Positions 1 through 64,000 of a stretch of DNA of 64,000 bases are shown one piece after another. The stretch lies in contig CACFZK010000006.1 of assembly GCA_902570785.1 (NCBI GenBank), positions 1-64,000 of the forward strand, given 5' to 3'. The notes under the pieces were generated by a model. It was not told the DNA's origin. It worked only from the letters and a program-made list of their open reading frames with translations, and did no database searches. Position 1 is the stretch's first letter, and each line of letters begins with the position of its first letter. Source of the stretch: an uncultured Pelagibacteraceae bacterium (GTDB lineage Bacteria > Pseudomonadota > Alphaproteobacteria > Pelagibacterales > Pelagibacteraceae). The position numbers and the translations under genes are program-made.

Positions 1-176
1 AACATACAGTTGAAGCTATAGAAAAATTTTCAGATATAGAACTTTTGGCAATTGGGATTGGTCATGATGTTACAAGGTATTACAAAAAGGCTGTTAAAAT
101 TACAGACGTTCAAGACCTTGGTGATGTAATGATAAATCAATTAACTGATCTTTTTTCTGATAACACTTTTCATTAA
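1..176 (+). CDS. cobT: CobT, cobaltochelatase subunit (C-terminal fragment)
   Basis: Only the last 57 codons are visible (reading frame from base 3, stop TAA at 174-176). The translation holds the segment AIGIGHDVTRYYKKAV followed by DLGDVMINQLTDLF. This is the characteristic end of the von Willebrand A domain of CobT, which with CobS forms the AAA+ motor that helps insert cobalt into the corrin ring in the aerobic B12 route. The gene runs off the left edge, so length and start cannot be judged. A neighbouring rpmB is a recurrent alphaproteobacterial arrangement. Whether this organism makes cobalamin cannot be told from this fragment; CobST pairs also occur as general MoxR/VWA modules. Confidence 0.85.
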   Translation, partial: HTVEAIEKFSDIELLAIGIGHDVTRYYKKAVKITDVQDLGDVMINQLTDLFSDNTFH

Positions 177-182
177 AAAATT

Positions 183-782
183 TTAAATAGATGATGTTTT
201 AATTGAATTTTTTGGAAAATCCTTGAGATTTGCCATCAAAATTCTAAATGGAATAAGCATTGTTAATGCCATTAAAACTTTAACTATAAAATCACCTATT
301 CCTAAAGTGATCCAATTAATACCGGTTCCATAAAATGCTATAGAGAAAAATAGAAATGTGTCAACTAAAGACCCAATAAGTGAAGATGTAAATGGGGCAG
401 CAAACCAAATTTTATATCTAAGTTTATCAAAAATTTGAACATCTAATAATTGCGCAAATAAAAAGGCTGTACCAGAACCAATAGCAATTCTTATTGAGAT
501 TAAATCAGAAAAATTTGTTGAAAAAAATAAAGTTAACAATATTCCTAAAATAAATCCCATATATACAATTTTACGGGCAGTAAGTTTTCCATATCTTCTA
601 TTTGAAAGATCTGTGATAAGAAAAGTGACAGGATATGTAATTGCACCATAAGTTAAAAATTCTTCCATTCCAAAAAAATTAATTGGATATTGAACCAAAA
701 AGTTTGAGGAAGTAACAAAAATGGCCATGAAAAAAGCCAAAATCATGAGTGGCTTAAGATCTGATGGTATTAGTTTACGCAT
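183..782 (-). CDS. VUT-family (YhhQ/QPTR) queuosine precursor transporter
   Basis: A 199-residue integral membrane protein with about six hydrophobic helices. The signatures EEFLTYGAITYPVTFLITD and LIGSLVDTFLFFSIAF match the DUF165/VUT family, whose characterised member YhhQ takes up 7-cyano-7-deazaguanine or 7-aminomethyl-7-deazaguanine for queuosine tRNA modification. The ATG at 782 lies inside the end of rpmB (8 nt overlap), so the two genes are probably cotranscribed and translationally coupled. The substrate is inferred from the family; other VUT members have been proposed to carry vitamins. Length is normal for the family. Confidence 0.8.
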   Translation of the reverse strand: MRKLIPSDLKPLMILAFFMAIFVTSSNFLVQYPINFFGMEEFLTYGAITYPVTFLITDLSNRRYGKLTARKIVYMGFILGILLTLFFSTNFSDLISIRIAIGSGTAFLFAQLLDVQIFDKLRYKIWFAAPFTSSLIGSLVDTFLFFSIAFYGTGINWITLGIGDFIVKVLMALTMLIPFRILMANLKDFPKNSIKTSSI

Positions 783-1056
783 TCTTTGAGATTATTTCAG
801 ATTTAAATTTTTTTGCTTTTTTTGAGAGCCTGAAAGATTTTGCTGAACTTAGAAATTTATCAATCCCACCTTTAAAATCAACTGTTCTTAAAGCAGAGTT
901 AGATACATTTAATTTGATATTCTTTTTTAAAGCCTCGCTTTTAAAACTTACTTTTTTAATACTAGGCAAAAACCTTCTTTTAGTTTTATTATTAGCATGG
1001 CTAACGTTGTTGCCTTTAATTGGCTTCTTGCCTGTAAGTTCACATTTTTGAGTCAT
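775..1056 (-). CDS. rpmB: 50S ribosomal protein L28
   Basis: A 93-residue, strongly basic protein that starts MTQKCELTGKKPIKGNNVSHANN, the conserved opening of L28, and continues with the family segment around KTKRRFLPSIKK. It is a structural component of the large ribosomal subunit. The alphaproteobacterial L28 is longer than the E. coli protein (78 residues), and this length fits. The start at 1056 faces the TauE-family gene across a short divergent spacer of about 90 bp that must hold both promoters. The 3' end overlaps the downstream VUT transporter by 8 nt. Confidence 0.95.
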   Translation of the reverse strand: MTQKCELTGKKPIKGNNVSHANNKTKRRFLPSIKKVSFKSEALKKNIKLNVSNSALRTVDFKGGIDKFLSSAKSFRLSKKAKKFKSEIISKNA

Positions 1057-1148
1057 AAATATTAAATAGGTATATAATTCCTGTAAGATATATAATCAAG
1101 TGAATATATGACTATTGACAATATGAGATGCAAATAATAGTAAGTTAA

Positions 1149-2252
1149 ATGGATTTTTTCCTTCCAGTGGCGCAAGTTCAAATAAGCGTTTTGATAATTT
1201 TGATTTTAAGTTTAATTGTAGGTTTCATATCGGGTTTATTTGGTATTGGAGGAGGCTTTTTAATGACCCCTGTTCTAATATTTTTGGGCATTCCGCCAGC
1301 ATTTGCAGTAGCTAATGAAGCAAATAATATTTTAGGTACATCAGTTTCTGGTGCCTTAACCCATTGGTTTAGAAAAACTCTTGATTATAAAATGGGATTA
1401 ATAATTGTGTTTGGAGGAGTTTTTGGGACGATTGTTGGAATGATAATTTTTGGTTACCTAAAACAAAAAGGAATTGTAAATATTATTATATCTTTGGCAT
1501 ACATTTATATGTTGGTAATGATTGGAACGTTAATGTTTGCAAAAAGTTGGAAAGAATTAAGCGAGTTGAAAAATAAAGTTGTTACAAAAAAGAAAGCCCA
1601 CGACCACTACTGGATACACGGACTACCTTTAAGAGTTAGATTTCATAAATCAAAGCTTTACGAGAGCGCAATAGTACCTTTTATGTTAGGTTTTGTTGTT
1701 GGAATATTCGCATCTATAATGGGTGTTGGAGGAGCTTTTTTAATGGTTCCAGCAATGATTTATGTTATAGGTATGCCAACAAAATTAGTTCCTGGGACAT
1801 CTCTTTTTGTAACAATTTTTATTACAGCATTTGTGGTGATCGGTCATGCACTTCAATTTCAAACTATAGATTTTATTTTAGTAAGTATTTTGTTAACTGG
1901 TTCAATTTTAGGAGTGCACCTGGGACTAAAAGCTTCTGAGAAATTAAATGCTTCTGAGTATAAAACATTGTTGGCGATTCTTTTGCTTGGGGTTGGGCTT
2001 ATTATGGGTATAGAAGAATTTGTTTTGGAAAAAGGAAAAAGTTTGTTTACAGTAGGGAGCGCAGGTCAGATAGATAATAAACTTGGAGAAATAATATTAG
2101 GCCTTTCGCAAAATTATCCAATATCATATGGTTTTTTATCTATTATAATTGTAATTTTTGTTGGTATAGTTTTTTCTTATGCTAGAGAACTTATACATTA
2201 CATGAGATTTGATATTGATAAAAAAAAGTACAATTTCTTTAAAAAAAACTAA
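1149..2252 (+). CDS. TauE/SafE-family sulfite or sulfonate exporter
   Basis: A 367-residue membrane protein made of two homologous halves. Each half carries the family's glycine-rich motif (GLFGIGGGFLMTPVLIFLG near residue 30 and GIFASIMGVGGAFLMVPAMI near residue 185). A hydrophilic, histidine- and lysine-rich segment around residues 147-175 separates the halves. TauE/SafE proteins export sulfite, sulfoacetate or related small sulfur anions across the inner membrane. The gene is monocistronic and converges on pyrD, overlapping its stop by 4 nt. The substrate is not determined by sequence; in sulfur-metabolising marine bacteria sulfite is a reasonable guess. Confidence 0.8.
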   Translation: MDFFLPVAQVQISVLIILILSLIVGFISGLFGIGGGFLMTPVLIFLGIPPAFAVANEANNILGTSVSGALTHWFRKTLDYKMGLIIVFGGVFGTIVGMIIFGYLKQKGIVNIIISLAYIYMLVMIGTLMFAKSWKELSELKNKVVTKKKAHDHYWIHGLPLRVRFHKSKLYESAIVPFMLGFVVGIFASIMGVGGAFLMVPAMIYVIGMPTKLVPGTSLFVTIFITAFVVIGHALQFQTIDFILVSILLTGSILGVHLGLKASEKLNASEYKTLLAILLLGVGLIMGIEEFVLEKGKSLFTVGSAGQIDNKLGEIILGLSQNYPISYGFLSIIIVIFVGIVFSYARELIHYMRFDIDKKKYNFFKKN

Positions 2253-3301
2253 TTAGAATTAGACCCAACGGCCTCTGTAATATTTTTAAAACCTTTTTCA
2301 TTTAATTTTTGTATCAAATCTTTTTTAATTTCTTTTACTATCATTGGTCCTTTGTAAATCATTCCCGTATATAATTGTATAGCTGAAGCGCCTGCTGTTA
2401 TTTTTTCAAAAGCAGCTTCTCCAGAGTCAATGCCCCCAACACCGATTATTGGTATTTTACCATTGAGTTTTCTATAAAACTTTTTGATCATTTTCGTGGA
2501 CAAATCTTTTATAGGTTGACCAGAGAGACCACCTTTTTCACTTTTTTTACTATCTTGTAGTTTGTCTCTATTTTTATCAGAAGTGTTTGTTAGGATTATT
2601 CCATTTATGTTAGTTTTCAAAGATAAATCTACAATATTATTTATTGATTGATCATCAAGATCAGGTGAGATTTTTAGAAGAAAAGATTTTTTAAAATTAC
2701 TTTTTTCTCTTATTTCGTTTATCTTTAAAAGTAGCTTTTCAAGATTTTCTTTATTATGAAAACTTCTTAATCCTTCTGTATTTGGAGAAGATATATTCAT
2801 AGTAATATAGTCACCAATAGGAAAGAAAATTTTGGCACATAATAAAAAATCATTTAACATGTCATCTGTATCTTTATTCGGACCTATATTAATTCCTAGA
2901 AGTCCATTAGGCGTATTGTATTCAATTCTTTTTTTTATTATTTCTGAACCATCATTGTTAAATCCTAGTCTATTTATAAGTGCCTGGTCTTTCTCTAAAC
3001 GAAAAACCCTTGGCTTTTCATTGCCATATTGTTTTTTTGGAGTTACTGTTCCAACTTCTACGAAGCCAAATCCTATTTTGAAAATTTCGTTATAAACTTC
3101 AGCACTTTTGTCAAAACCAGCCGCTAAACCAATAGGATTTTGTATTTTTTTACCAAATAGTTTTGTATTTAAAATTTCTTCATCTTTTACTGAAAATAAG
3201 CTTTCAGGAAGAATATTATATTTTAAGGATTTAATTGCTAAATCATGAGCTTTCTCTGGGTCTAGGTTAAAAATAAATGGTCTTAGAAAGGAAAACATCA
3301 A
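2249..3301 (-). CDS. pyrD: Dihydroorotate dehydrogenase (quinone), class 2
   Basis: A 350-residue FMN enzyme oxidising dihydroorotate to orotate in pyrimidine synthesis with electrons passed to ubiquinone. It shows the class 2 layout: an N-terminal membrane-associating helix (FSFLRPFIFNLDPEKAHDLA), the FMN-binding stretch NPIGLAAGFDK near residue 55, the active-site loop NISSPNT near 170 with the serine base typical of class 2, TNTS near 240, and the phosphate-binding GGI and TGMIYKGP near the end. Its stop codon overlaps the convergent TauE gene. Its ATG at 3301 overlaps the stop of the upstream lysyl-tRNA synthetase by 4 nt, which indicates coupling in one operon. Confidence 0.96.
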   Translation of the reverse strand: MMFSFLRPFIFNLDPEKAHDLAIKSLKYNILPESLFSVKDEEILNTKLFGKKIQNPIGLAAGFDKSAEVYNEIFKIGFGFVEVGTVTPKKQYGNEKPRVFRLEKDQALINRLGFNNDGSEIIKKRIEYNTPNGLLGINIGPNKDTDDMLNDFLLCAKIFFPIGDYITMNISSPNTEGLRSFHNKENLEKLLLKINEIREKSNFKKSFLLKISPDLDDQSINNIVDLSLKTNINGIILTNTSDKNRDKLQDSKKSEKGGLSGQPIKDLSTKMIKKFYRKLNGKIPIIGVGGIDSGEAAFEKITAGASAIQLYTGMIYKGPMIVKEIKKDLIQKLNEKGFKNITEAVGSNSN

Positions 3302-4869
3302 ACTTTTATTTTCAACTTTTTTTCCATTAAATCAATTGTCTCTTTTAGCCCAAAAAAACTTATAAAAAAGCCCATTCTTGGACCATTTTCTTCACCGAAA
3401 GTAACTTCATATATAAGTTTAAACCAATCCCTTAAATTATCTTTAAAACCATTTTCTTTGCCAGAAGTATATATTATTGTTTGTATGTCCTCTGGCGAGG
3501 TATCTATAGAAATTTTTTTCAAGGAAATAATCAGATTTTTTAAAGCTTCTCTTTCTTTGACAGATGGAGTTTTAAATTTTTTCTTTGGTTCAACTTCATC
3601 TATAAAATAATTAATTGCATAATCAGTTAATTCATCTAAAATTTTATGCTCTTTTGGTTCTATTTCCTTGTGAAATTTTTTTATAAACTTCCATAGAACA
3701 TCTTTTTTTTTTGCATTACTAGATCCAACTATATTTAATAACATTGAAAATGGCATAATTATTTTTTCTTTTGGAGGCAAGCCATTATGAATATGCCACA
3801 CTGGATTTAAAAGTTTTTCATTATCTTTTTGTTTTTCATATTTTTCTATATATGATAAATATTCATCAACCGCTTTTGGTACCACATCTGGATAAAGCTT
3901 TTTTGCTCTTTTAGGATTTTGATACATATAAAGTGACAAACTTTCTGGGGAAGCATATTTTAACCATTGTTCTATTGTAATTCCATTGCCTTTGGATTTA
4001 GAAATTTTTTCTCCTTTCTCGTCTAAAAAAAGTTCGTAGGCAAAACCATTTGGGGGCTGCTTTCCCATAGCTTTACAGATTTTATTTGATAAAATTGCAC
4101 TTTCGATTAAGTCTTTGCCATACATTTCAAAATCAACATCAAATGTAAACCATCTCATTGCCCAATCAACTTTCCATTGTAATTTACATTTGCCATTAAA
4201 GATATCAGTTTTAATTTTTTTACCATCATTATCGAAAACTAATGTTTTATTTTTTTTATCTATTTCAGTAACTGGAATTTCTAAAACTTTTCCAGTTTCT
4301 TGGCAGATTGGTAAAAAGGGGCTATAAGTTTTTCTTCGTTCGCTACCTAGGGTAGGTAGTATTATATTCATAATATCATCAAATTTTTCAAGGACTCTTT
4401 CTAAGGAATTGTTAAATATGCCTTTTTTATAATTTTCTGTCGAACTTTTAAAAATAAAATTAAAATTAAATTTTTTTAAAAATTCTATTAGCATTTTATT
4501 ATTATGCTCACCGAAACTTGCATACTTTTTGAAAGGATCAGGTATTGAGGTCAGTGGCTTTCCAATATTATTATGTAAAATTTTATCATTAGGTATATTT
4601 TCTGGAACTTTTCTAAGTCCGTCCAAATCATCAGAGAAAGTTATTAATTCAGAATTAATCTTATTTATATGATTTAATGCGTTTATCATCATTGATGTTC
4701 TCGAAACCTCGCCAAAAGTTCCGATGTGTGGTAAGCCGCTTGGGCCATAGCCTGTCTGAAAAGTAATTTTATTTTTTTTCTTAATAATTTCTTTTCTGTC
4801 TTTTAAAAGTTTCCTGATTTCAACAAATGGCCATGAAGATGTTGAGTTTATTAGATCAGATTCAAGCAT
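3298..4869 (-). CDS. lysS: Class I lysyl-tRNA synthetase
   Basis: A 523-residue class I synthetase with the HIGH-type motif HIGT at residues 48-51 in GPSGLPHIGTFGEV and the KMSKS-type motif KISKSKG at about 288-294. The Rossmann catalytic fold is followed by an alpha-helical C-terminal cage. It charges tRNA-Lys. Class I LysRS (often called LysK) is standard in archaea and alphaproteobacteria, while most other bacteria use the unrelated class II enzyme, so this is also a lineage marker. It overlaps the following pyrD by 4 nt (ATGA) and is divergent from trkH. Confidence 0.95.
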   Translation of the reverse strand: MLESDLINSTSSWPFVEIRKLLKDRKEIIKKKNKITFQTGYGPSGLPHIGTFGEVSRTSMMINALNHINKINSELITFSDDLDGLRKVPENIPNDKILHNNIGKPLTSIPDPFKKYASFGEHNNKMLIEFLKKFNFNFIFKSSTENYKKGIFNNSLERVLEKFDDIMNIILPTLGSERRKTYSPFLPICQETGKVLEIPVTEIDKKNKTLVFDNDGKKIKTDIFNGKCKLQWKVDWAMRWFTFDVDFEMYGKDLIESAILSNKICKAMGKQPPNGFAYELFLDEKGEKISKSKGNGITIEQWLKYASPESLSLYMYQNPKRAKKLYPDVVPKAVDEYLSYIEKYEKQKDNEKLLNPVWHIHNGLPPKEKIIMPFSMLLNIVGSSNAKKKDVLWKFIKKFHKEIEPKEHKILDELTDYAINYFIDEVEPKKKFKTPSVKEREALKNLIISLKKISIDTSPEDIQTIIYTSGKENGFKDNLRDWFKLIYEVTFGEENGPRMGFFISFFGLKETIDLMEKKLKIKV

Positions 4870-4925
4870 AATTAAGGTTTATAATAAGTTGAATTTTATT
4901 GCTATTTAAATATTGTCCAAATTTT

Positions 4926-6371
4926 ATGATAACAAACAAAACAGTTTTTTTTGTAGTAGGAATTTTGTTATTAATTCTGGGTATTTTTATGATGATCCCG
5001 TATGGAATACAGATTCTTTATAAAGAGAATAGTAACAGTTTTTTTTCATCCTCAATTATAACAATTTTTATTGGTATCCTTACGGTTCTTGCTACTTTAA
5101 AAAGAGATAACCAATTGAATCTCCAACAAGCTTTTTTATTTTCTACTCTTGCTTGGATAAGTATCGCTTTTTTTGGAAGTATTCCCTTTTTTCTATCAAA
5201 TTTAGATTTAACTTTTAGTGAAGCTTTTTTTGAAAGCATGTCAGGTATTACTACAACAGGTTCAACGGTTATATCCAATCTAGATGAAACACCAAAAAGT
5301 ATTTTGATTTGGAGAGCTATAATGCAGTGGCTCGGTGGCGTAGGTATTATTGTTATGGCAACGACAGTTTTACCACTTTTAAAAGTTGGTGGTATGCAAG
5401 TTTTTAAAACGGATTCCTCAGAACCTGAAAAACTTTTACCAAAAACTATTGAGGTCGCATCTGTTATTATTTTAATTTATACAACGTTAACAATTAGCTG
5501 CATGGCTATATATTGGTTACAAGGAATGACTGTGTTTGATAGTGTAGCTCATGCTCTTACAACGCTTGCTACGGGTGGTTTTTCAACCCACAATGAATCA
5601 ATTGGTTATTTTAAGAGTCCTGGTATTGAATTTACATCTATAGTTTTTATTATATTGGGAAGTCTTCCTTTTATAACATATTTAAAATTCATTAAAGGGA
5701 ATAGAAAAATATTTTTCACAGATGTTCAAATAAAAGGATTTATATACCTAGTTATTATTTCGATCACCATTATGTTTTTATATTTATTTTTAAATAATTC
5801 TGAATTTTCTTTTATAGATAATTTAAGAATTTCATCATTCAACGTATTATCAATTTTATCTGGAACGGGTTATGTAACTGACGATTTTGGATTATGGGGA
5901 GAATTTCCATTAATTTTCTTTTTATTTTTAATGTTTATTGGTGGATGTGCTGGTTCTACCACTTGTGGTATTAAAATTTTCAGATTACAGATACTTTTTT
6001 TGTTTATAGGAAATCATATTAAAAAATTAGTTTATCCTAATAGTGTTTTTATCATAAATTATAATAAACAAAAGGTAGAAGATACTTTTATAAACTCAGT
6101 CATAATTTTTATTTTTTCTTATTTATTATTATTTTTAATCATATCGATACTCTTATCCGTTACCGGGCTCGATTTTTTATCTGCAATTTCAGGATCAGCA
6201 ACGTCAATATCAAATGTTGGGCCAGGACTTGGAGATATGATTGGTCCAAATGGAAACTTTAGTCAAGTTTCTGATATGTCTAAATGGATACTATCTTTTG
6301 CGATGTTGCTTGGTAGATTGGAAATTTTCGCTGTTCTTGTTCTGTTTTTACCATCTTTCTGGAGGTCATAA
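4926..6371 (+). CDS. trkH: TrkH-family potassium uptake protein
   Basis: A polytopic membrane protein of 481 residues from this start, with the selectivity-filter-like loops expected for Trk/Ktr potassium channels: SGITTTGSTV near residue 105, TLATGGFSTH near 212, SGTGYVTDDFG and the final SATSISNVGPG. It would form the transmembrane pore for K+ uptake with a cytoplasmic TrkA regulator, which is not in this window. I prefer the ATG at 4926, because it places the first helix a few residues after the start as in relatives. An in-frame TTG at 4899 would add nine residues. Neither has a clear ribosome-binding site. Confidence 0.88.
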   Translation: MITNKTVFFVVGILLLILGIFMMIPYGIQILYKENSNSFFSSSIITIFIGILTVLATLKRDNQLNLQQAFLFSTLAWISIAFFGSIPFFLSNLDLTFSEAFFESMSGITTTGSTVISNLDETPKSILIWRAIMQWLGGVGIIVMATTVLPLLKVGGMQVFKTDSSEPEKLLPKTIEVASVIILIYTTLTISCMAIYWLQGMTVFDSVAHALTTLATGGFSTHNESIGYFKSPGIEFTSIVFIILGSLPFITYLKFIKGNRKIFFTDVQIKGFIYLVIISITIMFLYLFLNNSEFSFIDNLRISSFNVLSILSGTGYVTDDFGLWGEFPLIFFLFLMFIGGCAGSTTCGIKIFRLQILFLFIGNHIKKLVYPNSVFIINYNKQKVEDTFINSVIIFIFSYLLLFLIISILLSVTGLDFLSAISGSATSISNVGPGLGDMIGPNGNFSQVSDMSKWILSFAMLLGRLEIFAVLVLFLPSFWRS

Positions 6372-6392
6372 ATTAATCTATAATTATAATTA

Positions 6393-7769
6393 ATGAAAAT
6401 TTATCAAAAACAATCTTTCAAAGAGTCTTTCAAAGTTTATCTCGATATAAGAATGCTTCGTATTCTTCTATTGGGCGCAATAAGCGGTTTTCCCTGGGTT
6501 ATTATTGGTAGCAGTCTCAGTCTTTGGTTAAAAGAAGAAGGTTTAAGTAGAAGTACTATTGGTTGGGCTGGTTTAATATTTGCCGTCTATGCTTTTAATT
6601 ATTTGTGGGCACCCTTAATTGATAGGGTACGTATACCGTGGTTAACAAACAAAGTTGGGCATCGTCGAAGCTGGATCATATTAATGCAACTAATAATTTT
6701 ATTAAGTTTAGTTTTTTGGAATTTTATAGATCCAACTGCAAACTTAGCATTAGTAATCACTGTTGGTTTAATTATTGCTATTGCCTCTGCAACACAAGAC
6801 ATCACTGTGGATGCATTAAGAATTGAACAAATCGGTAAAAATGAAGGCAAGTCTATGCAGGCTGGTGCTGCGATGGCCGTGGTTGGTTGGTGGACAGGAT
6901 ATAAGCTTGGGGGAGTAATTTCACTTAATGTTGCAGATTATTTTGAGAAATTAGGTTTTCAGAATTATTGGCAAATAACTTTTTTAATATTAGGTATCGT
7001 GGTTATAGCTTGTAATATTGGTTTGTTATTTGTCAATGAACCACAAAATTCACATAGGCATGACTCACAAAAGAAAACTGACCTTGCTATACAAAAAAAA
7101 CTTGGCGCATCTAATTTTCTAACAAAATCAACAGCTTGGATAAGCGGAACAATAGGAGGTCCTATTATAAGTTTCTTTAATAAAAATGGATTAAAAATTG
7201 CATTAGGAATTTTAGGTTTTGTATTCTTATTCAAAATCGGAGAAGCCTTTCTTGGTCGTATGTCTATAATATTTTACAAAGAAATAGGTTTCACTAAATC
7301 AGACATAGCAATATATTCTAAGGGGTTAGGATGGATTACTACTGTTGTATTCACTCTCTTGGGTGGATTATTTGCTATCCGATCTGGTGTAATAAAAGCC
7401 ATGTTTGTTTCCGGTATTCTAATGGCATCGACTAATCTTCTTTTTTCTTTGCTTGCATGGTCTGGAAAATCAGAATGGTTATTTGCTGTAGCTGTTATCT
7501 TTGATGATATGGCCGCTGCTTTTGCAACGGTCGCCTTTGTTGCTTTCATTTCTATGCTAGTTGATAGAACCTACACAGCTACTCAATATGCACTCCTAGC
7601 ATCTATTGGAACTGCTGGAAGAACAACATTGGCAGCGTCTTCGGGTGCAATGGTAGATTGGCTGAACGGTGATTGGGGTATTTTTTTCGTAATTACTGCT
7701 GTGATGGTTATACCGTCATTAATATTTCTTTATATAATTAGAAAAGACATAAAATTAAGTGAAAAATAG
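6393..7769 (+). CDS. AmpG-like muropeptide MFS permease
   Basis: A 458-residue major facilitator protein with about 12-14 helices. The opening LLLGAISGFPWVIIGSSLSLWL, the loop YLWAPLIDRVRIPWL, the helix containing ATQDITVDALRIE and the following GWWTGYKLGG are signatures of the PAT/AmpG family. AmpG imports GlcNAc-anhydromuramyl peptides released from the cell wall into the cytoplasm for recycling. The next gene starts 11 nt before this stop and encodes a peptidase expected to act on such peptides, which supports the assignment. Transport has not been shown for this lineage, so the exact substrate is inferred. Confidence 0.8.
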   Translation: MKIYQKQSFKESFKVYLDIRMLRILLLGAISGFPWVIIGSSLSLWLKEEGLSRSTIGWAGLIFAVYAFNYLWAPLIDRVRIPWLTNKVGHRRSWIILMQLIILLSLVFWNFIDPTANLALVITVGLIIAIASATQDITVDALRIEQIGKNEGKSMQAGAAMAVVGWWTGYKLGGVISLNVADYFEKLGFQNYWQITFLILGIVVIACNIGLLFVNEPQNSHRHDSQKKTDLAIQKKLGASNFLTKSTAWISGTIGGPIISFFNKNGLKIALGILGFVFLFKIGEAFLGRMSIIFYKEIGFTKSDIAIYSKGLGWITTVVFTLLGGLFAIRSGVIKAMFVSGILMASTNLLFSLLAWSGKSEWLFAVAVIFDDMAAAFATVAFVAFISMLVDRTYTATQYALLASIGTAGRTTLAASSGAMVDWLNGDWGIFFVITAVMVIPSLIFLYIIRKDIKLSEK

Positions 7770-8502
7770 TTTTGGAAATAATTCTCCAGTTTTAAATCTT
7801 TACAAAAAGAATAGCTTAAAATCTAAAATTGACACCCAACTACTCTATGGAGATAATTTTAAGGTAATTAAAAAAAGTCCAAATTGGAAAAAAATTATAA
7901 TTAAAAAAGATGGGTACAAAGGTTTTATAAAAAGTAAAAAATTTCCATTTCCAATAAAGGCAAATTTTAAAGTATTTGTATTAAAAGCAAATCTGTACGA
8001 CCAGCCTAATACAAAAAAAAAAATTGGCAAATATCTCTCTTTTAACTCAAGATTAAAGGTGACTGAAAAGAAAGGAAAGTTTGGAAAATTTGAGAATTAT
8101 TGGATAAAATTATCTGATATAAAAAAGGTATCTCACAAAAATAAAAATGTATTTAAAGATATTGAATTTTTTAAAAATACTAAATATTTATGGGGCGGAA
8201 AAAGTTTTAAGGGAATTGATTGTTCTGCATTAGTTCAGGTATTTTTAAATTATAATAATAAGTTTTTTCCAAGAGACTCTATTGATCAAGAAAAATTTTT
8301 AAAAAAAAAAGTAAAATTTAAAAATTTAAGAAAAAATGATATAATCTTTTGGAAAGGACATGTGGCTGTTGCTTTATCATCAAAAAAAATTATTCATGCC
8401 TATGGCCCAATGAAAAAAGTTGTTATTATGGATACAAAAAAAGCGATAAATAGAATTGAAAGAACTGCTAATTTAAAAGTAACCAGTATAAGGAGGCTAT
8501 AA
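7759..8502 (+). CDS. SH3 / NlpC-P60 cysteine peptidase, probable cytoplasmic muropeptide endopeptidase
   Basis: A 247-residue lysine-rich protein. The first about 115 residues look like two SH3b-type domains (for example SPVLNLYKKNSLKSKIDTQL). The C-terminal half is an NlpC/P60 domain with catalytic Cys in GIDCSALVQVF, His in FWKGHVAVAL and a third polar residue near KIIHAYG. The relatives Spr/YkfC cleave between D-glutamate and the diamino acid of murein peptides. It has no signal peptide, so it should work in the cytoplasm. That suits its position, overlapping the ampG-like permease by 11 nt. The start is GTG at 7759. Downstream, AGGAGG near its end serves the next tiny ORF. Confidence 0.82.
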   Translation: MKNSFGNNSPVLNLYKKNSLKSKIDTQLLYGDNFKVIKKSPNWKKIIIKKDGYKGFIKSKKFPFPIKANFKVFVLKANLYDQPNTKKKIGKYLSFNSRLKVTEKKGKFGKFENYWIKLSDIKKVSHKNKNVFKDIEFFKNTKYLWGGKSFKGIDCSALVQVFLNYNNKFFPRDSIDQEKFLKKKVKFKNLRKNDIIFWKGHVAVALSSKKIIHAYGPMKKVVIMDTKKAINRIERTANLKVTSIRRL

Positions 8503-8571
8503 ATGCATTGGATACTACTTGGTCTTGCCGTAGGATTTGTATTTTATTTAGGCGATAAGTATTTATTTTAA
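8503..8571 (+). CDS. Tiny membrane protein, 22 residues
   Basis: The ATG follows the peptidase stop codon directly and is preceded by AGGAGG at a spacing of about 6 nt, a much better Shine-Dalgarno site than most genes here have. The 22-residue product (MHWILLGLAVGFVFYLGDKY plus two residues) is a single hydrophobic helix with a charged GDK near the end. I recognise no family. The strong ribosome-binding site and immediate coupling to the peptidase argue that it is translated. The job is unknown; a small partner of the AmpG-like permease is possible but purely inferred. Confidence 0.55.
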   Translation: MHWILLGLAVGFVFYLGDKYLF

Positions 8572-8591
8572 TAATTTAAATTTTAAAAAAA

Positions 8592-8648
8592 TTAGCTAGC
8601 TAAATAATAAATAACAACTGCTACAATTAATATTTCTAATCCACTCAT
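8592..8648 (-). CDS. Tiny membrane protein, 18 residues
   Basis: On the minus strand AAAAGGAGATAT directly precedes the ATG at 8648, again a strong Shine-Dalgarno site. The product is MSGLEILIVAVVIYYLAS, essentially one hydrophobic helix. It converges on the 22-residue ORF with 20 nt of AT-rich sequence between the two stops. No family is recognised. Bacterial small membrane proteins of this size often bind larger membrane partners, but nothing here identifies one. Confidence rests only on the start signal and composition. Confidence 0.45.
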   Translation of the reverse strand: MSGLEILIVAVVIYYLAS

Positions 8649-8792
8649 ATATCTCCTTTTGATTCTGTTTAAATATAACATTTTCTTTAGGTTTTATCTG
8701 ATCTTTAAATGTTTTATCCACAAAGGAATTTGATTATGATGCTTAAAAATGCGCACTTACTAATTTTAACAGAAACAGTATAAATTGATTAT

Positions 8793-9788
8793 ATGAAATC
8801 TTATCGTAACAAACTAAATTCTAACAGGTCTGATGCTACTGATATCAGTAAGCCATGGGATAAAGACAACCAGGCCTGGTGGGACTGGTATGTTGGTCTT
8901 GCAGACAATGATATTAAAAAAGGTCCGATAATAGCTGCTGAACCTCTACCAAATGTTACAATACCCAGTGATGATGAGGTTGTCTCAGAATTGGCTGAAA
9001 CTTATCCTTTAAAAAATGATCAAATTGATTTCTTTAGAAAAAATGGTTTTATCAAACTCAAGAAAGTTTTCTCTCCTGGAGTTGTACTTAAACTGAGGAA
9101 TGAATTAATAAAACTATTAAAAAAGGAATTTAACGTTAATCCTGATAAAGAAGCGCATGACCGATTCCTTAGTCTTGAAATGATGTGGCCCAAAAATACA
9201 CTTTTACGTTCATACGTGTTATCACCTCGTCTTGGAAAAATTTCAGCTGATCTTCTTGGAGTTCCAGCAGTCAGACTTTACCACGATAATGTTTTAGCAA
9301 AACAAGCTGGTTGTGGTAGAACGCCATGGCACTATGACGACCATCATTTTCCATTAGATACTAATGATGTAGTCACTGCTTGGGTTCCAGCGCAACCAAC
9401 GCCAATTGAGATGGGGCCACTCTCTTTCGCCTATCCGTTAGATGTACACAAGTTAGTTAATGCTGTTACATTCGAAAAAACTGGCACTGGCTATGACCGT
9501 GGAGTATCTGAAGTTTTTAAAAAAAATAGCGTCACAGTGAATGAGACTCCATTTGAGTTAGGTGAAGTTAGCTTTCATCACAATTTAAATTTTCATACTG
9601 CATCACGGAATCGAACTAATCGTAGCCGAGTAGCTTTAGCTAATACTTATTTTAGAGATGGAGCACGGGTGATAAACGCGCCCACAATGGTTTCTGGCGA
9701 CTGGCAAAAATTCATGCCAAACATAAAACCTGGCGAAGTTGCTGCTAGTCCACTAAATCCGATTTGTTGGCCTGTTGATGACAAATAA
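8793..9788 (+). CDS. Phytanoyl-CoA dioxygenase (PhyH)-family protein
   Basis: A 331-residue non-haem Fe(II)/2-oxoglutarate oxygenase. The iron ligands are visible as HYDDHH near residue 186 and the distal His in NLNFHTASRNRTNRSR near 270, which also carries the arginine expected to bind 2-oxoglutarate. Family members hydroxylate or chlorinate small molecules. The substrate cannot be told from sequence. The N-terminal about 90 residues, rich in Trp and Asp (QAWWDWYVG), are an extension before the core. Arginine codons are mostly CGN here, whereas neighbours use AGA almost exclusively, suggesting recent acquisition. The methyltransferase start overlaps its end by 11 nt, so the pair is likely one pathway. 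Confidence 0.85.
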   Translation: MKSYRNKLNSNRSDATDISKPWDKDNQAWWDWYVGLADNDIKKGPIIAAEPLPNVTIPSDDEVVSELAETYPLKNDQIDFFRKNGFIKLKKVFSPGVVLKLRNELIKLLKKEFNVNPDKEAHDRFLSLEMMWPKNTLLRSYVLSPRLGKISADLLGVPAVRLYHDNVLAKQAGCGRTPWHYDDHHFPLDTNDVVTAWVPAQPTPIEMGPLSFAYPLDVHKLVNAVTFEKTGTGYDRGVSEVFKKNSVTVNETPFELGEVSFHHNLNFHTASRNRTNRSRVALANTYFRDGARVINAPTMVSGDWQKFMPNIKPGEVAASPLNPICWPVDDK

Positions 9789-10695
9789 AAATGTAAATAC
9801 TCAAAGCGGCCTTAACTCGATCTGGACTGACAGTCTTGCTAATAATCAACAGCCAGATAATAAAGCGCTCCTCGCCCATCTAAAAACTGTTCATCAAAAT
9901 AATGCAGGTTTCACAGAAAAATGTGCAAGTTTATGCCGTGATAAAGCTGGACGCAATAGTTATGAATGGTTAGCTGAAATCGTACCTGATGTTGATGGCA
10001 TCCGTGTATTGGATCTTGCTTGTGGATCAGGACCATTACTAAAAATCTTATACGACCGTAATAAAAACTTTAAATTAAAAGGAGCGGATATAAGTCCTGA
10101 AGAATTGGAACTGGCTAAGGCGCGTCTACCAAAAGGTTCTGTTGATCTGTTTGAGTTAAAAGCACAAAATTTGACGGCTATTGATGATACCTCAATAGAC
10201 GTTGTACTGTGCCATTGGGCTTTAACATTAATGAACCCAATTACTCCAGTGTTAAATGAAATCCGTCGTGTACTGTCCTCAGGTGGAAAGTTTGCAGCAT
10301 TGGTAAATGGACCTATGGATGCAGCGCCAGGATATAATGATGTATACAAATTAATCTATAAATACGTCCAAGCTACGCTACCTAGGTATGGCGAGATTGA
10401 TTTAGGTGATCCAAGAATACGTAGCACAGATAGTTTAAAAAATCTTTTAAGTGTGGCTTTTCCAGATGCTAACATTAGCATCGAAACTAGCATGGTATCC
10501 ATGGAAGGACCCATTGCTGATGTGGCCGAAACTACTGCAGGGTTTTTTTATGCTTCATTTATTCTGTCACCAGAGACTCGTGAGGTAATGCTTTCAAAGT
10601 TATCTGATCTTCTCACGATATCAAAACAAAGTAGAGATCTTGAAAGGCAAGGACGTTTCTCAATGCCAATCAACCGCCTAGTCATCACAAAGTAA
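9778..10695 (+). CDS. SAM-dependent class I methyltransferase
   Basis: About 305 residues with the Rossmann-fold motifs of class I methyltransferases: motif I VLDLACGSGPLLK near residue 80, the acidic GADIS about 28 residues later, motif IV DVVLCHWALTLM and the post-motif EIRRVLSSGGKFAALV. The small-molecule type is more likely than RNA or DNA. I chose the ATG at 9778 rather than the adjacent TTG at 9775. It overlaps the PhyH gene by 11 nt and shares its CGN-rich arginine usage. The two probably arrived together and modify the same compound. The gene ends 15 bp from tRNA-Ser. Confidence 0.85.
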   Translation: MTNKNVNTQSGLNSIWTDSLANNQQPDNKALLAHLKTVHQNNAGFTEKCASLCRDKAGRNSYEWLAEIVPDVDGIRVLDLACGSGPLLKILYDRNKNFKLKGADISPEELELAKARLPKGSVDLFELKAQNLTAIDDTSIDVVLCHWALTLMNPITPVLNEIRRVLSSGGKFAALVNGPMDAAPGYNDVYKLIYKYVQATLPRYGEIDLGDPRIRSTDSLKNLLSVAFPDANISIETSMVSMEGPIADVAETTAGFFYASFILSPETREVMLSKLSDLLTISKQSRDLERQGRFSMPINRLVITK

Positions 10696-10710
10696 TTAGT
10701 TTTTAGAAAA

Positions 10711-10800
10711 TGGCGGAGAGAGTGGGATTCGAACCCACGAAACGGTTTCCCGTTTACACACTTTCCAAGCGTGCGCCTTCAACCACTCGGCCATCTCTCC
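10711..10800 (-). tRNA. tRNA-Ser (GGA)
   Basis: Read on the minus strand, the 90-nt gene has the acceptor stem GGAGAGA/TCTCTCC with encoded CCA, a D arm, the anticodon loop TTGGAAA (anticodon GGA), a long variable arm (ACGGG/CCCGT-type hairpin) as in class II tRNAs, and the T loop GGTTCGAATCC. It decodes TCC/TCT. The first base of the tRNA (10800) is also the last base of the TAG stop of the upstream glycosyltransferase. The 3' end faces the PhyH/methyltransferase pair. Confidence 0.96.
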
Positions 10801-11828
10801 TAATTAAAATTTAAAATTGAGCTCTGAAACTCTTTTAAATAATCTTTTTTTAATGGTAAATTATTATTTTTCATGTCTTCCTGTATTTTACTATAATTGC
10901 TCCGGATGTATTCGATCTTTTCTAATAGACCTTCTGAATTTCTTTTGGCAATAAAAATACCTTTTTTACTCCCAACCACATGGCTGATTTCTTCAAATAT
11001 AATTACTGGTCTGCAACGTGCTAATGATTCTAATAAAGCCATAGGGTGACCCTCAGTAAAAGAGGGTAGAATAAATATATTATGAGTATCATAAAGCTCT
11101 ATTAATTTTTCCTCTGAAGTTTCAATTTCTAAAATATTTACATTTTCTTGTTTAATCGTTTTGTTAACCTCTTTTTCCATTCCCACAATTGACAGTGATA
11201 TATCCTTTTTAAAATCTTTTATTATTTTCAATAAAGAATAAATACCTTTTTCAACTCTAACTCTACCAACATATAACAATTTTATTTTATTTATTTCGCC
11301 TGAGTATGTATTCGAAAACCATTTATCTGTTAATTGTGAAGGATAAATTATTTTTCCTTCTTTTCCTCTTAAAACTTTTTTATTACACCCAATTAAGTAT
11401 GAAGTTTTTGAAACTAATGAAAACATTAAATGATATATAATTGGACCTATAAAACCTAAAATATTTTTGTATTCTTCATATCCATCACTCCTTAAATAGG
11501 TCATTGATTTCTTTCTAAATAAAGCAAGCAAAATACTTGCAAAAAATGTAAATGGAGATATTGAAATTATTAAATATTTTGTCTCCTTTTGTTTAAAAGA
11601 CTTTAAAATTGAATAAATAAATCCAAAAAATGTTTTACTTAAAGTAATTTTTTCTATGTTTATTTTGTGTGATCTCGCTTTGCTGGAATTTCTAGCTAAA
11701 ATGTGAATATCAAAATTTGTGTTTAAACCTTCTGGGGTAGATTTCATATCAAGATTATCGCAAAAAAAATTGTTAGCTGACTTAGAAATTTTTTCGTTTG
11801 ATATTATGCAGAGCTTATTTTGTATCAT
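10800..11828 (-). CDS. Glycosyltransferase family 4 (group 1)
   Basis: A 342-residue GT-B enzyme. The donor-binding half shows [18 protein letters not shown] near residue 190 and the nucleotide-sugar motif [25 protein letters not shown] near 265, containing the family's E-x7-E pattern. It would transfer a sugar onto a polysaccharide or lipid-linked glycan at the cytoplasmic face. The sugar and acceptor are unknown. It follows lepA with a 4-nt overlap and its stop codon runs into tRNA-Ser. It belongs to the same scattered set of envelope-sugar genes as those at 20-24 kb. Confidence 0.82.
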
Positions 11829-13633
11829 GTCTCTTTATTTATTTTAAGTACACCTATAAAAGCTTCCTGTGGAATTTCCACTCTTCCAAATTGTTTTGAT
11901 CTAGCTTTACCTTTTTTTTGTTTTTCCAATAATTTTCTTTTACGGTCACGGGCACCACCGCCATGTATTTTTGTAAGAACATCTTTCTTAAAACCTTTTA
12001 TGCTCTCTCTAGCAATAATTTTGCCACCTATTGCAGCTTGTATAGGTATCATGAAATTATGTCTTGGAATGAGATCTTTTAATTTTTCACAGACAAGTCT
12101 TCCTTGATTCTGTGCAAATTCTTTATGGATAATCATTGATAAAGCATCTACAGGCTCATTATTTACTAGTATTCCTAATTTAACCAAACTGCCTTCCTTG
12201 TAACCTGTAATTTCATAATCAAAACTTGCATACCCACTTGTTATAGATTTTAACTTGTCATAAAAATCAAATACGACTTCATTAAGTGGAAGTTCATAAA
12301 CTAATACAGCTCTATTTCCAGAATATGATAAGTCTTTTTGAATTCCTCTTTTATCCTGACATATTTTAATGATCGAACCCAAGTATTCATCTGGAGTAAT
12401 AATTGTAGCCTTTATCCAAGGTTCCTCTATAAGTTTTATTTGAGACGGGTCTGGCATGGATGTGGGGTTTTGAAGATCTGTCACTTCTCCATTAATTTTA
12501 TTCAGTTTATAAACTACGCCAGGTGTTGTAGTTATTAAATTAATATCAAATTCTCTTTCAAGTCTTTGAGTAATAATCTCCAAATGTAGCAAACCTAAAA
12601 ATCCGCATCTAAAGCCTAAACCTAATGCACTTGAAGATTCTGGCTCATAAGAAAAGCTTGAGTCATTTAATTTAAGTTTTGCTAAACCATCTTTAAGTTT
12701 TTGATACTCTGAACTATCAACTGGAAATAGCCCGCAAAATACAACAGGTTTACTTGGTTTAAATCCAGGTAAGGGTTTTTCTAAAGGATCTTTTGAGTCA
12801 CATATTGTATCCCCAACCTTTGTTTGTGATAAACTTTTAATTCCAGTAATAATAAATCCTATCTCGCCAGCATTTAATTCTTCGATATCTTTAGCTTTGG
12901 GTGTAAAAACACCAACCTTCTCTATTTCGTATTCTTGATTAGTAGACATTAACTTTATTTTCATTCCTTTTTTAATTTTTCCATCTAAAATCCTAACTAA
13001 AATTACCACGCCAAGATAACTATCATACCAACTGTCTACTAATAATGATTTAAGTTTAGATTTTGAATCTCCTTTCGGTTCAGGGAGATCTTTTACTATT
13101 GACTCTAAAATCTCTTGAACACCCTCACCTGTTTTTCCTGAACATGAAATAGCATTTGATGTATCTATGCCAATAACATCCTCTATCTGCTTTTTAACTT
13201 TTTCCGTATCAGAGGCAGGTAAATCAATTTTATTTAAAACTGGCACAATATGATGGTTCGTATCTAATGCTTGATAAACATTGGCCAAAGTTTGAGCCTC
13301 AACACCTTGAGAACTATCAACAATTAATACTGATCCTTCGCAAGCAAGTAAGGAACGGCTAACTTCATAACTAAAATCAACATGGCCAGGCGTATCAATA
13401 ATATTTAATATATAATCTTTTCCATCTTTTGATTTATAATTTAGTTTTACAGTTTGTGCTTTAATAGTAATTCCTCTCTCTCTCTCAATATCCATTGAAT
13501 CCAAAACTTGCTCTTTCATCTCTCTTTTTGAAAGACCACCACAAATTTGAATCATTCTGTCAGCAATTGTGGATTTCCCATGATCGATATGTGCGATAAT
13601 CGCAAAATTTCTTACTTTATTTATATCTGACAT
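11825..13633 (-). CDS. lepA: Elongation factor 4 (LepA)
   Basis: A 602-residue translational GTPase. G1 is [14 protein letters not shown] near residue 14, G3 is [14 protein letters not shown] near 80, and G4 is NKIDLPASD. The LepA-specific C-terminal domain is present, with [19 protein letters not shown] and QEAFIGVL at the end. LepA acts on stalled or stressed ribosomes and affects initiation and back-translocation. Length is normal for the family. Its start touches the stop of pheT (1-nt overlap) and its stop overlaps the glycosyltransferase start by 4 nt, so it is embedded in the thrS-pheT operon. Confidence 0.97.
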
Positions 13634-16035
13634 TAGGATCTTATTGTTCCACCAGTCTTGGCTTTAACAATATTTATTATTTTTTGACTAACTTCGTTTA
13701 AATCTTTTTCTGAAAGAGTTTTTTCCATTGATTGAATTGTAACATTTATAGCTATAGATTTTTTTCCTTCGGGCATACTACCACCTTCGAAGACATCAAA
13801 TATTAATACTTTTGTAATAAGACTTTTATCAACCTCGCTAATCATTTTTTCTATATCGCCCGCTTTATAATTTTTATCTATGACAAATGCAAAGTCTCTC
13901 TCAGATTTTTGAAATTCAGAAACTGAGTAGTTTCTTTTAGCAAGTCTATATTTTTTTTGAGGTTCCGGTATATTTTTTAGAAAAATCTCAAATCCACACA
14001 CATTTCCCTCTTTTAAGTCTAAATTTGAAACTATACCAGGATGTATTTCTCCAAAAGAAGCTAGTTGTGGACCATTTAAGGATTTAAGATTCACAGATCC
14101 GGATCTACCAGGGTTATAAAAATCTTGTGTATTGTTGCTTATGTGTAAATCATTTTCATTTATACCAAACTCCACCAAAGTTTTTATTGCATCTGCCTTA
14201 ACATCAAAGACATCTATATTTCTAGCTTTAGACTCCCAGCTTTTCCTGTTTGCTACACCAGATTTTAAAGCACCTAAAACAACTTGCTGTTCGCCAGGCT
14301 TATTTCCAGAAAAGGTTGGTCCAATCTCGAATAACGATAGATCTGGGTACCCTCTATCCTGATTCTTTTTTAAATAAATGATTAAATTTGAAAATATTGA
14401 TCTTCTTAACACGTTTAGATCACTTGAAATTGGATTTGTAATTTCTATTTCTTTTTTTCCTTTTGAAAACTGTTTATCTACTCGAGAGTCTGTGAATGAC
14501 CAAGTTACTGCTTCTAAATAACCTTTGCTAGCCACGGCCCTTTGAGAAAGATGGAATAATTTCTGTTTAAAGTTAAGTGTTTCTTTTGATCTTTTTCTTT
14601 CTGGGTGAATTAAAGAAATTTTATCAAACCCTTTTATTCTTATGAGTTCCTCAATAATATCTACATCTTGCTTTACATCTGGTCTCCAAGAAGGAATTTC
14701 AACTTTAAAATTTTTTTTAGAAACTTTTGTTTTAAAACCCAATGAGTTAAGTATTTTTTTAGTTTCATTTGAAGAAATTGAAATTCCTATAATTTTTTTG
14801 AATTTATTATGATCAATTTCAATTGATCTATTTTTAACATTAGATTTACCAACAATAGAAAATTTACTTGCTTCTCCTCCACAAATTTTAACTATTAGTT
14901 CTGTTGCTAATTCGAGGCCTTCTTTGATTGAATTTGGATCAATTCCTCTCTCAAATCTATATTTCGCGTCTGTATCAATATCTAAAATATTGGCAGTTTT
15001 TCTCACGGAAGATGGATAAAAATATGCTGACTCAAGAAGTATATTCTTAGTTGCAAATTCAGTTCCTGAGCGAGTGCCTCCGATAATTCCTCCTAGCCCC
15101 AATGCACCTGTTTTGTCAGAAATAACACACATATTATCTTTAAGAATATATTTTTTACTATCTAATGCTTCAAAACTTTCCTCTGGTTTTGAATTTCTTA
15201 CAATAATTTCTTTATCTATTTTGTCAGCATCATAAGCATGAAGAGGTCTATTTAAATCCAACATTACATAATTTGTAATATCAACTACTGCAGATATTGG
15301 CTTTAAACCAAGTGAAATTATTTTTTCTTTTAACCATTTTGGACTTTCTTTGTTTTTAATGTTCCTGATGTAGCAAGCGCCAAAAGACATGCATCCCTGG
15401 TTTTTTTCTTTTGTAATAGAAATTTTTACTGGTTGAGAAAAATTTTGTTTAAATTTAATTTTTTTAAAACTAGAAAGTCTTCCTAAACCTGCTGAGGCCA
15501 AGTCCCTTGCTATTCCTCGAACACCTAAACAATCTGGTCTATTTGGAGTAATTGATAAATCAATTGATCTTTCACCTTTGCTCTTAAAAAAGTTTTTTCC
15601 AATGTCCTTGTTTTTATTTTTTAGCTCAATTATTCCATCACTTTCATCTGAAATATTGAGTTCACTTTCAGAACATAGCATGCCATGAGAATCTACTCCT
15701 CTGATTTTGGCAACTTTTAATTTCATTTTTGTTTTTGGAATTACTGTTCCTGGAGGTGCATATACTGTAATTAATCCATCTCTAGCATTAGCAGCCCCAC
15801 AAACAACCTTGTATGTTTTGCTATTACCCAAACTTACTTCACAAAGTTTTAATTTATCTGCATTTGGATGTTTTTCTGCTTTTAAAACCTTTGCAATTTT
15901 AAAATTTGATAGTTCGTTTTGACTGTCTTTTATTCCCTCAACTTCAAGACCTATGCTCGTAAGTTTATCTATTATTTTTTCTAAATTAGCATTGGTAATT
16001 AGATGGTCTTTGAGCCAAGATAAAGTTATTATCAT
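13633..16035 (-). CDS. pheT: Phenylalanyl-tRNA synthetase beta chain
   Basis: An 800-residue beta subunit of the (alpha-beta)2 synthetase. From the N-terminus it has an EMAP/tRNA-binding domain ([20 protein letters not shown] near residue 45), the B3/B4 editing module ([20 protein letters not shown]), B5 DNA-binding-like domains, the pseudo-catalytic core and the C-terminal ferredoxin-like anticodon-binding domain ([19 protein letters not shown] near 705). It charges tRNA-Phe with PheS and clears mis-acylated Tyr. It overlaps pheS by 4 nt (ATGA) and lepA by 1 nt. Confidence 0.97.
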
Positions 16036-17087
16036 CTGCTCAGTCCTCTATAATTAGTTGGGACATCTAAAGGATCAAATCCAAAATAATTTAACCATCG
16101 AAAATCAGCTTCAAAAAAAGATCTAAGATCGTTTATTCCATACTTTAACATTGCGAGTCTATCTATTCCCATGCCGAATGCGTAACCTTGAAATTTTTTT
16201 GGATCAACTTTGGCATTTTTTAAAACATTTGGATGAACCATTCCACAACCTAATATCTCAAGCCACTTGTCACCTTCGCCAACAATTATTCTTCCATTTT
16301 CAAGTCTGTAACCAATATCAACTTCTGCTGAAGGTTCTGTAAATGGAAAATGGCTTGGCCTAAATCTCATTCGGATTTTTTTTACCTCAAAAAATTCTTT
16401 AACAAAATAATCTAGGCATCCTTTTAAATGACCCATGGTTATATCTTTATCAATATGCAATCCTTCTAATTGATGAAACATTGGTGCATGCGTTTGGTCA
16501 CTGTCACATCGGTAAGTTCTACCTGGCACTATAATTTTGAATGGGGCTTTGCCACTTAACATTGTTCTGATTTGAACCGGTGATGTATGCGTTCTTAGTA
16601 ATATTTTTTTATTTTTATCTAAGTAAAAAGTATCATGCATATCTCTTGCTGGATGATCTTCTGGTGTATTTAAAGCTGTAAAATTATTATATTCACTTTC
16701 TACATCTGGTCCCTCTGCAACAGAAAAACCTATTTCAGAAAATATGGAAGAAATCTCATCAATTACTTGGGAGACTGGGTGAATTTTTCCGTTTGGTCTC
16801 TCTCGAGCTGGTAAAGTTACATCAACTTTATTTTTTTGTAATTTTTGATTTATTTCTGAATTTTCTAGCTCTTGAAACTTATTATCAATGGCTTCCGTAA
16901 TTTTTTGTTTTTCATTATTTAAAGACGATGCTCGGATTTTTCTGTCATTTTCGTTAAGTGAACCAAGTTTTTTAAATTCTTTATTAATTTGACTATTTTT
17001 CCCTAAAAATTGAGACTTAAGATTCTGCAATTCTAACTTGTCTTTTGCTTGCGATACTCTTTGAATTAATTCTCGTAAATCTACCAT
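16032..17087 (-). CDS. pheS: Phenylalanyl-tRNA synthetase alpha chain
   Basis: A 351-residue class II synthetase catalytic subunit. It has an N-terminal coiled coil (residues 1-90), the segment [19 protein letters not shown] leading into motif 1, motif 2 around [12 protein letters not shown] with [20 protein letters not shown], and motif 3 [14 protein letters not shown] near residue 315. The active-site alanine or glycine specificity position lies in the late segment. It is expressed with pheT by a 4-nt overlap and follows rplT by 41 nt. Confidence 0.97.
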
Positions 17088-17128
17088 TAGTTAGTTTTTA
17101 CTCTAACTTTGTAAAAGAAAAAACAAGT

Positions 17129-17485
17129 TTATTTTATTGATAACTGAACTTTTTTAACAAGAGATTTGAATGCTTCTGGATTATTATAAGCTAAATCAGC
17201 TAAAACTTTTCGGTCTAATTTAATCTTTGATTTGTTTAACCCATTAATAAATTTTGAATATGTCATACCTTCTTCTCTTACGCCTGCATTTATTCTTTGT
17301 ATCCATAAAGATCTAAATTCCCTTTTTTTTGCTCTTCTATCTCTGTATGCATATTGCATGGCTTTTTCCATCGCTTGCCTAGCCGCACGAATTGTATTTT
17401 TTCTTCTGCCGAATTGTCCTTTAACAAATTTTAGAACTTTTTTATGCCTCGCTCTACTTACAACCCCTCTTTTAGTTCTAGACAT
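17129..17485 (-). CDS. rplT: 50S ribosomal protein L20
   Basis: A 118-residue basic protein, starting [18 protein letters not shown], with the conserved block [24 protein letters not shown]. It binds 23S rRNA early in large-subunit assembly, and in E. coli it autoregulates the infC-rpmI-rplT operon. It sits two bases after rpmI, in the classical IF3-L35-L20 order. I see no obvious L20-binding leader structure by eye. Confidence 0.97.
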
Positions 17486-17486
17486 A

Positions 17487-17693
17487 TTAACCTCTCAAAC
17501 TATATGGCATATAAGATTTTACAATTTTAGAATCTTGTTTTGTCATTATAGTTGTTCCTCTTTGTTTTCTAATTTGAGAGTTTGTTCTTTTAATCATACC
17601 GTGCCTTTTGCCTGCTTGAGGCATTTTTACTTTTCCAGATTTTGTTACTTTAAATCTTTTTTTTGCTGAGCTTTTTGTTTTTAATTTCGGCAT
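17487..17693 (-). CDS. rpmI: 50S ribosomal protein L35
   Basis: A 68-residue, lysine/arginine-rich protein with the L35 start [20 protein letters not shown] and the conserved RHGMIKR region. It is a structural protein of the large subunit. It lies between infC and rplT with a 55-nt spacer after infC and a 1-nt spacer before rplT, as expected for the conserved operon. Length is normal. Confidence 0.95.
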
Positions 17694-17748
17694 AGTCAGG
17701 CAGTTATATATAGAATGTTTTTCGTAATCAAGATTTTTTTATAATGAG

Positions 17749-18294
17749 TTAATTAGGCTGGATTATCATTATCATTTGCCGACCTTCAAATTTAGGCCTT
17801 ACTTCGACTTGTCCTATTTCCTTAGTATCAGTAATTATTCTTTCCATTAGATCTTTTCCGAGTTGGATGTGTTGCATTTCTCTTCCTTTAAATTTAACAG
17901 TGAATTTTACTTTGTCGCCTTTAGTTAAAAATTTTTTAGCGTTTTTAATTTTAAAATTATAATCATGTACTTCTGTTCCAGGTCTAAGCTTTAATTCTTT
18001 TAAATTTGAAATTCTCTGATTTTTTTTTGCTTTATTGGCTTTTTTTTGTAAATCATATTTGTATTTTCCAATATCCATTATTTTACAAACTGGTGGATTT
18101 GCATTTGGTGAGATTTCAATTAGATCAAGACCCTCAGCTTTTGCAGCTTCAATTGCTTTTTTTATTGGCAGAACTCCAAGATTTTCTCCAGTGCTATTTA
18201 TAACCTGTACATCTAAACTTCTAATTCTTTCATTGGTTCTAGGACCTTGAAATTTTGTTCTTCTCTGAAAATAATTTGATTTTGGTTTATGCAC
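17749..18294 (-). CDS. infC: Translation initiation factor IF-3
   Basis: A 181-residue two-domain factor. The N-domain has NERIRSLDVQVINSTGENLG, and the C-domain has ELKLRPGTEVHDYNFKIKNAKKFL and KVKFTVKFKGREM. IF-3 keeps ribosomal subunits apart and checks start-codon pairing. The start I read is GTG at 18294, immediately after the TAA of thrS (TAAGTG), so initiation is likely coupled to termination of thrS. E. coli uses AUU for autoregulation. A non-ATG start here may serve the same purpose, but GTG does not give the same discrimination in E. coli. Confidence 0.94.
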   Translation of the reverse strand: MHKPKSNYFQRRTKFQGPRTNERIRSLDVQVINSTGENLGVLPIKKAIEAAKAEGLDLIEISPNANPPVCKIMDIGKYKYDLQKKANKAKKNQRISNLKELKLRPGTEVHDYNFKIKNAKKFLTKGDKVKFTVKFKGREMQHIQLGKDLMERIITDTKEIGQVEVRPKFEGRQMIMIIQPN

Positions 18295-20214
18295 TTATTT
18301 AATTGGAAGATTATTTAACATTTTTAACTTTTCAACGGCTTTAGTAAATTTAATTGTTTCTTGCTTTTCGGAACCTAGTTTTCTCATTGTAACACTTTTA
18401 TCAGATATTTCTTTCTTTCCACAGATTAAAATAAGAGGAGTTTTTGCTAAAGAGTGTTCTCTAATCTTATAATTTATTTTTTGATTTCTTAAATCCACTT
18501 CGCATTTTATACCTTCTTTAAAGAGGTCTTCAAATATTTTTTTTGCATAATCATTGTGCTCTTCGGCTATAGGTAACACAACCGCTTGTAATGGTGATAG
18601 CCAAAATGGAAGTTTTCCTGCATAATTTTCGATTAAGATTCCAATAAATCTTTCTAGGGATCCAAATAATGCCCTGTGTAACATTACTGGTATTTTCTTT
18701 GTTCCATCTTTATCTACAAAAGTAGCACCAAGTCTTTTTGGTAAATTTAAATCAACCTGAAGCGTTCCACACTGCCAATCACGACCTATAGCATCGCGCA
18801 AAACAAATTCAATTTTTGGTCCATAAAATGCTCCCTCTCCTTTATTAACAGTATACTCCAATTTAGTTTTTTTAATTGCCTCAAGAAGAGCTTTTTCTGA
18901 TTTATCCCAAACAGCATCGTCGCCTACTCTTTTTTCTGGTCTATCTGAGTATTTAAGAAAAACTTTGTTGAAACCCAAATCTTTATAAATATCTAAAATT
19001 AATTTTGTTACTGTAATGCACTCATCTGTTATCTGATCTTCGGTACAAAATATGTGTGCATCATCTTGAGTAAAAGCTCTTACCCTTAACAGGCCATGTA
19101 ATGCACCCGACGGTTCATACCTGTGTACTTTACCAAACTCAGATAATTTCAAAGGAAGATCTCTATAACTTTTTAATCCTTGATTAAAAACTTGCACACA
19201 CCCAGGACAATTCATTGGTTTTACAGCAAAAACTTTTTCATCTGGAGTTTCAGATGTAAACATTAAATCACCAAATTTATCCCAATGCCCTGATTTTTCC
19301 CAAAGAGTTTTGTCTAATAATTCTGGGGTATTAATTTCCTTATATCCGGCATATCTTTGTTTTAATCTCATATACTCAATAAGTCTTTGAAATAAAGTCC
19401 ATCCTTTTTCATGCCAAAAAACTGCGCCAGGACTTTCCTCTCTGAAATGAAATAGATCCATTTCTTTACCTAACTTTCTATGATCTCTTTTTTCTGCTTC
19501 CTCTAATCTGTTCAAATAATCATCTAGCTCTTTTTTTGAGCCCCAACAGGTTCCGTAAATTCTTTGCAGCATCTCATTATTTGAGTCTCCTCTCCAATAT
19601 GCACCAGAAACTTTGGTTAGTTTAAATGCCTTGCCAATTTTTTTAGATGAGATTAAATGAGGACCTCTACATAAATCGTGCCAAGTATCACCATGATGAT
19701 AAACCGATAGCTCCTCTTTTTCTGGGATACTCTCTATAATTTCTGCCTTATATTTTTCTCCCATTTTTTTAAAATGGGCAATTGCTTTGTCCCTTTTCCA
19801 TACCTCTCGTTTTGTTTTAACGTCTTTATCTATTATCTCAGACATTTTTTTCTCAATTTTTTCTAAATCAGCGCTTGTGAATGGTTCTTTTCTTGCAAAG
19901 TCGTAGTAAAAACCATTTTCAATAACAGGACCTATAGTCACTTGTGTGCCAGGAAATAATTCTTGAACTGCCATAGCCATTATGTGTGCTGCATCATGTC
20001 TTATTACATCTAAACCTTCTTTATCTTTTTGGGTAATAATTTTGACTGATGAGTCATTTTGAATTGTATAGCTCAAGTCTTTCAGTTCGCCGTTTACACT
20101 CATTATTAAAGCTTGCTTTATAAGAGATTTACTAATCTTCTCTGCAATCTCAAGTCCATTTGTCTTATTTTTGAAATTAAGTTTTTTTCCGTCAGGTAAA
20201 GTTATATTTGGCAT
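18295..20214 (-). CDS. thrS: Threonyl-tRNA synthetase
   Basis: A 639-residue full-length ThrRS. It has a TGS domain (MPNITLPDGKKLNF onward), the editing domain with HDAAHIMAMAV near residue 74 and the zinc-type DLCRGPHL near 181, the class II catalytic core (MNCPGCVQVF near 335; RVRAFTQDDAHIFC near 380), and the C-terminal anticodon domain from about residue 535. It charges tRNA-Thr and removes Ser. It is placed directly before infC (0-nt spacing) and directly after a glycosyltransferase. Confidence 0.97.
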   Translation of the reverse strand: MPNITLPDGKKLNFKNKTNGLEIAEKISKSLIKQALIMSVNGELKDLSYTIQNDSSVKIITQKDKEGLDVIRHDAAHIMAMAVQELFPGTQVTIGPVIENGFYYDFARKEPFTSADLEKIEKKMSEIIDKDVKTKREVWKRDKAIAHFKKMGEKYKAEIIESIPEKEELSVYHHGDTWHDLCRGPHLISSKKIGKAFKLTKVSGAYWRGDSNNEMLQRIYGTCWGSKKELDDYLNRLEEAEKRDHRKLGKEMDLFHFREESPGAVFWHEKGWTLFQRLIEYMRLKQRYAGYKEINTPELLDKTLWEKSGHWDKFGDLMFTSETPDEKVFAVKPMNCPGCVQVFNQGLKSYRDLPLKLSEFGKVHRYEPSGALHGLLRVRAFTQDDAHIFCTEDQITDECITVTKLILDIYKDLGFNKVFLKYSDRPEKRVGDDAVWDKSEKALLEAIKKTKLEYTVNKGEGAFYGPKIEFVLRDAIGRDWQCGTLQVDLNLPKRLGATFVDKDGTKKIPVMLHRALFGSLERFIGILIENYAGKLPFWLSPLQAVVLPIAEEHNDYAKKIFEDLFKEGIKCEVDLRNQKINYKIREHSLAKTPLILICGKKEISDKSVTMRKLGSEKQETIKFTKAVEKLKMLNNLPIK

Positions 20215-21363
20215 TTATTTTATTAATTTTTTGTATTCTATAAATGTTGAATTACACATTTGTTCTACGTCAAATTTCTTTAATATATTTTTCCTACCTT
20301 CATTTCCAATTGATTGCAACTTGTCTTTATCCATTTCCATTAATTTATTTAAATTTTCTGCAAGAGCCTCGGGTTTTTCATTCTCAAATAAGAAGCCAGA
20401 TTTGCCATTAATTATTGTCTCTTTCGAACCCCCATGATCACTGGCTAATATTGGTCTTCTCATTGCTTGCGCCTCTACAGATATTCTTCCAAAAGCTTCT
20501 GGCTCAATTGAAGAAGATACTACTACATCTGAAATATAATAGGCAACAGGCATTTCTTTTGCATGCTGTAAAAAGAATATATTATTTTTTAAATTATATT
20601 TTTCAATCATAGATATTAATTTCTTGAAATAAACTGTTCTACCTTGATGAGATCCCAGAATTATAGCTTGGAAATTTTCTTTTCCATGTTTTGTCTTTAA
20701 CAACTTTAATGACTCAATAAACATTTCTTGCCCTTTCCATCTTGTAAGTCTTCCAGGTAATAAAATTTTAAACTTTTCAGTATTAAAATTTACTAAAGAT
20801 TTAAAACTTTTGACTTTTTCATTTGTTATATTTGAATTATCAAAATATTCTGTATTGATGCCTCTAAAAATAACTAATAATCTTTTTTGAGATGTAATTA
20901 ATTTTCCATAATTTTTATGAATATGATTAAAAACAAAATTTGATCCAGCTATAATTAAATTGGATCTAACCATAACTGAGTTATAAAATTTTTTAACTTT
21001 ATTTGAAAAATTATATACCCCGTGAAATGTGGTTACAAACTTAGCTCTTGTTATTAAACAAGAAAGAAAGCAAGACCAAGCAGGTGCTCTACTTCTGGCA
21101 TGCACTATATCGATTCTTAAAAAAATTATAATTAAAGAGATAAAAATGGTGTTAATTAGTATCATTAAAGGATTCTTTGATTGAACTGGAAGTCTAAAAA
21201 CTCTCACCTTCTCTTTTCGAATGAATTTCAATAGTGGTCCACCGCTTGTTATAATATATGATTTACAATTTTTTTCTGCAAGATAGTGAGCAATATCATA
21301 ACAACCAGTTTCTGCGCCGCCATATCCTAATTTTGGAATAACTTGCAATACTTTAAAACTCAT
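20215..21363 (-). CDS. Glycosyltransferase family 4 (group 1)
   Basis: A 382-residue GT-B enzyme. The N-terminal acceptor half has IPKLGYGGAETGCYDIAHYL, a common opening of this family. The donor half has LLPGRLTRWKGQEMFIESL near residue 200 and SSIEPEAFGRISVEAQAM with the E-x7-E type pattern near 285. It is predicted to be cytoplasmic and to build a cell-surface or lipid-linked glycan of unknown structure. It overlaps galE upstream by 4 nt and abuts thrS downstream, so sugar and translation genes share a transcript. Confidence 0.83.
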   Translation of the reverse strand: MSFKVLQVIPKLGYGGAETGCYDIAHYLAEKNCKSYIITSGGPLLKFIRKEKVRVFRLPVQSKNPLMILINTIFISLIIIFLRIDIVHARSRAPAWSCFLSCLITRAKFVTTFHGVYNFSNKVKKFYNSVMVRSNLIIAGSNFVFNHIHKNYGKLITSQKRLLVIFRGINTEYFDNSNITNEKVKSFKSLVNFNTEKFKILLPGRLTRWKGQEMFIESLKLLKTKHGKENFQAIILGSHQGRTVYFKKLISMIEKYNLKNNIFFLQHAKEMPVAYYISDVVVSSSIEPEAFGRISVEAQAMRRPILASDHGGSKETIINGKSGFLFENEKPEALAENLNKLMEMDKDKLQSIGNEGRKNILKKFDVEQMCNSTFIEYKKLIK

Positions 21364-22328
21364 AAGTTATTTTTTTCCCAGTTCAAAGCTGAACTTAAAA
21401 TAATATTTAAATTATTAAATCTCGGTTTCCAATTAAATTTTTTTTTGAATTTATCACTATTTGCAACTGAAACTGCGATATCTTTTGGTCTTCGCGGTCC
21501 AATTTCTACTTGCAACTTATTTTTAACAATATTTTCCATTTCTGTAATTACCTCTTTCACTGAATATCCACTACCATAACCACAGTTAAAAATATTTGAA
21601 GATGAACTTTTTAAAAGATTATTTGCAGCCAACACATGCATATCAGCTATATCCGTGACGTGTATAAAGTCCCTTATAGCTGTACCATCTTTTGTTATAT
21701 AATCATTTCCATTAATTATAATTTTCTCTCTTTTATTAGCAGCTACTTCACAAAGAACTTTAATTAGATTTGTCGATGACTTGGCTATAAGTCCAGATCT
21801 TTTACCTTTATCTGCTCCTGCTACATTAAAATATCTTAAAATTGTATAATCAATTTTATCTTTTTTTGAAATTAAAAAATTTTCTATTTGATATTTTGTG
21901 TTTGCGTAAGGGTTAATTGGTTTTAACTCACTTTCTTCTGTTAAGTTGCTAGAGTCATTATTTCCATAAACTCCAGCACTTGAAGAAAAAATAATTTTTT
22001 TTAAATTATTTTCAATACATAATGAAAAAAATATTTTTGATTTTTCAAAGTTGTGAAGCTTGTATTTTTCAGGATATTTAACCGACTCGTCTACTCTTGT
22101 GAGACCTGCAAAATGCATAACTATATCAAATTTATTTTCTTTAAGAATTTTTTGCATTGAACTTTCGTCAGCAATATCAACGTCATAATGTTTTGCTTTT
22201 TTGGGTATTAATGACTTACTACCAGTTATCAGGTTGTCAATTACTATTACTGAGTGACCTTTATCAATCAAAGATAATGTAGTGTGGCTTCCTATATAAC
22301 CTGCACCACCAGTTAAGAGAATGTTCAT
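21360..22328 (-). CDS. galE: UDP-glucose 4-epimerase
   Basis: A 322-residue extended short-chain dehydrogenase/reductase. NAD binding is shown by GGAGYIGSHTTLSLIDKG at the N-terminus. The catalytic Ser is in SSSAGVYGN near residue 120, and Tyr/Lys are in NPYANTKYQIE near 146. RDFIHVTDIADMHV and GYGSGYSVKEV are also GalE-typical. It interconverts UDP-glucose and UDP-galactose, supplying precursors for the neighbouring glycosyltransferases. Specificity for the N-acetylated sugars cannot be excluded. It is divergent from the hydrolase at 22402 with 73 nt between. Confidence 0.9.
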   Translation of the reverse strand: MNILLTGGAGYIGSHTTLSLIDKGHSVIVIDNLITGSKSLIPKKAKHYDVDIADESSMQKILKENKFDIVMHFAGLTRVDESVKYPEKYKLHNFEKSKIFFSLCIENNLKKIIFSSSAGVYGNNDSSNLTEESELKPINPYANTKYQIENFLISKKDKIDYTILRYFNVAGADKGKRSGLIAKSSTNLIKVLCEVAANKREKIIINGNDYITKDGTAIRDFIHVTDIADMHVLAANNLLKSSSSNIFNCGYGSGYSVKEVITEMENIVKNKLQVEIGPRRPKDIAVSVANSDKFKKKFNWKPRFNNLNIILSSALNWEKNNL

Positions 22329-22401
22329 ATAGATGAATTTAACATTTATTTAAATCAAATCACAAAATAATATATTATCAGTTTAGTTATATTTAATTTA
22401 T

Positions 22402-23178
22402 ATGAAAAAATTTAGATACCTAAAAATATCGAGAACAAAAAAACTTAGATATTTAGTCAATTATTACCAAAAAAAACTATATGTAATTTTTTTACCTGGC
22501 TTTATGTCAGATATTGGTGGTGAAAAACCCACAGCATTTTTTAAATATGCAAAAAAAAATAACTTAGGATTTTTAGCAATAGAATATTCTGGACATGGCA
22601 AATCATCTGGGGAGTTTACCAAAGGAAATATAAGTGAATGGTCGAAAGATGTTAAAAACTCAATTAAAAAAATTGTAAAAAAAAATAGCTTTATTTTAAT
22701 TGGATCAAGTATGGGTGCTTGGATTTCATTAAATCAATTTAAATATTTTAAAAATCAAATTAAGGGTTTTATAGGTATCGGTTCCGCCCCAGAATTTTTA
22801 GAAAGACTTATGTGGAAAAAATTCCCGAAAAAAATCAAGCATGAAATAATCTCAAAAGGTATAAGTATAATTAAGCATGGTGATCCAAATAATAAAAAAA
22901 AACAATATGAATATCCTGTAACTTATCAATTGATAAAAGATGGAAGAAAAAATAAAGTTTTATCAAAAAAAATAGCTCTTAGAATAAATGTAACTATGCT
23001 CCATGGCCAAAAGGATGAAGCAGTTCCTGTCTCTTTTTCAAGAAAAGTTTTAACATTGTTTACAAAAGCTAAAAAAAGAATTGTAGTTATAAAAAATGGA
23101 GATCATAGTCTCTCTAACAAAAAAAATCTTAAAAGAATTACCTTTGAATTAGATAAATTTGTTAAAAATATTTTTTAA
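22402..23178 (+). CDS. Alpha/beta hydrolase
   Basis: A 258-residue serine hydrolase. The nucleophile elbow is LIGSSMGAW near residue 110, the acid is in HGQKDEAVPV near 202 and the histidine is in NGDHSLSN near 236. An early oxyanion segment, FLPGFMSD, is followed by EYSGHGKS. The closest family I can name is the ABHD10-like or acyl-protein thioesterase-like group; the substrate is unknown. It is a lysine-rich, single gene. The 3' end overlaps the convergent epimerase by 17 nt, inside both coding regions. Confidence 0.8.
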   Translation: MKKFRYLKISRTKKLRYLVNYYQKKLYVIFLPGFMSDIGGEKPTAFFKYAKKNNLGFLAIEYSGHGKSSGEFTKGNISEWSKDVKNSIKKIVKKNSFILIGSSMGAWISLNQFKYFKNQIKGFIGIGSAPEFLERLMWKKFPKKIKHEIISKGISIIKHGDPNNKKKQYEYPVTYQLIKDGRKNKVLSKKIALRINVTMLHGQKDEAVPVSFSRKVLTLFTKAKKRIVVIKNGDHSLSNKKNLKRITFELDKFVKNIF

Positions 23179-24160
23179 GGATAGAGTTGTTATCCAACAT
23201 CCAAAAATATAGGTCTGCAACAACTTTTTTTAAGTTTCTTCTAGGTTCCCACTTATAAATTTTTTTTACATAATTTAAATCTGAAATAAAATATGGTACA
23301 TCATAAGATGAAGTTTTTTTTATTCTTCCAATTTTAATTTTATTTCTTGTTATATCTTGTGAAAGTTTAGTAAGTTGTAAAAGATTAATTGAGTTTTTCT
23401 TCCCACCACCAACATTAAAAAGTTTGTTGTTTATTTTTTTTATACTCTGAATTTGTAGTAAAACTAATTCACAAAGATCCTCTATATGGAGCACATCGCG
23501 CACTTGTTTTCCAGTACCACCAAAACCAATATAGTTAAGTTTTAAATTGTTAAGATGTCTCCATAACCATAGACTTACAAAACCTTGCTCCTCTTTGCCA
23601 AATTGCCAAGGGCCAGATACTAAAGCAACTCTATTAATTAAGTATTTTATTTTATGTAAATAAGCATATTCCTTTATCAATAATTCTGAACTAAGTTTTG
23701 TAAATCCATAAATAGACTTTGGATTATTTATATTAAAGCTTTCGTTAATTGTTCCCCTTTTTTTTAATTTGTACAAATTCTCAATGGAGTAAACTCTTGA
23801 ACTTGATAGATATATAATATTTGAATTATCCTTAGCACATTTCTTTAAAATATTAAAAGTCCCTAATAAATTAGAATTGAATACTTCTTCTATTTTTTTT
23901 CTAGATGCTTCAATAGCTGGTTCTGCAGCGCAATGTATTATTAAATCAAATTTTTTTAATTTTTTTATACTACTAGATTTAGAAATATCTATTTTAATGT
24001 TAGGAATTTTATTTTCCGTGATTCTCTTTTTATTTAAAGTTGAGCCTTTCCTAGATAAATTATCAATACTAGTAATTTGTGCTGCTTTAATTTTTTCTTT
24101 TAAAAAAATAGCAAGACTTGAGCCTATAAACCCACAACCACCCGTAATCAGAATTTTCAT
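23162..24160 (-). CDS. NAD-dependent sugar epimerase/dehydratase (RfbE-like)
   Basis: A 332-residue extended SDR enzyme. It has the NAD loop GGCGFIGSSLAIFL, the catalytic region SSSRVYS near residue 119 with YGFTKLSSE (Tyr and Lys) near 150, and KQVRDVLHIEDLCEL near 218. The opening and IDNLSRKGS resemble CDP-paratose 2-epimerases (RfbE), enzymes of nucleotide-sugar interconversion for O-antigen. The exact sugar is not assignable. It shares that resemblance with the protein at 31164-32210. It ends head-on into the hydrolase gene (17-nt overlap) and starts 6 nt after gltB. Confidence 0.8.
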   Translation of the reverse strand: MKILITGGCGFIGSSLAIFLKEKIKAAQITSIDNLSRKGSTLNKKRITENKIPNIKIDISKSSSIKKLKKFDLIIHCAAEPAIEASRKKIEEVFNSNLLGTFNILKKCAKDNSNIIYLSSSRVYSIENLYKLKKRGTINESFNINNPKSIYGFTKLSSELLIKEYAYLHKIKYLINRVALVSGPWQFGKEEQGFVSLWLWRHLNNLKLNYIGFGGTGKQVRDVLHIEDLCELVLLQIQSIKKINNKLFNVGGGKKNSINLLQLTKLSQDITRNKIKIGRIKKTSSYDVPYFISDLNYVKKIYKWEPRRNLKKVVADLYFWMLDNNSILKKYF

Positions 24161-24166
24161 TTAATG

Positions 24167-27100
24167 TTATCCGGTCTCTAAAATATTCTTCTTTAGAGTA
24201 ATTGGATTTTTTAGTTTATTCAACATTTCTATTGGACAAACTTGTTTGAAATTTACAACTTCGTCAGAAAAGTTTTGTAAAATTTGTTTGGATACTTCAG
24301 ATTGAGTCTCTGAATTATATTCTTCCAAAACGGTTTTTAACCTTTCTTTCCAATATTTAGTTTCTGGTTTTTGCCAAACAACACTTGCAGAATTTACATA
24401 GTTCTCAAAAATATTTTCTGGGTCATAAACAAATGCCATTCCTCCTGTCATTCCAGCAGCAAAATTGTCTCCTACTCTGCCCAAGATGTAAACTTCACCT
24501 CCGGTCATATACTCACAGCCATTTGCGTCACAACCCTCAATTACTGAAATAGCGCCTGAATTTCTGACTGCAAATCTTTCCCCAGCTTTACCTGCTGCAA
24601 ATAATTTTCCTGACGTCGCTCCATACAAAACTGTATTACCAATAATTGTATTTTCATTTGATTTAAAATTATTTTCTTTTGAGGGCACTACTACAATTTT
24701 TCCACCAGATAATCCTTTTGCTACATAATCGTTTGTATCACCAAACAACTTAATTTTAATACTTTTGCATAAAAAAGCTCCTAAGGATTGGCCTGCGGAA
24801 CCTTCTAAAGAAATATTTAATGCTTCACTTGTAAAATTTTCTCCAAACTTTTTAAAAATGTAATGGGATAATTTTGTTCCAATTGCCCTATCTGTATTTT
24901 TTGCAACTGCATTCAAAGTCATTTTTTTATTTTGTTTTAATTCATCCTTAATTTGGTTCCATACTTTCTCATCAACATTATTATCAGGCACATAGTTTAT
25001 TAAATTGCTCTCTGAATATCTTGCATTGTCTCCTGGGTCGGTTTTTACCAACAAAGGATTTAAATCTAAATCATCAAGGTTAGGTGATCCTCTACTGACC
25101 TGATGAAGTAAATCTGTTCTTCCAATAACATCTTTTAAAGACCTAAATCCTAAAGAAGCTAAAATTTCTCTTACTTCCTTAGCAACAAAAGTAAAAAAAT
25201 TGACAACTTTTTCTGGTGTTCCTGTAAATTTCGCTCTAAGTTTTTCATCTTGCGAGCAAACTCCAACAGGACATGTATTTGAATGACATTGTCTAACCAT
25301 TATACATCCCATAGCGATAAGTGATGATGTTCCCATACCAAATTCTTCTGCACCCATCATTGCTGCCATCACAACATCTCTACCAGTTTTTATTCCGCCA
25401 TCAGTTCTTAAAGTGACCTTATGTCGAAGTTGATTAAGAGTAAGAATTTGATTAGCTTCTGTTAATCCCATTTCCCAAGGAACGCCAGCATACTTAACAC
25501 TTGTTTGGGGGCTTGCACCTGTTCCGCCAGAATGCCCAGAGATTAAAATTATATCCGCCTTAGCTTTTGCAACCCCAGCTGCGATAGTTCCTATACCTGT
25601 TGAAGCAACTAATTTAACTCCAACTCTAGCTTTTGGATTTACTTGTTTTAAATCATAAATTAATTGAGCCAAATCTTCTATAGAATAAATATCATGATGT
25701 GGTGGAGGAGAAATCAAAGTTACTCCAGGAGTAGAATGACGTAGTCTTGCAATTTCTTTTGTAACCTTAAACCCAGGTAACTGTCCACCTTCTCCAGGTT
25801 TTGCACCTTGTGCAATTTTTATTTCAATCTCTTTACAATTGTTTAGGTATTTAACAGTAACTCCAAATCTTGCTGATGCTACTTGTTTTACTTTAGAATT
25901 TGCAGAGTCTCCGTTTTCTAAAACTTTAAATCTTTTTTCATCCTCACCACCTTCACCACTGCATGATGCACCTTTTATTCTATTCATTCCTATTGCTAGA
26001 GTTTCATGTGCCTCGGATGAAAGAGCGCCATGGGACATACTTCCACTTCCAAACCTTGGTGTAATCTTTTCAATAGGCTCTACTTCATCAATATTTATAG
26101 ACTTATTTGAACTTCTGAATTCTAAAAGATCTCTTAAATTTGTTGGGTTAAGTTTATGGATTCCATCAGTATATTTTTTAAAGAGATCATATGAATTTTT
26201 ACCAACAGAGTGTTGAAGCAAATGAATAAGATTTCCTTGAAATTGATGATCCTCACCAGTTTTTCTGTATTTATAAAGTCCACCAATTGGGAGTACTACG
26301 ACATTTTTCTGATGAGCTTTGGAATGTAATTCTTTTATTTTTTTCTCAATTCCTGAAACTCCGATTCCTGATATTCTAGATACCATGCCAGGAAAGTAAT
26401 CTGCGACTAATCCCCGACTTAAACCAACAGCTTCAAAATTGCATCCACCTCTATAAGAACTTAATACAGATATTCCCATTTTAGACATTATTTTTAATAG
26501 TCCGGCATTTATAGATCTTTTAAATCTGAGCACACAGGATTCAAAATCTAATTTGCCAAATAATTTTTTATCAAATCTCTGGCGAATACTATCAATTGCT
26601 AAATAAGGGTTAATTGTGGTTGCGCCAACCCCAATAAGAACTGCGAAAGAATGAGTATCCATTGCCTCAGAAGTTTCAACATTGATAGAGGCGTAACCTC
26701 TAATACAAAGTTTGACTAAATTTGAATGCACCGCACCAACTGCTAAAATCATTGGTACAACAGCTCTTTCCTCTGAAATATTCCTGTCAGAAAGAATTAA
26801 GTGATTTGCACCTTCTCTAACTGCCACTTCCGCTTCAACTCTAATTTTTTCAATTCTTTCTTTTAAACCTTCATTTAAATTAAAAGTACAATCTATAGCT
26901 CTAACTTTTTCAGAAAATATTGATTTAAATTTTTTTAATTGCGAATTGCTAAGTATTGGGCTGTCAAGAACATATATATTTTCTTTTGTTAAATTTTCAA
27001 AGTCTAAGATGTTTCCTAGATTTCCAAATCTTGTTTTCAAACTCATCACATTATTTTCTCTCAAGGAGTCGATGGGCGGATTTGTAACTTGACTAAAATT

Positions 27101-28666
27101 TTGTCTAAAATAATGTGAAATCGGTCGGTAATGATTTGATAGCACTGCAACAGGTGTATCATCACCCATTGAACCTGTTGCTTCTTTGGCATCTTCGACC
27201 ATTGGATGCAGTATTAACTCTAAATCTTCAATACTGTATCCCGAAAGGTATTGTCTTCTTCGCAAATCTTCCTCTGAAAAATTGGCAAATTCTTTTTCTG
27301 TTGTTATTTTTTTGTCTAAATGAACTATTTGTTTATTAAATTGTTTATAATCTTTTGATAAATAGTCTTTAATTTCTTTATCTTTGTAAATCTTACCTTT
27401 CTTTAAATTAACAGCAATTAATTGGCCTGGACCTAGTCTTCCTTTCTCTATTATTTTTTTTTCAGGAATTTCTACCATTCCTGTTTCTGATCCTGCGCAG
27501 AATATCTTATCGGTAGTAATTGAATATCTTAGTGGTCTTAATCCATTTCTATCTGTTGCAGCGATAGCCCATTTACTATCTGAAGCACAGATTGCAGCGG
27601 GACCATCCCAGGGCTCAATTGTGCTGTTGAGAACATCAAAAAGTTGTTGATGAGATTTTGGTAAAATTTTATTTCTTTTTGACCATGCGTCTGGCATCAT
27701 CATAAGTTTAATTAGTGGAACCGTTTTTCCAGAATGAATTAATAATTCAAAAACATTATCTAATGCAGCTGAGTCAGAGTTTCCAGGAGTAATAACTGGT
27801 TTAAGATCTTCTACATTCTTAAATAATTTACTCGACATATCTTGTTCATGAATTTTCATCCAATTTACATTTCCTTTAAGGGTATTGATTTCTCCATTAT
27901 GTGCTAAACATCTGAATGGCTGAGCTAATTTCCAACTAGGAAAAGTATTTGTTGAAAATCTTTGGTGAAAAATAGCGTATCTTGAAATAAATCTTTTATC
28001 GTTAAGATCAGGGTAAAAATCAGATAAGGCTTCTGCTAAAAACATTCCTTTATAAATAATAGAACGAGAGCTTAATGAACAAATATAGAGATCGTTTATT
28101 TGTTGGCCTCTTGTAATTTTTAATATTTTTTTTCTAGATTCATAAAGCAATCTCTCAAGATCATCTCTCTCCATCAGTTTATTGCTCTTAAAAATTACCT
28201 GAGTAATTTCAGGTCTATTTGAGTCTGCTGTTTGGCCAAGAACAGCTGGATTTACTGGGACTTGTCTCCAGCCATAGATATAAAAATCGTTTTCTATTAA
28301 AACTTGCTCAATAATTGTTTTAGATTTTTCTTGTTCTGAATACTCAGTTCTCGGCAAAAAAATCATACCAACACATATTTGATTTTCACCTTCATGAGTA
28401 TGACCTGTATCTTTTATTTTTTCCAAAAAAAATTCTTTTGGTATTTCAATACAAATACCTGCGCCATCACCGGATTTGCCATCAGCATCGACTGCACCTC
28501 TATGCCAAACTGCTTTGAGAGACTGAATTCCATATTCTACAACCTCCCTCTTTTTTTTTGCATCAAGTGAAGTTATTAGACCAACCCCACAAGCATCATG
28601 CTCAAATGATGGGTCATAAGAGTGATTTTCTTCTAAGAGTTTTTTATTTTCTTTATATAATTTCAA
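24167..28666 (-). CDS. gltB: Glutamate synthase large subunit
   Basis: A 1499-residue enzyme converting glutamine and 2-oxoglutarate to two glutamates. The N-terminal glutaminase domain uses the Cys in HDACGVGLI (near residue 26), which becomes N-terminal after removal of a short propeptide. The FMN domain lies centrally (GEGGEDEKRF, GVKLVASTGIGTIAAGVAKA) with the 3Fe-4S cysteines in RQCHSNTCPVGVC. The C-terminal GXGXG beta-helix has GGKIVVVPS and GGMAFVYD. Its ATG overlaps the gltD stop by 4 nt. It supports nitrogen assimilation together with glutamine synthetase, which is not here. Confidence 0.97.
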   Translation of the reverse strand: MKLYKENKKLLEENHSYDPSFEHDACGVGLITSLDAKKKREVVEYGIQSLKAVWHRGAVDADGKSGDGAGICIEIPKEFFLEKIKDTGHTHEGENQICVGMIFLPRTEYSEQEKSKTIIEQVLIENDFYIYGWRQVPVNPAVLGQTADSNRPEITQVIFKSNKLMERDDLERLLYESRKKILKITRGQQINDLYICSLSSRSIIYKGMFLAEALSDFYPDLNDKRFISRYAIFHQRFSTNTFPSWKLAQPFRCLAHNGEINTLKGNVNWMKIHEQDMSSKLFKNVEDLKPVITPGNSDSAALDNVFELLIHSGKTVPLIKLMMMPDAWSKRNKILPKSHQQLFDVLNSTIEPWDGPAAICASDSKWAIAATDRNGLRPLRYSITTDKIFCAGSETGMVEIPEKKIIEKGRLGPGQLIAVNLKKGKIYKDKEIKDYLSKDYKQFNKQIVHLDKKITTEKEFANFSEEDLRRRQYLSGYSIEDLELILHPMVEDAKEATGSMGDDTPVAVLSNHYRPISHYFRQNFSQVTNPPIDSLRENNVMSLKTRFGNLGNILDFENLTKENIYVLDSPILSNSQLKKFKSIFSEKVRAIDCTFNLNEGLKERIEKIRVEAEVAVREGANHLILSDRNISEERAVVPMILAVGAVHSNLVKLCIRGYASINVETSEAMDTHSFAVLIGVGATTINPYLAIDSIRQRFDKKLFGKLDFESCVLRFKRSINAGLLKIMSKMGISVLSSYRGGCNFEAVGLSRGLVADYFPGMVSRISGIGVSGIEKKIKELHSKAHQKNVVVLPIGGLYKYRKTGEDHQFQGNLIHLLQHSVGKNSYDLFKKYTDGIHKLNPTNLRDLLEFRSSNKSINIDEVEPIEKITPRFGSGSMSHGALSSEAHETLAIGMNRIKGASCSGEGGEDEKRFKVLENGDSANSKVKQVASARFGVTVKYLNNCKEIEIKIAQGAKPGEGGQLPGFKVTKEIARLRHSTPGVTLISPPPHHDIYSIEDLAQLIYDLKQVNPKARVGVKLVASTGIGTIAAGVAKAKADIILISGHSGGTGASPQTSVKYAGVPWEMGLTEANQILTLNQLRHKVTLRTDGGIKTGRDVVMAAMMGAEEFGMGTSSLIAMGCIMVRQCHSNTCPVGVCSQDEKLRAKFTGTPEKVVNFFTFVAKEVREILASLGFRSLKDVIGRTDLLHQVSRGSPNLDDLDLNPLLVKTDPGDNARYSESNLINYVPDNNVDEKVWNQIKDELKQNKKMTLNAVAKNTDRAIGTKLSHYIFKKFGENFTSEALNISLEGSAGQSLGAFLCKSIKIKLFGDTNDYVAKGLSGGKIVVVPSKENNFKSNENTIIGNTVLYGATSGKLFAAGKAGERFAVRNSGAISVIEGCDANGCEYMTGGEVYILGRVGDNFAAGMTGGMAFVYDPENIFENYVNSASVVWQKPETKYWKERLKTVLEEYNSETQSEVSKQILQNFSDEVVNFKQVCPIEMLNKLKNPITLKKNILETG

Positions 28667-30102
28667 GCTGCCACCTCTTTTTTCAGTTCAATCGATTTTA
28701 AATATTTTTCGATTTGAACTGCTGCATCTCTTCCGTCTCTTATAGCCCAAACAACTAATGATGCACCTCTTACAATATCTCCCGCAGCAAATACTCCAGG
28801 TATATTGGTCTGCATTGAAGTTAAATCAATTTTTATTGTACCCCATTTAGATACAGCTAAATTTTCTGAATTAAATAATTTTGGTAAATTTTCAGGATCA
28901 AAACCCAAAGCTTTAATAACAATGTCAGCTTCTAACTCATAATTTGAGTTTTCAATTATTACAGGCTTTTTTCTTCCTGAGGAGTCTGGATCCCCTAATT
29001 TCATTTTCTGAACTTCAACAGCTTTAATTTTTTTTTGTCCAATGAATTTTTTTGGACTAGATAGCCATAAAAATTCTACGCCTTCCTCTATAGCATTACC
29101 CACTTCTCTAGCAGATCCAGGCATATTTTCTCGGTCTCTTCTATACAAACATTTAACTGATTTTGCATTCTGTCTCACTGCTGTTCTTACACAATCCATT
29201 GCGGTATCGCCACCTCCAACTACTACAACTTTTTTATTTTCTGCATTTAGGGTACCGTCATCAAATAATTTTACCTTATCACCTAGACCTTTTTTATTTG
29301 ATGCCGTTAAAAATTCCATTGCAGGAAAAATATTTCCTAGATTGTTTCCCTCAATTTCCACATTCCTCGGTTTATAAACGCCAGTAGCAATTAATACAGC
29401 ATCATGTTTTTCTTTTAATTGTTCAAGGGTTGCATCTTTTCCAACTTCAAAATTCTGTTTAAATTTTATACCTGAGTCTTTTAAAAGTTTAGTTCTTCTT
29501 TCAACAACAAATTTTTCTAATTTAAAATTAGGAATACCATAGATTAATAAACCACCTGGACGATCGTACCGATCATAAACTGTTATTTGATAACCAAGTT
29601 TTCTTAATTCTTCAGCACAAGCCAATCCAGCCGGACCTGCACCGATAATTCCAACGGACTGTTTTTTTTGTTTTTCAACTTTTATGGGTTTAACCCATCC
29701 TTTTTCCCACGCGGTATCAGTAATATATTTTTCAACTGAACCTATTGTAACAGTTCCATGACCTGATTGCTCAATTACACAGTTACCTTCACATAATCTA
29801 TCTTGTGGGCATATTCTTCCACAAACTTCTGGCATGTTATTTGTGCTTTGAGAGAGTTCATATGCATCTTGTAATCTACCCTCAGCAGTTAATTTTAACC
29901 AATCTGGAATATTGTTATGTAATGGGCAGTGCACTTGGCAGAAAGGAACTCCACATTGTGAACATCTGCTAGATTGCTCTTTAGCTTTCTTATTAATATA
30001 CTCGTCGTAAATTTCCTTAAAATCTGTTTTTCTTTGATCAACAGATCTTTTGGGCGGATTCTGTTGATCTAGATTTACGAATTTTAACATTTTTTCAGAC
30101 AT
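28663..30102 (-). CDS. gltD: Glutamate synthase small subunit
   Basis: A 479-residue flavoprotein that feeds NADPH electrons to GltB. Two 4Fe-4S cysteine sets are seen near residues 40-115 (CSQCGVPFCQVHCPLHN and CGRICPQDRLCEGNCV). An FAD motif GIIGAGPAGLACAEELRKLG is near 150, and an NADPH motif VVVVGGGDTAMDCVRTAV near 285. It is the first gene of the gltDB operon, with the 166-bp gap upstream shared with uppP. No glutamine riboswitch is recognisable in that gap. Confidence 0.97.
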   Translation of the reverse strand: MSEKMLKFVNLDQQNPPKRSVDQRKTDFKEIYDEYINKKAKEQSSRCSQCGVPFCQVHCPLHNNIPDWLKLTAEGRLQDAYELSQSTNNMPEVCGRICPQDRLCEGNCVIEQSGHGTVTIGSVEKYITDTAWEKGWVKPIKVEKQKKQSVGIIGAGPAGLACAEELRKLGYQITVYDRYDRPGGLLIYGIPNFKLEKFVVERRTKLLKDSGIKFKQNFEVGKDATLEQLKEKHDAVLIATGVYKPRNVEIEGNNLGNIFPAMEFLTASNKKGLGDKVKLFDDGTLNAENKKVVVVGGGDTAMDCVRTAVRQNAKSVKCLYRRDRENMPGSAREVGNAIEEGVEFLWLSSPKKFIGQKKIKAVEVQKMKLGDPDSSGRKKPVIIENSNYELEADIVIKALGFDPENLPKLFNSENLAVSKWGTIKIDLTSMQTNIPGVFAAGDIVRGASLVVWAIRDGRDAAVQIEKYLKSIELKKEVAA

Positions 30103-30269
30103 CGGAAGAACATAGTTAAATTAAAGATAATTTAAAGTAAAATTAGGTCACTATTATTTACTTATTTTATAAAAAACCCTTTATTTTGTGTATATTTCGT
30201 CGCATAACAGATATGCAATTTTTAAGATGAACTCGTTGGTTGAATTAAATATAAATCAGCTGTCACTTC

Positions 30270-31037
30270 ATGGAAAATATAATTCAAATTCTTTTAATCT
30301 CAATAATACAAGGTATAGCTGAATTTATCCCGGTGAGCTCATCAGCTCATATTAATTTATTATCTAATTTATTTAATTACGAAAAAATTGAGCTTGCAAT
30401 TAATGTCAGTGCACATTTCGGATCTTTGATTGCTGTTTTGTTTTATTTTAATAAAGAAATTTATAATTTTTCAAAAAACAAGAATTTATTTTACAAAGTA
30501 ATAATTGCATCGATACCAATTTTTGTAATTGGTTATATTTTAATAGAGCTTAAAATAATTTCAAATTTAAGAACCATAGAGATAATGGGATGGACCACAA
30601 TTATTTTTGGTATTTTGTTGTATATTTCAGATAAATTTAAAATCAAACTTAAAATGAAAAATAACTTCACATTAAAAAATGCAATAATAATTGGTTTTTA
30701 TCAAACATTAGCTTTAATCCCGGGAGTAAGCAGATCTGGTATAATAATAACTGGTGCTAGATTTTTAAAGTTTAATAGAATAGATGCTGCAAAAATATCT
30801 TTTTTACTTTCTATTCCTGCTTTGGGGGCATGGAGTTTGTATGGTGTTTTTGACCTAATAAAGCAAAATGATCAAATATTGACTGTAAGTTCGATATTAA
30901 CAACTTTTCTGTCATTTGTATTTTCCTATATCACTATCAAATATTTTTTAATATATCTGAAGAAATTCAATCTTAATTTGTTTGTAATTTATAGATTATT
31001 AATGGGAATAATATTATTATCAGTAGTATACTTATAG
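30270..31037 (+). CDS. uppP: Undecaprenyl-diphosphatase
   Basis: A 255-residue membrane phosphatase (BacA/UppP). It carries the two signature regions GIAEFIPVSSSAHINLL near residue 14 and PGVSRSGIIITGARFLKF near 150, where the conserved Glu, Ser and Arg residues sit. It dephosphorylates undecaprenyl diphosphate to regenerate the lipid carrier for peptidoglycan and polysaccharide. About eight hydrophobic helices are present. It stands alone and precedes a sugar epimerase gene by about 125 bp. Confidence 0.93.
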   Translation: MENIIQILLISIIQGIAEFIPVSSSAHINLLSNLFNYEKIELAINVSAHFGSLIAVLFYFNKEIYNFSKNKNLFYKVIIASIPIFVIGYILIELKIISNLRTIEIMGWTTIIFGILLYISDKFKIKLKMKNNFTLKNAIIIGFYQTLALIPGVSRSGIIITGARFLKFNRIDAAKISFLLSIPALGAWSLYGVFDLIKQNDQILTVSSILTTFLSFVFSYITIKYFLIYLKKFNLNLFVIYRLLMGIILLSVVYL

Positions 31038-31163
31038 TAAAATTGTTAAGACTATCAAAATGATTAGAACAGAAAATAAAAAAACTATCACAGATTTTTG
31101 TAGGGATAAATGTGTTAAAAATTTCATATTTAGATTTTATAGCGAAAAAGGATACCTAAATCA

Positions 31164-32210
31164 ATGTCAATTGTATTAGTAACTGGTTCATGTGGGTTAG
31201 TTGGCTCTGAAGCTTCTACTTTTTTTTCAAAAAAGGGATTCGATATAATTGGAATAGATAATAACTCAAGAAAATTATTTTTTGGAAAAGATGGCGATGT
31301 TAGCTGGGTTAGGAAAAAATTAGAGAAAAGTATAAAAAGTTATAAGCATTATAATATAGATATCTCTGAACCAAATGCTGTAAGAAATATATTTAAAAAA
31401 TATAAAAAAAATATAAAACTAGTAATTCATTCTGCCGCCCAACCTTCACATGACTGGGCAAAAAATAATATATTTAAAGATTTTGATGTAAATGCAAGAG
31501 GAACAATTAACCTGTTGGAAATGACTAAAAACTATTGTTTTGATGCACCTTTTATTTTCATGTCTACTAACAAAGTTTATGGCGACAATCCAAATAAACT
31601 TCCATTAGTAGAAAAATCAACAAGATGGGAGATTAAAAATAATCATTTATTTAAAAATGGAATTGCTGAAAACATGTCGATTGATAACTGTGTGCATAGT
31701 TTTTTCGGAGCCTCAAAAAGTTATGCTGATCTTGCTGTTCAAGAATATGGAAAAAATATTGGACTTAAAACAGTTTGTTTTAGGGCAGGATGTATAACGG
31801 GACCTAATCATTCTGGCGCTAGGCTTCATGGATTTTTATCCTATTTGGTAAAAACTGCTTTAGATAAAAAAAAATACTACATTTATGGCTATAAGGGCAA
31901 ACAAGTAAGAGATAATATTCATAGTTATGATGTTGTTAATTGTTTTTGGCATTTTTTTAAAAAACCTAGAACTGGTCAGATATACAATATGGGTGGGGGC
32001 AGAAAATCAAATTGTTCTATAATAGAGGCAATAAATACTATTTATAAACTTACAAATATTTCAATTAAAAAAGAACTCAAGAGACAAAACAGAGTCGGTG
32101 ATCACATTTGGTATATTTCAAACATGAAGAAGTTTAAAAATCATTATCCTAAATGGAAACAAATATATAATTCTGAAAAAATTATCGATGAACTTTTGTC
32201 ATCAAGATAA
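31164..32210 (+). CDS. NAD-dependent sugar epimerase (CDP-paratose 2-epimerase-like)
   Basis: A 348-residue extended SDR enzyme. The NAD loop is GSCGLVGSEASTFF, the catalytic region is MSTNKVYGDNPNKLP near residue 135 with the Tyr-x3-Lys equivalent around FFGASKSYADLAV near 180, and KQVRDNIHSYDVVNCF lies near 258. STNKVYGD is a hallmark of RfbE-type CDP-tyvelose/paratose epimerases. It is expected to make a deoxy-sugar precursor for surface glycans. The specific substrate is unproven. It overlaps the convergent hisH by 9 nt. Confidence 0.82.
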   Translation: MSIVLVTGSCGLVGSEASTFFSKKGFDIIGIDNNSRKLFFGKDGDVSWVRKKLEKSIKSYKHYNIDISEPNAVRNIFKKYKKNIKLVIHSAAQPSHDWAKNNIFKDFDVNARGTINLLEMTKNYCFDAPFIFMSTNKVYGDNPNKLPLVEKSTRWEIKNNHLFKNGIAENMSIDNCVHSFFGASKSYADLAVQEYGKNIGLKTVCFRAGCITGPNHSGARLHGFLSYLVKTALDKKKYYIYGYKGKQVRDNIHSYDVVNCFWHFFKKPRTGQIYNMGGGRKSNCSIIEAINTIYKLTNISIKKELKRQNRVGDHIWYISNMKKFKNHYPKWKQIYNSEKIIDELLSSR

Positions 32211-32849
32211 CTTTAAAAAATTTGAGATAATTTCTAAACCTTTTTTTCCACTCTTTTCAGGATGAAACTGGCATCCAATGAAATTATCTTTTGATACTAT
32301 AGCTGGGATTTTGTGTCCTCCAAAATCGTAAAATGCTGCAATATCTTTCTTTTCAGTTGGATCAACAAAAAATGAGTGAACAAAATAATATAAATTATTC
32401 TCATTAATTGATTTCACAAAATTAGAAAAGTTATTATTTGAAAATTGATTATTTAAATTAAGTTTAAACCAACCCATATTAGGAATTTTAAGTCTTTCAT
32501 TTTTTTGGGAAATTGAAGGAAGCTTTTTTACATTTCCTTTAATTAAACCTAATCCGTTGCTTTTTCCAAATTCTTCACTTGTATTAAAAAATAATTGTAA
32601 ACCAAGACAGATCCCAAGAAGTGGTATTTTTTTATCTCTAGTTTTAATTAAAGTTTCGGTTAATTTGTTCTTTTCTAATTTTTCCATAACTTTTTTAAAA
32701 GCACCCACGCCTGGAAAAAAAATCTTATTTGCGGATAAAATTTTATTAGAATTTGTTGTAACTTCGACATTATTGTCAAAAATTTCTACAGCTCTTTTTA
32801 AACTTAGAATATTGCTGCTACCAGTATCTACTATAATAATTTTACTCAA
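32202..32849 (-). CDS. hisH: HisH-type glutamine amidotransferase
   Basis: A 215-residue class I glutaminase domain. The nucleophile is Cys in LLGICLGLQLFF near residue 83, and His-Glu are in QFHPEKSG near 190. It supplies ammonia to HisF for imidazole glycerol phosphate formation. I place the start at TTG 32849 (SKIIIVDTGSSN), preceded by AAGGAG about 10 nt upstream. A longer reading frame runs back through tRNA-Arg and is rejected. No other his synthesis gene except hisC (far away) is near. The usual IPHMGWN loop reads IPNMGWF, so a paralogue used in sugar amidation is possible. Confidence 0.75.
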   Translation of the reverse strand: MSKIIIVDTGSSNILSLKRAVEIFDNNVEVTTNSNKILSANKIFFPGVGAFKKVMEKLEKNKLTETLIKTRDKKIPLLGICLGLQLFFNTSEEFGKSNGLGLIKGNVKKLPSISQKNERLKIPNMGWFKLNLNNQFSNNNFSNFVKSINENNLYYFVHSFFVDPTEKKDIAAFYDFGGHKIPAIVSKDNFIGCQFHPEKSGKKGLEIISNFLKLS

Positions 32850-32872
32850 AGTAATTTTTCTCCTTGCTATCG

Positions 32873-32950
32873 TGGAGGTCCCAGAAGGATTTGAACCCTC
32901 AACCTTCTCGTCCGTAGCGAGACGCTCTGATCCAATTGAGCTATGGGACC
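32873..32950 (-). tRNA. tRNA-Arg (ACG)
   Basis: The minus-strand gene shows the acceptor stem GGTCCCA/TGGGACC, D arm GCTC/GAGC, anticodon stem-loop TCTCG-CTACGGA-CGAGA (anticodon ACG, read as inosine-CG after editing), T arm GAGGG/CCTTC with the loop TTCAAAT, and encoded CCA at 32873-32875. It decodes CGT/CGC/CGA. hisH begins 23 nt downstream, so both may come from one primary transcript. Confidence 0.95.
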
Positions 32951-33042
32951 ACAATTTATTGAAGTATCAAAGAAATTACCAACTTTAAAGGGTTTTTATA
33001 TGGCATTGATATAAGTTAAAATAGAATGTAATTAGTCTATTC

Positions 33043-34227
33043 ATGTCTGAAAAAAAATCGGTAGTAATTACATCGGCAGTCAGAACGGCCATTGGTTCTT
33101 TAGGGGGAACTCTGAAGAATATACCAGCATATAAATTGGGCTCTTCTGTCATCTCTAGTGCAATTAAAAAATCTAATTTAAAACCTTCAGAAATTGACGA
33201 AGTTATAATGGGGCATGTATTAACAGGTGGCGCTGGACAGAACCCAGCACGTCAAGCTGCTATTGAATCAAAATTGCCAAAAGAAATTCCTTCATATGTT
33301 GTTAATCAAGTTTGTGGTTCGGGTTTAAGATCTATAGCTTCTGGTTATCATTCGATTCTTTCTGATAACTCAAATATTGTTATTGCAGGTGGTCAAGAAA
33401 GCATGTCACAAGCTCCACACGTAGTTCATCTAAGAAATGGAAAAAAATTAGGAGACACAGAACTGATCGACTCTATGATTAAAGATGGCCTTTGGGATGC
33501 ATTTAATGGTTATCACATGGGGATCACAGCAGAAAATGTTGCTCAGCAATTTCAAGTAACAAGAAAAGATCAGGATAAATTTGCGTTTGACTCTCAGTCA
33601 AAAGCTTTAAAAGCACAAAAGGAAAATAAATTTGATGATGAAATAGTTCCTTATGAAATCCAACTAAAAAAAGGTAATACTATTTTCAATAAGGATGAAC
33701 ATCCAAGAGCAACCACATCCCTTGATACTTTAAGTAGATTGCGAGGAGCATTTAAAAAAGATGGAACTGTAACTGCTGGGAATGCATCAGGTATTAATGA
33801 TGGTGCGGCAGCAGTAATTTTAATGTCAAAGGAAGAGGCAGAGAAAAGAGGGTTAAAACCTTTGGCGGAAATTAAATCATGGGCATCATGTGGAGTAGAC
33901 CCATCAATTATGGGAACAGGACCTATACCATCTTCAAAAAAAGCTTTGGAAATTGCTGGATGGTCTTCAAAAGATTTAGACTTAATAGAAGCTAATGAAG
34001 CTTTTGCGGCTCAAAGCTGTGCTGTTGTAAAAGAACTTTCACTTCCAATAGAAAAGGTAAATGTAAACGGTGGTTCAATTGCCCTTGGCCATCCAATTGG
34101 TGCTTCAGGCACGAGAATTTTTGTCACATTAATTCATGAAATGTTAAAAAGAGATTCCAAAAAGGGTCTGGCTACGCTATGTATTGGGGGAGGCATGGGT
34201 GTTGCTATGTGTATTGAACGAAAATGA
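33043..34227 (+). CDS. Acetyl-CoA acetyltransferase (thiolase)
   Basis: A 394-residue thiolase. The acylated Cys is in VNQVCGSGLRSIASGY near residue 90, the His is in GGSIALGHPIGASGTRI near 350, and the second Cys is in TLCIGGGMGVAMCIE near 380. It condenses or cleaves two-carbon units, as in PhaA/AtoB; direction is not deducible. No PhaB or fatty-acid gene is next to it. The stop overlaps a 46-residue ORF by 4 nt (ATGA), so that small gene is translationally coupled. Confidence 0.92.
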   Translation: MSEKKSVVITSAVRTAIGSLGGTLKNIPAYKLGSSVISSAIKKSNLKPSEIDEVIMGHVLTGGAGQNPARQAAIESKLPKEIPSYVVNQVCGSGLRSIASGYHSILSDNSNIVIAGGQESMSQAPHVVHLRNGKKLGDTELIDSMIKDGLWDAFNGYHMGITAENVAQQFQVTRKDQDKFAFDSQSKALKAQKENKFDDEIVPYEIQLKKGNTIFNKDEHPRATTSLDTLSRLRGAFKKDGTVTAGNASGINDGAAAVILMSKEEAEKRGLKPLAEIKSWASCGVDPSIMGTGPIPSSKKALEIAGWSSKDLDLIEANEAFAAQSCAVVKELSLPIEKVNVNGGSIALGHPIGASGTRIFVTLIHEMLKRDSKKGLATLCIGGGMGVAMCIERK

Positions 34228-34364
34228 AATTATCTAAACCAAGAAAAAAACTAAAAAATAGAGCAATCAGTAAAGTACCATTTACTGTAAGAGGATATCA
34301 GTATTACTATGGAGCAATAATTTTAGTAGTTTTATTAATTGGTTTTAGCCAAGTATTTTCTTAA
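34224..34364 (+). CDS. Small membrane protein, 46 residues, coupled to thiolase
   Basis: The ATG overlaps the thiolase stop in an ATGA junction. The product has a basic N-terminal third (MKLSKPRKKLKNRAISK), then RGYQYYYGAI and a single hydrophobic helix to the C-terminus (IILVVLLIGFSQVFS). This predicts a one-helix membrane protein with its positive end in the cytoplasm. I recognise no family. The 4-nt overlap, the clear charge/helix architecture and the absence of competing frames support a real gene. A role next to the thiolase or the following pyruvate dehydrogenase is only a possibility. Confidence 0.6.
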   Translation: MKLSKPRKKLKNRAISKVPFTVRGYQYYYGAIILVVLLIGFSQVFS

Positions 34365-34497
34365 TAAAATTTTCTGAATTAATACCTGAGAGTTTATATC
34401 GGGTCTTTTCTTTTTAAATATAAGTCTTAAAAGTTGCATAAAACATATTGCAAAATCGAAGTGTCAAAAAAGCGGATAAATTGTGTCAAAAATTGTG

Positions 34498-34510
34498 TAT
34501 AATAAATGAA
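34498..34510 (+). promoter_or_regulatory. Putative promoter -10 of aceEF
   Basis: A perfect TATAAT at 34498-34503 lies 6 nt before the aceE ATG, so transcription would begin at or within a base or two of the start codon (leaderless or nearly so). No good -35 sits at the right distance. Two copies of GTGTCAAAAA (34461 and 34483 region) lie just upstream and could be regulator sites. This is a pattern judgement only. Confidence 0.4.
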
Positions 34511-37500
34511 TGGCGAAGAATATATCTGTTCCTGATATAGGTGATTTTAAGGATGTTGAGATAATCGAAGTACTTGTAAAACCTGGTGACCAAGTAAAAA
34601 AAAACGATCCAATTGTTACTTTAGAGAGCGACAAATCAAGTGTTGAGGTGCCTTGCCCAACTGAAGGTAAAATTTATGAATTAAAAGTAAAAATTGGAGA
34701 TAAGGTTTCTGAAGGAAGTATTCTTGCCACCTTGGAAGGTGAAAATGAGAAGAAAGAAGAAATTGCTTCTCCAAAAAAAGAAATTGAAGAACCTAAAAAA
34801 GAAATAGTTCAACACACAGAAAAAACAAATGGGTTGAGGAATGGTAGAGAAACAATTTATGCTCAACCAATTTCTAAAGATGATATAGATCCTGCGGAAA
34901 CACAAGAATGGTTGGACTCACTTAGAGCTGTAGTAAAATCAGACGGGTCCTCTAGAGCAGGTTATCTGCTTAAGAAAGTAATTGACGAAGCATATACTCA
35001 AGGATTAACTTTACCTGATACAAGAACTACACCTTATATAAATACTATACCATCAACAGCTGACGTCAGATCCCCGGGTGATCAAAACTTAGAAAGAAAA
35101 ATTAGAGCTTACATAAGATGGAATGCGGCTGCCATGGTTGTTAAAGCTAACAAAAAAAATCCAGAGTTAGGTGGTCACATTGGTACTTTTGCATCTGCAG
35201 CAACGTTGTATGACGTAGGTATGAACCATTTTTGGAGAGCAAAAAACAATAAGTTTGGAGGAGATTTGGTTTATTTTCAAGGTCACAGTGCACCAGGTAT
35301 GTATGCAAGAGCTTTTTTAGAGGGAAGAATATCAGAAAAACAATTGGATAAATTTAGACAAGAAGTTGAAAAAGGTGGATTGTCCTCTTACCCGCATCCA
35401 TGGTTGATGCCAAAATTTTGGCAGTTCCCAACTGTATCTATGGGACTTGGACCAATGATGGCAATTTATCAAGCAAGGTTTACTAAGTATTTAATTAACA
35501 GAGGTCTTTTAAAAGATCAGGATAGAAAAATTTGGTGTCACTTGGGTGATGGTGAAATGGACGAACCTGAAAGTTTTGGTGCAGTGGGACTAGCAGCACG
35601 AGAGAAACTAGATAATTTAATTTTTGTTATAAATTGTAACCTTCAAAGATTGGACGGGCCTGTAAGAGGTAATGGAAAAATTATTCAAGAACTTGAAGGT
35701 AGATTTAGAGGATCGGGATGGAATGTAATCAAAGTTATTTGGGGTTCTTACTGGGATCAACTTTTATCTAAAGATAAAACTGGTTTACTAGTTAAAAGAA
35801 TGACTGAAGCAGTCGATGGTGAATATCAGGCATTCAAAGCAAAAGGTGGGGCATACGTAAGAGAGAAATTTTTTGGTAAATATCCTGAATTAAAAGACTT
35901 GGTAGCAAATATGACTGATGCTGATATTTGGAAATTAAATAGAGGAGGACACGATCCTCATAAAGTTTACTCAGCTTATCATGCTGCTGTTCAATGCAAA
36001 GGTAAGCCAACAGTAATAATAGCTAAAACAATTAAAGGTTATGGAATGGGTAAATCTGGTGAGAGTATAAATACGACACACCAACAAAAGAAATTAGACG
36101 AGGAAGATTTATTATTTTACAGAGATAGATTTAATGTGCCACTTACTGATAAGCAGGTTAAAAATATTGAATATTACAAACCATCAGAAAATTCACCAGA
36201 AATAAAGTATTTAAAAAATTGCAGAGTTAAGCTTGGTGGACACATTCCTGAGAGAACCACTTTTGCAAAACCAGTTAAAACACCTCCTCAAGATATATTT
36301 GAAAGTTTTATGAAGTCCACGGGTGATAAGGAAATGTCAACTACCATGGCTCTTGTAAGAATGCTTGCGAATTTACTTAGAGATAAAAATGTCGCTCCAA
36401 GGTTAGTGCCAATCATTGCAGATGAAGCAAGAACTTTTGGTATGGAAGGTTTTTTTCAAAAAATTGGTATCTATGCGCATGAAGGTCAAAAGTATGAACC
36501 TGTGGACTCTGAGCAATTAAGTTCTTACAGAGAAGATAAAAGTGGCCAAGTTTTACAAGAAGGTATTACAGAGGCAGGAGCAATGTCATCTTGGATTGCA
36601 GCTGGAACTTCTTACACAAATCATGATTTAGAAATGGTTCCCATTTATTTATTTTATTCAATGTTTGGTTTTCAAAGAATTGGGGACTTAGCTTGGGCCG
36701 CAGCAGACTCTCAGACAAGAGGTTTTTTGATTGGAGCAACATCTGGAAAAACAACCTTAGCCGGTGAGGGATTACAACACCAGGATGGACATAGTCTTCT
36801 CATGGCATCTGCAATACCTAACTGCGTAAGTTATGACCCTACTTTTTCATATGAGATGGCGGTTATTTTTAGAGATGGATTAAAAAGGATGCACGAGAAA
36901 AAAGAAAATATTTATTACTACATAACTGCAATGAATGAAAATTATACTCATCCTGAAAAACCTGCTGGTTCAGATCAAGGAATTTTGAAAGGGATGTATT
37001 TGTTTAAAAGTTATAAGGGAAAAGGAAAAGCAAAAGTACAGATGTTAGGATCTGGATCAATTTTAAGAGAAGTTATTAAAGCTGCCGAAACTTTATCAAA
37101 AGATTACGGAGTAGATTGTAATGTTTGGAGTGCTACTAGTTTCAATGAATTAAAGAAAGATGGTATGGAAGTTGAAAGAAGAAATTTATTAAATCCAAAA
37201 GAGAAGCCTAAGAAAAGTTATGTACAAAAATGTTTAGATTCTCAAGAGGGAATTATATTTGCAGCATCAGATTATATAAGATCACATACAGACCAAATAA
37301 GACCATATCTTAATAAGCCATTCTATACATTGGGCACTGATGGTTTTGGAAGAAGTGATACAAGAAAGGAATTAAGAAAATTTTTTGAAGTTGATAAAAA
37401 GCATATTGTTACATACACTTTAAGCGCATTAGCAAAAGAACAATTGATGGCTTCAGAACATGCAGAAAAAGCAATTAAAAAATACAATATTGATCAAACA

Positions 37501-37524
37501 AAAGTTTTTCCAACAAAATTATAG
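34510..37524 (+). CDS. aceE: Pyruvate dehydrogenase E1, homodimeric, with N-terminal lipoyl domain
   Basis: A 1004-residue protein. Residues 1-80 are a complete lipoyl domain with lysine 42 in LESDKSS, followed by a Lys/Glu-rich linker to about residue 118. The rest is the homodimeric E1 of about 885 residues that decarboxylates pyruvate with thiamine diphosphate. The TPP motif is GDGEMDEPESFGAVGLA to FVINCNLQRLDGPVRGNG near residue 347. Typical E. coli-type AceE has no lipoyl domain, so this is a fusion. The lipoyl domain closely resembles that of the next gene, aceF, suggesting duplication. aceF starts 6 nt downstream. Confidence 0.95.
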   Translation: MAKNISVPDIGDFKDVEIIEVLVKPGDQVKKNDPIVTLESDKSSVEVPCPTEGKIYELKVKIGDKVSEGSILATLEGENEKKEEIASPKKEIEEPKKEIVQHTEKTNGLRNGRETIYAQPISKDDIDPAETQEWLDSLRAVVKSDGSSRAGYLLKKVIDEAYTQGLTLPDTRTTPYINTIPSTADVRSPGDQNLERKIRAYIRWNAAAMVVKANKKNPELGGHIGTFASAATLYDVGMNHFWRAKNNKFGGDLVYFQGHSAPGMYARAFLEGRISEKQLDKFRQEVEKGGLSSYPHPWLMPKFWQFPTVSMGLGPMMAIYQARFTKYLINRGLLKDQDRKIWCHLGDGEMDEPESFGAVGLAAREKLDNLIFVINCNLQRLDGPVRGNGKIIQELEGRFRGSGWNVIKVIWGSYWDQLLSKDKTGLLVKRMTEAVDGEYQAFKAKGGAYVREKFFGKYPELKDLVANMTDADIWKLNRGGHDPHKVYSAYHAAVQCKGKPTVIIAKTIKGYGMGKSGESINTTHQQKKLDEEDLLFYRDRFNVPLTDKQVKNIEYYKPSENSPEIKYLKNCRVKLGGHIPERTTFAKPVKTPPQDIFESFMKSTGDKEMSTTMALVRMLANLLRDKNVAPRLVPIIADEARTFGMEGFFQKIGIYAHEGQKYEPVDSEQLSSYREDKSGQVLQEGITEAGAMSSWIAAGTSYTNHDLEMVPIYLFYSMFGFQRIGDLAWAAADSQTRGFLIGATSGKTTLAGEGLQHQDGHSLLMASAIPNCVSYDPTFSYEMAVIFRDGLKRMHEKKENIYYYITAMNENYTHPEKPAGSDQGILKGMYLFKSYKGKGKAKVQMLGSGSILREVIKAAETLSKDYGVDCNVWSATSFNELKKDGMEVERRNLLNPKEKPKKSYVQKCLDSQEGIIFAASDYIRSHTDQIRPYLNKPFYTLGTDGFGRSDTRKELRKFFEVDKKHIVTYTLSALAKEQLMASEHAEKAIKKYNIDQTKVFPTKL

Positions 37525-37530
37525 TGTTTA

Positions 37531-38784
37531 ATGGCTGAAAAAAAAATATTAGTTCCAAATATCGGAGATTTTAAAAATGTTGAAGTGATTGAGGTATTAG
37601 TTAAGTCAGGAGAACAGATCAAAAAAAATGATCCCTTAATTACTTTGGAAAGTGATAAATCAAGTGTAGAAGTTCCTGCAACTGATGAAGGAAAAATCAA
37701 TAAAATTATTGTTAAAGTTGGTGACAAAGTTTCAGAAGGAAGTGAAATATTATCATTAGAAACTGTAAGTAAAAAGGAAGAAAGCAAAAAAGCAGTTGAG
37801 ATAAAAGAAAATATTCCTGAAAAGAAAATAGTAACTGAAACTCCAAAAGAAATAGCTCCTGTAGTAAAAAAATTGACTAAAGACGGTGTATCATCTGCAA
37901 GTCCAAAGGTGAGAAAATTTGCAAGAGAATTAGGTGCTGATATCGTCCAGATACCTGGATCACAAAGAGCTGGTAGAGTAACTGAAGATGATGTGAAAAA
38001 ATTTGTAAGATCCCAGGTATCAGTAAATGAAGGAAAGGTTGAAAAGAAAGTTTACAAGGATGAGTATCCTCATGAAGCATTCGGAGAAGTAGAAAAAAAA
38101 GACCTTCCTAGAGTGAAAAAGTTATCAGGACCTCAACTTGTTAGATCATGGACTGAGATCCCTCACGTTACTCAACATGATGAGATAGATATAACTGAAA
38201 TGGAACAGTTTAGAACAACCCTAATTGATAACTATACTGGTGAAAGAATCAGAATAAGTCCTTTAGCATTTATAACTAGAGCTGTAGTCAATGCATTAAT
38301 AGAATATCCTAATTTTAATTCATCTATAGATACTGCAACTAACAAATTAATATTTAAAAAGTATTATCATGTAGGCTTTGCCGTAGATACACCACATGGT
38401 TTGATGGTCCCAAAAATGAGAAATGTTGATCAAATGGGTTTAAAAGAAATTTATGAAGAACTTAAAAGAGTAAGTAAATTATGTAAGGAGCTAAAAATTG
38501 ATAAAAAGGAATTCTTTGGTGGTTCTATGACAATATCAAGCCTTGGCGGTATCGGAGGAAATTTTTTCACACCAATTATAAATCCTCCTGAGGTAGCAAT
38601 TCTAGGAGTGGGAAAAACATTTGAAAAAGTGAAAAAGGTAAATGGTCAGTTTATCGAAAGAAAAATATTACCAATCTCTTTGTCATATGACCATAGAGTT
38701 ATAGATGGTGCTGAAGGTGCAAGATTTTGTGTCCACTTATCTAAAAGCTTGGGTAAAGATTTTGCATTCAAGCTAGCTGTCTAA
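37531..38784 (+). CDS. aceF: Dihydrolipoamide acetyltransferase (E2)
   Basis: A 417-residue E2 core of the pyruvate dehydrogenase complex. It has one lipoyl domain (Lys43 in LESDKSS), a charged linker, a peripheral subunit-binding domain near residues 120-155 (SPKVRKFARELGADIVQIPG) and a catalytic domain ending with the active-site LSYDHRVIDGAEGARF. It transfers the acetyl group to CoA. It is 6 nt after aceE and abuts the next gene (TAA then ATG). No E3 (lpd) gene is in the window. Confidence 0.95.
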   Translation: MAEKKILVPNIGDFKNVEVIEVLVKSGEQIKKNDPLITLESDKSSVEVPATDEGKINKIIVKVGDKVSEGSEILSLETVSKKEESKKAVEIKENIPEKKIVTETPKEIAPVVKKLTKDGVSSASPKVRKFARELGADIVQIPGSQRAGRVTEDDVKKFVRSQVSVNEGKVEKKVYKDEYPHEAFGEVEKKDLPRVKKLSGPQLVRSWTEIPHVTQHDEIDITEMEQFRTTLIDNYTGERIRISPLAFITRAVVNALIEYPNFNSSIDTATNKLIFKKYYHVGFAVDTPHGLMVPKMRNVDQMGLKEIYEELKRVSKLCKELKIDKKEFFGGSMTISSLGGIGGNFFTPIINPPEVAILGVGKTFEKVKKVNGQFIERKILPISLSYDHRVIDGAEGARFCVHLSKSLGKDFAFKLAV

Positions 38785-39681
38785 ATGAATAAAAAAATAT
38801 TTTCGCTAATTTGCGCTGTCTCTTGTTCATTAATTTGGGGAACAGCATTTGTTGCTCAGGATATGGGTATGGACTATATAGGACCTTATACATTTTCTGC
38901 TGTCAGATTATTGCTAGGATTTTTCACCCTATTACCTTTTTTTTTTATTTTTGAATTTAAAAAAGTCAAAGAGACAAGATTAAGTTTTGAAAAAATATTT
39001 ATTTATCTTTTTTTTCTTGGTTTTTTCTTAGCAGGTGGAAATATTTTTCAACAAGTTTCTCTTTTGTATACAGATGTTGCTAATTCAGCAGTTTTTACAG
39101 TTTTGTATGTAGTGATAGTTCCTATAATAGCCTACTTTCTTTTCTCAAAAAAAATTCATAATTCTGTTTGGCCTTCAGTTTTGATGTGTTTAGTCGGAGG
39201 TTTATTTTTAAGTGAACTTGGAAATCTACGTGTGAGATTTGGTGACTCTTTAGTTGTAGTAGGTGCTTTTTTTTGGGCCTTCCACATAGTATTTATATCT
39301 AAATTTCTAAAGATTTTTAATTATCCAATCACAATTGCAACTTTTCAATGTTTAAGTGCCTCTTTAATTTCCTTTATACCGGCTTTCTCCTTTGAATTTA
39401 TTTCGCTTAAACTTATATCAATGGAGACTACTGAATTAATTTATGCGGGAGTGTTATCAAGTGGAATAGCTTTTATGTTACAGGTTTTTGGTCAGCAAAA
39501 TCTTTCTCCTGCACCTGTTGCTATTATTTTTTCTCTAGAGGGTGTTTTTGGATCGATTGCAGCTTGGATAGTCTTAGATCAATATTTAAATGAATTTAAA
39601 ATATTTGGAATAATAATAATTTTATCAGCAGTTATTTTCTCACAACTAGCTCCAATGTATGGTAAAAGAAAACATGGATGA
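38785..39681 (+). CDS. EamA/DMT-family transporter
   Basis: A 298-residue membrane protein with ten predicted helices in two repeated halves. It begins ICAVSCSLIWGTAFVAQDMG and has the second-repeat segment IIFSLEGVFGSIAAWIVLDQ, both classic for EamA drug/metabolite transporters. It probably exports or takes up small metabolites; the substrate is unknown. Its ATG follows the aceF stop with no spacer, so it is in the pdh operon. The downstream thioesterase overlaps it by up to 23 nt. Confidence 0.85.
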   Translation: MNKKIFSLICAVSCSLIWGTAFVAQDMGMDYIGPYTFSAVRLLLGFFTLLPFFFIFEFKKVKETRLSFEKIFIYLFFLGFFLAGGNIFQQVSLLYTDVANSAVFTVLYVVIVPIIAYFLFSKKIHNSVWPSVLMCLVGGLFLSELGNLRVRFGDSLVVVGAFFWAFHIVFISKFLKIFNYPITIATFQCLSASLISFIPAFSFEFISLKLISMETTELIYAGVLSSGIAFMLQVFGQQNLSPAPVAIIFSLEGVFGSIAAWIVLDQYLNEFKIFGIIIILSAVIFSQLAPMYGKRKHG

Positions 39682-40060
39682 AACTAATTCAGGTTATGCA
39701 AAACATGTTGGCGGACTTAAGAGTAAAAAAATTGATAGTTCTCTTTTTGAATACGAGACTGAAGTAAAGGAAATACACCTTAACACTGCTGGTATGGCAC
39801 ATGGCGGGTTCCTTACGTTTATAGCTGACACTGGTATGGGTAATGCTGCACACCAAGTTGCTGGTAACAAAAGATGTGTAACAATTTCTTTAGAAATGAA
39901 ATTTATATCTGCGGGTAAATTAGGAGACAAACTTATTGCTAAAGTAAAAGTTCAAAAGAAAACTAATACTTTAGTATTCTTAACTTGTGAGATTATTAAT
40001 TCGCAAGGCGTAGTAGCTGTTACTTCGGGTGTATGGAAAATTTTGAAAGTTGATAAGTAA
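39659..40060 (+). CDS. Hotdog-fold (PaaI/YdiI-like) thioesterase
   Basis: A 133-residue hotdog-fold protein with the PaaI-type active-site segment GMAHGGFLTFIADTGMGNAAH, in which the Asp/Gly region catalyses acyl-CoA thioester hydrolysis, and the later MKFISAG strand. The substrate is not predictable. The first ATG at 39659 gives a 23-nt overlap with the transporter, while ATG 39674 (DETNSGYAKHVGG) gives 8 nt and is the more natural start. It is followed by the convergent TRAP permease gene one base away. Confidence 0.83.
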   Translation: MVKENMDETNSGYAKHVGGLKSKKIDSSLFEYETEVKEIHLNTAGMAHGGFLTFIADTGMGNAAHQVAGNKRCVTISLEMKFISAGKLGDKLIAKVKVQKKTNTLVFLTCEIINSQGVVAVTSGVWKILKVDK

Positions 40061-40061
40061 A

Positions 40062-42422
40062 TCAATTCGCTTTGGTTCTTCTATAATTAAAATATCCAAA
40101 AATAAAAAGAGTTATTAATGAAAATGGATAAATAATTGCTTTATTTGGTCTGTCTAAATTTTCGATTTTAAATTCACTAATTACATCTCCTGTTTCCATT
40201 CCCATTTTTTTTGCTATTCCATTCCATTTCAAATTATCAACTGTAATTCTACCATCAATGTTTTTTAAAGTTATACCTGCATCTTCTAAGGAATACTGAT
40301 TTTCAAAACTTTTTTTATCTATCACAAAAAGTCTATACCGATCCCCGTACTCTGTTCTCCTTGTTACTTTAATATGCACATCCCTATTCGGTTCAAATTC
40401 AATCAAGCTAATTTTTTCAGCATTGAGTTGTTTATTTTCAAATTTTGGAGAAAATTTATCTAAAATATATCCTGGTCTAAATAATGACATAGCTATTACA
40501 ATAAAAATAATAATTTCATACCATCTAAGTTTATTTATAAACCAACCTTGTGTTGCTGAGGTGAATACCAAAATTGCTATCAGAGAGGTTGTAACAACTA
40601 AAAATCCATGCCATAAACTTTCTATACCAATTAATAATAATTCATTATTAAAAATAAATACTATCGGAAGTATTCCGGTTCTTAAACTATACCAAAAAGC
40701 TTGTATTCCAGTTTTGATTGGATCTGCTCTTGAAATTGCTGCTGCTGCATAAGATGCCAAACCAACAGGGGGTGTGACATCAGCCATTAATCCATAATAA
40801 AAAACATATAAATGAATTGCAATTAGTGGAAAAATATAACCAGAAGCATTTCCTACTTCTACAACTACCTGCGCCATCAAAGCGGCAACAACTAAATAGT
40901 TTGCAGTTGTTGGTAAACCCATTCCCAAGATAATACAAAGTAAGGCAGTGAGTACTAACAAAGTTATTATATTCCCACCAGATATAGCTTCTACAATAAC
41001 TATTAAGTTGTTACTTAACCCAGTAGAAGCTACTGCCCCGACTATTATTCCTGCAGTTGCTATCGCGATCGCAACGCTAATCATATTGATTGCTCCTTTT
41101 TCAAGACCGCCAACAACTTTGTTAAAACCTACTTTAAGGGCATTAGATAAACTAAGATCATTTTTTTTTGCGTCTAATAATTCTTTTACAAAAATTATTA
41201 ACATTAGTGACAATATTGAATAAAATACGGATGATGCAGCTGTCCATCTTTCAACTAATAGCAAATAAATAAGAATAAAAATTGGAATTAGAAAGTGAAT
41301 TCCTCCTAAAAAAGTTTTTCCCAATTTAGGTATTTCACTTTCAGGTAATCCTTTAATATTTAATTTCACGGATTCTAAATGTGAAATATAAAATAAAGCA
41401 ATGTAGGAGATAACCGCCGGTAAAAATGCATGAGTAATAACAGTAAAATATGATATGCCTAAAAGTTCTGCCATAACAAAAGCTGCAGCCCCCATAATTG
41501 GTGGCATAATCTGTCCGTTTACAGAAGCAGCTACTTCAACAGCTCCTGCCTTAACTGGCGGTAAGCCAGTTTTTTTCATAATTGGTATTGTAAATGTTCC
41601 AGTAGTTACAGTATTTGCAACGGACGAACCAGAAATTAAACCGGTTAATCCTGAAGCCAAAATTGCTGCTTTTGCCGGGCCACCTCTCATTTTTCCAACT
41701 AAAGCAAATGCTAAATTTAAAAAATATTTTCCACCTCCGGCAACATCTAAAATTGCGCCAAATAATACAAAAAGAAATATAAAACTGACTGAGACACTTA
41801 TTGGTATCCCAAATATTGCCTCTCCTCCAAACCAGTGATAACCCACTAATCTTGTCAAAGATAATCCTTGATGCGAAATTAGATCTGGCATTGATTGTCC
41901 AAATACTGAAAAAAGTAAAAAAATTAATGCAATAACTACTAATGGAATTCCAATGGCTCTTCGTGTAGCCTCTAACAAAAGAATAATTCCTAAAGATCCC
42001 AGTATAACTTCATAAGGTATAACAAAACCAAATAAATTTATTTTGGCCATTATTCCTTGTCGATAAACTAAGCCTTCATAATCAAAGAATATATATAATG
42101 TTGCCACTAAACCTATAATTACTAAGAAAATATCAAATATAGATATTGGTTTGTCTCTACTTTTCTTGAGACCTGGATACGCTAAAAAACATAACGCTAA
42201 TCCAAATGCAAGATGAACTGACCGTGCTGGTACATCAATTATCTTTCCGAAATCTAATATGAATGGTAACGGAGATGCATACCAAAGCTGAAATAATGAC
42301 CATGAGATAGCAATCGTAGCAACAAGTTTTAAATTCCAATTTTTTAATTTTCTTCTTGAACCACCTTCTTCATCGAATCTTTCAAAAAAATTCGGTTTGT
42401 CTGGATCTGGCACTGAACTCAT
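40062..42422 (-). CDS. TRAP transporter fused 4TM/12TM permease (TAXI type)
   Basis: A 786-residue membrane protein. An N-terminal four-helix small subunit (about residues 25-150) is fused to a 12-helix DctM-type large subunit with repeated SGLTGLISGSSVANTVTTG and GMGLPTTANYLVVAAL. The C-terminal 120 residues form a mostly soluble domain (about residues 660-760) with a final helix. It imports organic anions driven by an ion gradient, together with the TAXI binding protein encoded upstream. The two genes are separated by a hairpin terminator, so less permease than binding protein should be made. Confidence 0.93.
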   Translation of the reverse strand: MSSVPDPDKPNFFERFDEEGGSRRKLKNWNLKLVATIAISWSLFQLWYASPLPFILDFGKIIDVPARSVHLAFGLALCFLAYPGLKKSRDKPISIFDIFLVIIGLVATLYIFFDYEGLVYRQGIMAKINLFGFVIPYEVILGSLGIILLLEATRRAIGIPLVVIALIFLLFSVFGQSMPDLISHQGLSLTRLVGYHWFGGEAIFGIPISVSVSFIFLFVLFGAILDVAGGGKYFLNLAFALVGKMRGGPAKAAILASGLTGLISGSSVANTVTTGTFTIPIMKKTGLPPVKAGAVEVAASVNGQIMPPIMGAAAFVMAELLGISYFTVITHAFLPAVISYIALFYISHLESVKLNIKGLPESEIPKLGKTFLGGIHFLIPIFILIYLLLVERWTAASSVFYSILSLMLIIFVKELLDAKKNDLSLSNALKVGFNKVVGGLEKGAINMISVAIAIATAGIIVGAVASTGLSNNLIVIVEAISGGNIITLLVLTALLCIILGMGLPTTANYLVVAALMAQVVVEVGNASGYIFPLIAIHLYVFYYGLMADVTPPVGLASYAAAAISRADPIKTGIQAFWYSLRTGILPIVFIFNNELLLIGIESLWHGFLVVTTSLIAILVFTSATQGWFINKLRWYEIIIFIVIAMSLFRPGYILDKFSPKFENKQLNAEKISLIEFEPNRDVHIKVTRRTEYGDRYRLFVIDKKSFENQYSLEDAGITLKNIDGRITVDNLKWNGIAKKMGMETGDVISEFKIENLDRPNKAIIYPFSLITLFIFGYFNYRRTKAN

Positions 42423-42433
42423 TATGAGACAAT

Positions 42434-42469
42434 AAAAAAAAAGGCCCAGTTAATCAACTGGGCCTTTTT
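42434..42469 (-). terminator. Rho-independent terminator between TAXI binding protein and permease
   Basis: An 11-bp perfect stem AAGGCCCAGTT / AACTGGGCCTT (42441-42466) with a 4-nt loop is followed on the minus strand by nine T residues. It lies 14 nt after the binding-protein stop and 12 nt before the permease ATG. It can act in both directions because a T run also follows on the plus strand. Confidence 0.9.
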
Positions 42470-42479
42470 AATAAATAGC

Positions 42480-43478
42480 TTACATTAAGCCTTTTTCTTT
42501 ATAATATTTAACTGCTCCTGGGTGTAATGGTGCAGATAAACCATCTACGATCATTTTCTTTGGATCTAGATTAGCAAATGCAGGATGTTGTTTTTTGAAA
42601 TCGTCAAGATTTTCAAAAACAGCTTTTACAACTGCATATACCAAGTCTTCTGGCACTGCCTCACTTGTTACAACTGAAGCCATAACACCAAAAGTAGTTA
42701 CATCTTTTTTAGAAGTTTTGTAAGTACCTTTTGGAATTGTTGCAAATGCATAAAATGGGTTGTCAGCAACTAATTTCTTTACAGCACTTGTATCTAAATT
42801 AATGATACTCGCGCCACATCCATCAGTTGATTGGGCAACACCTGCGTTAGGAACACCAACGGTATATCCAAATGCATCGATTTTTTTATCACAAAGTGCA
42901 CCTGATTGTTCTGAAGATGTTAGTTCAGACGTTGATCCGAAATAACCAGTATCAACTCCATGAGCTTCCATTAAAACTTCAAAAGTTCCTCTTTGACCAG
43001 AACCTGGGTTTCCAATATTCACTTTTTTTCCCTTTAAACTATTCCAGTCTTTTATTTTAGAACCTTTTCTAGTAATTATTTGAAATGGCTCAGGGTGAGC
43101 TGAAAAAACAGCTCTAAGACCATTAAAAGGTTTTACTTTATCAGGTCTAGTTCCATTATACGCGTGATACTGCCAGTCTGATTGTGCAACACCGAATTGA
43201 AGTTCCCCTTGCATGATTTGACCTATATTATAAGTCGAACCACCTGTTGAAGGAGCTGAACAACGTAATGCTTTATCTGTCCCCTTTTTTCTTCCGTGCT
43301 CTGCAGATTGTATTTTTGCTACCATTTTGCATATAGCATTACCAACTTGAAAATAAACTCCAGTTGGTCCACCTGTTCCTATTGAAAAGAATTCAGCAGA
43401 TTTTGCTATAGTTGTAAGAGGCAAACTGATCGCAAATAAAAACAACGCTCCAGAGATTGTTGAGATTATTTTTTTCAT
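42480..43478 (-). CDS. TAXI-family TRAP solute-binding protein
   Basis: A 332-residue periplasmic binding protein. A signal peptide (KKIISTISGALFLFAISLPL to the SAE region) precedes the TAXI signature FFSIGTGGPTGVYFQVGNAICKM. SAPSTGGSTYNIGQIMQGELQFG follows near residue 75 and GNPGSGQRGTFEVLMEAHG near 158. It captures a small organic anion for the adjacent TRAP permease; glutamate/2-oxoglutarate-like ligands are known for some members. AAGGAGG precedes the ATG, a strong Shine-Dalgarno site, consistent with high expression. Confidence 0.94.
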   Translation of the reverse strand: MKKIISTISGALFLFAISLPLTTIAKSAEFFSIGTGGPTGVYFQVGNAICKMVAKIQSAEHGRKKGTDKALRCSAPSTGGSTYNIGQIMQGELQFGVAQSDWQYHAYNGTRPDKVKPFNGLRAVFSAHPEPFQIITRKGSKIKDWNSLKGKKVNIGNPGSGQRGTFEVLMEAHGVDTGYFGSTSELTSSEQSGALCDKKIDAFGYTVGVPNAGVAQSTDGCGASIINLDTSAVKKLVADNPFYAFATIPKGTYKTSKKDVTTFGVMASVVTSEAVPEDLVYAVVKAVFENLDDFKKQHPAFANLDPKKMIVDGLSAPLHPGAVKYYKEKGLM

Positions 43479-43492
43479 AATCTTCCTCCTTA

Positions 43493-43522
43493 ATTATAAT
43501 TAAATTATGAAAATGTTATCAA
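43493..43522 (-). promoter_or_regulatory. Putative promoter of the TAXI binding-protein gene
   Basis: On the minus strand TTGATA (43517-43522) and TATAAT (43493-43498) are separated by 18 nt and lie just upstream of the AGGAGG site of the binding-protein gene. Both boxes are close to the sigma-70 consensus. Confidence 0.5.
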
Positions 43523-43580
43523 TTCAAAATACATTATGTAAGGCTAAAAGCTTAATTTGGACAGATTATACAATCAAATA

Positions 43581-44816
43581 TCAAAGGTTTTTATGCCACT
43601 CTGATAGCTTTCGTGTTCCTTCAACAACATTTGGAGCATATTTTTTTATTAAATCATCATCTAGTTTTTTACTACTACTGATTTTTTTTAAAAATAAGTC
43701 TCCATTAAAATCAGTAAAACTTAATCTTGTAAGCATTTTATCATTTTTAAATCCAAAATCAGATCCGGGCAACAAAGCTACACCAGTTTTTGACAGAATA
43801 TCATCACACATTTCGCTTGATGTTTTAAACTTCGAATTTAAAAACTCAGGCATTAGATAAAATCCTCCTTGAGGTGGATTAATCAATATTTTGTTTGATT
43901 TTAAATTTGTATAAACATAATTTCCTACACATTTTAAAATATTTGTAGTTTTTGCTTTATAATCATCATAATTACCCTCATAAGCTTCCACTGCAGCATA
44001 TTGCACGGGGCTATTAACAGTAGAGTAAGATTCGCTTGCTAGAGTTTTTAAAGCATTAATAAATTCTTTGTTACCGTCTGGTGAAGCAAAAAAACCTAAC
44101 CTCCAACCACCAGCCCCACACCACTTACTTAGTCCACCACTTATAAATGTTCCTTCTGGATAAAACTTAGATATTGATAAATAATTCTGGTCAAAAGTTA
44201 AATCTGTATAAATTTCGTCAGATAAAATCTTAATTTTATATTTTTTTGCTATCGTTGCGATTTCCTTAAGATTTTTACAGATAGTGCCTGAAGGATTATT
44301 TGGGGAATTAATAATTAAAATTATATTTTTATTTCCAATTATTTTAATTTTTTTTTCTAAATCTTCTGCGGTTGGAAACCAATTATTATCTCTTGAAGTA
44401 TCAAGCCAATGTACTCTATTCTCTGCTATTTGGGCTTGAGGTTCGTATGATACCCAGCTAGGTGTCGGCAAGATAATTTCGCCATTAAATGCAACATGCA
44501 TAAGCAACATCGCTTCCTTAGAGCCTGGTGTAATAATAATATTATCTTTATCATATTCTATACCTGTACTTTTAAACAATGACCTAGATATAGCTGACCT
44601 AAGTTCCTTTAAACCTTGCATTGGTAAGTAATCTTTCCTTGCAGCATTTTCCTTCAATGCTAATACTATTTTTTCTGGAATAGGAAATGGCGATTGACCA
44701 AATCCAAAATTATAAACTTTTTTTCCCTGACTAGATAAATTTTTTGCTTTTTCGTTAATAGCTAGAGTAGCTGAAGGTTTAAGACTTCTAATATTTTTTT
44801 TTATAAAATCATCCAC
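43581..44816 (-). CDS. Class I/II PLP-dependent aminotransferase
   Basis: A 411-residue fold-type I aminotransferase. Substrate/PLP binding shows NSPNNPSGTICKNL near residue 171. The lysine Schiff base is probably in FISGGLSKWCGAGGWRLGFF near 230-237, and the conserved Arg lies near the end. The chemistry is transamination between an amino acid and a 2-oxo acid; the amino acid is not identifiable. It sits alone, divergent from the helicase operon, with 134 bp between. Confidence 0.85.
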   Translation of the reverse strand: MDDFIKKNIRSLKPSATLAINEKAKNLSSQGKKVYNFGFGQSPFPIPEKIVLALKENAARKDYLPMQGLKELRSAISRSLFKSTGIEYDKDNIIITPGSKEAMLLMHVAFNGEIILPTPSWVSYEPQAQIAENRVHWLDTSRDNNWFPTAEDLEKKIKIIGNKNIILIINSPNNPSGTICKNLKEIATIAKKYKIKILSDEIYTDLTFDQNYLSISKFYPEGTFISGGLSKWCGAGGWRLGFFASPDGNKEFINALKTLASESYSTVNSPVQYAAVEAYEGNYDDYKAKTTNILKCVGNYVYTNLKSNKILINPPQGGFYLMPEFLNSKFKTSSEMCDDILSKTGVALLPGSDFGFKNDKMLTRLSFTDFNGDLFLKKISSSKKLDDDLIKKYAPNVVEGTRKLSEWHKNL

Positions 44817-44860
44817 TATTAAATAACTTACTACAGATTTAATTTATTAAAATAGAACGT

Positions 44861-44889
44861 TTGACAAAGTGATTCGGTCATGATTTAAT
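44861..44889 (+). promoter_or_regulatory. Putative promoter of the helicase-carD operon
   Basis: TTGACA at 44861-44866 and TTTAAT at 44884-44889 are separated by 17 nt, about 60 nt upstream of the helicase ATG. The -35 is a perfect sigma-70 match and the -10 deviates in one position. Confidence 0.5.
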
Positions 44890-44950
44890 CATCTTTTGTT
44901 CTCGGTGCTGACCTATATATAGTATTTAAAAAAAAATATAACACTAAAAA

Positions 44951-47416
44951 ATGAAATCTCAGCTTAATGAAATAATTGCAGTTTTGGGACCTACAAATAC
45001 AGGCAAAACGCATATGGCAATAGAAAAAATGCTTGAGTTTAATTCTGGGATTTTTGGTTTCCCTTTAAGACTTTTGGCTAGAGAGGTATATGACAAATGT
45101 GTAAATAAAATTGGTTCTGCAAAAGTTGCACTAATTACGGGTGAAGAAAAGATTATACCAAATTCAGCTCAATATTTTATTTGTACAGTTGAAGCAATGC
45201 CCAAAGATAAAGTGGTTGATTTTATTGCTGTAGATGAAATTCAAATGTGTGGTGATAGAGAGAGAGGTCATATTTTCACTGATAGGCTTTTGAACTTTAG
45301 AGGCGAGGTATTAACAATGTTTCTAGGATCGCAAATTATGAAAAATATTATCTCAGGTATAATTCCAGAAACACGTTTTGTTGAGCAACAAAGATTTTCA
45401 AAACTCTCTTATAACGGACATAAAAAAATTTCTAGACTGGATAGAAAAAGTGCTCTTATAGCTTTTTCTGTTGAAGAGGTATATGCAATTGCCGAATTAG
45501 TTAGAAGACAAAAAGGTGGCGCCGCAGTCATTATGGGTTCTCTAAGTCCAAAAACAAGAAATTCGCAAGTTGAAATTTATCAAGCTGGTGACGTTGACTA
45601 TTTAGTAGCCACAGATGCAATTGGAATGGGGCTCAACATGGATATTGAACAAGTGAGCTTCTCAAGTTTAAAGAAATTTGATGGAAAAAAAACTAGACGT
45701 TTGAGAACAACAGAAATTTCTCAAATAGCTGGAAGGGCTGGCAGATATAAAGTAGACGGATCATTTGGGGTAACCGGTGGATGTGAAAATCTTCAATCAG
45801 ATGAGATTGAAAGAATAGAAAGTCATAAGCTTGATGAAATCAAATTTTTATTTTGGAGAAATTCCAATTTAAATTTTAATAGTGCAGAGGATTTGATACA
45901 ATCTCTTGAGAAAAAACCATCGAGTAAGAATTTTTTAAGGATCTCAGAGTCGCTTGATGAAAATGTTTTAAAATATTTAGTTAGGGATAAGAAGATAAAA
46001 TTTTCAAGTGATAAACTCGAATTACTTTGGGATTGTTGTCAAATACCAGATTTTCAAAAAAAAGCATTCACCCACATTGATGTAGTTAGTAAAGTTTTTA
46101 ATTTTCTAAATACGGGAAAAAATAAAATACCAAATGAATATATGAAAAATCAATTAAAAGGACTCGAAAATTATCGTGGAAACATAGACATGATATCTAA
46201 CAAAATTTCTAACGTGAGAACTTGGTCCTATGTTGCAAATAAAAAATACTGGGTAGAAAATGCAGATTATTGGGTACAAATGAGTAAGAATATTGAGGAT
46301 GGTTTATCTGATAAATTACACAATGAAATTACTAAGAGTTTTATAGATAAAAGAATAAGTGTTTTATCTAGAGGATTGAAACAGGATGTCAAACTAAATA
46401 CTAAAATTAATATGCAAGATGAATTAATTATAGATGATCAATTAGTTGGAAAATTAAAAGGCTTAAAATTAAATTTAGAATTTACATCTGGCACACTAGA
46501 TACGGATATAAAATCACTAAAAAAAGCTGCACGACAAGGCATTACTGCAGAACTTACCAATAGAGTTAAGGAGATTATCAAAAATAAAGATATTAAATTT
46601 GGAAAAAATTATAAAATAGAATGGAAAGACCATCCTATCGCTAAAATCAAAAAGGGAAAAAATTATCTTCATCCTGAAATAGAGATTATAGCAGATGAAA
46701 ATTTAGAAATTAGTTCAAAAGATGAGTTATTGCATTTTTTAGTTGCTTGGTTAAAAAATTATATTGAGGAGGAGCTTGAAGATCTGATTAATTTAATAAA
46801 AAATGAGAATAAAAATAAGTATTTGAGAGCATTATCATTTCAGCTTTATGAGAGCAACGGGGTTCTAAAAAGGACAAATGTTAACGAAGTAGTAAAAGCT
46901 ATATCTAAAGATGATAGAAAACAATTTAGAGAAATTGGAATAAAAATTGGAAGGTATCATATTTTTTTACCTAAAATGCTTAAACCTAAAGCCGTCGCCT
47001 TAAGAATTATGCTGTGGAAATTTTATAATAATATTGGTGAAAATAGTGAAATTCCTAAATCTGGTTTAAACTTTTTGAGTGATTCTCAAAACAAATTTGA
47101 TAAAAAATTTTTACTATTATGCGGATTTGAAAATTTCGGAAATTACTATATAAGAGTTGATATTTTGGAGAAATTATTCTTAAAAATTTTAGATAATACA
47201 AAAAATGGAAAGTTTAAAATAACTTCCGAAATGATGAATCTGTTAGGATGTTCAAAAGAAAATTTTTTTAAAGTTATGCAGTTGATGGACTATAAACGTG
47301 AAAAAAAGGATGAGGATATATTTTTTTATAGAGGTTCAAAAAAACAAAATAAAGTTAAGTTTTTTAAAAGAAAAAATAATCCATTTCAAAAATTATCCTC
47401 CCTTAATCTTAAATAA
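44951..47416 (+). CDS. Suv3-like SF2 RNA helicase
   Basis: An 821-residue protein. The N-terminal 300 residues are a Superfamily 2 helicase core: Walker A GPTNTGKTHMAI, DExx-type DEIQMCGDRERG near residue 95, SAT-like and motif VI QIAGRAGRYK near 255. The sequence order and GIFGFPLRLLAREVYDK match the bacterial Suv3 family, relatives of the mitochondrial degradosome helicase. The C-terminal 500 residues contain no motif I can name. It heads a tight four-gene operon with TerB-like, fdxA and carD; the next gene overlaps by 1 nt. Confidence 0.85.
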   Translation: MKSQLNEIIAVLGPTNTGKTHMAIEKMLEFNSGIFGFPLRLLAREVYDKCVNKIGSAKVALITGEEKIIPNSAQYFICTVEAMPKDKVVDFIAVDEIQMCGDRERGHIFTDRLLNFRGEVLTMFLGSQIMKNIISGIIPETRFVEQQRFSKLSYNGHKKISRLDRKSALIAFSVEEVYAIAELVRRQKGGAAVIMGSLSPKTRNSQVEIYQAGDVDYLVATDAIGMGLNMDIEQVSFSSLKKFDGKKTRRLRTTEISQIAGRAGRYKVDGSFGVTGGCENLQSDEIERIESHKLDEIKFLFWRNSNLNFNSAEDLIQSLEKKPSSKNFLRISESLDENVLKYLVRDKKIKFSSDKLELLWDCCQIPDFQKKAFTHIDVVSKVFNFLNTGKNKIPNEYMKNQLKGLENYRGNIDMISNKISNVRTWSYVANKKYWVENADYWVQMSKNIEDGLSDKLHNEITKSFIDKRISVLSRGLKQDVKLNTKINMQDELIIDDQLVGKLKGLKLNLEFTSGTLDTDIKSLKKAARQGITAELTNRVKEIIKNKDIKFGKNYKIEWKDHPIAKIKKGKNYLHPEIEIIADENLEISSKDELLHFLVAWLKNYIEEELEDLINLIKNENKNKYLRALSFQLYESNGVLKRTNVNEVVKAISKDDRKQFREIGIKIGRYHIFLPKMLKPKAVALRIMLWKFYNNIGENSEIPKSGLNFLSDSQNKFDKKFLLLCGFENFGNYYIRVDILEKLFLKILDNTKNGKFKITSEMMNLLGCSKENFFKVMQLMDYKREKKDEDIFFYRGSKKQNKVKFFKRKNNPFQKLSSLNLK

Positions 47417-47847
47417 TGCTAGAATTTTCAAATAAAAAAGATCAAGATAGTGTTGAGTTAATTAAAATAGTATCGTTGCTAATACATGCCGCAAAAATTG
47501 ACGAAAATTATACAGAAAAAGAAAAAGAGTTAATAAATAATTTTATAATTAACTTCACAAAAAAAAACCCTGGTATTCTTAAAAATAAAACCTCTTCACA
47601 AATTTTGATAGAGTCAGAAAAACAAGAAAAAGATTCAAACCATATTTTAGAATTTACAAGAGAAATAAAAAAAATGGATATAAAGATAAAAACTTTTGTT
47701 CTGGAAACTCTTTGGGAAATTGTATTGTCTGACAATAAATCTGGAATTTATGAAAGTAATTTAATTAGAAGAATTTGTGGTTTGCTTTATATTTCAGATA
47801 AAATAAGTGGTGAAATAAAATTGGGAGTAATGAGTAAAAAAAAATAA
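47416..47847 (+). CDS. TerB-like domain protein
   Basis: A 143-residue mostly helical protein with the TerB-like pattern [20 protein letters not shown] near residue 24 and [15 protein letters not shown] near 115, acidic residues that could bind metal. TerB proteins were named for tellurite resistance but many have other, unknown roles. It fills the place where related alphaproteobacteria often have an S4-domain RNA-binding protein between helicase and fdxA. It overlaps both neighbours by 1 nt (TAATG junctions), so it is translationally coupled. Confidence 0.7.
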
Positions 47848-48188
47848 TGACATATTTTGTGAAAGATGAATGCGTTAAATGTAAGCTTATGGATTGTGTT
47901 GAGGTTTGTCCTGTAGATTGTTTTTATGAAGGAGAAAATATGTTAGTAATTGATCCTGATGAATGCATAGATTGTGGAGTTTGTGAACCTGAATGTCCTG
48001 TTGAAGCAATTGTTCCAGATACAACTTACCAAAAAGATGATAAGAGTAAGTGGTTAGAAATTAATAAAAAGTTTGCGAAGAAATGGCCAAATATTGTTAA
48101 AAAAAAAGACCCTCCAAAAGATTGGAAAAAATATGAGAATGAAAAAAATAAATATGAAAAATACTTTTCTGACAAACCGGGAGAATAA
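47847..48188 (+). CDS. fdxA: Ferredoxin FdxA (7Fe type)
   Basis: A 113-residue ferredoxin. The N-terminal cluster ligands are in [18 protein letters not shown] and [16 protein letters not shown], which give one 3Fe-4S and one 4Fe-4S cluster as in FdxA (ferredoxin II). The C-terminal extension of about 50 residues is lysine-rich ([20 protein letters not shown]), as in alphaproteobacterial FdxA. It is an electron carrier of unknown partner. The operon is helicase, TerB-like, fdxA, carD. Confidence 0.93.
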
Positions 48189-48190
48189 AA

Positions 48191-48832
48191 ATGGGTAGAA
48201 AAAAGAAGATAAAAAAAACAAAAATAGTCAAAAAGAAAAGTGAAAAAAAAATAAATCTGCCTGTTAAATCAACTTCGGCAGATCAAAAGGTAGAAATAAA
48301 GAAAATTAAAAAACAGCCAACAGAGAAAAAAATTTATAATATAAATGATTATGTGGTCTATCCAAAAGATGGGGTAGGTAAAATTGTGAGTGTTGAAAAG
48401 GCACTTATAGGTGGTATAGAAAGTCAAAATTATAAAATTGAAATATTAAAAGATAAATTGACACTTCAATTGCCAATTAATAAACAATCTCTTTTGAGAC
48501 CAATATGCTCAACTCATCAAATTAATAAGTGTGTTTCAATTCTTAAAAGCAAACCAAAAGTAAAAAGAACTATGTGGAGTAGAAGAGCACAAGAATATGA
48601 GCAAAAAATAAATTCTGGTAAAATTTATGAATTAGCAGAAGTGGTAAGGGACCTAAACAAAAATACAAATACTATTGCAGATCAATCTTACAGTGAAAGA
48701 CAATTATTCGAAAAAGCCTACGATAGATTGGAAAGTGAGTTTGAAGTAGTACTAAAAATTTCTCAAGAGGATGTTAAAAAAAGAATGGATAAAGCGCTAG
48801 GAAGGGAAGAAAAGCCTCAAGAAATGCAATAA
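48191..48832 (+). CDS. CarD-family transcription regulator with lysine-rich N-terminus
   Basis: A 213-residue protein. Residues 1-50 are a very lysine-rich tail (MGRKKKIKKTKIVKKK...). The CarD/CdnL RNA-polymerase-interacting domain begins at NINDYVVYPKDGVGKIVSVE near residue 51, and a helical C-terminal domain includes RTMWSRRAQEYEQKINSG. CarD-type proteins bind the RNA polymerase beta subunit and stabilise open complexes, especially at rRNA promoters. The lysine tail is absent in many relatives. It ends the operon, followed by a strong terminator. Confidence 0.88.
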   Translation: MGRKKKIKKTKIVKKKSEKKINLPVKSTSADQKVEIKKIKKQPTEKKIYNINDYVVYPKDGVGKIVSVEKALIGGIESQNYKIEILKDKLTLQLPINKQSLLRPICSTHQINKCVSILKSKPKVKRTMWSRRAQEYEQKINSGKIYELAEVVRDLNKNTNTIADQSYSERQLFEKAYDRLESEFEVVLKISQEDVKKRMDKALGREEKPQEMQ

Positions 48833-48835
48833 AAA

Positions 48836-48873
48836 AAAACGCTCTTTCCGTGAGATTTGGAAAGAGCGTTTTT
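48836..48873. terminator. Bidirectional Rho-independent terminator
   Basis: The inverted repeat CGCTCTTTCC / GGAAAGAGCG (10 bp, extended by A:T pairs to 14) has a 9-nt loop. On the plus strand T residues follow at 48869-48873. On the minus strand nine T residues follow (A run at 48831-48839). It closes the carD operon (4 nt after its stop) and, in reverse, the polybasic mini-gene that ends at 48886. Confidence 0.92.
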
Positions 48874-48885
48874 AGAGAAAACTAT

Positions 48886-48957
48886 TTATCTTCTTCTTCT
48901 TCTTTTTTTAGCTTTCTTCTTAGCCTTTTTTTTCTTTTTTTTACGTCTTTTAGCCAT
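48886..48957 (-). CDS. Polybasic micro-protein, 23 residues
   Basis: The ATG at 48957 is preceded by AAAAGGGAGATAACG, a good Shine-Dalgarno site (GGGAG, 6-7 nt spacing). The 23-residue product MAKRRKKKKKKAKKKAKKRR plus three more arginines contains only M, A, K and R, so the charge is about +19. It ends 13 nt before a terminator hairpin with a nine-T run on its own strand. Histone-like tails, DNA/RNA condensation or ribosome binding are plausible; no family is assigned. Low sequence complexity alone could mimic a gene, but the start and stop signals argue against chance. Confidence 0.6.
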   Translation of the reverse strand: MAKRRKKKKKKAKKKAKKRRRRR

Positions 48958-49164
48958 CGTTATCTCCCTTTTTTTTAAACAAATCGAAGTGATTCGTTAA
49001 TTGATTCAACTTTAAGTTTTTTTGAATAGATGTCAAACATAAACTAACTGGTTTTTTTTTAAAAAAAATAAAAAAAATATTTTTTTATCCAAATAAAAAA
49101 TAACTTAATAAAAGCAAGTAAAATCAACAGTTATTTAATTATTTTTTAGATTTAGAAATAATAA
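48958..49164. other. AT-rich intergenic, no gene recognised
   Basis: This 207-bp stretch between the polybasic ORF and the acyl-CoA ligase is nearly all A and T with long homopolymer runs. I see no ORF with a start signal, no tRNA and no strong hairpin. It must include the promoter of the polybasic ORF and the 3' untranslated part of the ligase mRNA. Confidence 0.6.
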
Positions 49165-50847
49165 TTAAAAATAAAGATTTTCTAAATCTTGTTTATACTT
49201 TTCAATAATTTTTTTTCTTTTTAATTTAAGTGTTGGAGTCATTAATCCGTTTTCAATTGTGAATTCTTCCTCAATTAACTTAAACTTTTTAATTTTTTCT
49301 ATTATTGACAACTGTTTATTAAAATTTTCGATAATACTTCTTATGGTTGAATCATTTTTATCTTTTTTTTCAACTACAATAAGTGCAACAAGATAATTTT
49401 TTTTATCTCCATAAACTAAACACTGTTTTATTTTTTCATCATTACAAATAGTATTTTCTATTTTGCTTGGTGAAATATTATCCCCACCATGATTAACAAT
49501 AATATCTTTTTTTCTATCAGTAATTTTTAAATATCCATTTAAATCTATCTCGCCAATATCGCCAGTATGTAGCCAACCGTTTTTTAATATTTCATTTGTT
49601 TCTTTTTCTTTATTCCAATATCCAAGCATTACATTTTCTCCTTTAACCAAAATTTCACCATCATCTGCTATTTTTACTTGATTTGTTTTAAAAGGGGGTC
49701 CTACAGTTTCAACTTTGATATGACCCGGCAAGTTACAGCTTACAACTGGCGATGTTTCTGTTAATCCATATCCTTGTAAAGTTGGAAGGCCAACTGCATT
49801 TAAAAATTCACCAACATTTTTATCAAGTGCCCCACCTCCTGAAACAAAAGCCTGTAAATTTCCACCAAACTGTTTTTGAATTTTTTTTCTCACTAAAATT
49901 TGACATATAAAATTTGTTAGTTTTTCATGAAACATTAATTTCTCATTATTTAATGTTTTTTTTCCTAATTTAATTGTTTCATTAATTAGCACTTTTTTAA
50001 GCCCAGATTGTTTATTTAAATTTACAGAAATTTTATTGTATAAATTTTGATAAAATCTCGGAACTGCTGTCATTATAGTGGGTTTTGCAATAGACATATT
50101 AGATAAAAGCTTTTCTAAGCTTTCTGCATAGAAAACTTTAGCCCCGAGTAATATTTGTATAAACTGAACAGCGTGCTCATAGGAATGTGAAAGAGGTAAC
50201 CAAGTTAAAAATACCGGGTTTCTTTTACTTACCAATGGTTTCAATAAATCGTAAGCACCTTCACAGTTGGCTAAGATACCTCCATGGCTTAAAATTACAC
50301 CTTTTGGATTGCCTGAAGTGCCGGATGTATAGATAATACAGGCTGGTGTATTTCGTTTTAAATTTTTATTTATTTTTTTTTGGAAGTCCTTTTCATTTAG
50401 TATATCTGATATTAATAAGCTTTGGGAATCGATTTTTTCAAAAGAAATAATTTTTTTCACTTCGGGATTAATAAAATTTTTTATTTTTTTAAATTGATTT
50501 TGATTTGAAACAATAATTAAAGAAGGCTTACAATCGTTTAAAATATATTCATAATCGTTTTCAGAATAAGTTGTGAATATTGGAACTGATATTCCGCCAG
50601 CATTCATTATAGCAATATCTGAAACTAGCCAGTAAGGTCTATTCTCTGAAAGTATTAGACATCTGTCTCCATCATTTATTAAAGATTTTATTTTGTGAGA
50701 AAGTTTAAAAATTCTAGTTGTAATATCTTCCCAATTGTAGGATGGTTTGTCAGGTTTCAGCCATTTTAAGAATGGTTTTTTTCCCTCAACTTCTTCTGAT
50801 TTTTTAAAGTATAACTCAACTAGGCTATTTATTTCCGATAATTTCAT
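49165..50847 (-). CDS. Long-chain fatty-acid-CoA ligase (AMP-forming)
   Basis: A 560-residue ANL superfamily enzyme. P-loop-like CIIYTSGTSGNPKGVILSHGG is near residue 170, the adenylate-binding LQGYGLTETSPVVSCN is near 365, and GWLHTGDIGEIDLNGYLKITDRKKD is near 425. It lacks the last lysine-rich stretch only if the C-domain is shorter than usual. It activates fatty acids to acyl-CoA for degradation or phospholipid use. Its ATG begins just 4 nt after the CCA of tRNA-Leu, an unusual junction. Confidence 0.9.
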   Translation of the reverse strand: MKLSEINSLVELYFKKSEEVEGKKPFLKWLKPDKPSYNWEDITTRIFKLSHKIKSLINDGDRCLILSENRPYWLVSDIAIMNAGGISVPIFTTYSENDYEYILNDCKPSLIIVSNQNQFKKIKNFINPEVKKIISFEKIDSQSLLISDILNEKDFQKKINKNLKRNTPACIIYTSGTSGNPKGVILSHGGILANCEGAYDLLKPLVSKRNPVFLTWLPLSHSYEHAVQFIQILLGAKVFYAESLEKLLSNMSIAKPTIMTAVPRFYQNLYNKISVNLNKQSGLKKVLINETIKLGKKTLNNEKLMFHEKLTNFICQILVRKKIQKQFGGNLQAFVSGGGALDKNVGEFLNAVGLPTLQGYGLTETSPVVSCNLPGHIKVETVGPPFKTNQVKIADDGEILVKGENVMLGYWNKEKETNEILKNGWLHTGDIGEIDLNGYLKITDRKKDIIVNHGGDNISPSKIENTICNDEKIKQCLVYGDKKNYLVALIVVEKKDKNDSTIRSIIENFNKQLSIIEKIKKFKLIEEEFTIENGLMTPTLKLKRKKIIEKYKQDLENLYF

Positions 50848-50851
50848 TATT

Positions 50852-50938
50852 TGGTGGGCGAAGAGAGACTCGAACTCTCAAGGTATTGCTACCATTGGAT
50901 TTTGAGTCCAACGCGTCTACCAGTTCCACCATTCGCCC
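50852..50938 (-). tRNA. tRNA-Leu (CAA)
   Basis: Read on the minus strand: acceptor GGGCGAA/TTCGCCC, D arm, anticodon stem-loop TTGGA-CTCAAAA-TCCAA (anticodon CAA), a long variable arm, T loop AGTTCGAGT and encoded CCA. It decodes TTG, a frequent leucine codon in AT-rich genomes. The acyl-CoA ligase start codon follows the CCA after only 4 nt. Confidence 0.95.
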
Positions 50939-51003
50939 ACACCCCCTAATTTATCTTTGTACAAACATTATCTTTTGAATTAATTTACTTAGCAACATAA
51001 AAA

Positions 51004-51600
51004 ATGATAAAAAAAATATACGATAAATGTGTGGCTTGGGCTGGACACAGATATGCAAAGCCTCTTTTAGCTTTTGAATCTTTTATTGAAAGTTCATTTT
51101 TTCCAATACCGCCAGATGTAATGATAATTCCAATGGTAGTTGCAAAAAAAAATGAATTTCTTCATATAGCATTAGTAGCTACAATTTTTTCTGTATTAGG
51201 TGCACTTTTTGGATATTTAATTGGTTATGTTTTTTTTAATGAGATAGGTGTTAAAATATTTGAACTTTATGGATATGAAGATCCTAATTTCTTAAAAGAT
51301 AAATTTTCAACAAAAGGTGGTTTTTTTTCTTGGTTGGGAATTCTTGTGACTGCTGGTTTTACTCCATTGCCATTTAAACTTTTGACTATTTCGAGTGGTT
51401 TTATTCATTTTAATTTAATTTTTTTTATAATAATTTGTGTTCTAACAAGAGGATCGAGATTTTTTTTAGTGGCATTTTTAACTTATAAATTTGGTCAAAA
51501 ATTTGGGCCTTTCCTTGAAAAGGAAGGTGCTAAGTGGTCGGTTATTATAACTATTTTTGTTCTGGTTACAGCAGGTGGATTTTATTTCTTATTAAAGTAA
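51004..51600 (+). CDS. DedA/YqaA-family membrane protein
   Basis: A 198-residue membrane protein of the SNARE-associated/DedA fold. It carries FESFIESSFFPIPPDVMIIPMV and the later GFTPLPFKLLTISSG, which match the YqaA branch. DedA proteins are flippases or transport-linked membrane proteins; undecaprenyl phosphate or phosphatidylethanolamine are the best-known lipid substrates. It is followed after 3 nt by dsbB, so they are one operon. Confidence 0.85.
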   Translation: MIKKIYDKCVAWAGHRYAKPLLAFESFIESSFFPIPPDVMIIPMVVAKKNEFLHIALVATIFSVLGALFGYLIGYVFFNEIGVKIFELYGYEDPNFLKDKFSTKGGFFSWLGILVTAGFTPLPFKLLTISSGFIHFNLIFFIIICVLTRGSRFFLVAFLTYKFGQKFGPFLEKEGAKWSVIITIFVLVTAGGFYFLLK

Positions 51601-51603
51601 AAA

Positions 51604-52086
51604 ATGGAAAAAAATTTTAACAAAATTTTATTGGCTATTTTAGCATTTTCAATACTATCAATTTTTTCTGCTTATTTTATTGAATATGTTTTAGGTCATA
51701 AACCTTGTAAACTTTGTTTATATCAAAGATATCCTTATTTTGTGTCCGTTTTTTTAATTCTTAATATTCTCGTTTTAAAAAAATATGTAAAATTAATTTT
51801 ATTAACTCTTGCTTTAGTGTCTTTTTTTGGATCGGTAATTGCATTTTATCATTTTGGTATTGAACAAGGTTTTTTCAATGAGGCACTGATTTGCGAAGCT
51901 AAAAATTTTGAAAATAATTTGAGTAAAGATGAATTATTAAAAAGTCTTAGCGAAAATACTATAAGTTGCAAAACGGTCACTTTTAGAGTTTTTGGCCTAT
52001 CGCTTGCTTCAATAAATACTGTTTTATCATTTATATTATTCGGTATATTTGTGAAATTGTATAAAAATTATGAAAGAAACAAATAA
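51604..52086 (+). CDS. dsbB: Disulfide bond formation protein DsbB
   Basis: A 160-residue membrane protein with four helices. The first periplasmic cysteine pair is in GHKPCKLCLYQRYPYF near residue 36, and the second is in the loop with EALICEAKNF and TISCKTVTF (Cys about 99 and 121). It reoxidises periplasmic DsbA and passes electrons to ubiquinone. It overlaps coq7 downstream by 17 nt, linking it to quinone synthesis. No DsbA gene is in the window. Confidence 0.85.
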   Translation: MEKNFNKILLAILAFSILSIFSAYFIEYVLGHKPCKLCLYQRYPYFVSVFLILNILVLKKYVKLILLTLALVSFFGSVIAFYHFGIEQGFFNEALICEAKNFENNLSKDELLKSLSENTISCKTVTFRVFGLSLASINTVLSFILFGIFVKLYKNYERNK

Positions 52087-52603
52087 AAAAACTCTAGAAG
52101 AAATTATAAGAGTAGATCATGCTGGGGAAAGAGGCGCTGTTAAGATTTATGAAGGCCAGCTGCTTGCTTTAAACACTTTTAGAAAAGACGAAAAATTAAA
52201 AAAGTTGATTGAAGATATGAAAGAACATGAAAAAGAGCATTTTGAATATTTTGAAAAAGAAATACAAAAGAGAAATATTAAGCCAACAATATTTTTGCCC
52301 CTTTGGGACTTGCTGGGTGTAACACTTGGATTTGGTACAACATTACTTGGCCAAAAAGCTGCTATGCTTTGTACTGCATCAGTCGAAGAGGTTATATGTG
52401 ATCATTACAAAGACCAATTGGATAAGCTTGGGGATGATGAAAAAGAATTAAAAAAATCAATAAAAAAATTCAGAGAAGACGAAGATGATCATAAAAACAT
52501 TGCTTATGATGAAGGGGCAACTAAAAAAGGTCTTTATTCTGTTCTCGACAAAGTAATTCAAAATACATCTAAAATTGCTATTAAAGTTTCTGAGAAAATT
52601 TAA
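52070..52603 (+). CDS. coq7: Demethoxyubiquinone hydroxylase COQ7
   Basis: A 177-residue di-iron protein. RVDHAGERGAVKIYEGQL is the COQ7 opening and carries the first Glu ligand. EHEKEHFEYFEKEI and ASVEEVICDHYKDQL hold the other Glu and His ligands, and REDEDDHKNIAYDEGA closes the site. It performs the C6 hydroxylation in ubiquinone synthesis. Its start is inside the end of dsbB and its stop abuts the HNH gene of the opposite strand. Confidence 0.95.
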   Translation: MKETNKKTLEEIIRVDHAGERGAVKIYEGQLLALNTFRKDEKLKKLIEDMKEHEKEHFEYFEKEIQKRNIKPTIFLPLWDLLGVTLGFGTTLLGQKAAMLCTASVEEVICDHYKDQLDKLGDDEKELKKSIKKFREDEDDHKNIAYDEGATKKGLYSVLDKVIQNTSKIAIKVSEKI

Positions 52604-53173
52604 TTAAGGTTCTAATTCAATATCCCAATATAAATAGTCCATCCAACTTTCATGTAAAAAATTTGGCGGGAAGTTTCTTCCATTTTTATGAAGATCATCA
52701 ACAGTTGGAATAAATGGTTTTCTTTTTAATCTTAAATCACATTTGCTATAAAGTTTTCCTCCTTTTTTGACATTGCAGGTAGAACAAGCGGTGACAACAT
52801 TCTGCCAGTCAGTTTTTCCACCTTTGGATTTTGGAAGCAAATGGTCAAAGGTAAGGTCTTTTTTGTCACCACAATACTGACACGTAAATTTATCTCTAAG
52901 AAAAACATTGAAACGTGTAAAATTTGGATTTTCAGAAGGTTTTATAAAACTTTTTAATGCGATTACGCTTGGCAATTCCATTTCGAATGATGGGCTCCTA
53001 ACTTTCCTTTTGTATCTTGAAACAATACTAACTCTATTTAAAAAAACAGATTTTACTGCATCCTGCCAACACCATAAAGATAGTGGATAATAACTTAATG
53101 GTCTGAAATCAGCATTCAAAACTAGTGCTGGACATTTTTCTAATGGAATTTTTTCACTCGAACTAATTATCAT
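52604..53173 (-). CDS. HNH endonuclease-family protein
   Basis: A 189-residue protein. The N-terminal half starts CPALVLNADFRPLSYYPLSL, typical of a widespread alphaproteobacterial HNH protein. The C-terminal HNH domain has RDKFTCQYCGDKKDLTFDHL and GGKTDWQNVVTACSTCNVKKG, including the two zinc CxxC pairs and the catalytic His. No partner restriction or mobile genes are adjacent, so a housekeeping role is more likely than a homing or phage one. Confidence 0.85.
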   Translation of the reverse strand: MIISSSEKIPLEKCPALVLNADFRPLSYYPLSLWCWQDAVKSVFLNRVSIVSRYKRKVRSPSFEMELPSVIALKSFIKPSENPNFTRFNVFLRDKFTCQYCGDKKDLTFDHLLPKSKGGKTDWQNVVTACSTCNVKKGGKLYSKCDLRLKRKPFIPTVDDLHKNGRNFPPNFLHESWMDYLYWDIELEP

Positions 53174-53239
53174 GATTAATGCTAACTTATGAAAACGAAA
53201 TTATCAAGTTATAAATTTGTTACACTTTATCAATCAATA

Positions 53240-53887
53240 TTATAAATTATTTTTTAAAAATTCCAAACCAATGCTCAACCCTTCTGTAGGTATGCGATGT
53301 TCACAATTTTGAAAAATTTTTGTATTTATTTTAATATTTTTGTTAATAAAAAATTCTTTGGATGCTAAAAAATTATCAATAGGCACAACCTGATCAATAT
53401 CACCATGCATCAAATAAATTTCTGGATTTGAAACTATATTTTTATCTAAATGTTCTTGATTAATAATTTTACCAGAATAACCAATTACGCAACCAACTGA
53501 GTCTTTTCTTTTCAATGCTGTTTGTAATGATATCATACATCCCTGACTAAAGCCTACCAAGGCAATTTTTTTTGCACTAATGTTATTTATTTGTATAACT
53601 TCAGCAATAAAATTATTTAATTTATTTTCTGCAATTAAAGATTTTGAGAGAATTTCCTCAGGAGTTTGATCCATTAGATCAAACCATTGGAAACCAGAGG
53701 AATTTACTTTGCATATTTCTGGTGCATCCGGACATAAAAATAAAGTCTTAGGTAAAAAATTTTTCCAGTAATTAGCAACAATAGAGATATCTTTACCATC
53801 TCCTCCGTAACCATGGCACAGGACAACTGCACTTTCCGGTGACTCAATTGGATTAACAATTTTTGTATTTAAAGAATATTTCATCAC
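53240..53887 (-). CDS. Alpha/beta hydrolase, carboxylesterase/phospholipase family
   Basis: A 215-residue serine hydrolase. It has SAVVLCHGYGGDGKD near residue 20, the nucleophile IALVGFSQGCMISLQTAL near 108, Asp in LMHGDIDQVVPIDNF near 155 and His in NCEHRIPTEG near 200. This is the acyl-protein thioesterase/YpfH type. It hydrolyses esters of unknown identity. It is spaced 8 nt from the TlpA-like gene and is probably in one operon. Confidence 0.85.
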   Translation of the reverse strand: MMKYSLNTKIVNPIESPESAVVLCHGYGGDGKDISIVANYWKNFLPKTLFLCPDAPEICKVNSSGFQWFDLMDQTPEEILSKSLIAENKLNNFIAEVIQINNISAKKIALVGFSQGCMISLQTALKRKDSVGCVIGYSGKIINQEHLDKNIVSNPEIYLMHGDIDQVVPIDNFLASKEFFINKNIKINTKIFQNCEHRIPTEGLSIGLEFLKNNL

Positions 53888-53895
53888 TTATAGAC

Positions 53896-54411
53896 CTACA
53901 TGAAATTGTTAATCCATTCTATAAATTTTTTGTCCTCAAAATTAATATCTCCAATAATTCTAGCAAATTCATTTCCTTCCTTATTTAACAAAATAGTTGT
54001 CGGAACTCCTCTAAGCTTAAATTGTTTAGTTAAATCAAATTCTGGATCAAAATAAATTTTAAGATTTTTTAAATTTAAATCTTGATAAAATTTTCTAGTC
54101 TTATCTTTATTGGGTTTTTCTAAGTTAACTGGATAAATAAGTATATCTTTGTTTAAAGTACTAAAATTATCTAATGAGGGCATTTCTTTTCTACAAGGTT
54201 CACACCAAGTCGCCCAAAAATTTATTACCTTAATCTTGCCATCATTTTTATTAACTTCGATATCTTTGAGGTAAAAATCCTTAAATTTTACTTGGGAAAC
54301 TTGTAATGGATTTTTATGAAGAACTATATTATTGAATGGTAATGGTTCAGCTGCAATTGAGAAATTGAATTTGAAAAAAACTAATAATATTAAAAACTTT
54401 AAAATATTCAT
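53896..54411 (-). CDS. TlpA/ResA-like periplasmic thioredoxin
   Basis: A 171-residue protein with a signal peptide (LKFLILLVFFKFNFSIAAEP) and the active-site FWATWCEPCRKEMPSLDNF near residue 70, plus the cis-Pro region RGVPTTILLNKEGNEFARI near 135. It would reduce or exchange disulfides in periplasmic proteins such as c-type cytochrome apoproteins. It is divergent from argH with only 24 nt between the start codons; this tlpA-argH arrangement recurs in alphaproteobacteria. Confidence 0.86.
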   Translation of the reverse strand: MNILKFLILLVFFKFNFSIAAEPLPFNNIVLHKNPLQVSQVKFKDFYLKDIEVNKNDGKIKVINFWATWCEPCRKEMPSLDNFSTLNKDILIYPVNLEKPNKDKTRKFYQDLNLKNLKIYFDPEFDLTKQFKLRGVPTTILLNKEGNEFARIIGDINFEDKKFIEWINNFM

Positions 54412-54435
54412 ATTTGAATAGGTTTAACATACAAA

Positions 54436-55824
54436 ATGAAAAATAAAAATAAGACTGTTTGGTCAAATAGATTCGGGAAAACTAATTCCAAAAATTTTCA
54501 AAGAATTGGTTCATCTATTAATGTTGATAAAAGACTTTATAACGAGGATATTCAGGCATCGATTGTTCATGTGCAAATGCTAACAAAGAAAAAAATAATT
54601 CCAAAAAGTGATGGAATTAAAATAATAAAAGGATTAAAAAAAATTAAATCTGAAATCGATAAAAATAAATTTAAATTTAAAGTAGAGTTTGAAGATATCC
54701 ATCAAAATATTGAAAAGAGACTTTTTAAAATTATTGGTGACTCCGCAGGTTATTTACATACTGCAAGATCAAGAAATGATCAAGTTGTAACAGATTTTAA
54801 AATATGGGTCAGAAAAGCTTCGTTAGATATAAATGAAACTATTAATTCGTTACTCAAATCTCTTTTAAAAAAAGCATCTAGAAATATTGACACTGTTATG
54901 CCTGGATTCACTCATTTGAAGAACGCACAACCAATTTCTTTTGCTCATTATCTGCTCGCTTATGTAGAGATGCTTTATAGAGATAAAAAAAGATTTAAAA
55001 ACAATATAATTTTGATTGATGAATGTCCTTTGGGATCTGCGGCTTTAGCTGGAACCTCATTCAATATTGATAGAAATTACACTGCTAAAAAACTTGGTTT
55101 TAAAAAACCTACTGGTAACTCTATTGACGCAGTTTCTGATAGAGATTTTGCTATAGACTTTTTGTCTGCATCTGCCACATGTGCAATGCATTTATCTAGA
55201 TTAGCTGAAGATTTTATAATCTTTAATTCAGAAGCTTTTAGTTTTATTGAATTTACAGATAAGGTTCTAACAGGTTCATCGATAATGCCGCAGAAAAAGA
55301 ATCCAGACCCTGCTGAATTAATAAGAGGGAGAACAGCAATAAATTATGGAAATTTAAATTCTATGCTCACAATAATGAAGGGTTTGCCAATTTCTTATTA
55401 TAAAGACTTACAAGATGATAAAGAGTTAGTTTTTGATAGTTTTGATACTTTGAAAGATAGTTTGTCGATGTCTATCGAGCTTATCGATAATTTAAATACA
55501 AAAAAAAATAATATGAAAAATATGGCTCAAAGAGGTTATACAACTGCAACTGATTTTGCTGACTATTTAGCTCAGAAAAAAAATCTGCCTTTTAGAAAGG
55601 GCTATGCTATATCCTCAAAACTAGTAAATTATGCTGAGAGAAAAAAAATAAGATTGGATCAACTTTCTTTGAAAGAGATAAATAAATTTATTAAAAATAC
55701 TAAAATAAATATTCCAAAAATATTTGATGTAGTGAATTCAATGAATTCAAAGACCTCATATGGAGGCACATCAACAAAAAATATAAAAAAAATGATTAAA
55801 CAATATAAATCTTACTTAAGATAA
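54436..55824 (+). CDS. argH: Argininosuccinate lyase
   Basis: A 462-residue enzyme of the fumarase/aspartase superfamily. It has the signature segments TARSRNDQVVTDF near residue 112 and the catalytic loop TGSSIMPQKKNPDPAELIRG near 280. It splits argininosuccinate into arginine and fumarate, the last step of arginine synthesis. It overlaps the following small lipoprotein gene (TAATG junction) and shares an alphaproteobacterial argH-lptM-lysA context. Confidence 0.96.
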   Translation: MKNKNKTVWSNRFGKTNSKNFQRIGSSINVDKRLYNEDIQASIVHVQMLTKKKIIPKSDGIKIIKGLKKIKSEIDKNKFKFKVEFEDIHQNIEKRLFKIIGDSAGYLHTARSRNDQVVTDFKIWVRKASLDINETINSLLKSLLKKASRNIDTVMPGFTHLKNAQPISFAHYLLAYVEMLYRDKKRFKNNIILIDECPLGSAALAGTSFNIDRNYTAKKLGFKKPTGNSIDAVSDRDFAIDFLSASATCAMHLSRLAEDFIIFNSEAFSFIEFTDKVLTGSSIMPQKKNPDPAELIRGRTAINYGNLNSMLTIMKGLPISYYKDLQDDKELVFDSFDTLKDSLSMSIELIDNLNTKKNNMKNMAQRGYTTATDFADYLAQKKNLPFRKGYAISSKLVNYAERKKIRLDQLSLKEINKFIKNTKINIPKIFDVVNSMNSKTSYGGTSTKNIKKMIKQYKSYLR

Positions 55825-55946
55825 TGCGTGAAATAGTTTTTATATCATTGGTACTTTTTTTCTTACAAAGTTGTGGGAAAAAGGATAATCCAGAATACCA
55901 GTCAATGAAAATTAAACAAAATAACATAGTTAATTTAAAAACATGA
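55824..55946 (+). CDS. lptM: LptM-like small lipoprotein, 40 residues
   Basis: A 40-codon ORF between argH and lysA with 1-nt and 4-nt overlaps. It has a signal peptide (REIVFISLVLFFL) and a lipobox-type LQSC ending in the lipid-modified cysteine, followed by GKKDNPEYQSM. LptM (YifL) is a short lipoprotein often found between argH and lysA, which binds the LptD/LptE lipopolysaccharide translocon and aids its oxidative maturation. The assignment rests on lipobox, size and position. Only the C-terminal part is shorter than E. coli LptM (67 residues). Confidence 0.7.
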   Translation: MREIVFISLVLFFLQSCGKKDNPEYQSMKIKQNNIVNLKT

Positions 55947-57163
55947 GCTTAAATTATAAAAGTCAAAGTCTACTAATAAATAATACGTACATAAAAAAAA
56001 TTGCAAAAAACAACGCAACACCTTTTTATCTTTATTCATACGAAAAAATCAGAAATAATTTTACTAATTTTTCTAATTACTTTAAAAAAATAGACCCCCT
56101 TATATGCTTTTCAGTCAAATCAAACTCGAATGTATTTATAATATCTGAACTTGGTAAATTAGGGTCAGGTGCTGACGTGGTTTCAAAAGGCGAACTAATG
56201 AAAGCATTAAAAGCTAAAATTAAACCAAATAGAATTGTTTTTTCTGGTGTGGGAAAAACTGAAAACGAACTTTTATATGCTATTAAGAAAAAAGTTTTAT
56301 TGATAAATATTGAGTCTGAGAGCGAAGCAATATTGATTAACAAATTGTCGAAAAAACTCAATCGTATTACTAATATTGGTATTAGAATAAATCCTGGTGT
56401 GGACGCAAAAACTATGTCTAAAATCACGACTGGTAAATTAGATAGTAAATTTGGACTTATTAAATCTGATTTTTTAAGATTTTGTAAAAGCTCAAAAAAA
56501 TATAAAAATATAAAAATAAAAGCGGTTAGTGTTCATATTGGAAGTCAAATAACTTCAATAGGTCCTTATAAAAAAACTTTAGATTTTTTGATAAAAACTA
56601 TTAAATCAAGTGGAATAAACTTTGAATTTGTTGATCTGGGTGGTGGATTTGGAATTCCCTATAATAAGAAGGATAAAATAATTGATATTAAAAATTATTC
56701 CAAATTAGTTGAAGCATTTAAAAATAAATTAAACTGTAAAATAATTTTTGAACCTGGAAGATTTATAATAGGAAATACAGGAACACTTATATCAAAAGTT
56801 GTTTTTGTAAAAAAAAGTGGAAACAAATATTTTATTATTATTGATGCGGGTATGAATGATTTTATGAGACCAGCGTTATATAATGCAAAACATGAAATTA
56901 TTCCAGTTATTAAATCTAAAAAAAGAATTAATGGGAATGTTGAGTTTGTTGGACCAATATGTGAAAGCTCAGATACTTTTCTCAAATATAAAAACTTTAC
57001 ATCAGTAAACGAAGGAAGTTTGGTCGCTATAACAAACGTTGGTGCTTATGGATCTACGCTTTCCTCCAATTATAATACCAGACCTTTAGCGGCTGAAATA
57101 ATCATTAAAAAAGGTCAGGTAAAAGTGATAAGAAAAAGGCAAAAAATTTCTGAGATCATTTAA
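55943..57163 (+). CDS. lysA: Diaminopimelate decarboxylase
   Basis: A 406-residue fold-type III PLP enzyme. The Schiff-base lysine is in LICFSVKSNSNVFII near residue 57. KAVSVHIGSQI, LGGGFGIPY, EPGRFI and CESSDTF mark the substrate and PLP pocket. It makes lysine from meso-diaminopimelate. It overlaps the lipoprotein gene by 4 nt and precedes plsC by 3 nt. Confidence 0.95.
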   Translation: MSLNYKSQSLLINNTYIKKIAKNNATPFYLYSYEKIRNNFTNFSNYFKKIDPLICFSVKSNSNVFIISELGKLGSGADVVSKGELMKALKAKIKPNRIVFSGVGKTENELLYAIKKKVLLINIESESEAILINKLSKKLNRITNIGIRINPGVDAKTMSKITTGKLDSKFGLIKSDFLRFCKSSKKYKNIKIKAVSVHIGSQITSIGPYKKTLDFLIKTIKSSGINFEFVDLGGGFGIPYNKKDKIIDIKNYSKLVEAFKNKLNCKIIFEPGRFIIGNTGTLISKVVFVKKSGNKYFIIIDAGMNDFMRPALYNAKHEIIPVIKSKKRINGNVEFVGPICESSDTFLKYKNFTSVNEGSLVAITNVGAYGSTLSSNYNTRPLAAEIIIKKGQVKVIRKRQKISEII

Positions 57164-57166
57164 TAA

Positions 57167-57874
57167 ATGATATTTTTAAGGTCATTTTTTTTTAATATTT
57201 TCCTTTACTTGGGAATTGCAATCGCGTGCATTATTGCATTACCACTTTTAGCTGTAAGGGACAAGTATATGATTTGTGCTGCAAAAATTCTCTCAAATTA
57301 TATCGTATTTTTAGTTAAAATTTTTCTTGGTGTTACAATTGAATTTAGAGGTCTGGAAAATCTCAAAAAACACGAAAAATATTTTATTGCGTCAGCACAT
57401 CAATCAATGTTTGAAACTTTCGCTTTACAAACTGTTTTGCCAGGTCCAATTTTTATATTAAAGAAAGAGTTGATGAGAATACCTTTGTTTGGATGGTGTT
57501 TAAAAAAAATTGGCGCAATTGATATTGTGAGAGATACAGCAACAAAAGAAAATTTAGGTTTTTTTGATAAAATTTTAGATAAAACAACTAAGAGTAAAAG
57601 GCCATTATTAATTTTTCCACAAGGCACAAGAGTTCCTTATAAAGAACGACCTCCATTCAAAAAAGGTGTTGGAAGAATATATAATGCGATTAAATTGCCA
57701 TGTATCCCAGTGGCCTTGAATTCTGGTAAGGTTTGGCCAAAAAATAAATTTAATAAATATCCAGGTAAGATTACAATATCTTTTCTTAATCCTATAGTTT
57801 CCGGTTTGGAGAAAGAAAAATTTGTAAACAAACTTGAGACAGATATCTATGAAGAAATTGACATTATAGATTAA
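57167..57874 (+). CDS. plsC: 1-acyl-glycerol-3-phosphate acyltransferase
   Basis: A 235-residue membrane-bound acyltransferase. The catalytic motif appears as AHQSMFETFAL (HxxxxE in place of HxxxxD) near residue 77, followed by the FPQGTRVPYKERPPF block near 150 that binds the phosphate. An N-terminal hydrophobic anchor is present. It forms phosphatidic acid for phospholipid synthesis. It abuts the convergent tyrC with no spacer. Confidence 0.88.
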   Translation: MIFLRSFFFNIFLYLGIAIACIIALPLLAVRDKYMICAAKILSNYIVFLVKIFLGVTIEFRGLENLKKHEKYFIASAHQSMFETFALQTVLPGPIFILKKELMRIPLFGWCLKKIGAIDIVRDTATKENLGFFDKILDKTTKSKRPLLIFPQGTRVPYKERPPFKKGVGRIYNAIKLPCIPVALNSGKVWPKNKFNKYPGKITISFLNPIVSGLEKEKFVNKLETDIYEEIDIID

Positions 57875-58759
57875 CTATTTTCGTCCAAAATCTGGTTTGT
57901 CAGTTTCCTGGCCAGCTTTTATAATTGATTTTCTTAATTCTTTTGACTTATTAAAAATCTCAATGAGTTTTTTGCCGTCTTTATCAGCAATTACTTTTTT
58001 AAATTCATCTAAATTCTTACTAAACTTATCAATAGCCTGAATTATTAAATCGCTATTATCAATAAATATATCTCTCCACATTGTTGGTTCAGAAGCTGCT
58101 ATTCTTGTAAAATCTCTTAAACCTCCAGCACTATATTGAATAATATCTTTTTGCATTTTTGTATCGTGACCCATAACAGTTTTAACAATATTGTATGCTA
58201 TTACATGGGGTAAATGACTTGTTATAGATAAAATTTTATCGTGCTCATCAGGAGACATTATTTTTACTTTGCTGCCCATAGTTTCCCAAAAAAGCGAAAC
58301 TTTTTTAATGTCCGATTCTTTTGCATTTTTACTAGGTGTTATTATCGTCCATCTGTTTTCAAATAGATTTTCCTGACCTGCTGTAGGACCACTTTTTTCA
58401 GTTCCGGCAACTGGGTGTGATGGTATCCAGTTTACTTCGTCTAATTTAACCTCAAATCCTTTTTTGACAGAAAGCGTATCAGTTAAGATTGATCCGTTTT
58501 TAAGGCTTTCCTTTATTTCCTTGATCACCGAACCAAAACTGCTTGATGGAGTAGATATCAAAACTAAATCAGAATTTTTAACTGCTTCTGCTGAGCTTGA
58601 AACTATTTTGTCCGATAAATTATCTTTTTTTATAACCTCCATTGCAGATTTATTATTATCGAAAGTAATTATTTTTTTAATTGAACTTTTTTTCTTAAGG
58701 GCTTTAAATATTGATGAACCTATTAAACCACAACCGATTATTGTTATTTGATCAAACAT
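57875..58759 (-). CDS. tyrC: Prephenate/arogenate dehydrogenase
   Basis: A 294-residue TyrA-type enzyme. The Rossmann NAD motif is ITIIGCGLIGSSIFKAL at the N-terminus, SHPVAGTEKSGP near residue 117 and SHLPHVIAYNIVKTV near 190. It oxidatively decarboxylates prephenate or arogenate toward tyrosine. Which substrate it prefers cannot be decided. It overlaps hisC by 8 nt. Confidence 0.88.
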   Translation of the reverse strand: MFDQITIIGCGLIGSSIFKALKKKSSIKKIITFDNNKSAMEVIKKDNLSDKIVSSSAEAVKNSDLVLISTPSSSFGSVIKEIKESLKNGSILTDTLSVKKGFEVKLDEVNWIPSHPVAGTEKSGPTAGQENLFENRWTIITPSKNAKESDIKKVSLFWETMGSKVKIMSPDEHDKILSITSHLPHVIAYNIVKTVMGHDTKMQKDIIQYSAGGLRDFTRIAASEPTMWRDIFIDNSDLIIQAIDKFSKNLDEFKKVIADKDGKKLIEIFNKSKELRKSIIKAGQETDKPDFGRK

Positions 58760-59834
58760 TAAAGATTTTTTTCAAAGTTAAAATTAATTTTTTATTTTCG
58801 TAACTGTTTCCAATCGTTACTCTTAGAGAATTTTTAATATTATAAACATCCATTTGCCTGACCAAAATTCCTGAGTTTGCTAATTTATTAAATACTTGAG
58901 ATGAGTTTAGCTTTACATAATTAAAATTAAAAAGGAAAAAATTTACATTTGTTTTATTCGTTGTAATTCCTATTTGATCGGCAACTTCAAATATTTTTTC
59001 AGCCCAAAAAGTATTATGGTCGACTGCCTTTTTTAACCATTTGCTATCTTGTACGGCTTGTGTAGCCGCAAAAAGAGCAGGTCTGCTGACATTAAAAGGG
59101 GGTTTAATTTCATAAAGCTTCTTAATAATATTTTTTGAACCGTAGCCCCAACCTATTCTTAATCCTGCCAGACCATAAATTTTTGAAAAAGTTCTTGTAA
59201 CTATTACATTTTCAGATTTAGAGAACAAATCTATTCCAGATGAATAATTAGGATCATTAATATATTCATAGTAAGCATCGTCTATGACTAATAAAATATC
59301 GCTCCTTAGCTTTTTTCTTAATGTTATAATTTCAGATTTCTCCAAATACGTACCTGTTGGATTGTTTGGATTTGCTAAAAAAACGATTTTAGTTTTTTTA
59401 TTTACACAATTTAAAATTGAAGTGACCGAAGCTTTAAAATTTTCTTCCTTAGCGTATCTTACTTTAGCTCCAAACATCCTGCTGTAAATTCTGTAAATTA
59501 TAAAACTGTACTCTGGAACAATAACCTCGTCACCTTTATTTAAAAAAAGTTTACAAACTAATTCAAAAATTTGGTCCGAACCTGATCCTAGTATAATTTT
59601 TTCTCTTTTAATTTTAAATTTTTTAGCAAGAACTTTTCTAAAAAAGGTTCCGTCAGAATCTGGATATCTAACAAATCCTTTTCCTATTGAGCTATATGAT
59701 TTTACAGCCTTTGGGCTTGGTCCTAACGCCGATTCATTTGCAGATAGTTTTATTGGACTTCTTCTGCTTTTAAATAAACTCAGTCCCGCAACGTACTTCT
59801 CAGCTATTATTTTTCTCGGCTTTGGTAATTTCAT
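58752..59834 (-). CDS. hisC: Histidinol-phosphate aminotransferase
   Basis: A 360-residue aminotransferase of the HisC clade. It has LSANESALGPSPKAV at the start, NPNNPTGTYLEKSE near residue 152 and the Schiff-base Lys in RTFSKIYGLAGLRIGWG near 214. It forms histidinol phosphate and may also serve aromatic amino acid transamination, suggested by the tyrC partner (8-nt overlap). It faces metX across a roughly 200-bp leader with the SAM-II riboswitch. Confidence 0.9.
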   Translation of the reverse strand: MKLPKPRKIIAEKYVAGLSLFKSRRSPIKLSANESALGPSPKAVKSYSSIGKGFVRYPDSDGTFFRKVLAKKFKIKREKIILGSGSDQIFELVCKLFLNKGDEVIVPEYSFIIYRIYSRMFGAKVRYAKEENFKASVTSILNCVNKKTKIVFLANPNNPTGTYLEKSEIITLRKKLRSDILLVIDDAYYEYINDPNYSSGIDLFSKSENVIVTRTFSKIYGLAGLRIGWGYGSKNIIKKLYEIKPPFNVSRPALFAATQAVQDSKWLKKAVDHNTFWAEKIFEVADQIGITTNKTNVNFFLFNFNYVKLNSSQVFNKLANSGILVRQMDVYNIKNSLRVTIGNSYENKKLILTLKKIFNV

Positions 59835-59902
59835 AATATTTTAAATGTCTTATATTAAAAGCAACTTAATTTGTATAACGTAAATCAAAATATTTGAATA
59901 AA

Positions 59903-59931
59903 TTGACATGTTTGTGGCGATTTAGTATATA
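59903..59931 (+). promoter_or_regulatory. Promoter of the SAM-II/metX leader
   Basis: TTGACA at 59903-59908 and TATATA at 59926-59931, spaced 17 nt, form a near-consensus sigma-70 promoter just upstream of the riboswitch. Transcription would begin near 59938, at the 5' side of the aptamer. Confidence 0.7.
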
Positions 59932-59935
59932 TTCG

Positions 59936-59990
59936 CCTAGCGCTGATTTAACCAAATTGCGAGCGCTGAGTAAATGCAGCTAAACAGGGA
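59936..59990 (+). promoter_or_regulatory. SAM-II riboswitch
   Basis: The sequence AGCGCTGATTTAACC, then AAATTGCGAGCGCT, then GAGTAAATGCAGCTAAACAGGG matches the SAM-II consensus. P1 is formed by AGCGCT (59939-59944) with AGCGCT (59962-59967). The pseudoknot partner AGCTAAA follows. SAM-II is typical of alphaproteobacteria and binds S-adenosylmethionine to turn off methionine synthesis. It lies immediately upstream of metX and a terminator hairpin. Confidence 0.93.
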
Positions 59991-59998
59991 TTTTTTTT

Positions 59999-60023
59999 AC
60001 CCAGTTTAGCTGGGTTTTTTTTT
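59999..60023 (+). terminator. SAM-II expression-platform terminator
   Basis: The hairpin ACCCAG (59999-60004), loop TTTAG, CTGGGT (60010-60015) is followed by a run of nine T (60015-60023). It begins 9 nt after the aptamer and ends 12 nt before the metX ATG. The 5' part can alternatively pair with the aptamer's own 3' strand, giving an on/off switch. Confidence 0.85.
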
Positions 60024-60035
60024 GGTAAAAATAAA

Positions 60036-61163
60036 ATGGAAAATGTTAAAAAATTAAATATATCTAAATCTCTATTACTTGACTGTAAACAAACGGTTAA
60101 AGATTTTCCTTTGGCTTATGAGACATACGGAAAGTTAAATGAAAATAAAGACAATGCTATATTAGTGTTTCATGCTCTTACAGGTGATCAATTTGTAACC
60201 GGATTAAACCCAATAACTAAAAAGGAAGGTTGGTGGGGAACTGCTGTTGGCCCAGGTAAGGCAATAGATACCGATAAATATTTTGTGATATGTGCAAATG
60301 TAATTGGTGGGTGTATGGGTTCGTGGGGTCCTAAAGAAGTAGACAAAAAAACAAATGAACCATATGGTTTAAGTTTTCCAGTGATTACAATAAGAGATAT
60401 TGTTAGAGCCCAGGAAACACTTTTAGATTATTTGGGTGTTGAAAAACTTCTCTGTGCTACGGGCGGCTCAATGGGTGGAATGCAAACACTACAGTTTTGT
60501 GCAACATTTCCAAATAGAACATATTCAGCAATGCCAATTGCCTGTAGTACAAGTCATAGTGCACAAAATATTGCACTCAATGAATTAGCCAGACAGGCTG
60601 TGATGGCTGATCCAGTATGGGATAAAGGGAAATATATTAAAAAAAACGTTCAACCAAAAAATGGTTTAGCAGTTGCAAGAATGGTTGGTCATATAAGTTA
60701 TTTATCTGAGAAAGGTATGCAAGAAAAATTTGGTAGAAAACTTCAAGAGAGAGGTGACTATGATTTTAGTTTTAATGCAGATTTTCAAGTTGAAAGTTAT
60801 TTAAGACACCAAGGTTTTGCATTTGTAGAAAGGTTTGATGCCAATTCAATTTTATATATTACAAGAGCAATGGATTATTTTGATTTATCAAGACAATATA
60901 AAGGTGGATTAACCGAAGCATTTAAAAATCAGAAAACAAAATTTCTTGTGATATCATTTTCTTCTGATTGGCTTTATACAACTAAAGAAAATAAAGATAC
61001 AGTAATTGCTCTAAACGCAGCTGGTACGGATGTTTCTTTTGCAGAAATTAAGACTGACAAAGGTCATGACTCTTTTTTAGTAGATGAGCCAGAGTTTTTA
61101 AAAACTATTAAAGGTTTTATAGACTCAATGCATATAAAATTTAAAAATGAAAAAAGAATTTAA
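60036..61163 (+). CDS. metX: Homoserine O-acyltransferase
   Basis: A 375-residue alpha/beta hydrolase-fold acyltransferase. It has FHALTGDQFVTG near residue 45, the nucleophile in CATGGSMGGMQTLQF near 145, Asp in ISFSSDWLYTT near 310 and His in KTDKGHDSFLVDEPEF near 345. It activates homoserine with an acyl-CoA for methionine synthesis. Acetyl versus succinyl donor is not settled by motif alone. The SAM-II switch controls it. It overlaps metW by 17 nt. Confidence 0.95.
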   Translation: MENVKKLNISKSLLLDCKQTVKDFPLAYETYGKLNENKDNAILVFHALTGDQFVTGLNPITKKEGWWGTAVGPGKAIDTDKYFVICANVIGGCMGSWGPKEVDKKTNEPYGLSFPVITIRDIVRAQETLLDYLGVEKLLCATGGSMGGMQTLQFCATFPNRTYSAMPIACSTSHSAQNIALNELARQAVMADPVWDKGKYIKKNVQPKNGLAVARMVGHISYLSEKGMQEKFGRKLQERGDYDFSFNADFQVESYLRHQGFAFVERFDANSILYITRAMDYFDLSRQYKGGLTEAFKNQKTKFLVISFSSDWLYTTKENKDTVIALNAAGTDVSFAEIKTDKGHDSFLVDEPEFLKTIKGFIDSMHIKFKNEKRI

Positions 61164-61740
61164 AGTTATAGCTGAATTACTTCCAAATAACATCCGAGTA
61201 CTAGATGTTGGTTGTGGAGATGGATCTTTAATGGATCTTTTAATAAAAGAAAAAAATATAGAAGCAAGAGGATTAGAAATAAAGGAGGAGCATGTAAAAA
61301 AATGTATTTACAAAGGTCTATCTGTAATTGAAGGAAATGCAGAGACAGAACTAAATCAATTTCCTGATCAATCATTTGATTACGTTATTCTAAGTCAAAC
61401 ACTTCAAGCTTTTTATAGTCCAGAAAAAGTATTGAAAGATTTATTAAGAGTTGGAAAATGTGCAATTGTATCAATACCGAATTTTGGTTATTGGAAAGTA
61501 AGAACAAGTTTATTACTTTTTGGAAAAATGCCTGTAACAAAAACATTGCCTTATAGTTGGCATAACACACCTAATCTCCACATGTGTACAATAAAAGATA
61601 TGTATAATTTTTGCGCGGAAAAAGATATTAAAATTGATAAAATTTTGGGATTACATGGTGATAGGACTTCTCAAATTAAAAAAAATAATCTGGAGATTAA
61701 AAACCTTTTTTCAAAAATTGGGATATTTGTATTAAGTTAA
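61147..61740 (+). CDS. metW: MetW, methionine biosynthesis protein
   Basis: A 197-residue class I SAM-binding protein with VLDVGCGDGSLMDLL near residue 19, FDYVILSQTLQAFYSPEKVL near 77 and GILGLHGDRTSQIKKNN-type ending. MetW is the usual partner of MetX in proteobacteria and is needed for its activity or stability. Overlap of 17 nt with metX and 0-nt distance to gloB indicate one transcript. Confidence 0.93.
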   Translation: MKKEFKVIAELLPNNIRVLDVGCGDGSLMDLLIKEKNIEARGLEIKEEHVKKCIYKGLSVIEGNAETELNQFPDQSFDYVILSQTLQAFYSPEKVLKDLLRVGKCAIVSIPNFGYWKVRTSLLLFGKMPVTKTLPYSWHNTPNLHMCTIKDMYNFCAEKDIKIDKILGLHGDRTSQIKKNNLEIKNLFSKIGIFVLS

Positions 61741-62505
61741 ATGTTAGAGATCAAAATAATAAAATGTTTAGAAGATAATTATAGTTATTTAATTAAGGAT
61801 AAAAAAACAAATTTAGTCGCAGTGGTTGATCCTTCAGAATTTAAAACTGTAGATGAAGAAATAAATAAAAATTACAAGAAACTAGATTTTATATTAAACA
61901 CACACCATCATTTTGATCATGTTGGTGGAAATTTACAATTGAAAACAAAATATAATGCAAAAGTTGTTTGTTCAGCTTATGATCAAAATAAGGTTCCAGG
62001 TGCAGATATTAAAAAGAGGGATAACGATTATTTTATTTTTGGAGAAACTAACTTTAAGGTAATTCATGTTCCAGGTCATACCCTTGATCATATAGTTTTT
62101 TTTTCTGAAACTGATGAAGTATTATTTTCTGGAGACACTTTATTTTCACTTGGTTGTGGAAGAGTATTTGAAGGATCATATGAACAAATGTTTAACTCAT
62201 TAGAAAAAATTAAAGAGCTTCCAAAGAGTACAAAAATTTATTGCGGCCATGAATACACAAAAAATAATGCAAAATTTTGTACAAAAATCGATAAAAACAA
62301 TTTAAAACTAAAAAAAAGAGTTAAAGATGTTAAAAATAAAACTAATTTAGACGAACCGACAATTCCAATTACATTGAAAGAGGAAATTGAGACAAACACA
62401 TTTTTAAGATATGATATAAATAAAATCAAAAAAACTTTAGAATTAGATAATGCTTCAAAAGTTGAAGTTTTTAAAAAATTAAGGATTTTAAAAGATCAAT
62501 TTTAA
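61741..62505 (+). CDS. gloB: Hydroxyacylglutathione hydrolase (glyoxalase II)
   Basis: A 254-residue metallo-beta-lactamase-fold enzyme. The dinuclear metal motif is THHHFDHVGGN near residue 56, with VPGHTLDHIVF near 110, FSGDTLFSLGCGRVFEG near 130 and YCGHEYT near 168. It hydrolyses S-lactoylglutathione from methylglyoxal detoxification. It follows metW with no spacer, so may be made from the SAM-controlled transcript. Confidence 0.94.
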   Translation: MLEIKIIKCLEDNYSYLIKDKKTNLVAVVDPSEFKTVDEEINKNYKKLDFILNTHHHFDHVGGNLQLKTKYNAKVVCSAYDQNKVPGADIKKRDNDYFIFGETNFKVIHVPGHTLDHIVFFSETDEVLFSGDTLFSLGCGRVFEGSYEQMFNSLEKIKELPKSTKIYCGHEYTKNNAKFCTKIDKNNLKLKKRVKDVKNKTNLDEPTIPITLKEEIETNTFLRYDINKIKKTLELDNASKVEVFKKLRILKDQF

Positions 62506-62516
62506 CATCATTCACC

Positions 62517-62544
62517 TTGACTTGATAGGTCACAGGGTTATATT
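62517..62544 (+). promoter_or_regulatory. Promoter of rplU-rpmA
   Basis: TTGACT (62517-62522) and TATATT (62539-62544), spaced 16 nt, give a near-consensus promoter about 26 nt upstream of the rplU ATG. It follows gloB's stop by 12 nt. Confidence 0.65.
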
Positions 62545-62569
62545 GCCTTAAATTAAAAAGGTTTATTTT

Positions 62570-62995
62570 ATGTCTTTTGCAATAATAGAAACAGGTGGCA
62601 AGCAATACAAAGTATCTGCTAGTAATATTTTGAAAGTAGAAAAACTGAATATTGTTAAAGGAAAAAAAGTTGAGTTTAAAAAAGTCCTTCTTGTAAATGA
62701 TGATAAAAATACTGAGGTTGGTAATCCAACTGTTGAAGGCGCATTAGTAGAAGGTTTAGTTTTAGACAATATTAAAGATAGAAAAATTTTAGTTTTCAAA
62801 AAAAGAAGAAGACAAAACTCTAGAAAAAAATATGGGCATAGACGACATCTTTCAAAAATCCAGATCACTAAAATTTTGTCCAAAGGTGGAAAAGTAATTT
62901 CTGAGATAGAAGATAAAAAAATGAGTTTGTCAAAAGAACAAAAATCAGATAAAAAAACCGTAAAGAAAAAAGAAGTAATTAAAAAGAAGAAATAA
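62570..62995 (+). CDS. rplU: 50S ribosomal protein L21
   Basis: A 141-residue protein. The N-terminal 100 residues match L21 ([20 protein letters not shown] to [21 protein letters not shown]). A further C-terminal tail of about 40 residues, lysine-rich ([14 protein letters not shown]), is longer than in E. coli (103 residues); alphaproteobacterial L21 proteins often have such tails. It binds 23S rRNA. It is 5 nt upstream of rpmA. Confidence 0.95.
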
Positions 62996-63000
62996 AACAA

Positions 63001-63255
63001 ATGGCAACAAAAAAAGCAGGTGGATCATCGAAGAACGGCCGAGATAGCGCCGGTCGTCGTCTAGGCGTTAAAAGATATGGCGAACAATTAGTGAAGCCTG
63101 GAAATATAATAGTCAGACAAAGAGGCACAAAAATACATCCTGGAAATAACGTTGGCATGGGTAAAGACCATTCAATTTTTTCTCTTATTGCAGGAAAAGT
63201 TAAATTCAAAAAAACCAAGTCAAATAGAACTTTGGTTTCTGTAGTTCCCAAATAA
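63001..63255 (+). CDS. rpmA: 50S ribosomal protein L27
   Basis: An 84-residue protein starting [20 protein letters not shown] with the L27-specific [20 protein letters not shown]. Its N-terminus reaches the peptidyl transferase centre. The conserved order rplU-rpmA-obgE is complete here. There is no N-terminal cleavable extension as in Firmicutes. Confidence 0.96.
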
Positions 63256-63272
63256 ATTCAGTAGAAAAATAA

Positions 63273-64000
<728 letters not shown>

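Follow-up and report, generated by a model that had tools for sequence, protein, structure and literature searches.

Several small single-helix proteins of Escherichia coli, among them AcrZ, MgtS, KdpF, CydX and YohP, act as regulators or subunits of larger membrane complexes, and type I toxins such as Ibs, TisB and TimP typically come with a structured or antisense-targeted leader. AcrZ binds the transmembrane part of AcrB (PMC7267776), YohP is a membrane protein of 27 aa (PMC12719787), and TimP has been described as a type I toxin (PMC7667032). In the global smORF catalogue GMSC, which covers 9-99 aa, most small proteins, even those of ubiquitous families, are without a function (PMC11364881). 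In SAR11 strain HIMB5, a 2019 survey of intergenic regions noted no fewer than three sORFs whose function is unknown (PMC6429828); the families described here may or may not be among them. A full-text literature search returned no paper joining SAR11 with the term "small membrane protein".

We analysed a convergent pair of mini-genes in a window of Pelagibacteraceae DNA, the window being the whole stretch of 64,000 nt. Like the E. coli proteins, each product is shorter than 50 aa and has one hydrophobic helix, and like the GMSC and HIMB5 sORFs both are small and uncharacterised. Unlike the E. coli proteins, they showed no sequence similarity to them, and the family on the plus strand was found only in Pelagibacteraceae in the samples searched. 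The minus-strand gene resembles Ibs, TisB and TimP in encoding a tiny hydrophobic peptide from a transcription unit of its own, but differs in its conserved Shine-Dalgarno (SD) sequence, short predicted leader and conservation across genera, with no antisense promoter seen.

The two reading frames and their start signals

The plus mini-gene (8503-8571, plus strand) encodes 22 aa (MHWILLGLAVGFVFYLGDKYLF) with a GxAxG motif and a YLxDKYxF end, and the minus mini-gene (8592-8648, minus strand) encodes 18 aa (MSGLEILIVAVVIYYLAS). This agrees with the earlier note, which had described ORFs of 22 and 18 codons on opposite strands with stops 20 nt apart (spacer 8572-8591). The one hydrophobic helix claimed for each was recovered as a single membrane helix predicted by hydropathy (best 14-residue value 2.36 for plus and 2.50 for minus, a membrane-span pattern in the sequence). 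On the plus strand, the gene order is trkH (named by reading its sequence), an AmpG-family muropeptide transporter in the same operon direction (6393-7769; TIGR00901, E 3e-111), an SH3-NlpC/P60 endopeptidase of 244 aa (7768-8502; Pfam) and the plus mini-gene. The plus ATG directly abuts the nlpC/P60 stop codon and its SD lies within the last nlpC codons, so the plus ORF closes the trkH-ampG-nlpC strand as its final cistron, which corrects the earlier picture of an isolated gene. Beyond the minus mini-gene lie a PhyH-type dioxygenase gene (8793-9788; Pfam), a methyltransferase-like ORF and tRNA-Ser(GGA) (10711-10800, minus strand).

The plus SD, AAGGAGG (8490-8496, plus strand), stands 6 nt before the ATG at 8503 and, counting its flanks, makes eight consecutive matches to TAAGGAGGTG, while the minus SD, AAGGAG (8653-8658, minus strand), stands 4 nt before the ATG at 8648. 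Anti-SD duplex energies are -10.8 and -8.0 kcal/mol, respectively, compared with a median of 0.4 kcal/mol for the 53 large ORFs of the window (first ATG used). A core match of at least 6 was found in only 1 of these 53 ORFs and in 2 of the 51 small intergenic ATG ORFs, namely the two mini-genes. The strong ribosome-binding sites reported earlier are therefore the two best among the small intergenic ORFs of the window, and the weak or missing SDs reported for most large genes are borne out.

With ORFs this short in an AT-rich region, we considered whether they are chance reading frames, conserved through an RNA element or simple relatedness. SD-led hydrophobic ORFs of 15-45 codons did not appear once in 3000 dinucleotide shuffles of 8441-8800, and 20 shuffles of the full 64-kb window averaged 0.25 SD-led hydrophobic mini-ORFs, against the two observed. 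Plus homologues were found in 22 and minus homologues in 19 of 31 mostly incomplete genomes of the window's genus. Pairwise pN/pS was 0.19 for plus and 0.31 for minus, whereas column permutations gave means of 0.91 and 0.81 (0 of 200 as low). Third codon positions are the most variable in both ORFs, with column entropies by codon position of 0.53/0.13/1.04 bits (plus) and 0.40/0.47/0.97 bits (minus), in short alignments whose columns carry limited information. The synonymous excess is strong in the annotated frame only, apart from the expected mirror frame, suggesting that both ORFs are translated, selected sequence. The plus peptide is moreover kept in wholly different genomic contexts. As for an RNA element, folding of the minus transcript was not above that of shuffles (z +1.4) and Rfam matched only tRNAs at the window locus; a structured RNA there was rejected on both grounds. 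Taken together, the chance-frame explanation is extremely improbable.

We put at about 85% the probability that both ORFs are real, independent small membrane-protein genes under purifying selection, and in both families the ORF is conserved, selected and below 50 aa, as in bacterial small membrane proteins generally. The earlier proposal that both are translated small membrane proteins is strongly supported by conservation, namely purifying selection, conserved starts, the SD and putative promoter of the minus gene, and a family-wide distribution. The start signals that the earlier note wished to see kept in close relatives fared unequally: every one of the 22 plus homologues in the genus has the ATG, whereas a good plus SD is kept in some relatives only, being absent, for instance, from G024, G014 and genus g3. 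On the minus side, an AAGGAG- or GGAGG-type SD precedes nearly all of 35 homologues.

The convergent arrangement

In 15 genomes of the genus the two mini-genes are convergent, with 12-47 nt between their stops, and an overlap of the transcript 3' ends is therefore physically likely. This arrangement, together with the 20-nt spacing in the window, favours the idea, raised in the earlier note, that the pair works as a single convergent unit in which the transcripts overlap at their 3' ends and regulate each other as antisense RNAs. However, the spacer is conserved neither in length nor in sequence, with a mean identity of 46% in these genomes, the divergence of unconstrained sequence, against 79% for the plus and 73% for the minus ORF. 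A pattern scan detected no terminator-like site in the spacer, a consensus scan of 8572-8700 detected no opposing promoter-like site, and the minus transcript, as described above, is no more structured than shuffles. The genes also part company elsewhere: in genus g4 they are found on different contigs or at a great distance from each other, in G013 one gene is inserted between them, and in G030 the minus-type gene is on another contig than the plus gene. In G001, nlpC is disrupted and the plus gene absent while the minus gene is kept, suggesting that the two are independent, although this assembly is fragmented and 75% complete, and a sequencing error is possible.

Since the spacer is unconserved and the genes are found apart, the pairing looks accidental, bringing together two unrelated families. 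With no terminator-like or opposing promoter-like site detected by the scans and a minus transcript that is not unusually structured, the same observations indicate that mutual antisense regulation is not a conserved function, and we regard the antisense unit as very unlikely.

In G030, downstream of 25449-25514 on contig C4 (L013), a tiny convergent SD-led ORF (METALVLMVILIAYNTFN), unrelated in sequence, stands ahead of a strong inverted repeat, in the position that other genomes give to the minus gene. In sister-genus loci (L171, L178, L176, L185 and others), the place that the mini-genes have in the window's genus is taken by a conserved element about 100 nt long, which follows immediately on the nlpC stop and precedes tRNA-Ser. 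It includes a GC-rich hairpin (minus-strand sequence GGGCAGTGGAGGGAGACTGAAGCTGCCC) and gives only a weak, sub-threshold match to the sRNA sX4, the matched stretch also covering the tRNA.

The minus family, its putative promoter and its surroundings

Minus-family peptides of 18-21 aa follow the consensus MSG[WLF]EIL.V..[VIL]Y, with M1, S2, G3, E5 and I6 invariant. Their distribution is patchier than that of the plus family: 37 of 197 Pelagibacteraceae genomes matched at E<1e-3 and one more at 0.00105, in genera g1 (that of the window), g4, g6 and g13, and the gene was usually single-copy in the genomes searched. In a wider search of 289 genomes, the profile matched only the window's own genome, and no viral contig was confirmed for the family.

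In the window, a putative extended -10 element, TGtTATATT, lies upstream of the minus gene (8672-8680, minus strand). A -10 box with at most one mismatch to a TATAAT-like sequence, together with an upstream TGn, precedes 16 of the 35 homologues, compared with a mean of 1.0 and a maximum of 5 in 500 shuffles. In most homologues the predicted -10 lies 19-29 nt before the ATG, giving a leader of about 16-22 nt. On these signals, the minus gene is a monocistronic stand-alone unit with its own promoter-like extended -10, a short leader and an SD.

The minus gene lies just downstream of tRNA-Ser in G150, G176 and G135; the two are separated in the window by the genes for PhyH and the methyltransferase. 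A hairpin (GGGGCACCTRGCAACAGAACGCCCC) duplicating the end of the alphaproteobacterial tmRNA gene comes after the minus gene in G030, G005, G162 and G102. The ends of tRNA-Ser and tmRNA genes are classic integration hot spots, and because the minus gene is found in both settings, it may have travelled with integrating elements.

Copies of the SAR11 tmRNA gene 3' end with this hairpin are dispersed in the genome (L116, L123, L074 and L077), including one about 1.4 kb from the tmRNA in the window's own genome (L196, G000:C2:29107-32404), and look like duplicated attachment sites of islands that integrate at ssrA. Partial 3' copies of tRNA-Ser were also recorded in relatives, at L176 (3882-3955) and downstream of the plus gene in G028 and G018. 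They point to an insertion hot spot between tRNA-Ser and the minus gene, a segment that in the window (8793-10695) holds the PhyH and methyltransferase genes.

The size of the product (18-21 aa), its hydrophobicity, the gene's own putative promoter, the patchy distribution and the neighbouring tRNA-Ser and tmRNA-end copies would all suit a type I toxin of the Ibs, TisB or TimP kind, silenced by an antisense RNA and maintained near integration sites as a selfish or stress gene. Against this, the consensus scan of 8572-8700 offers no promoter-like site opposite the gene, and the short leader, in a transcript no more structured than shuffles, leaves little room for a long structured or antisense-targeted region. 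The usual single copy and the stability of the sequence across genera, with its invariant MSGxEI start, also argue against a toxin, which we consider unlikely. We slightly prefer a membrane accessory role, in which the minus product would assist at the membrane as a peptide expressed alone, its gene being carried near the tRNA-Ser and tmRNA-end hot spots.

The plus family and its candidate role

Plus-family peptides are 22-34 aa long and follow the consensus [WY]IL.GxAxG...YL.DKY[IL]F, in which G7, Y15, D18, K19 and Y20 are invariant. Of 197 Pelagibacteraceae genomes, 112 had the family in a profile search (E<1e-3); this is a hand count of the match list, made after setting aside chance matches to prolyl-tRNA ligase, a protein of 440-450 aa matched in nearly all genomes through GHIFYFGDKY. 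In a larger draw, a hand count gave 119 of the 138 Pelagibacteraceae genomes that are at least 90% complete, and complete single-contig genomes of another genus are among the carriers. The gene does not appear to be a universal core subunit, as it is absent from about 14% of the near-complete family genomes and from all sampled sister-family genomes. Across 385 class-wide genomes, the profile matched in Pelagibacteraceae only. A single IMG/VR contig carries a plus peptide adjoining an MFS gene; this contig looks chimeric, and a viral origin was rejected.

The upstream neighbour changes with the genus, being nlpC in g1, a MazG-like gene in g4, a LivM-like permease gene in g3 and others in g5 and g14, while in g12 the plus gene precedes a transporter-like gene; the MazG-like, LivM-like and transporter-like names are readings of the sequences. 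A LivM fusion considered for G153 ("open frame 484") was rejected, the stop being intact. In one g5 genome (G077:C97, L111), two plus mini-gene copies lie within about 1 kb (5886-5945 and 6881-6940).

Within the window's genus, the plus start lies 0 or 1 nt after the nlpC stop wherever measured, and 1 nt after it in most genomes. In the window itself, the ORF follows the stop directly and in the same frame (8503-7768 = 735 nt), as would be needed if stop-codon readthrough made it a C-terminal membrane anchor of NlpC/P60. The 1-nt gap of most relatives puts it out of frame, the peptide follows unrelated genes in other genera, and nlpC of sister genera has no plus peptide. The frame shift in relatives rules out readthrough as a general explanation, and we give it a negligible chance. 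Where relatives have no good SD, translational coupling is the likelier route of initiation, because the start there abuts the preceding stop. The start lies close behind that stop also in g3 and g4, and several starts of the family have no recognisable SD. We infer that the peptide is translated by coupling, that is, termination-reinitiation, and that the strong SD of the window is a local addition.

Database searches gave no direct indication of function. Five plus-family peptides and one minus-family peptide had no plausible match in Pfam (maximum E 10), and the five plus peptides had none in NCBIfam; accordingly, no profile of KdpF, CydX, AcrZ or another curated family was matched (Pfam for both families, NCBIfam for plus). 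Solved structures gave only chance-level matches for both families, including FliR at E about 0.5, which was rejected.

The sequence nevertheless points to a possible mode of action. Once made by coupled re-initiation, the plus peptide would insert as one helix and might pack against a larger membrane protein through a small-residue face (G7-A9-G11), and the conserved YLxDKY[IL]F end would anchor it at the membrane surface. We advance the packing step tentatively, as a possibility somewhat short of even odds; if correct, it would liken the peptide to AcrZ with AcrB. Since a GxAxG (GxxxG-type) face and an interfacial aromatic and charged end fit a packing helix, the peptide could be a small accessory subunit or modulator. 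Its partner is probably not the neighbouring enzyme, given that the gene stands behind different operons in different genera. A broader reading, speculative and rather doubtful, would make the plus peptide a widespread, lineage-specific subunit with an accessory role in a major inner-membrane complex of SAR11, and the minus peptide a membrane-trait cargo of elements integrating at tRNA-Ser and tmRNA genes. On that reading, the plus gene would have persisted while operons were shuffled by hitch-hiking as the last coupled cistron of any operon behind which it landed.

By the searches made here, both families are unannotated. The single-contig genomes of another genus that carry the plus family may include cultured strains, in which its function could be tested. 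That a membrane protein of 22 residues can be present in about 86% of near-complete Pelagibacteraceae genomes and still match no model in Pfam or NCBIfam suggests that part of the membrane proteome of these bacteria, though under selection, has been missed because annotation omits very short ORFs.
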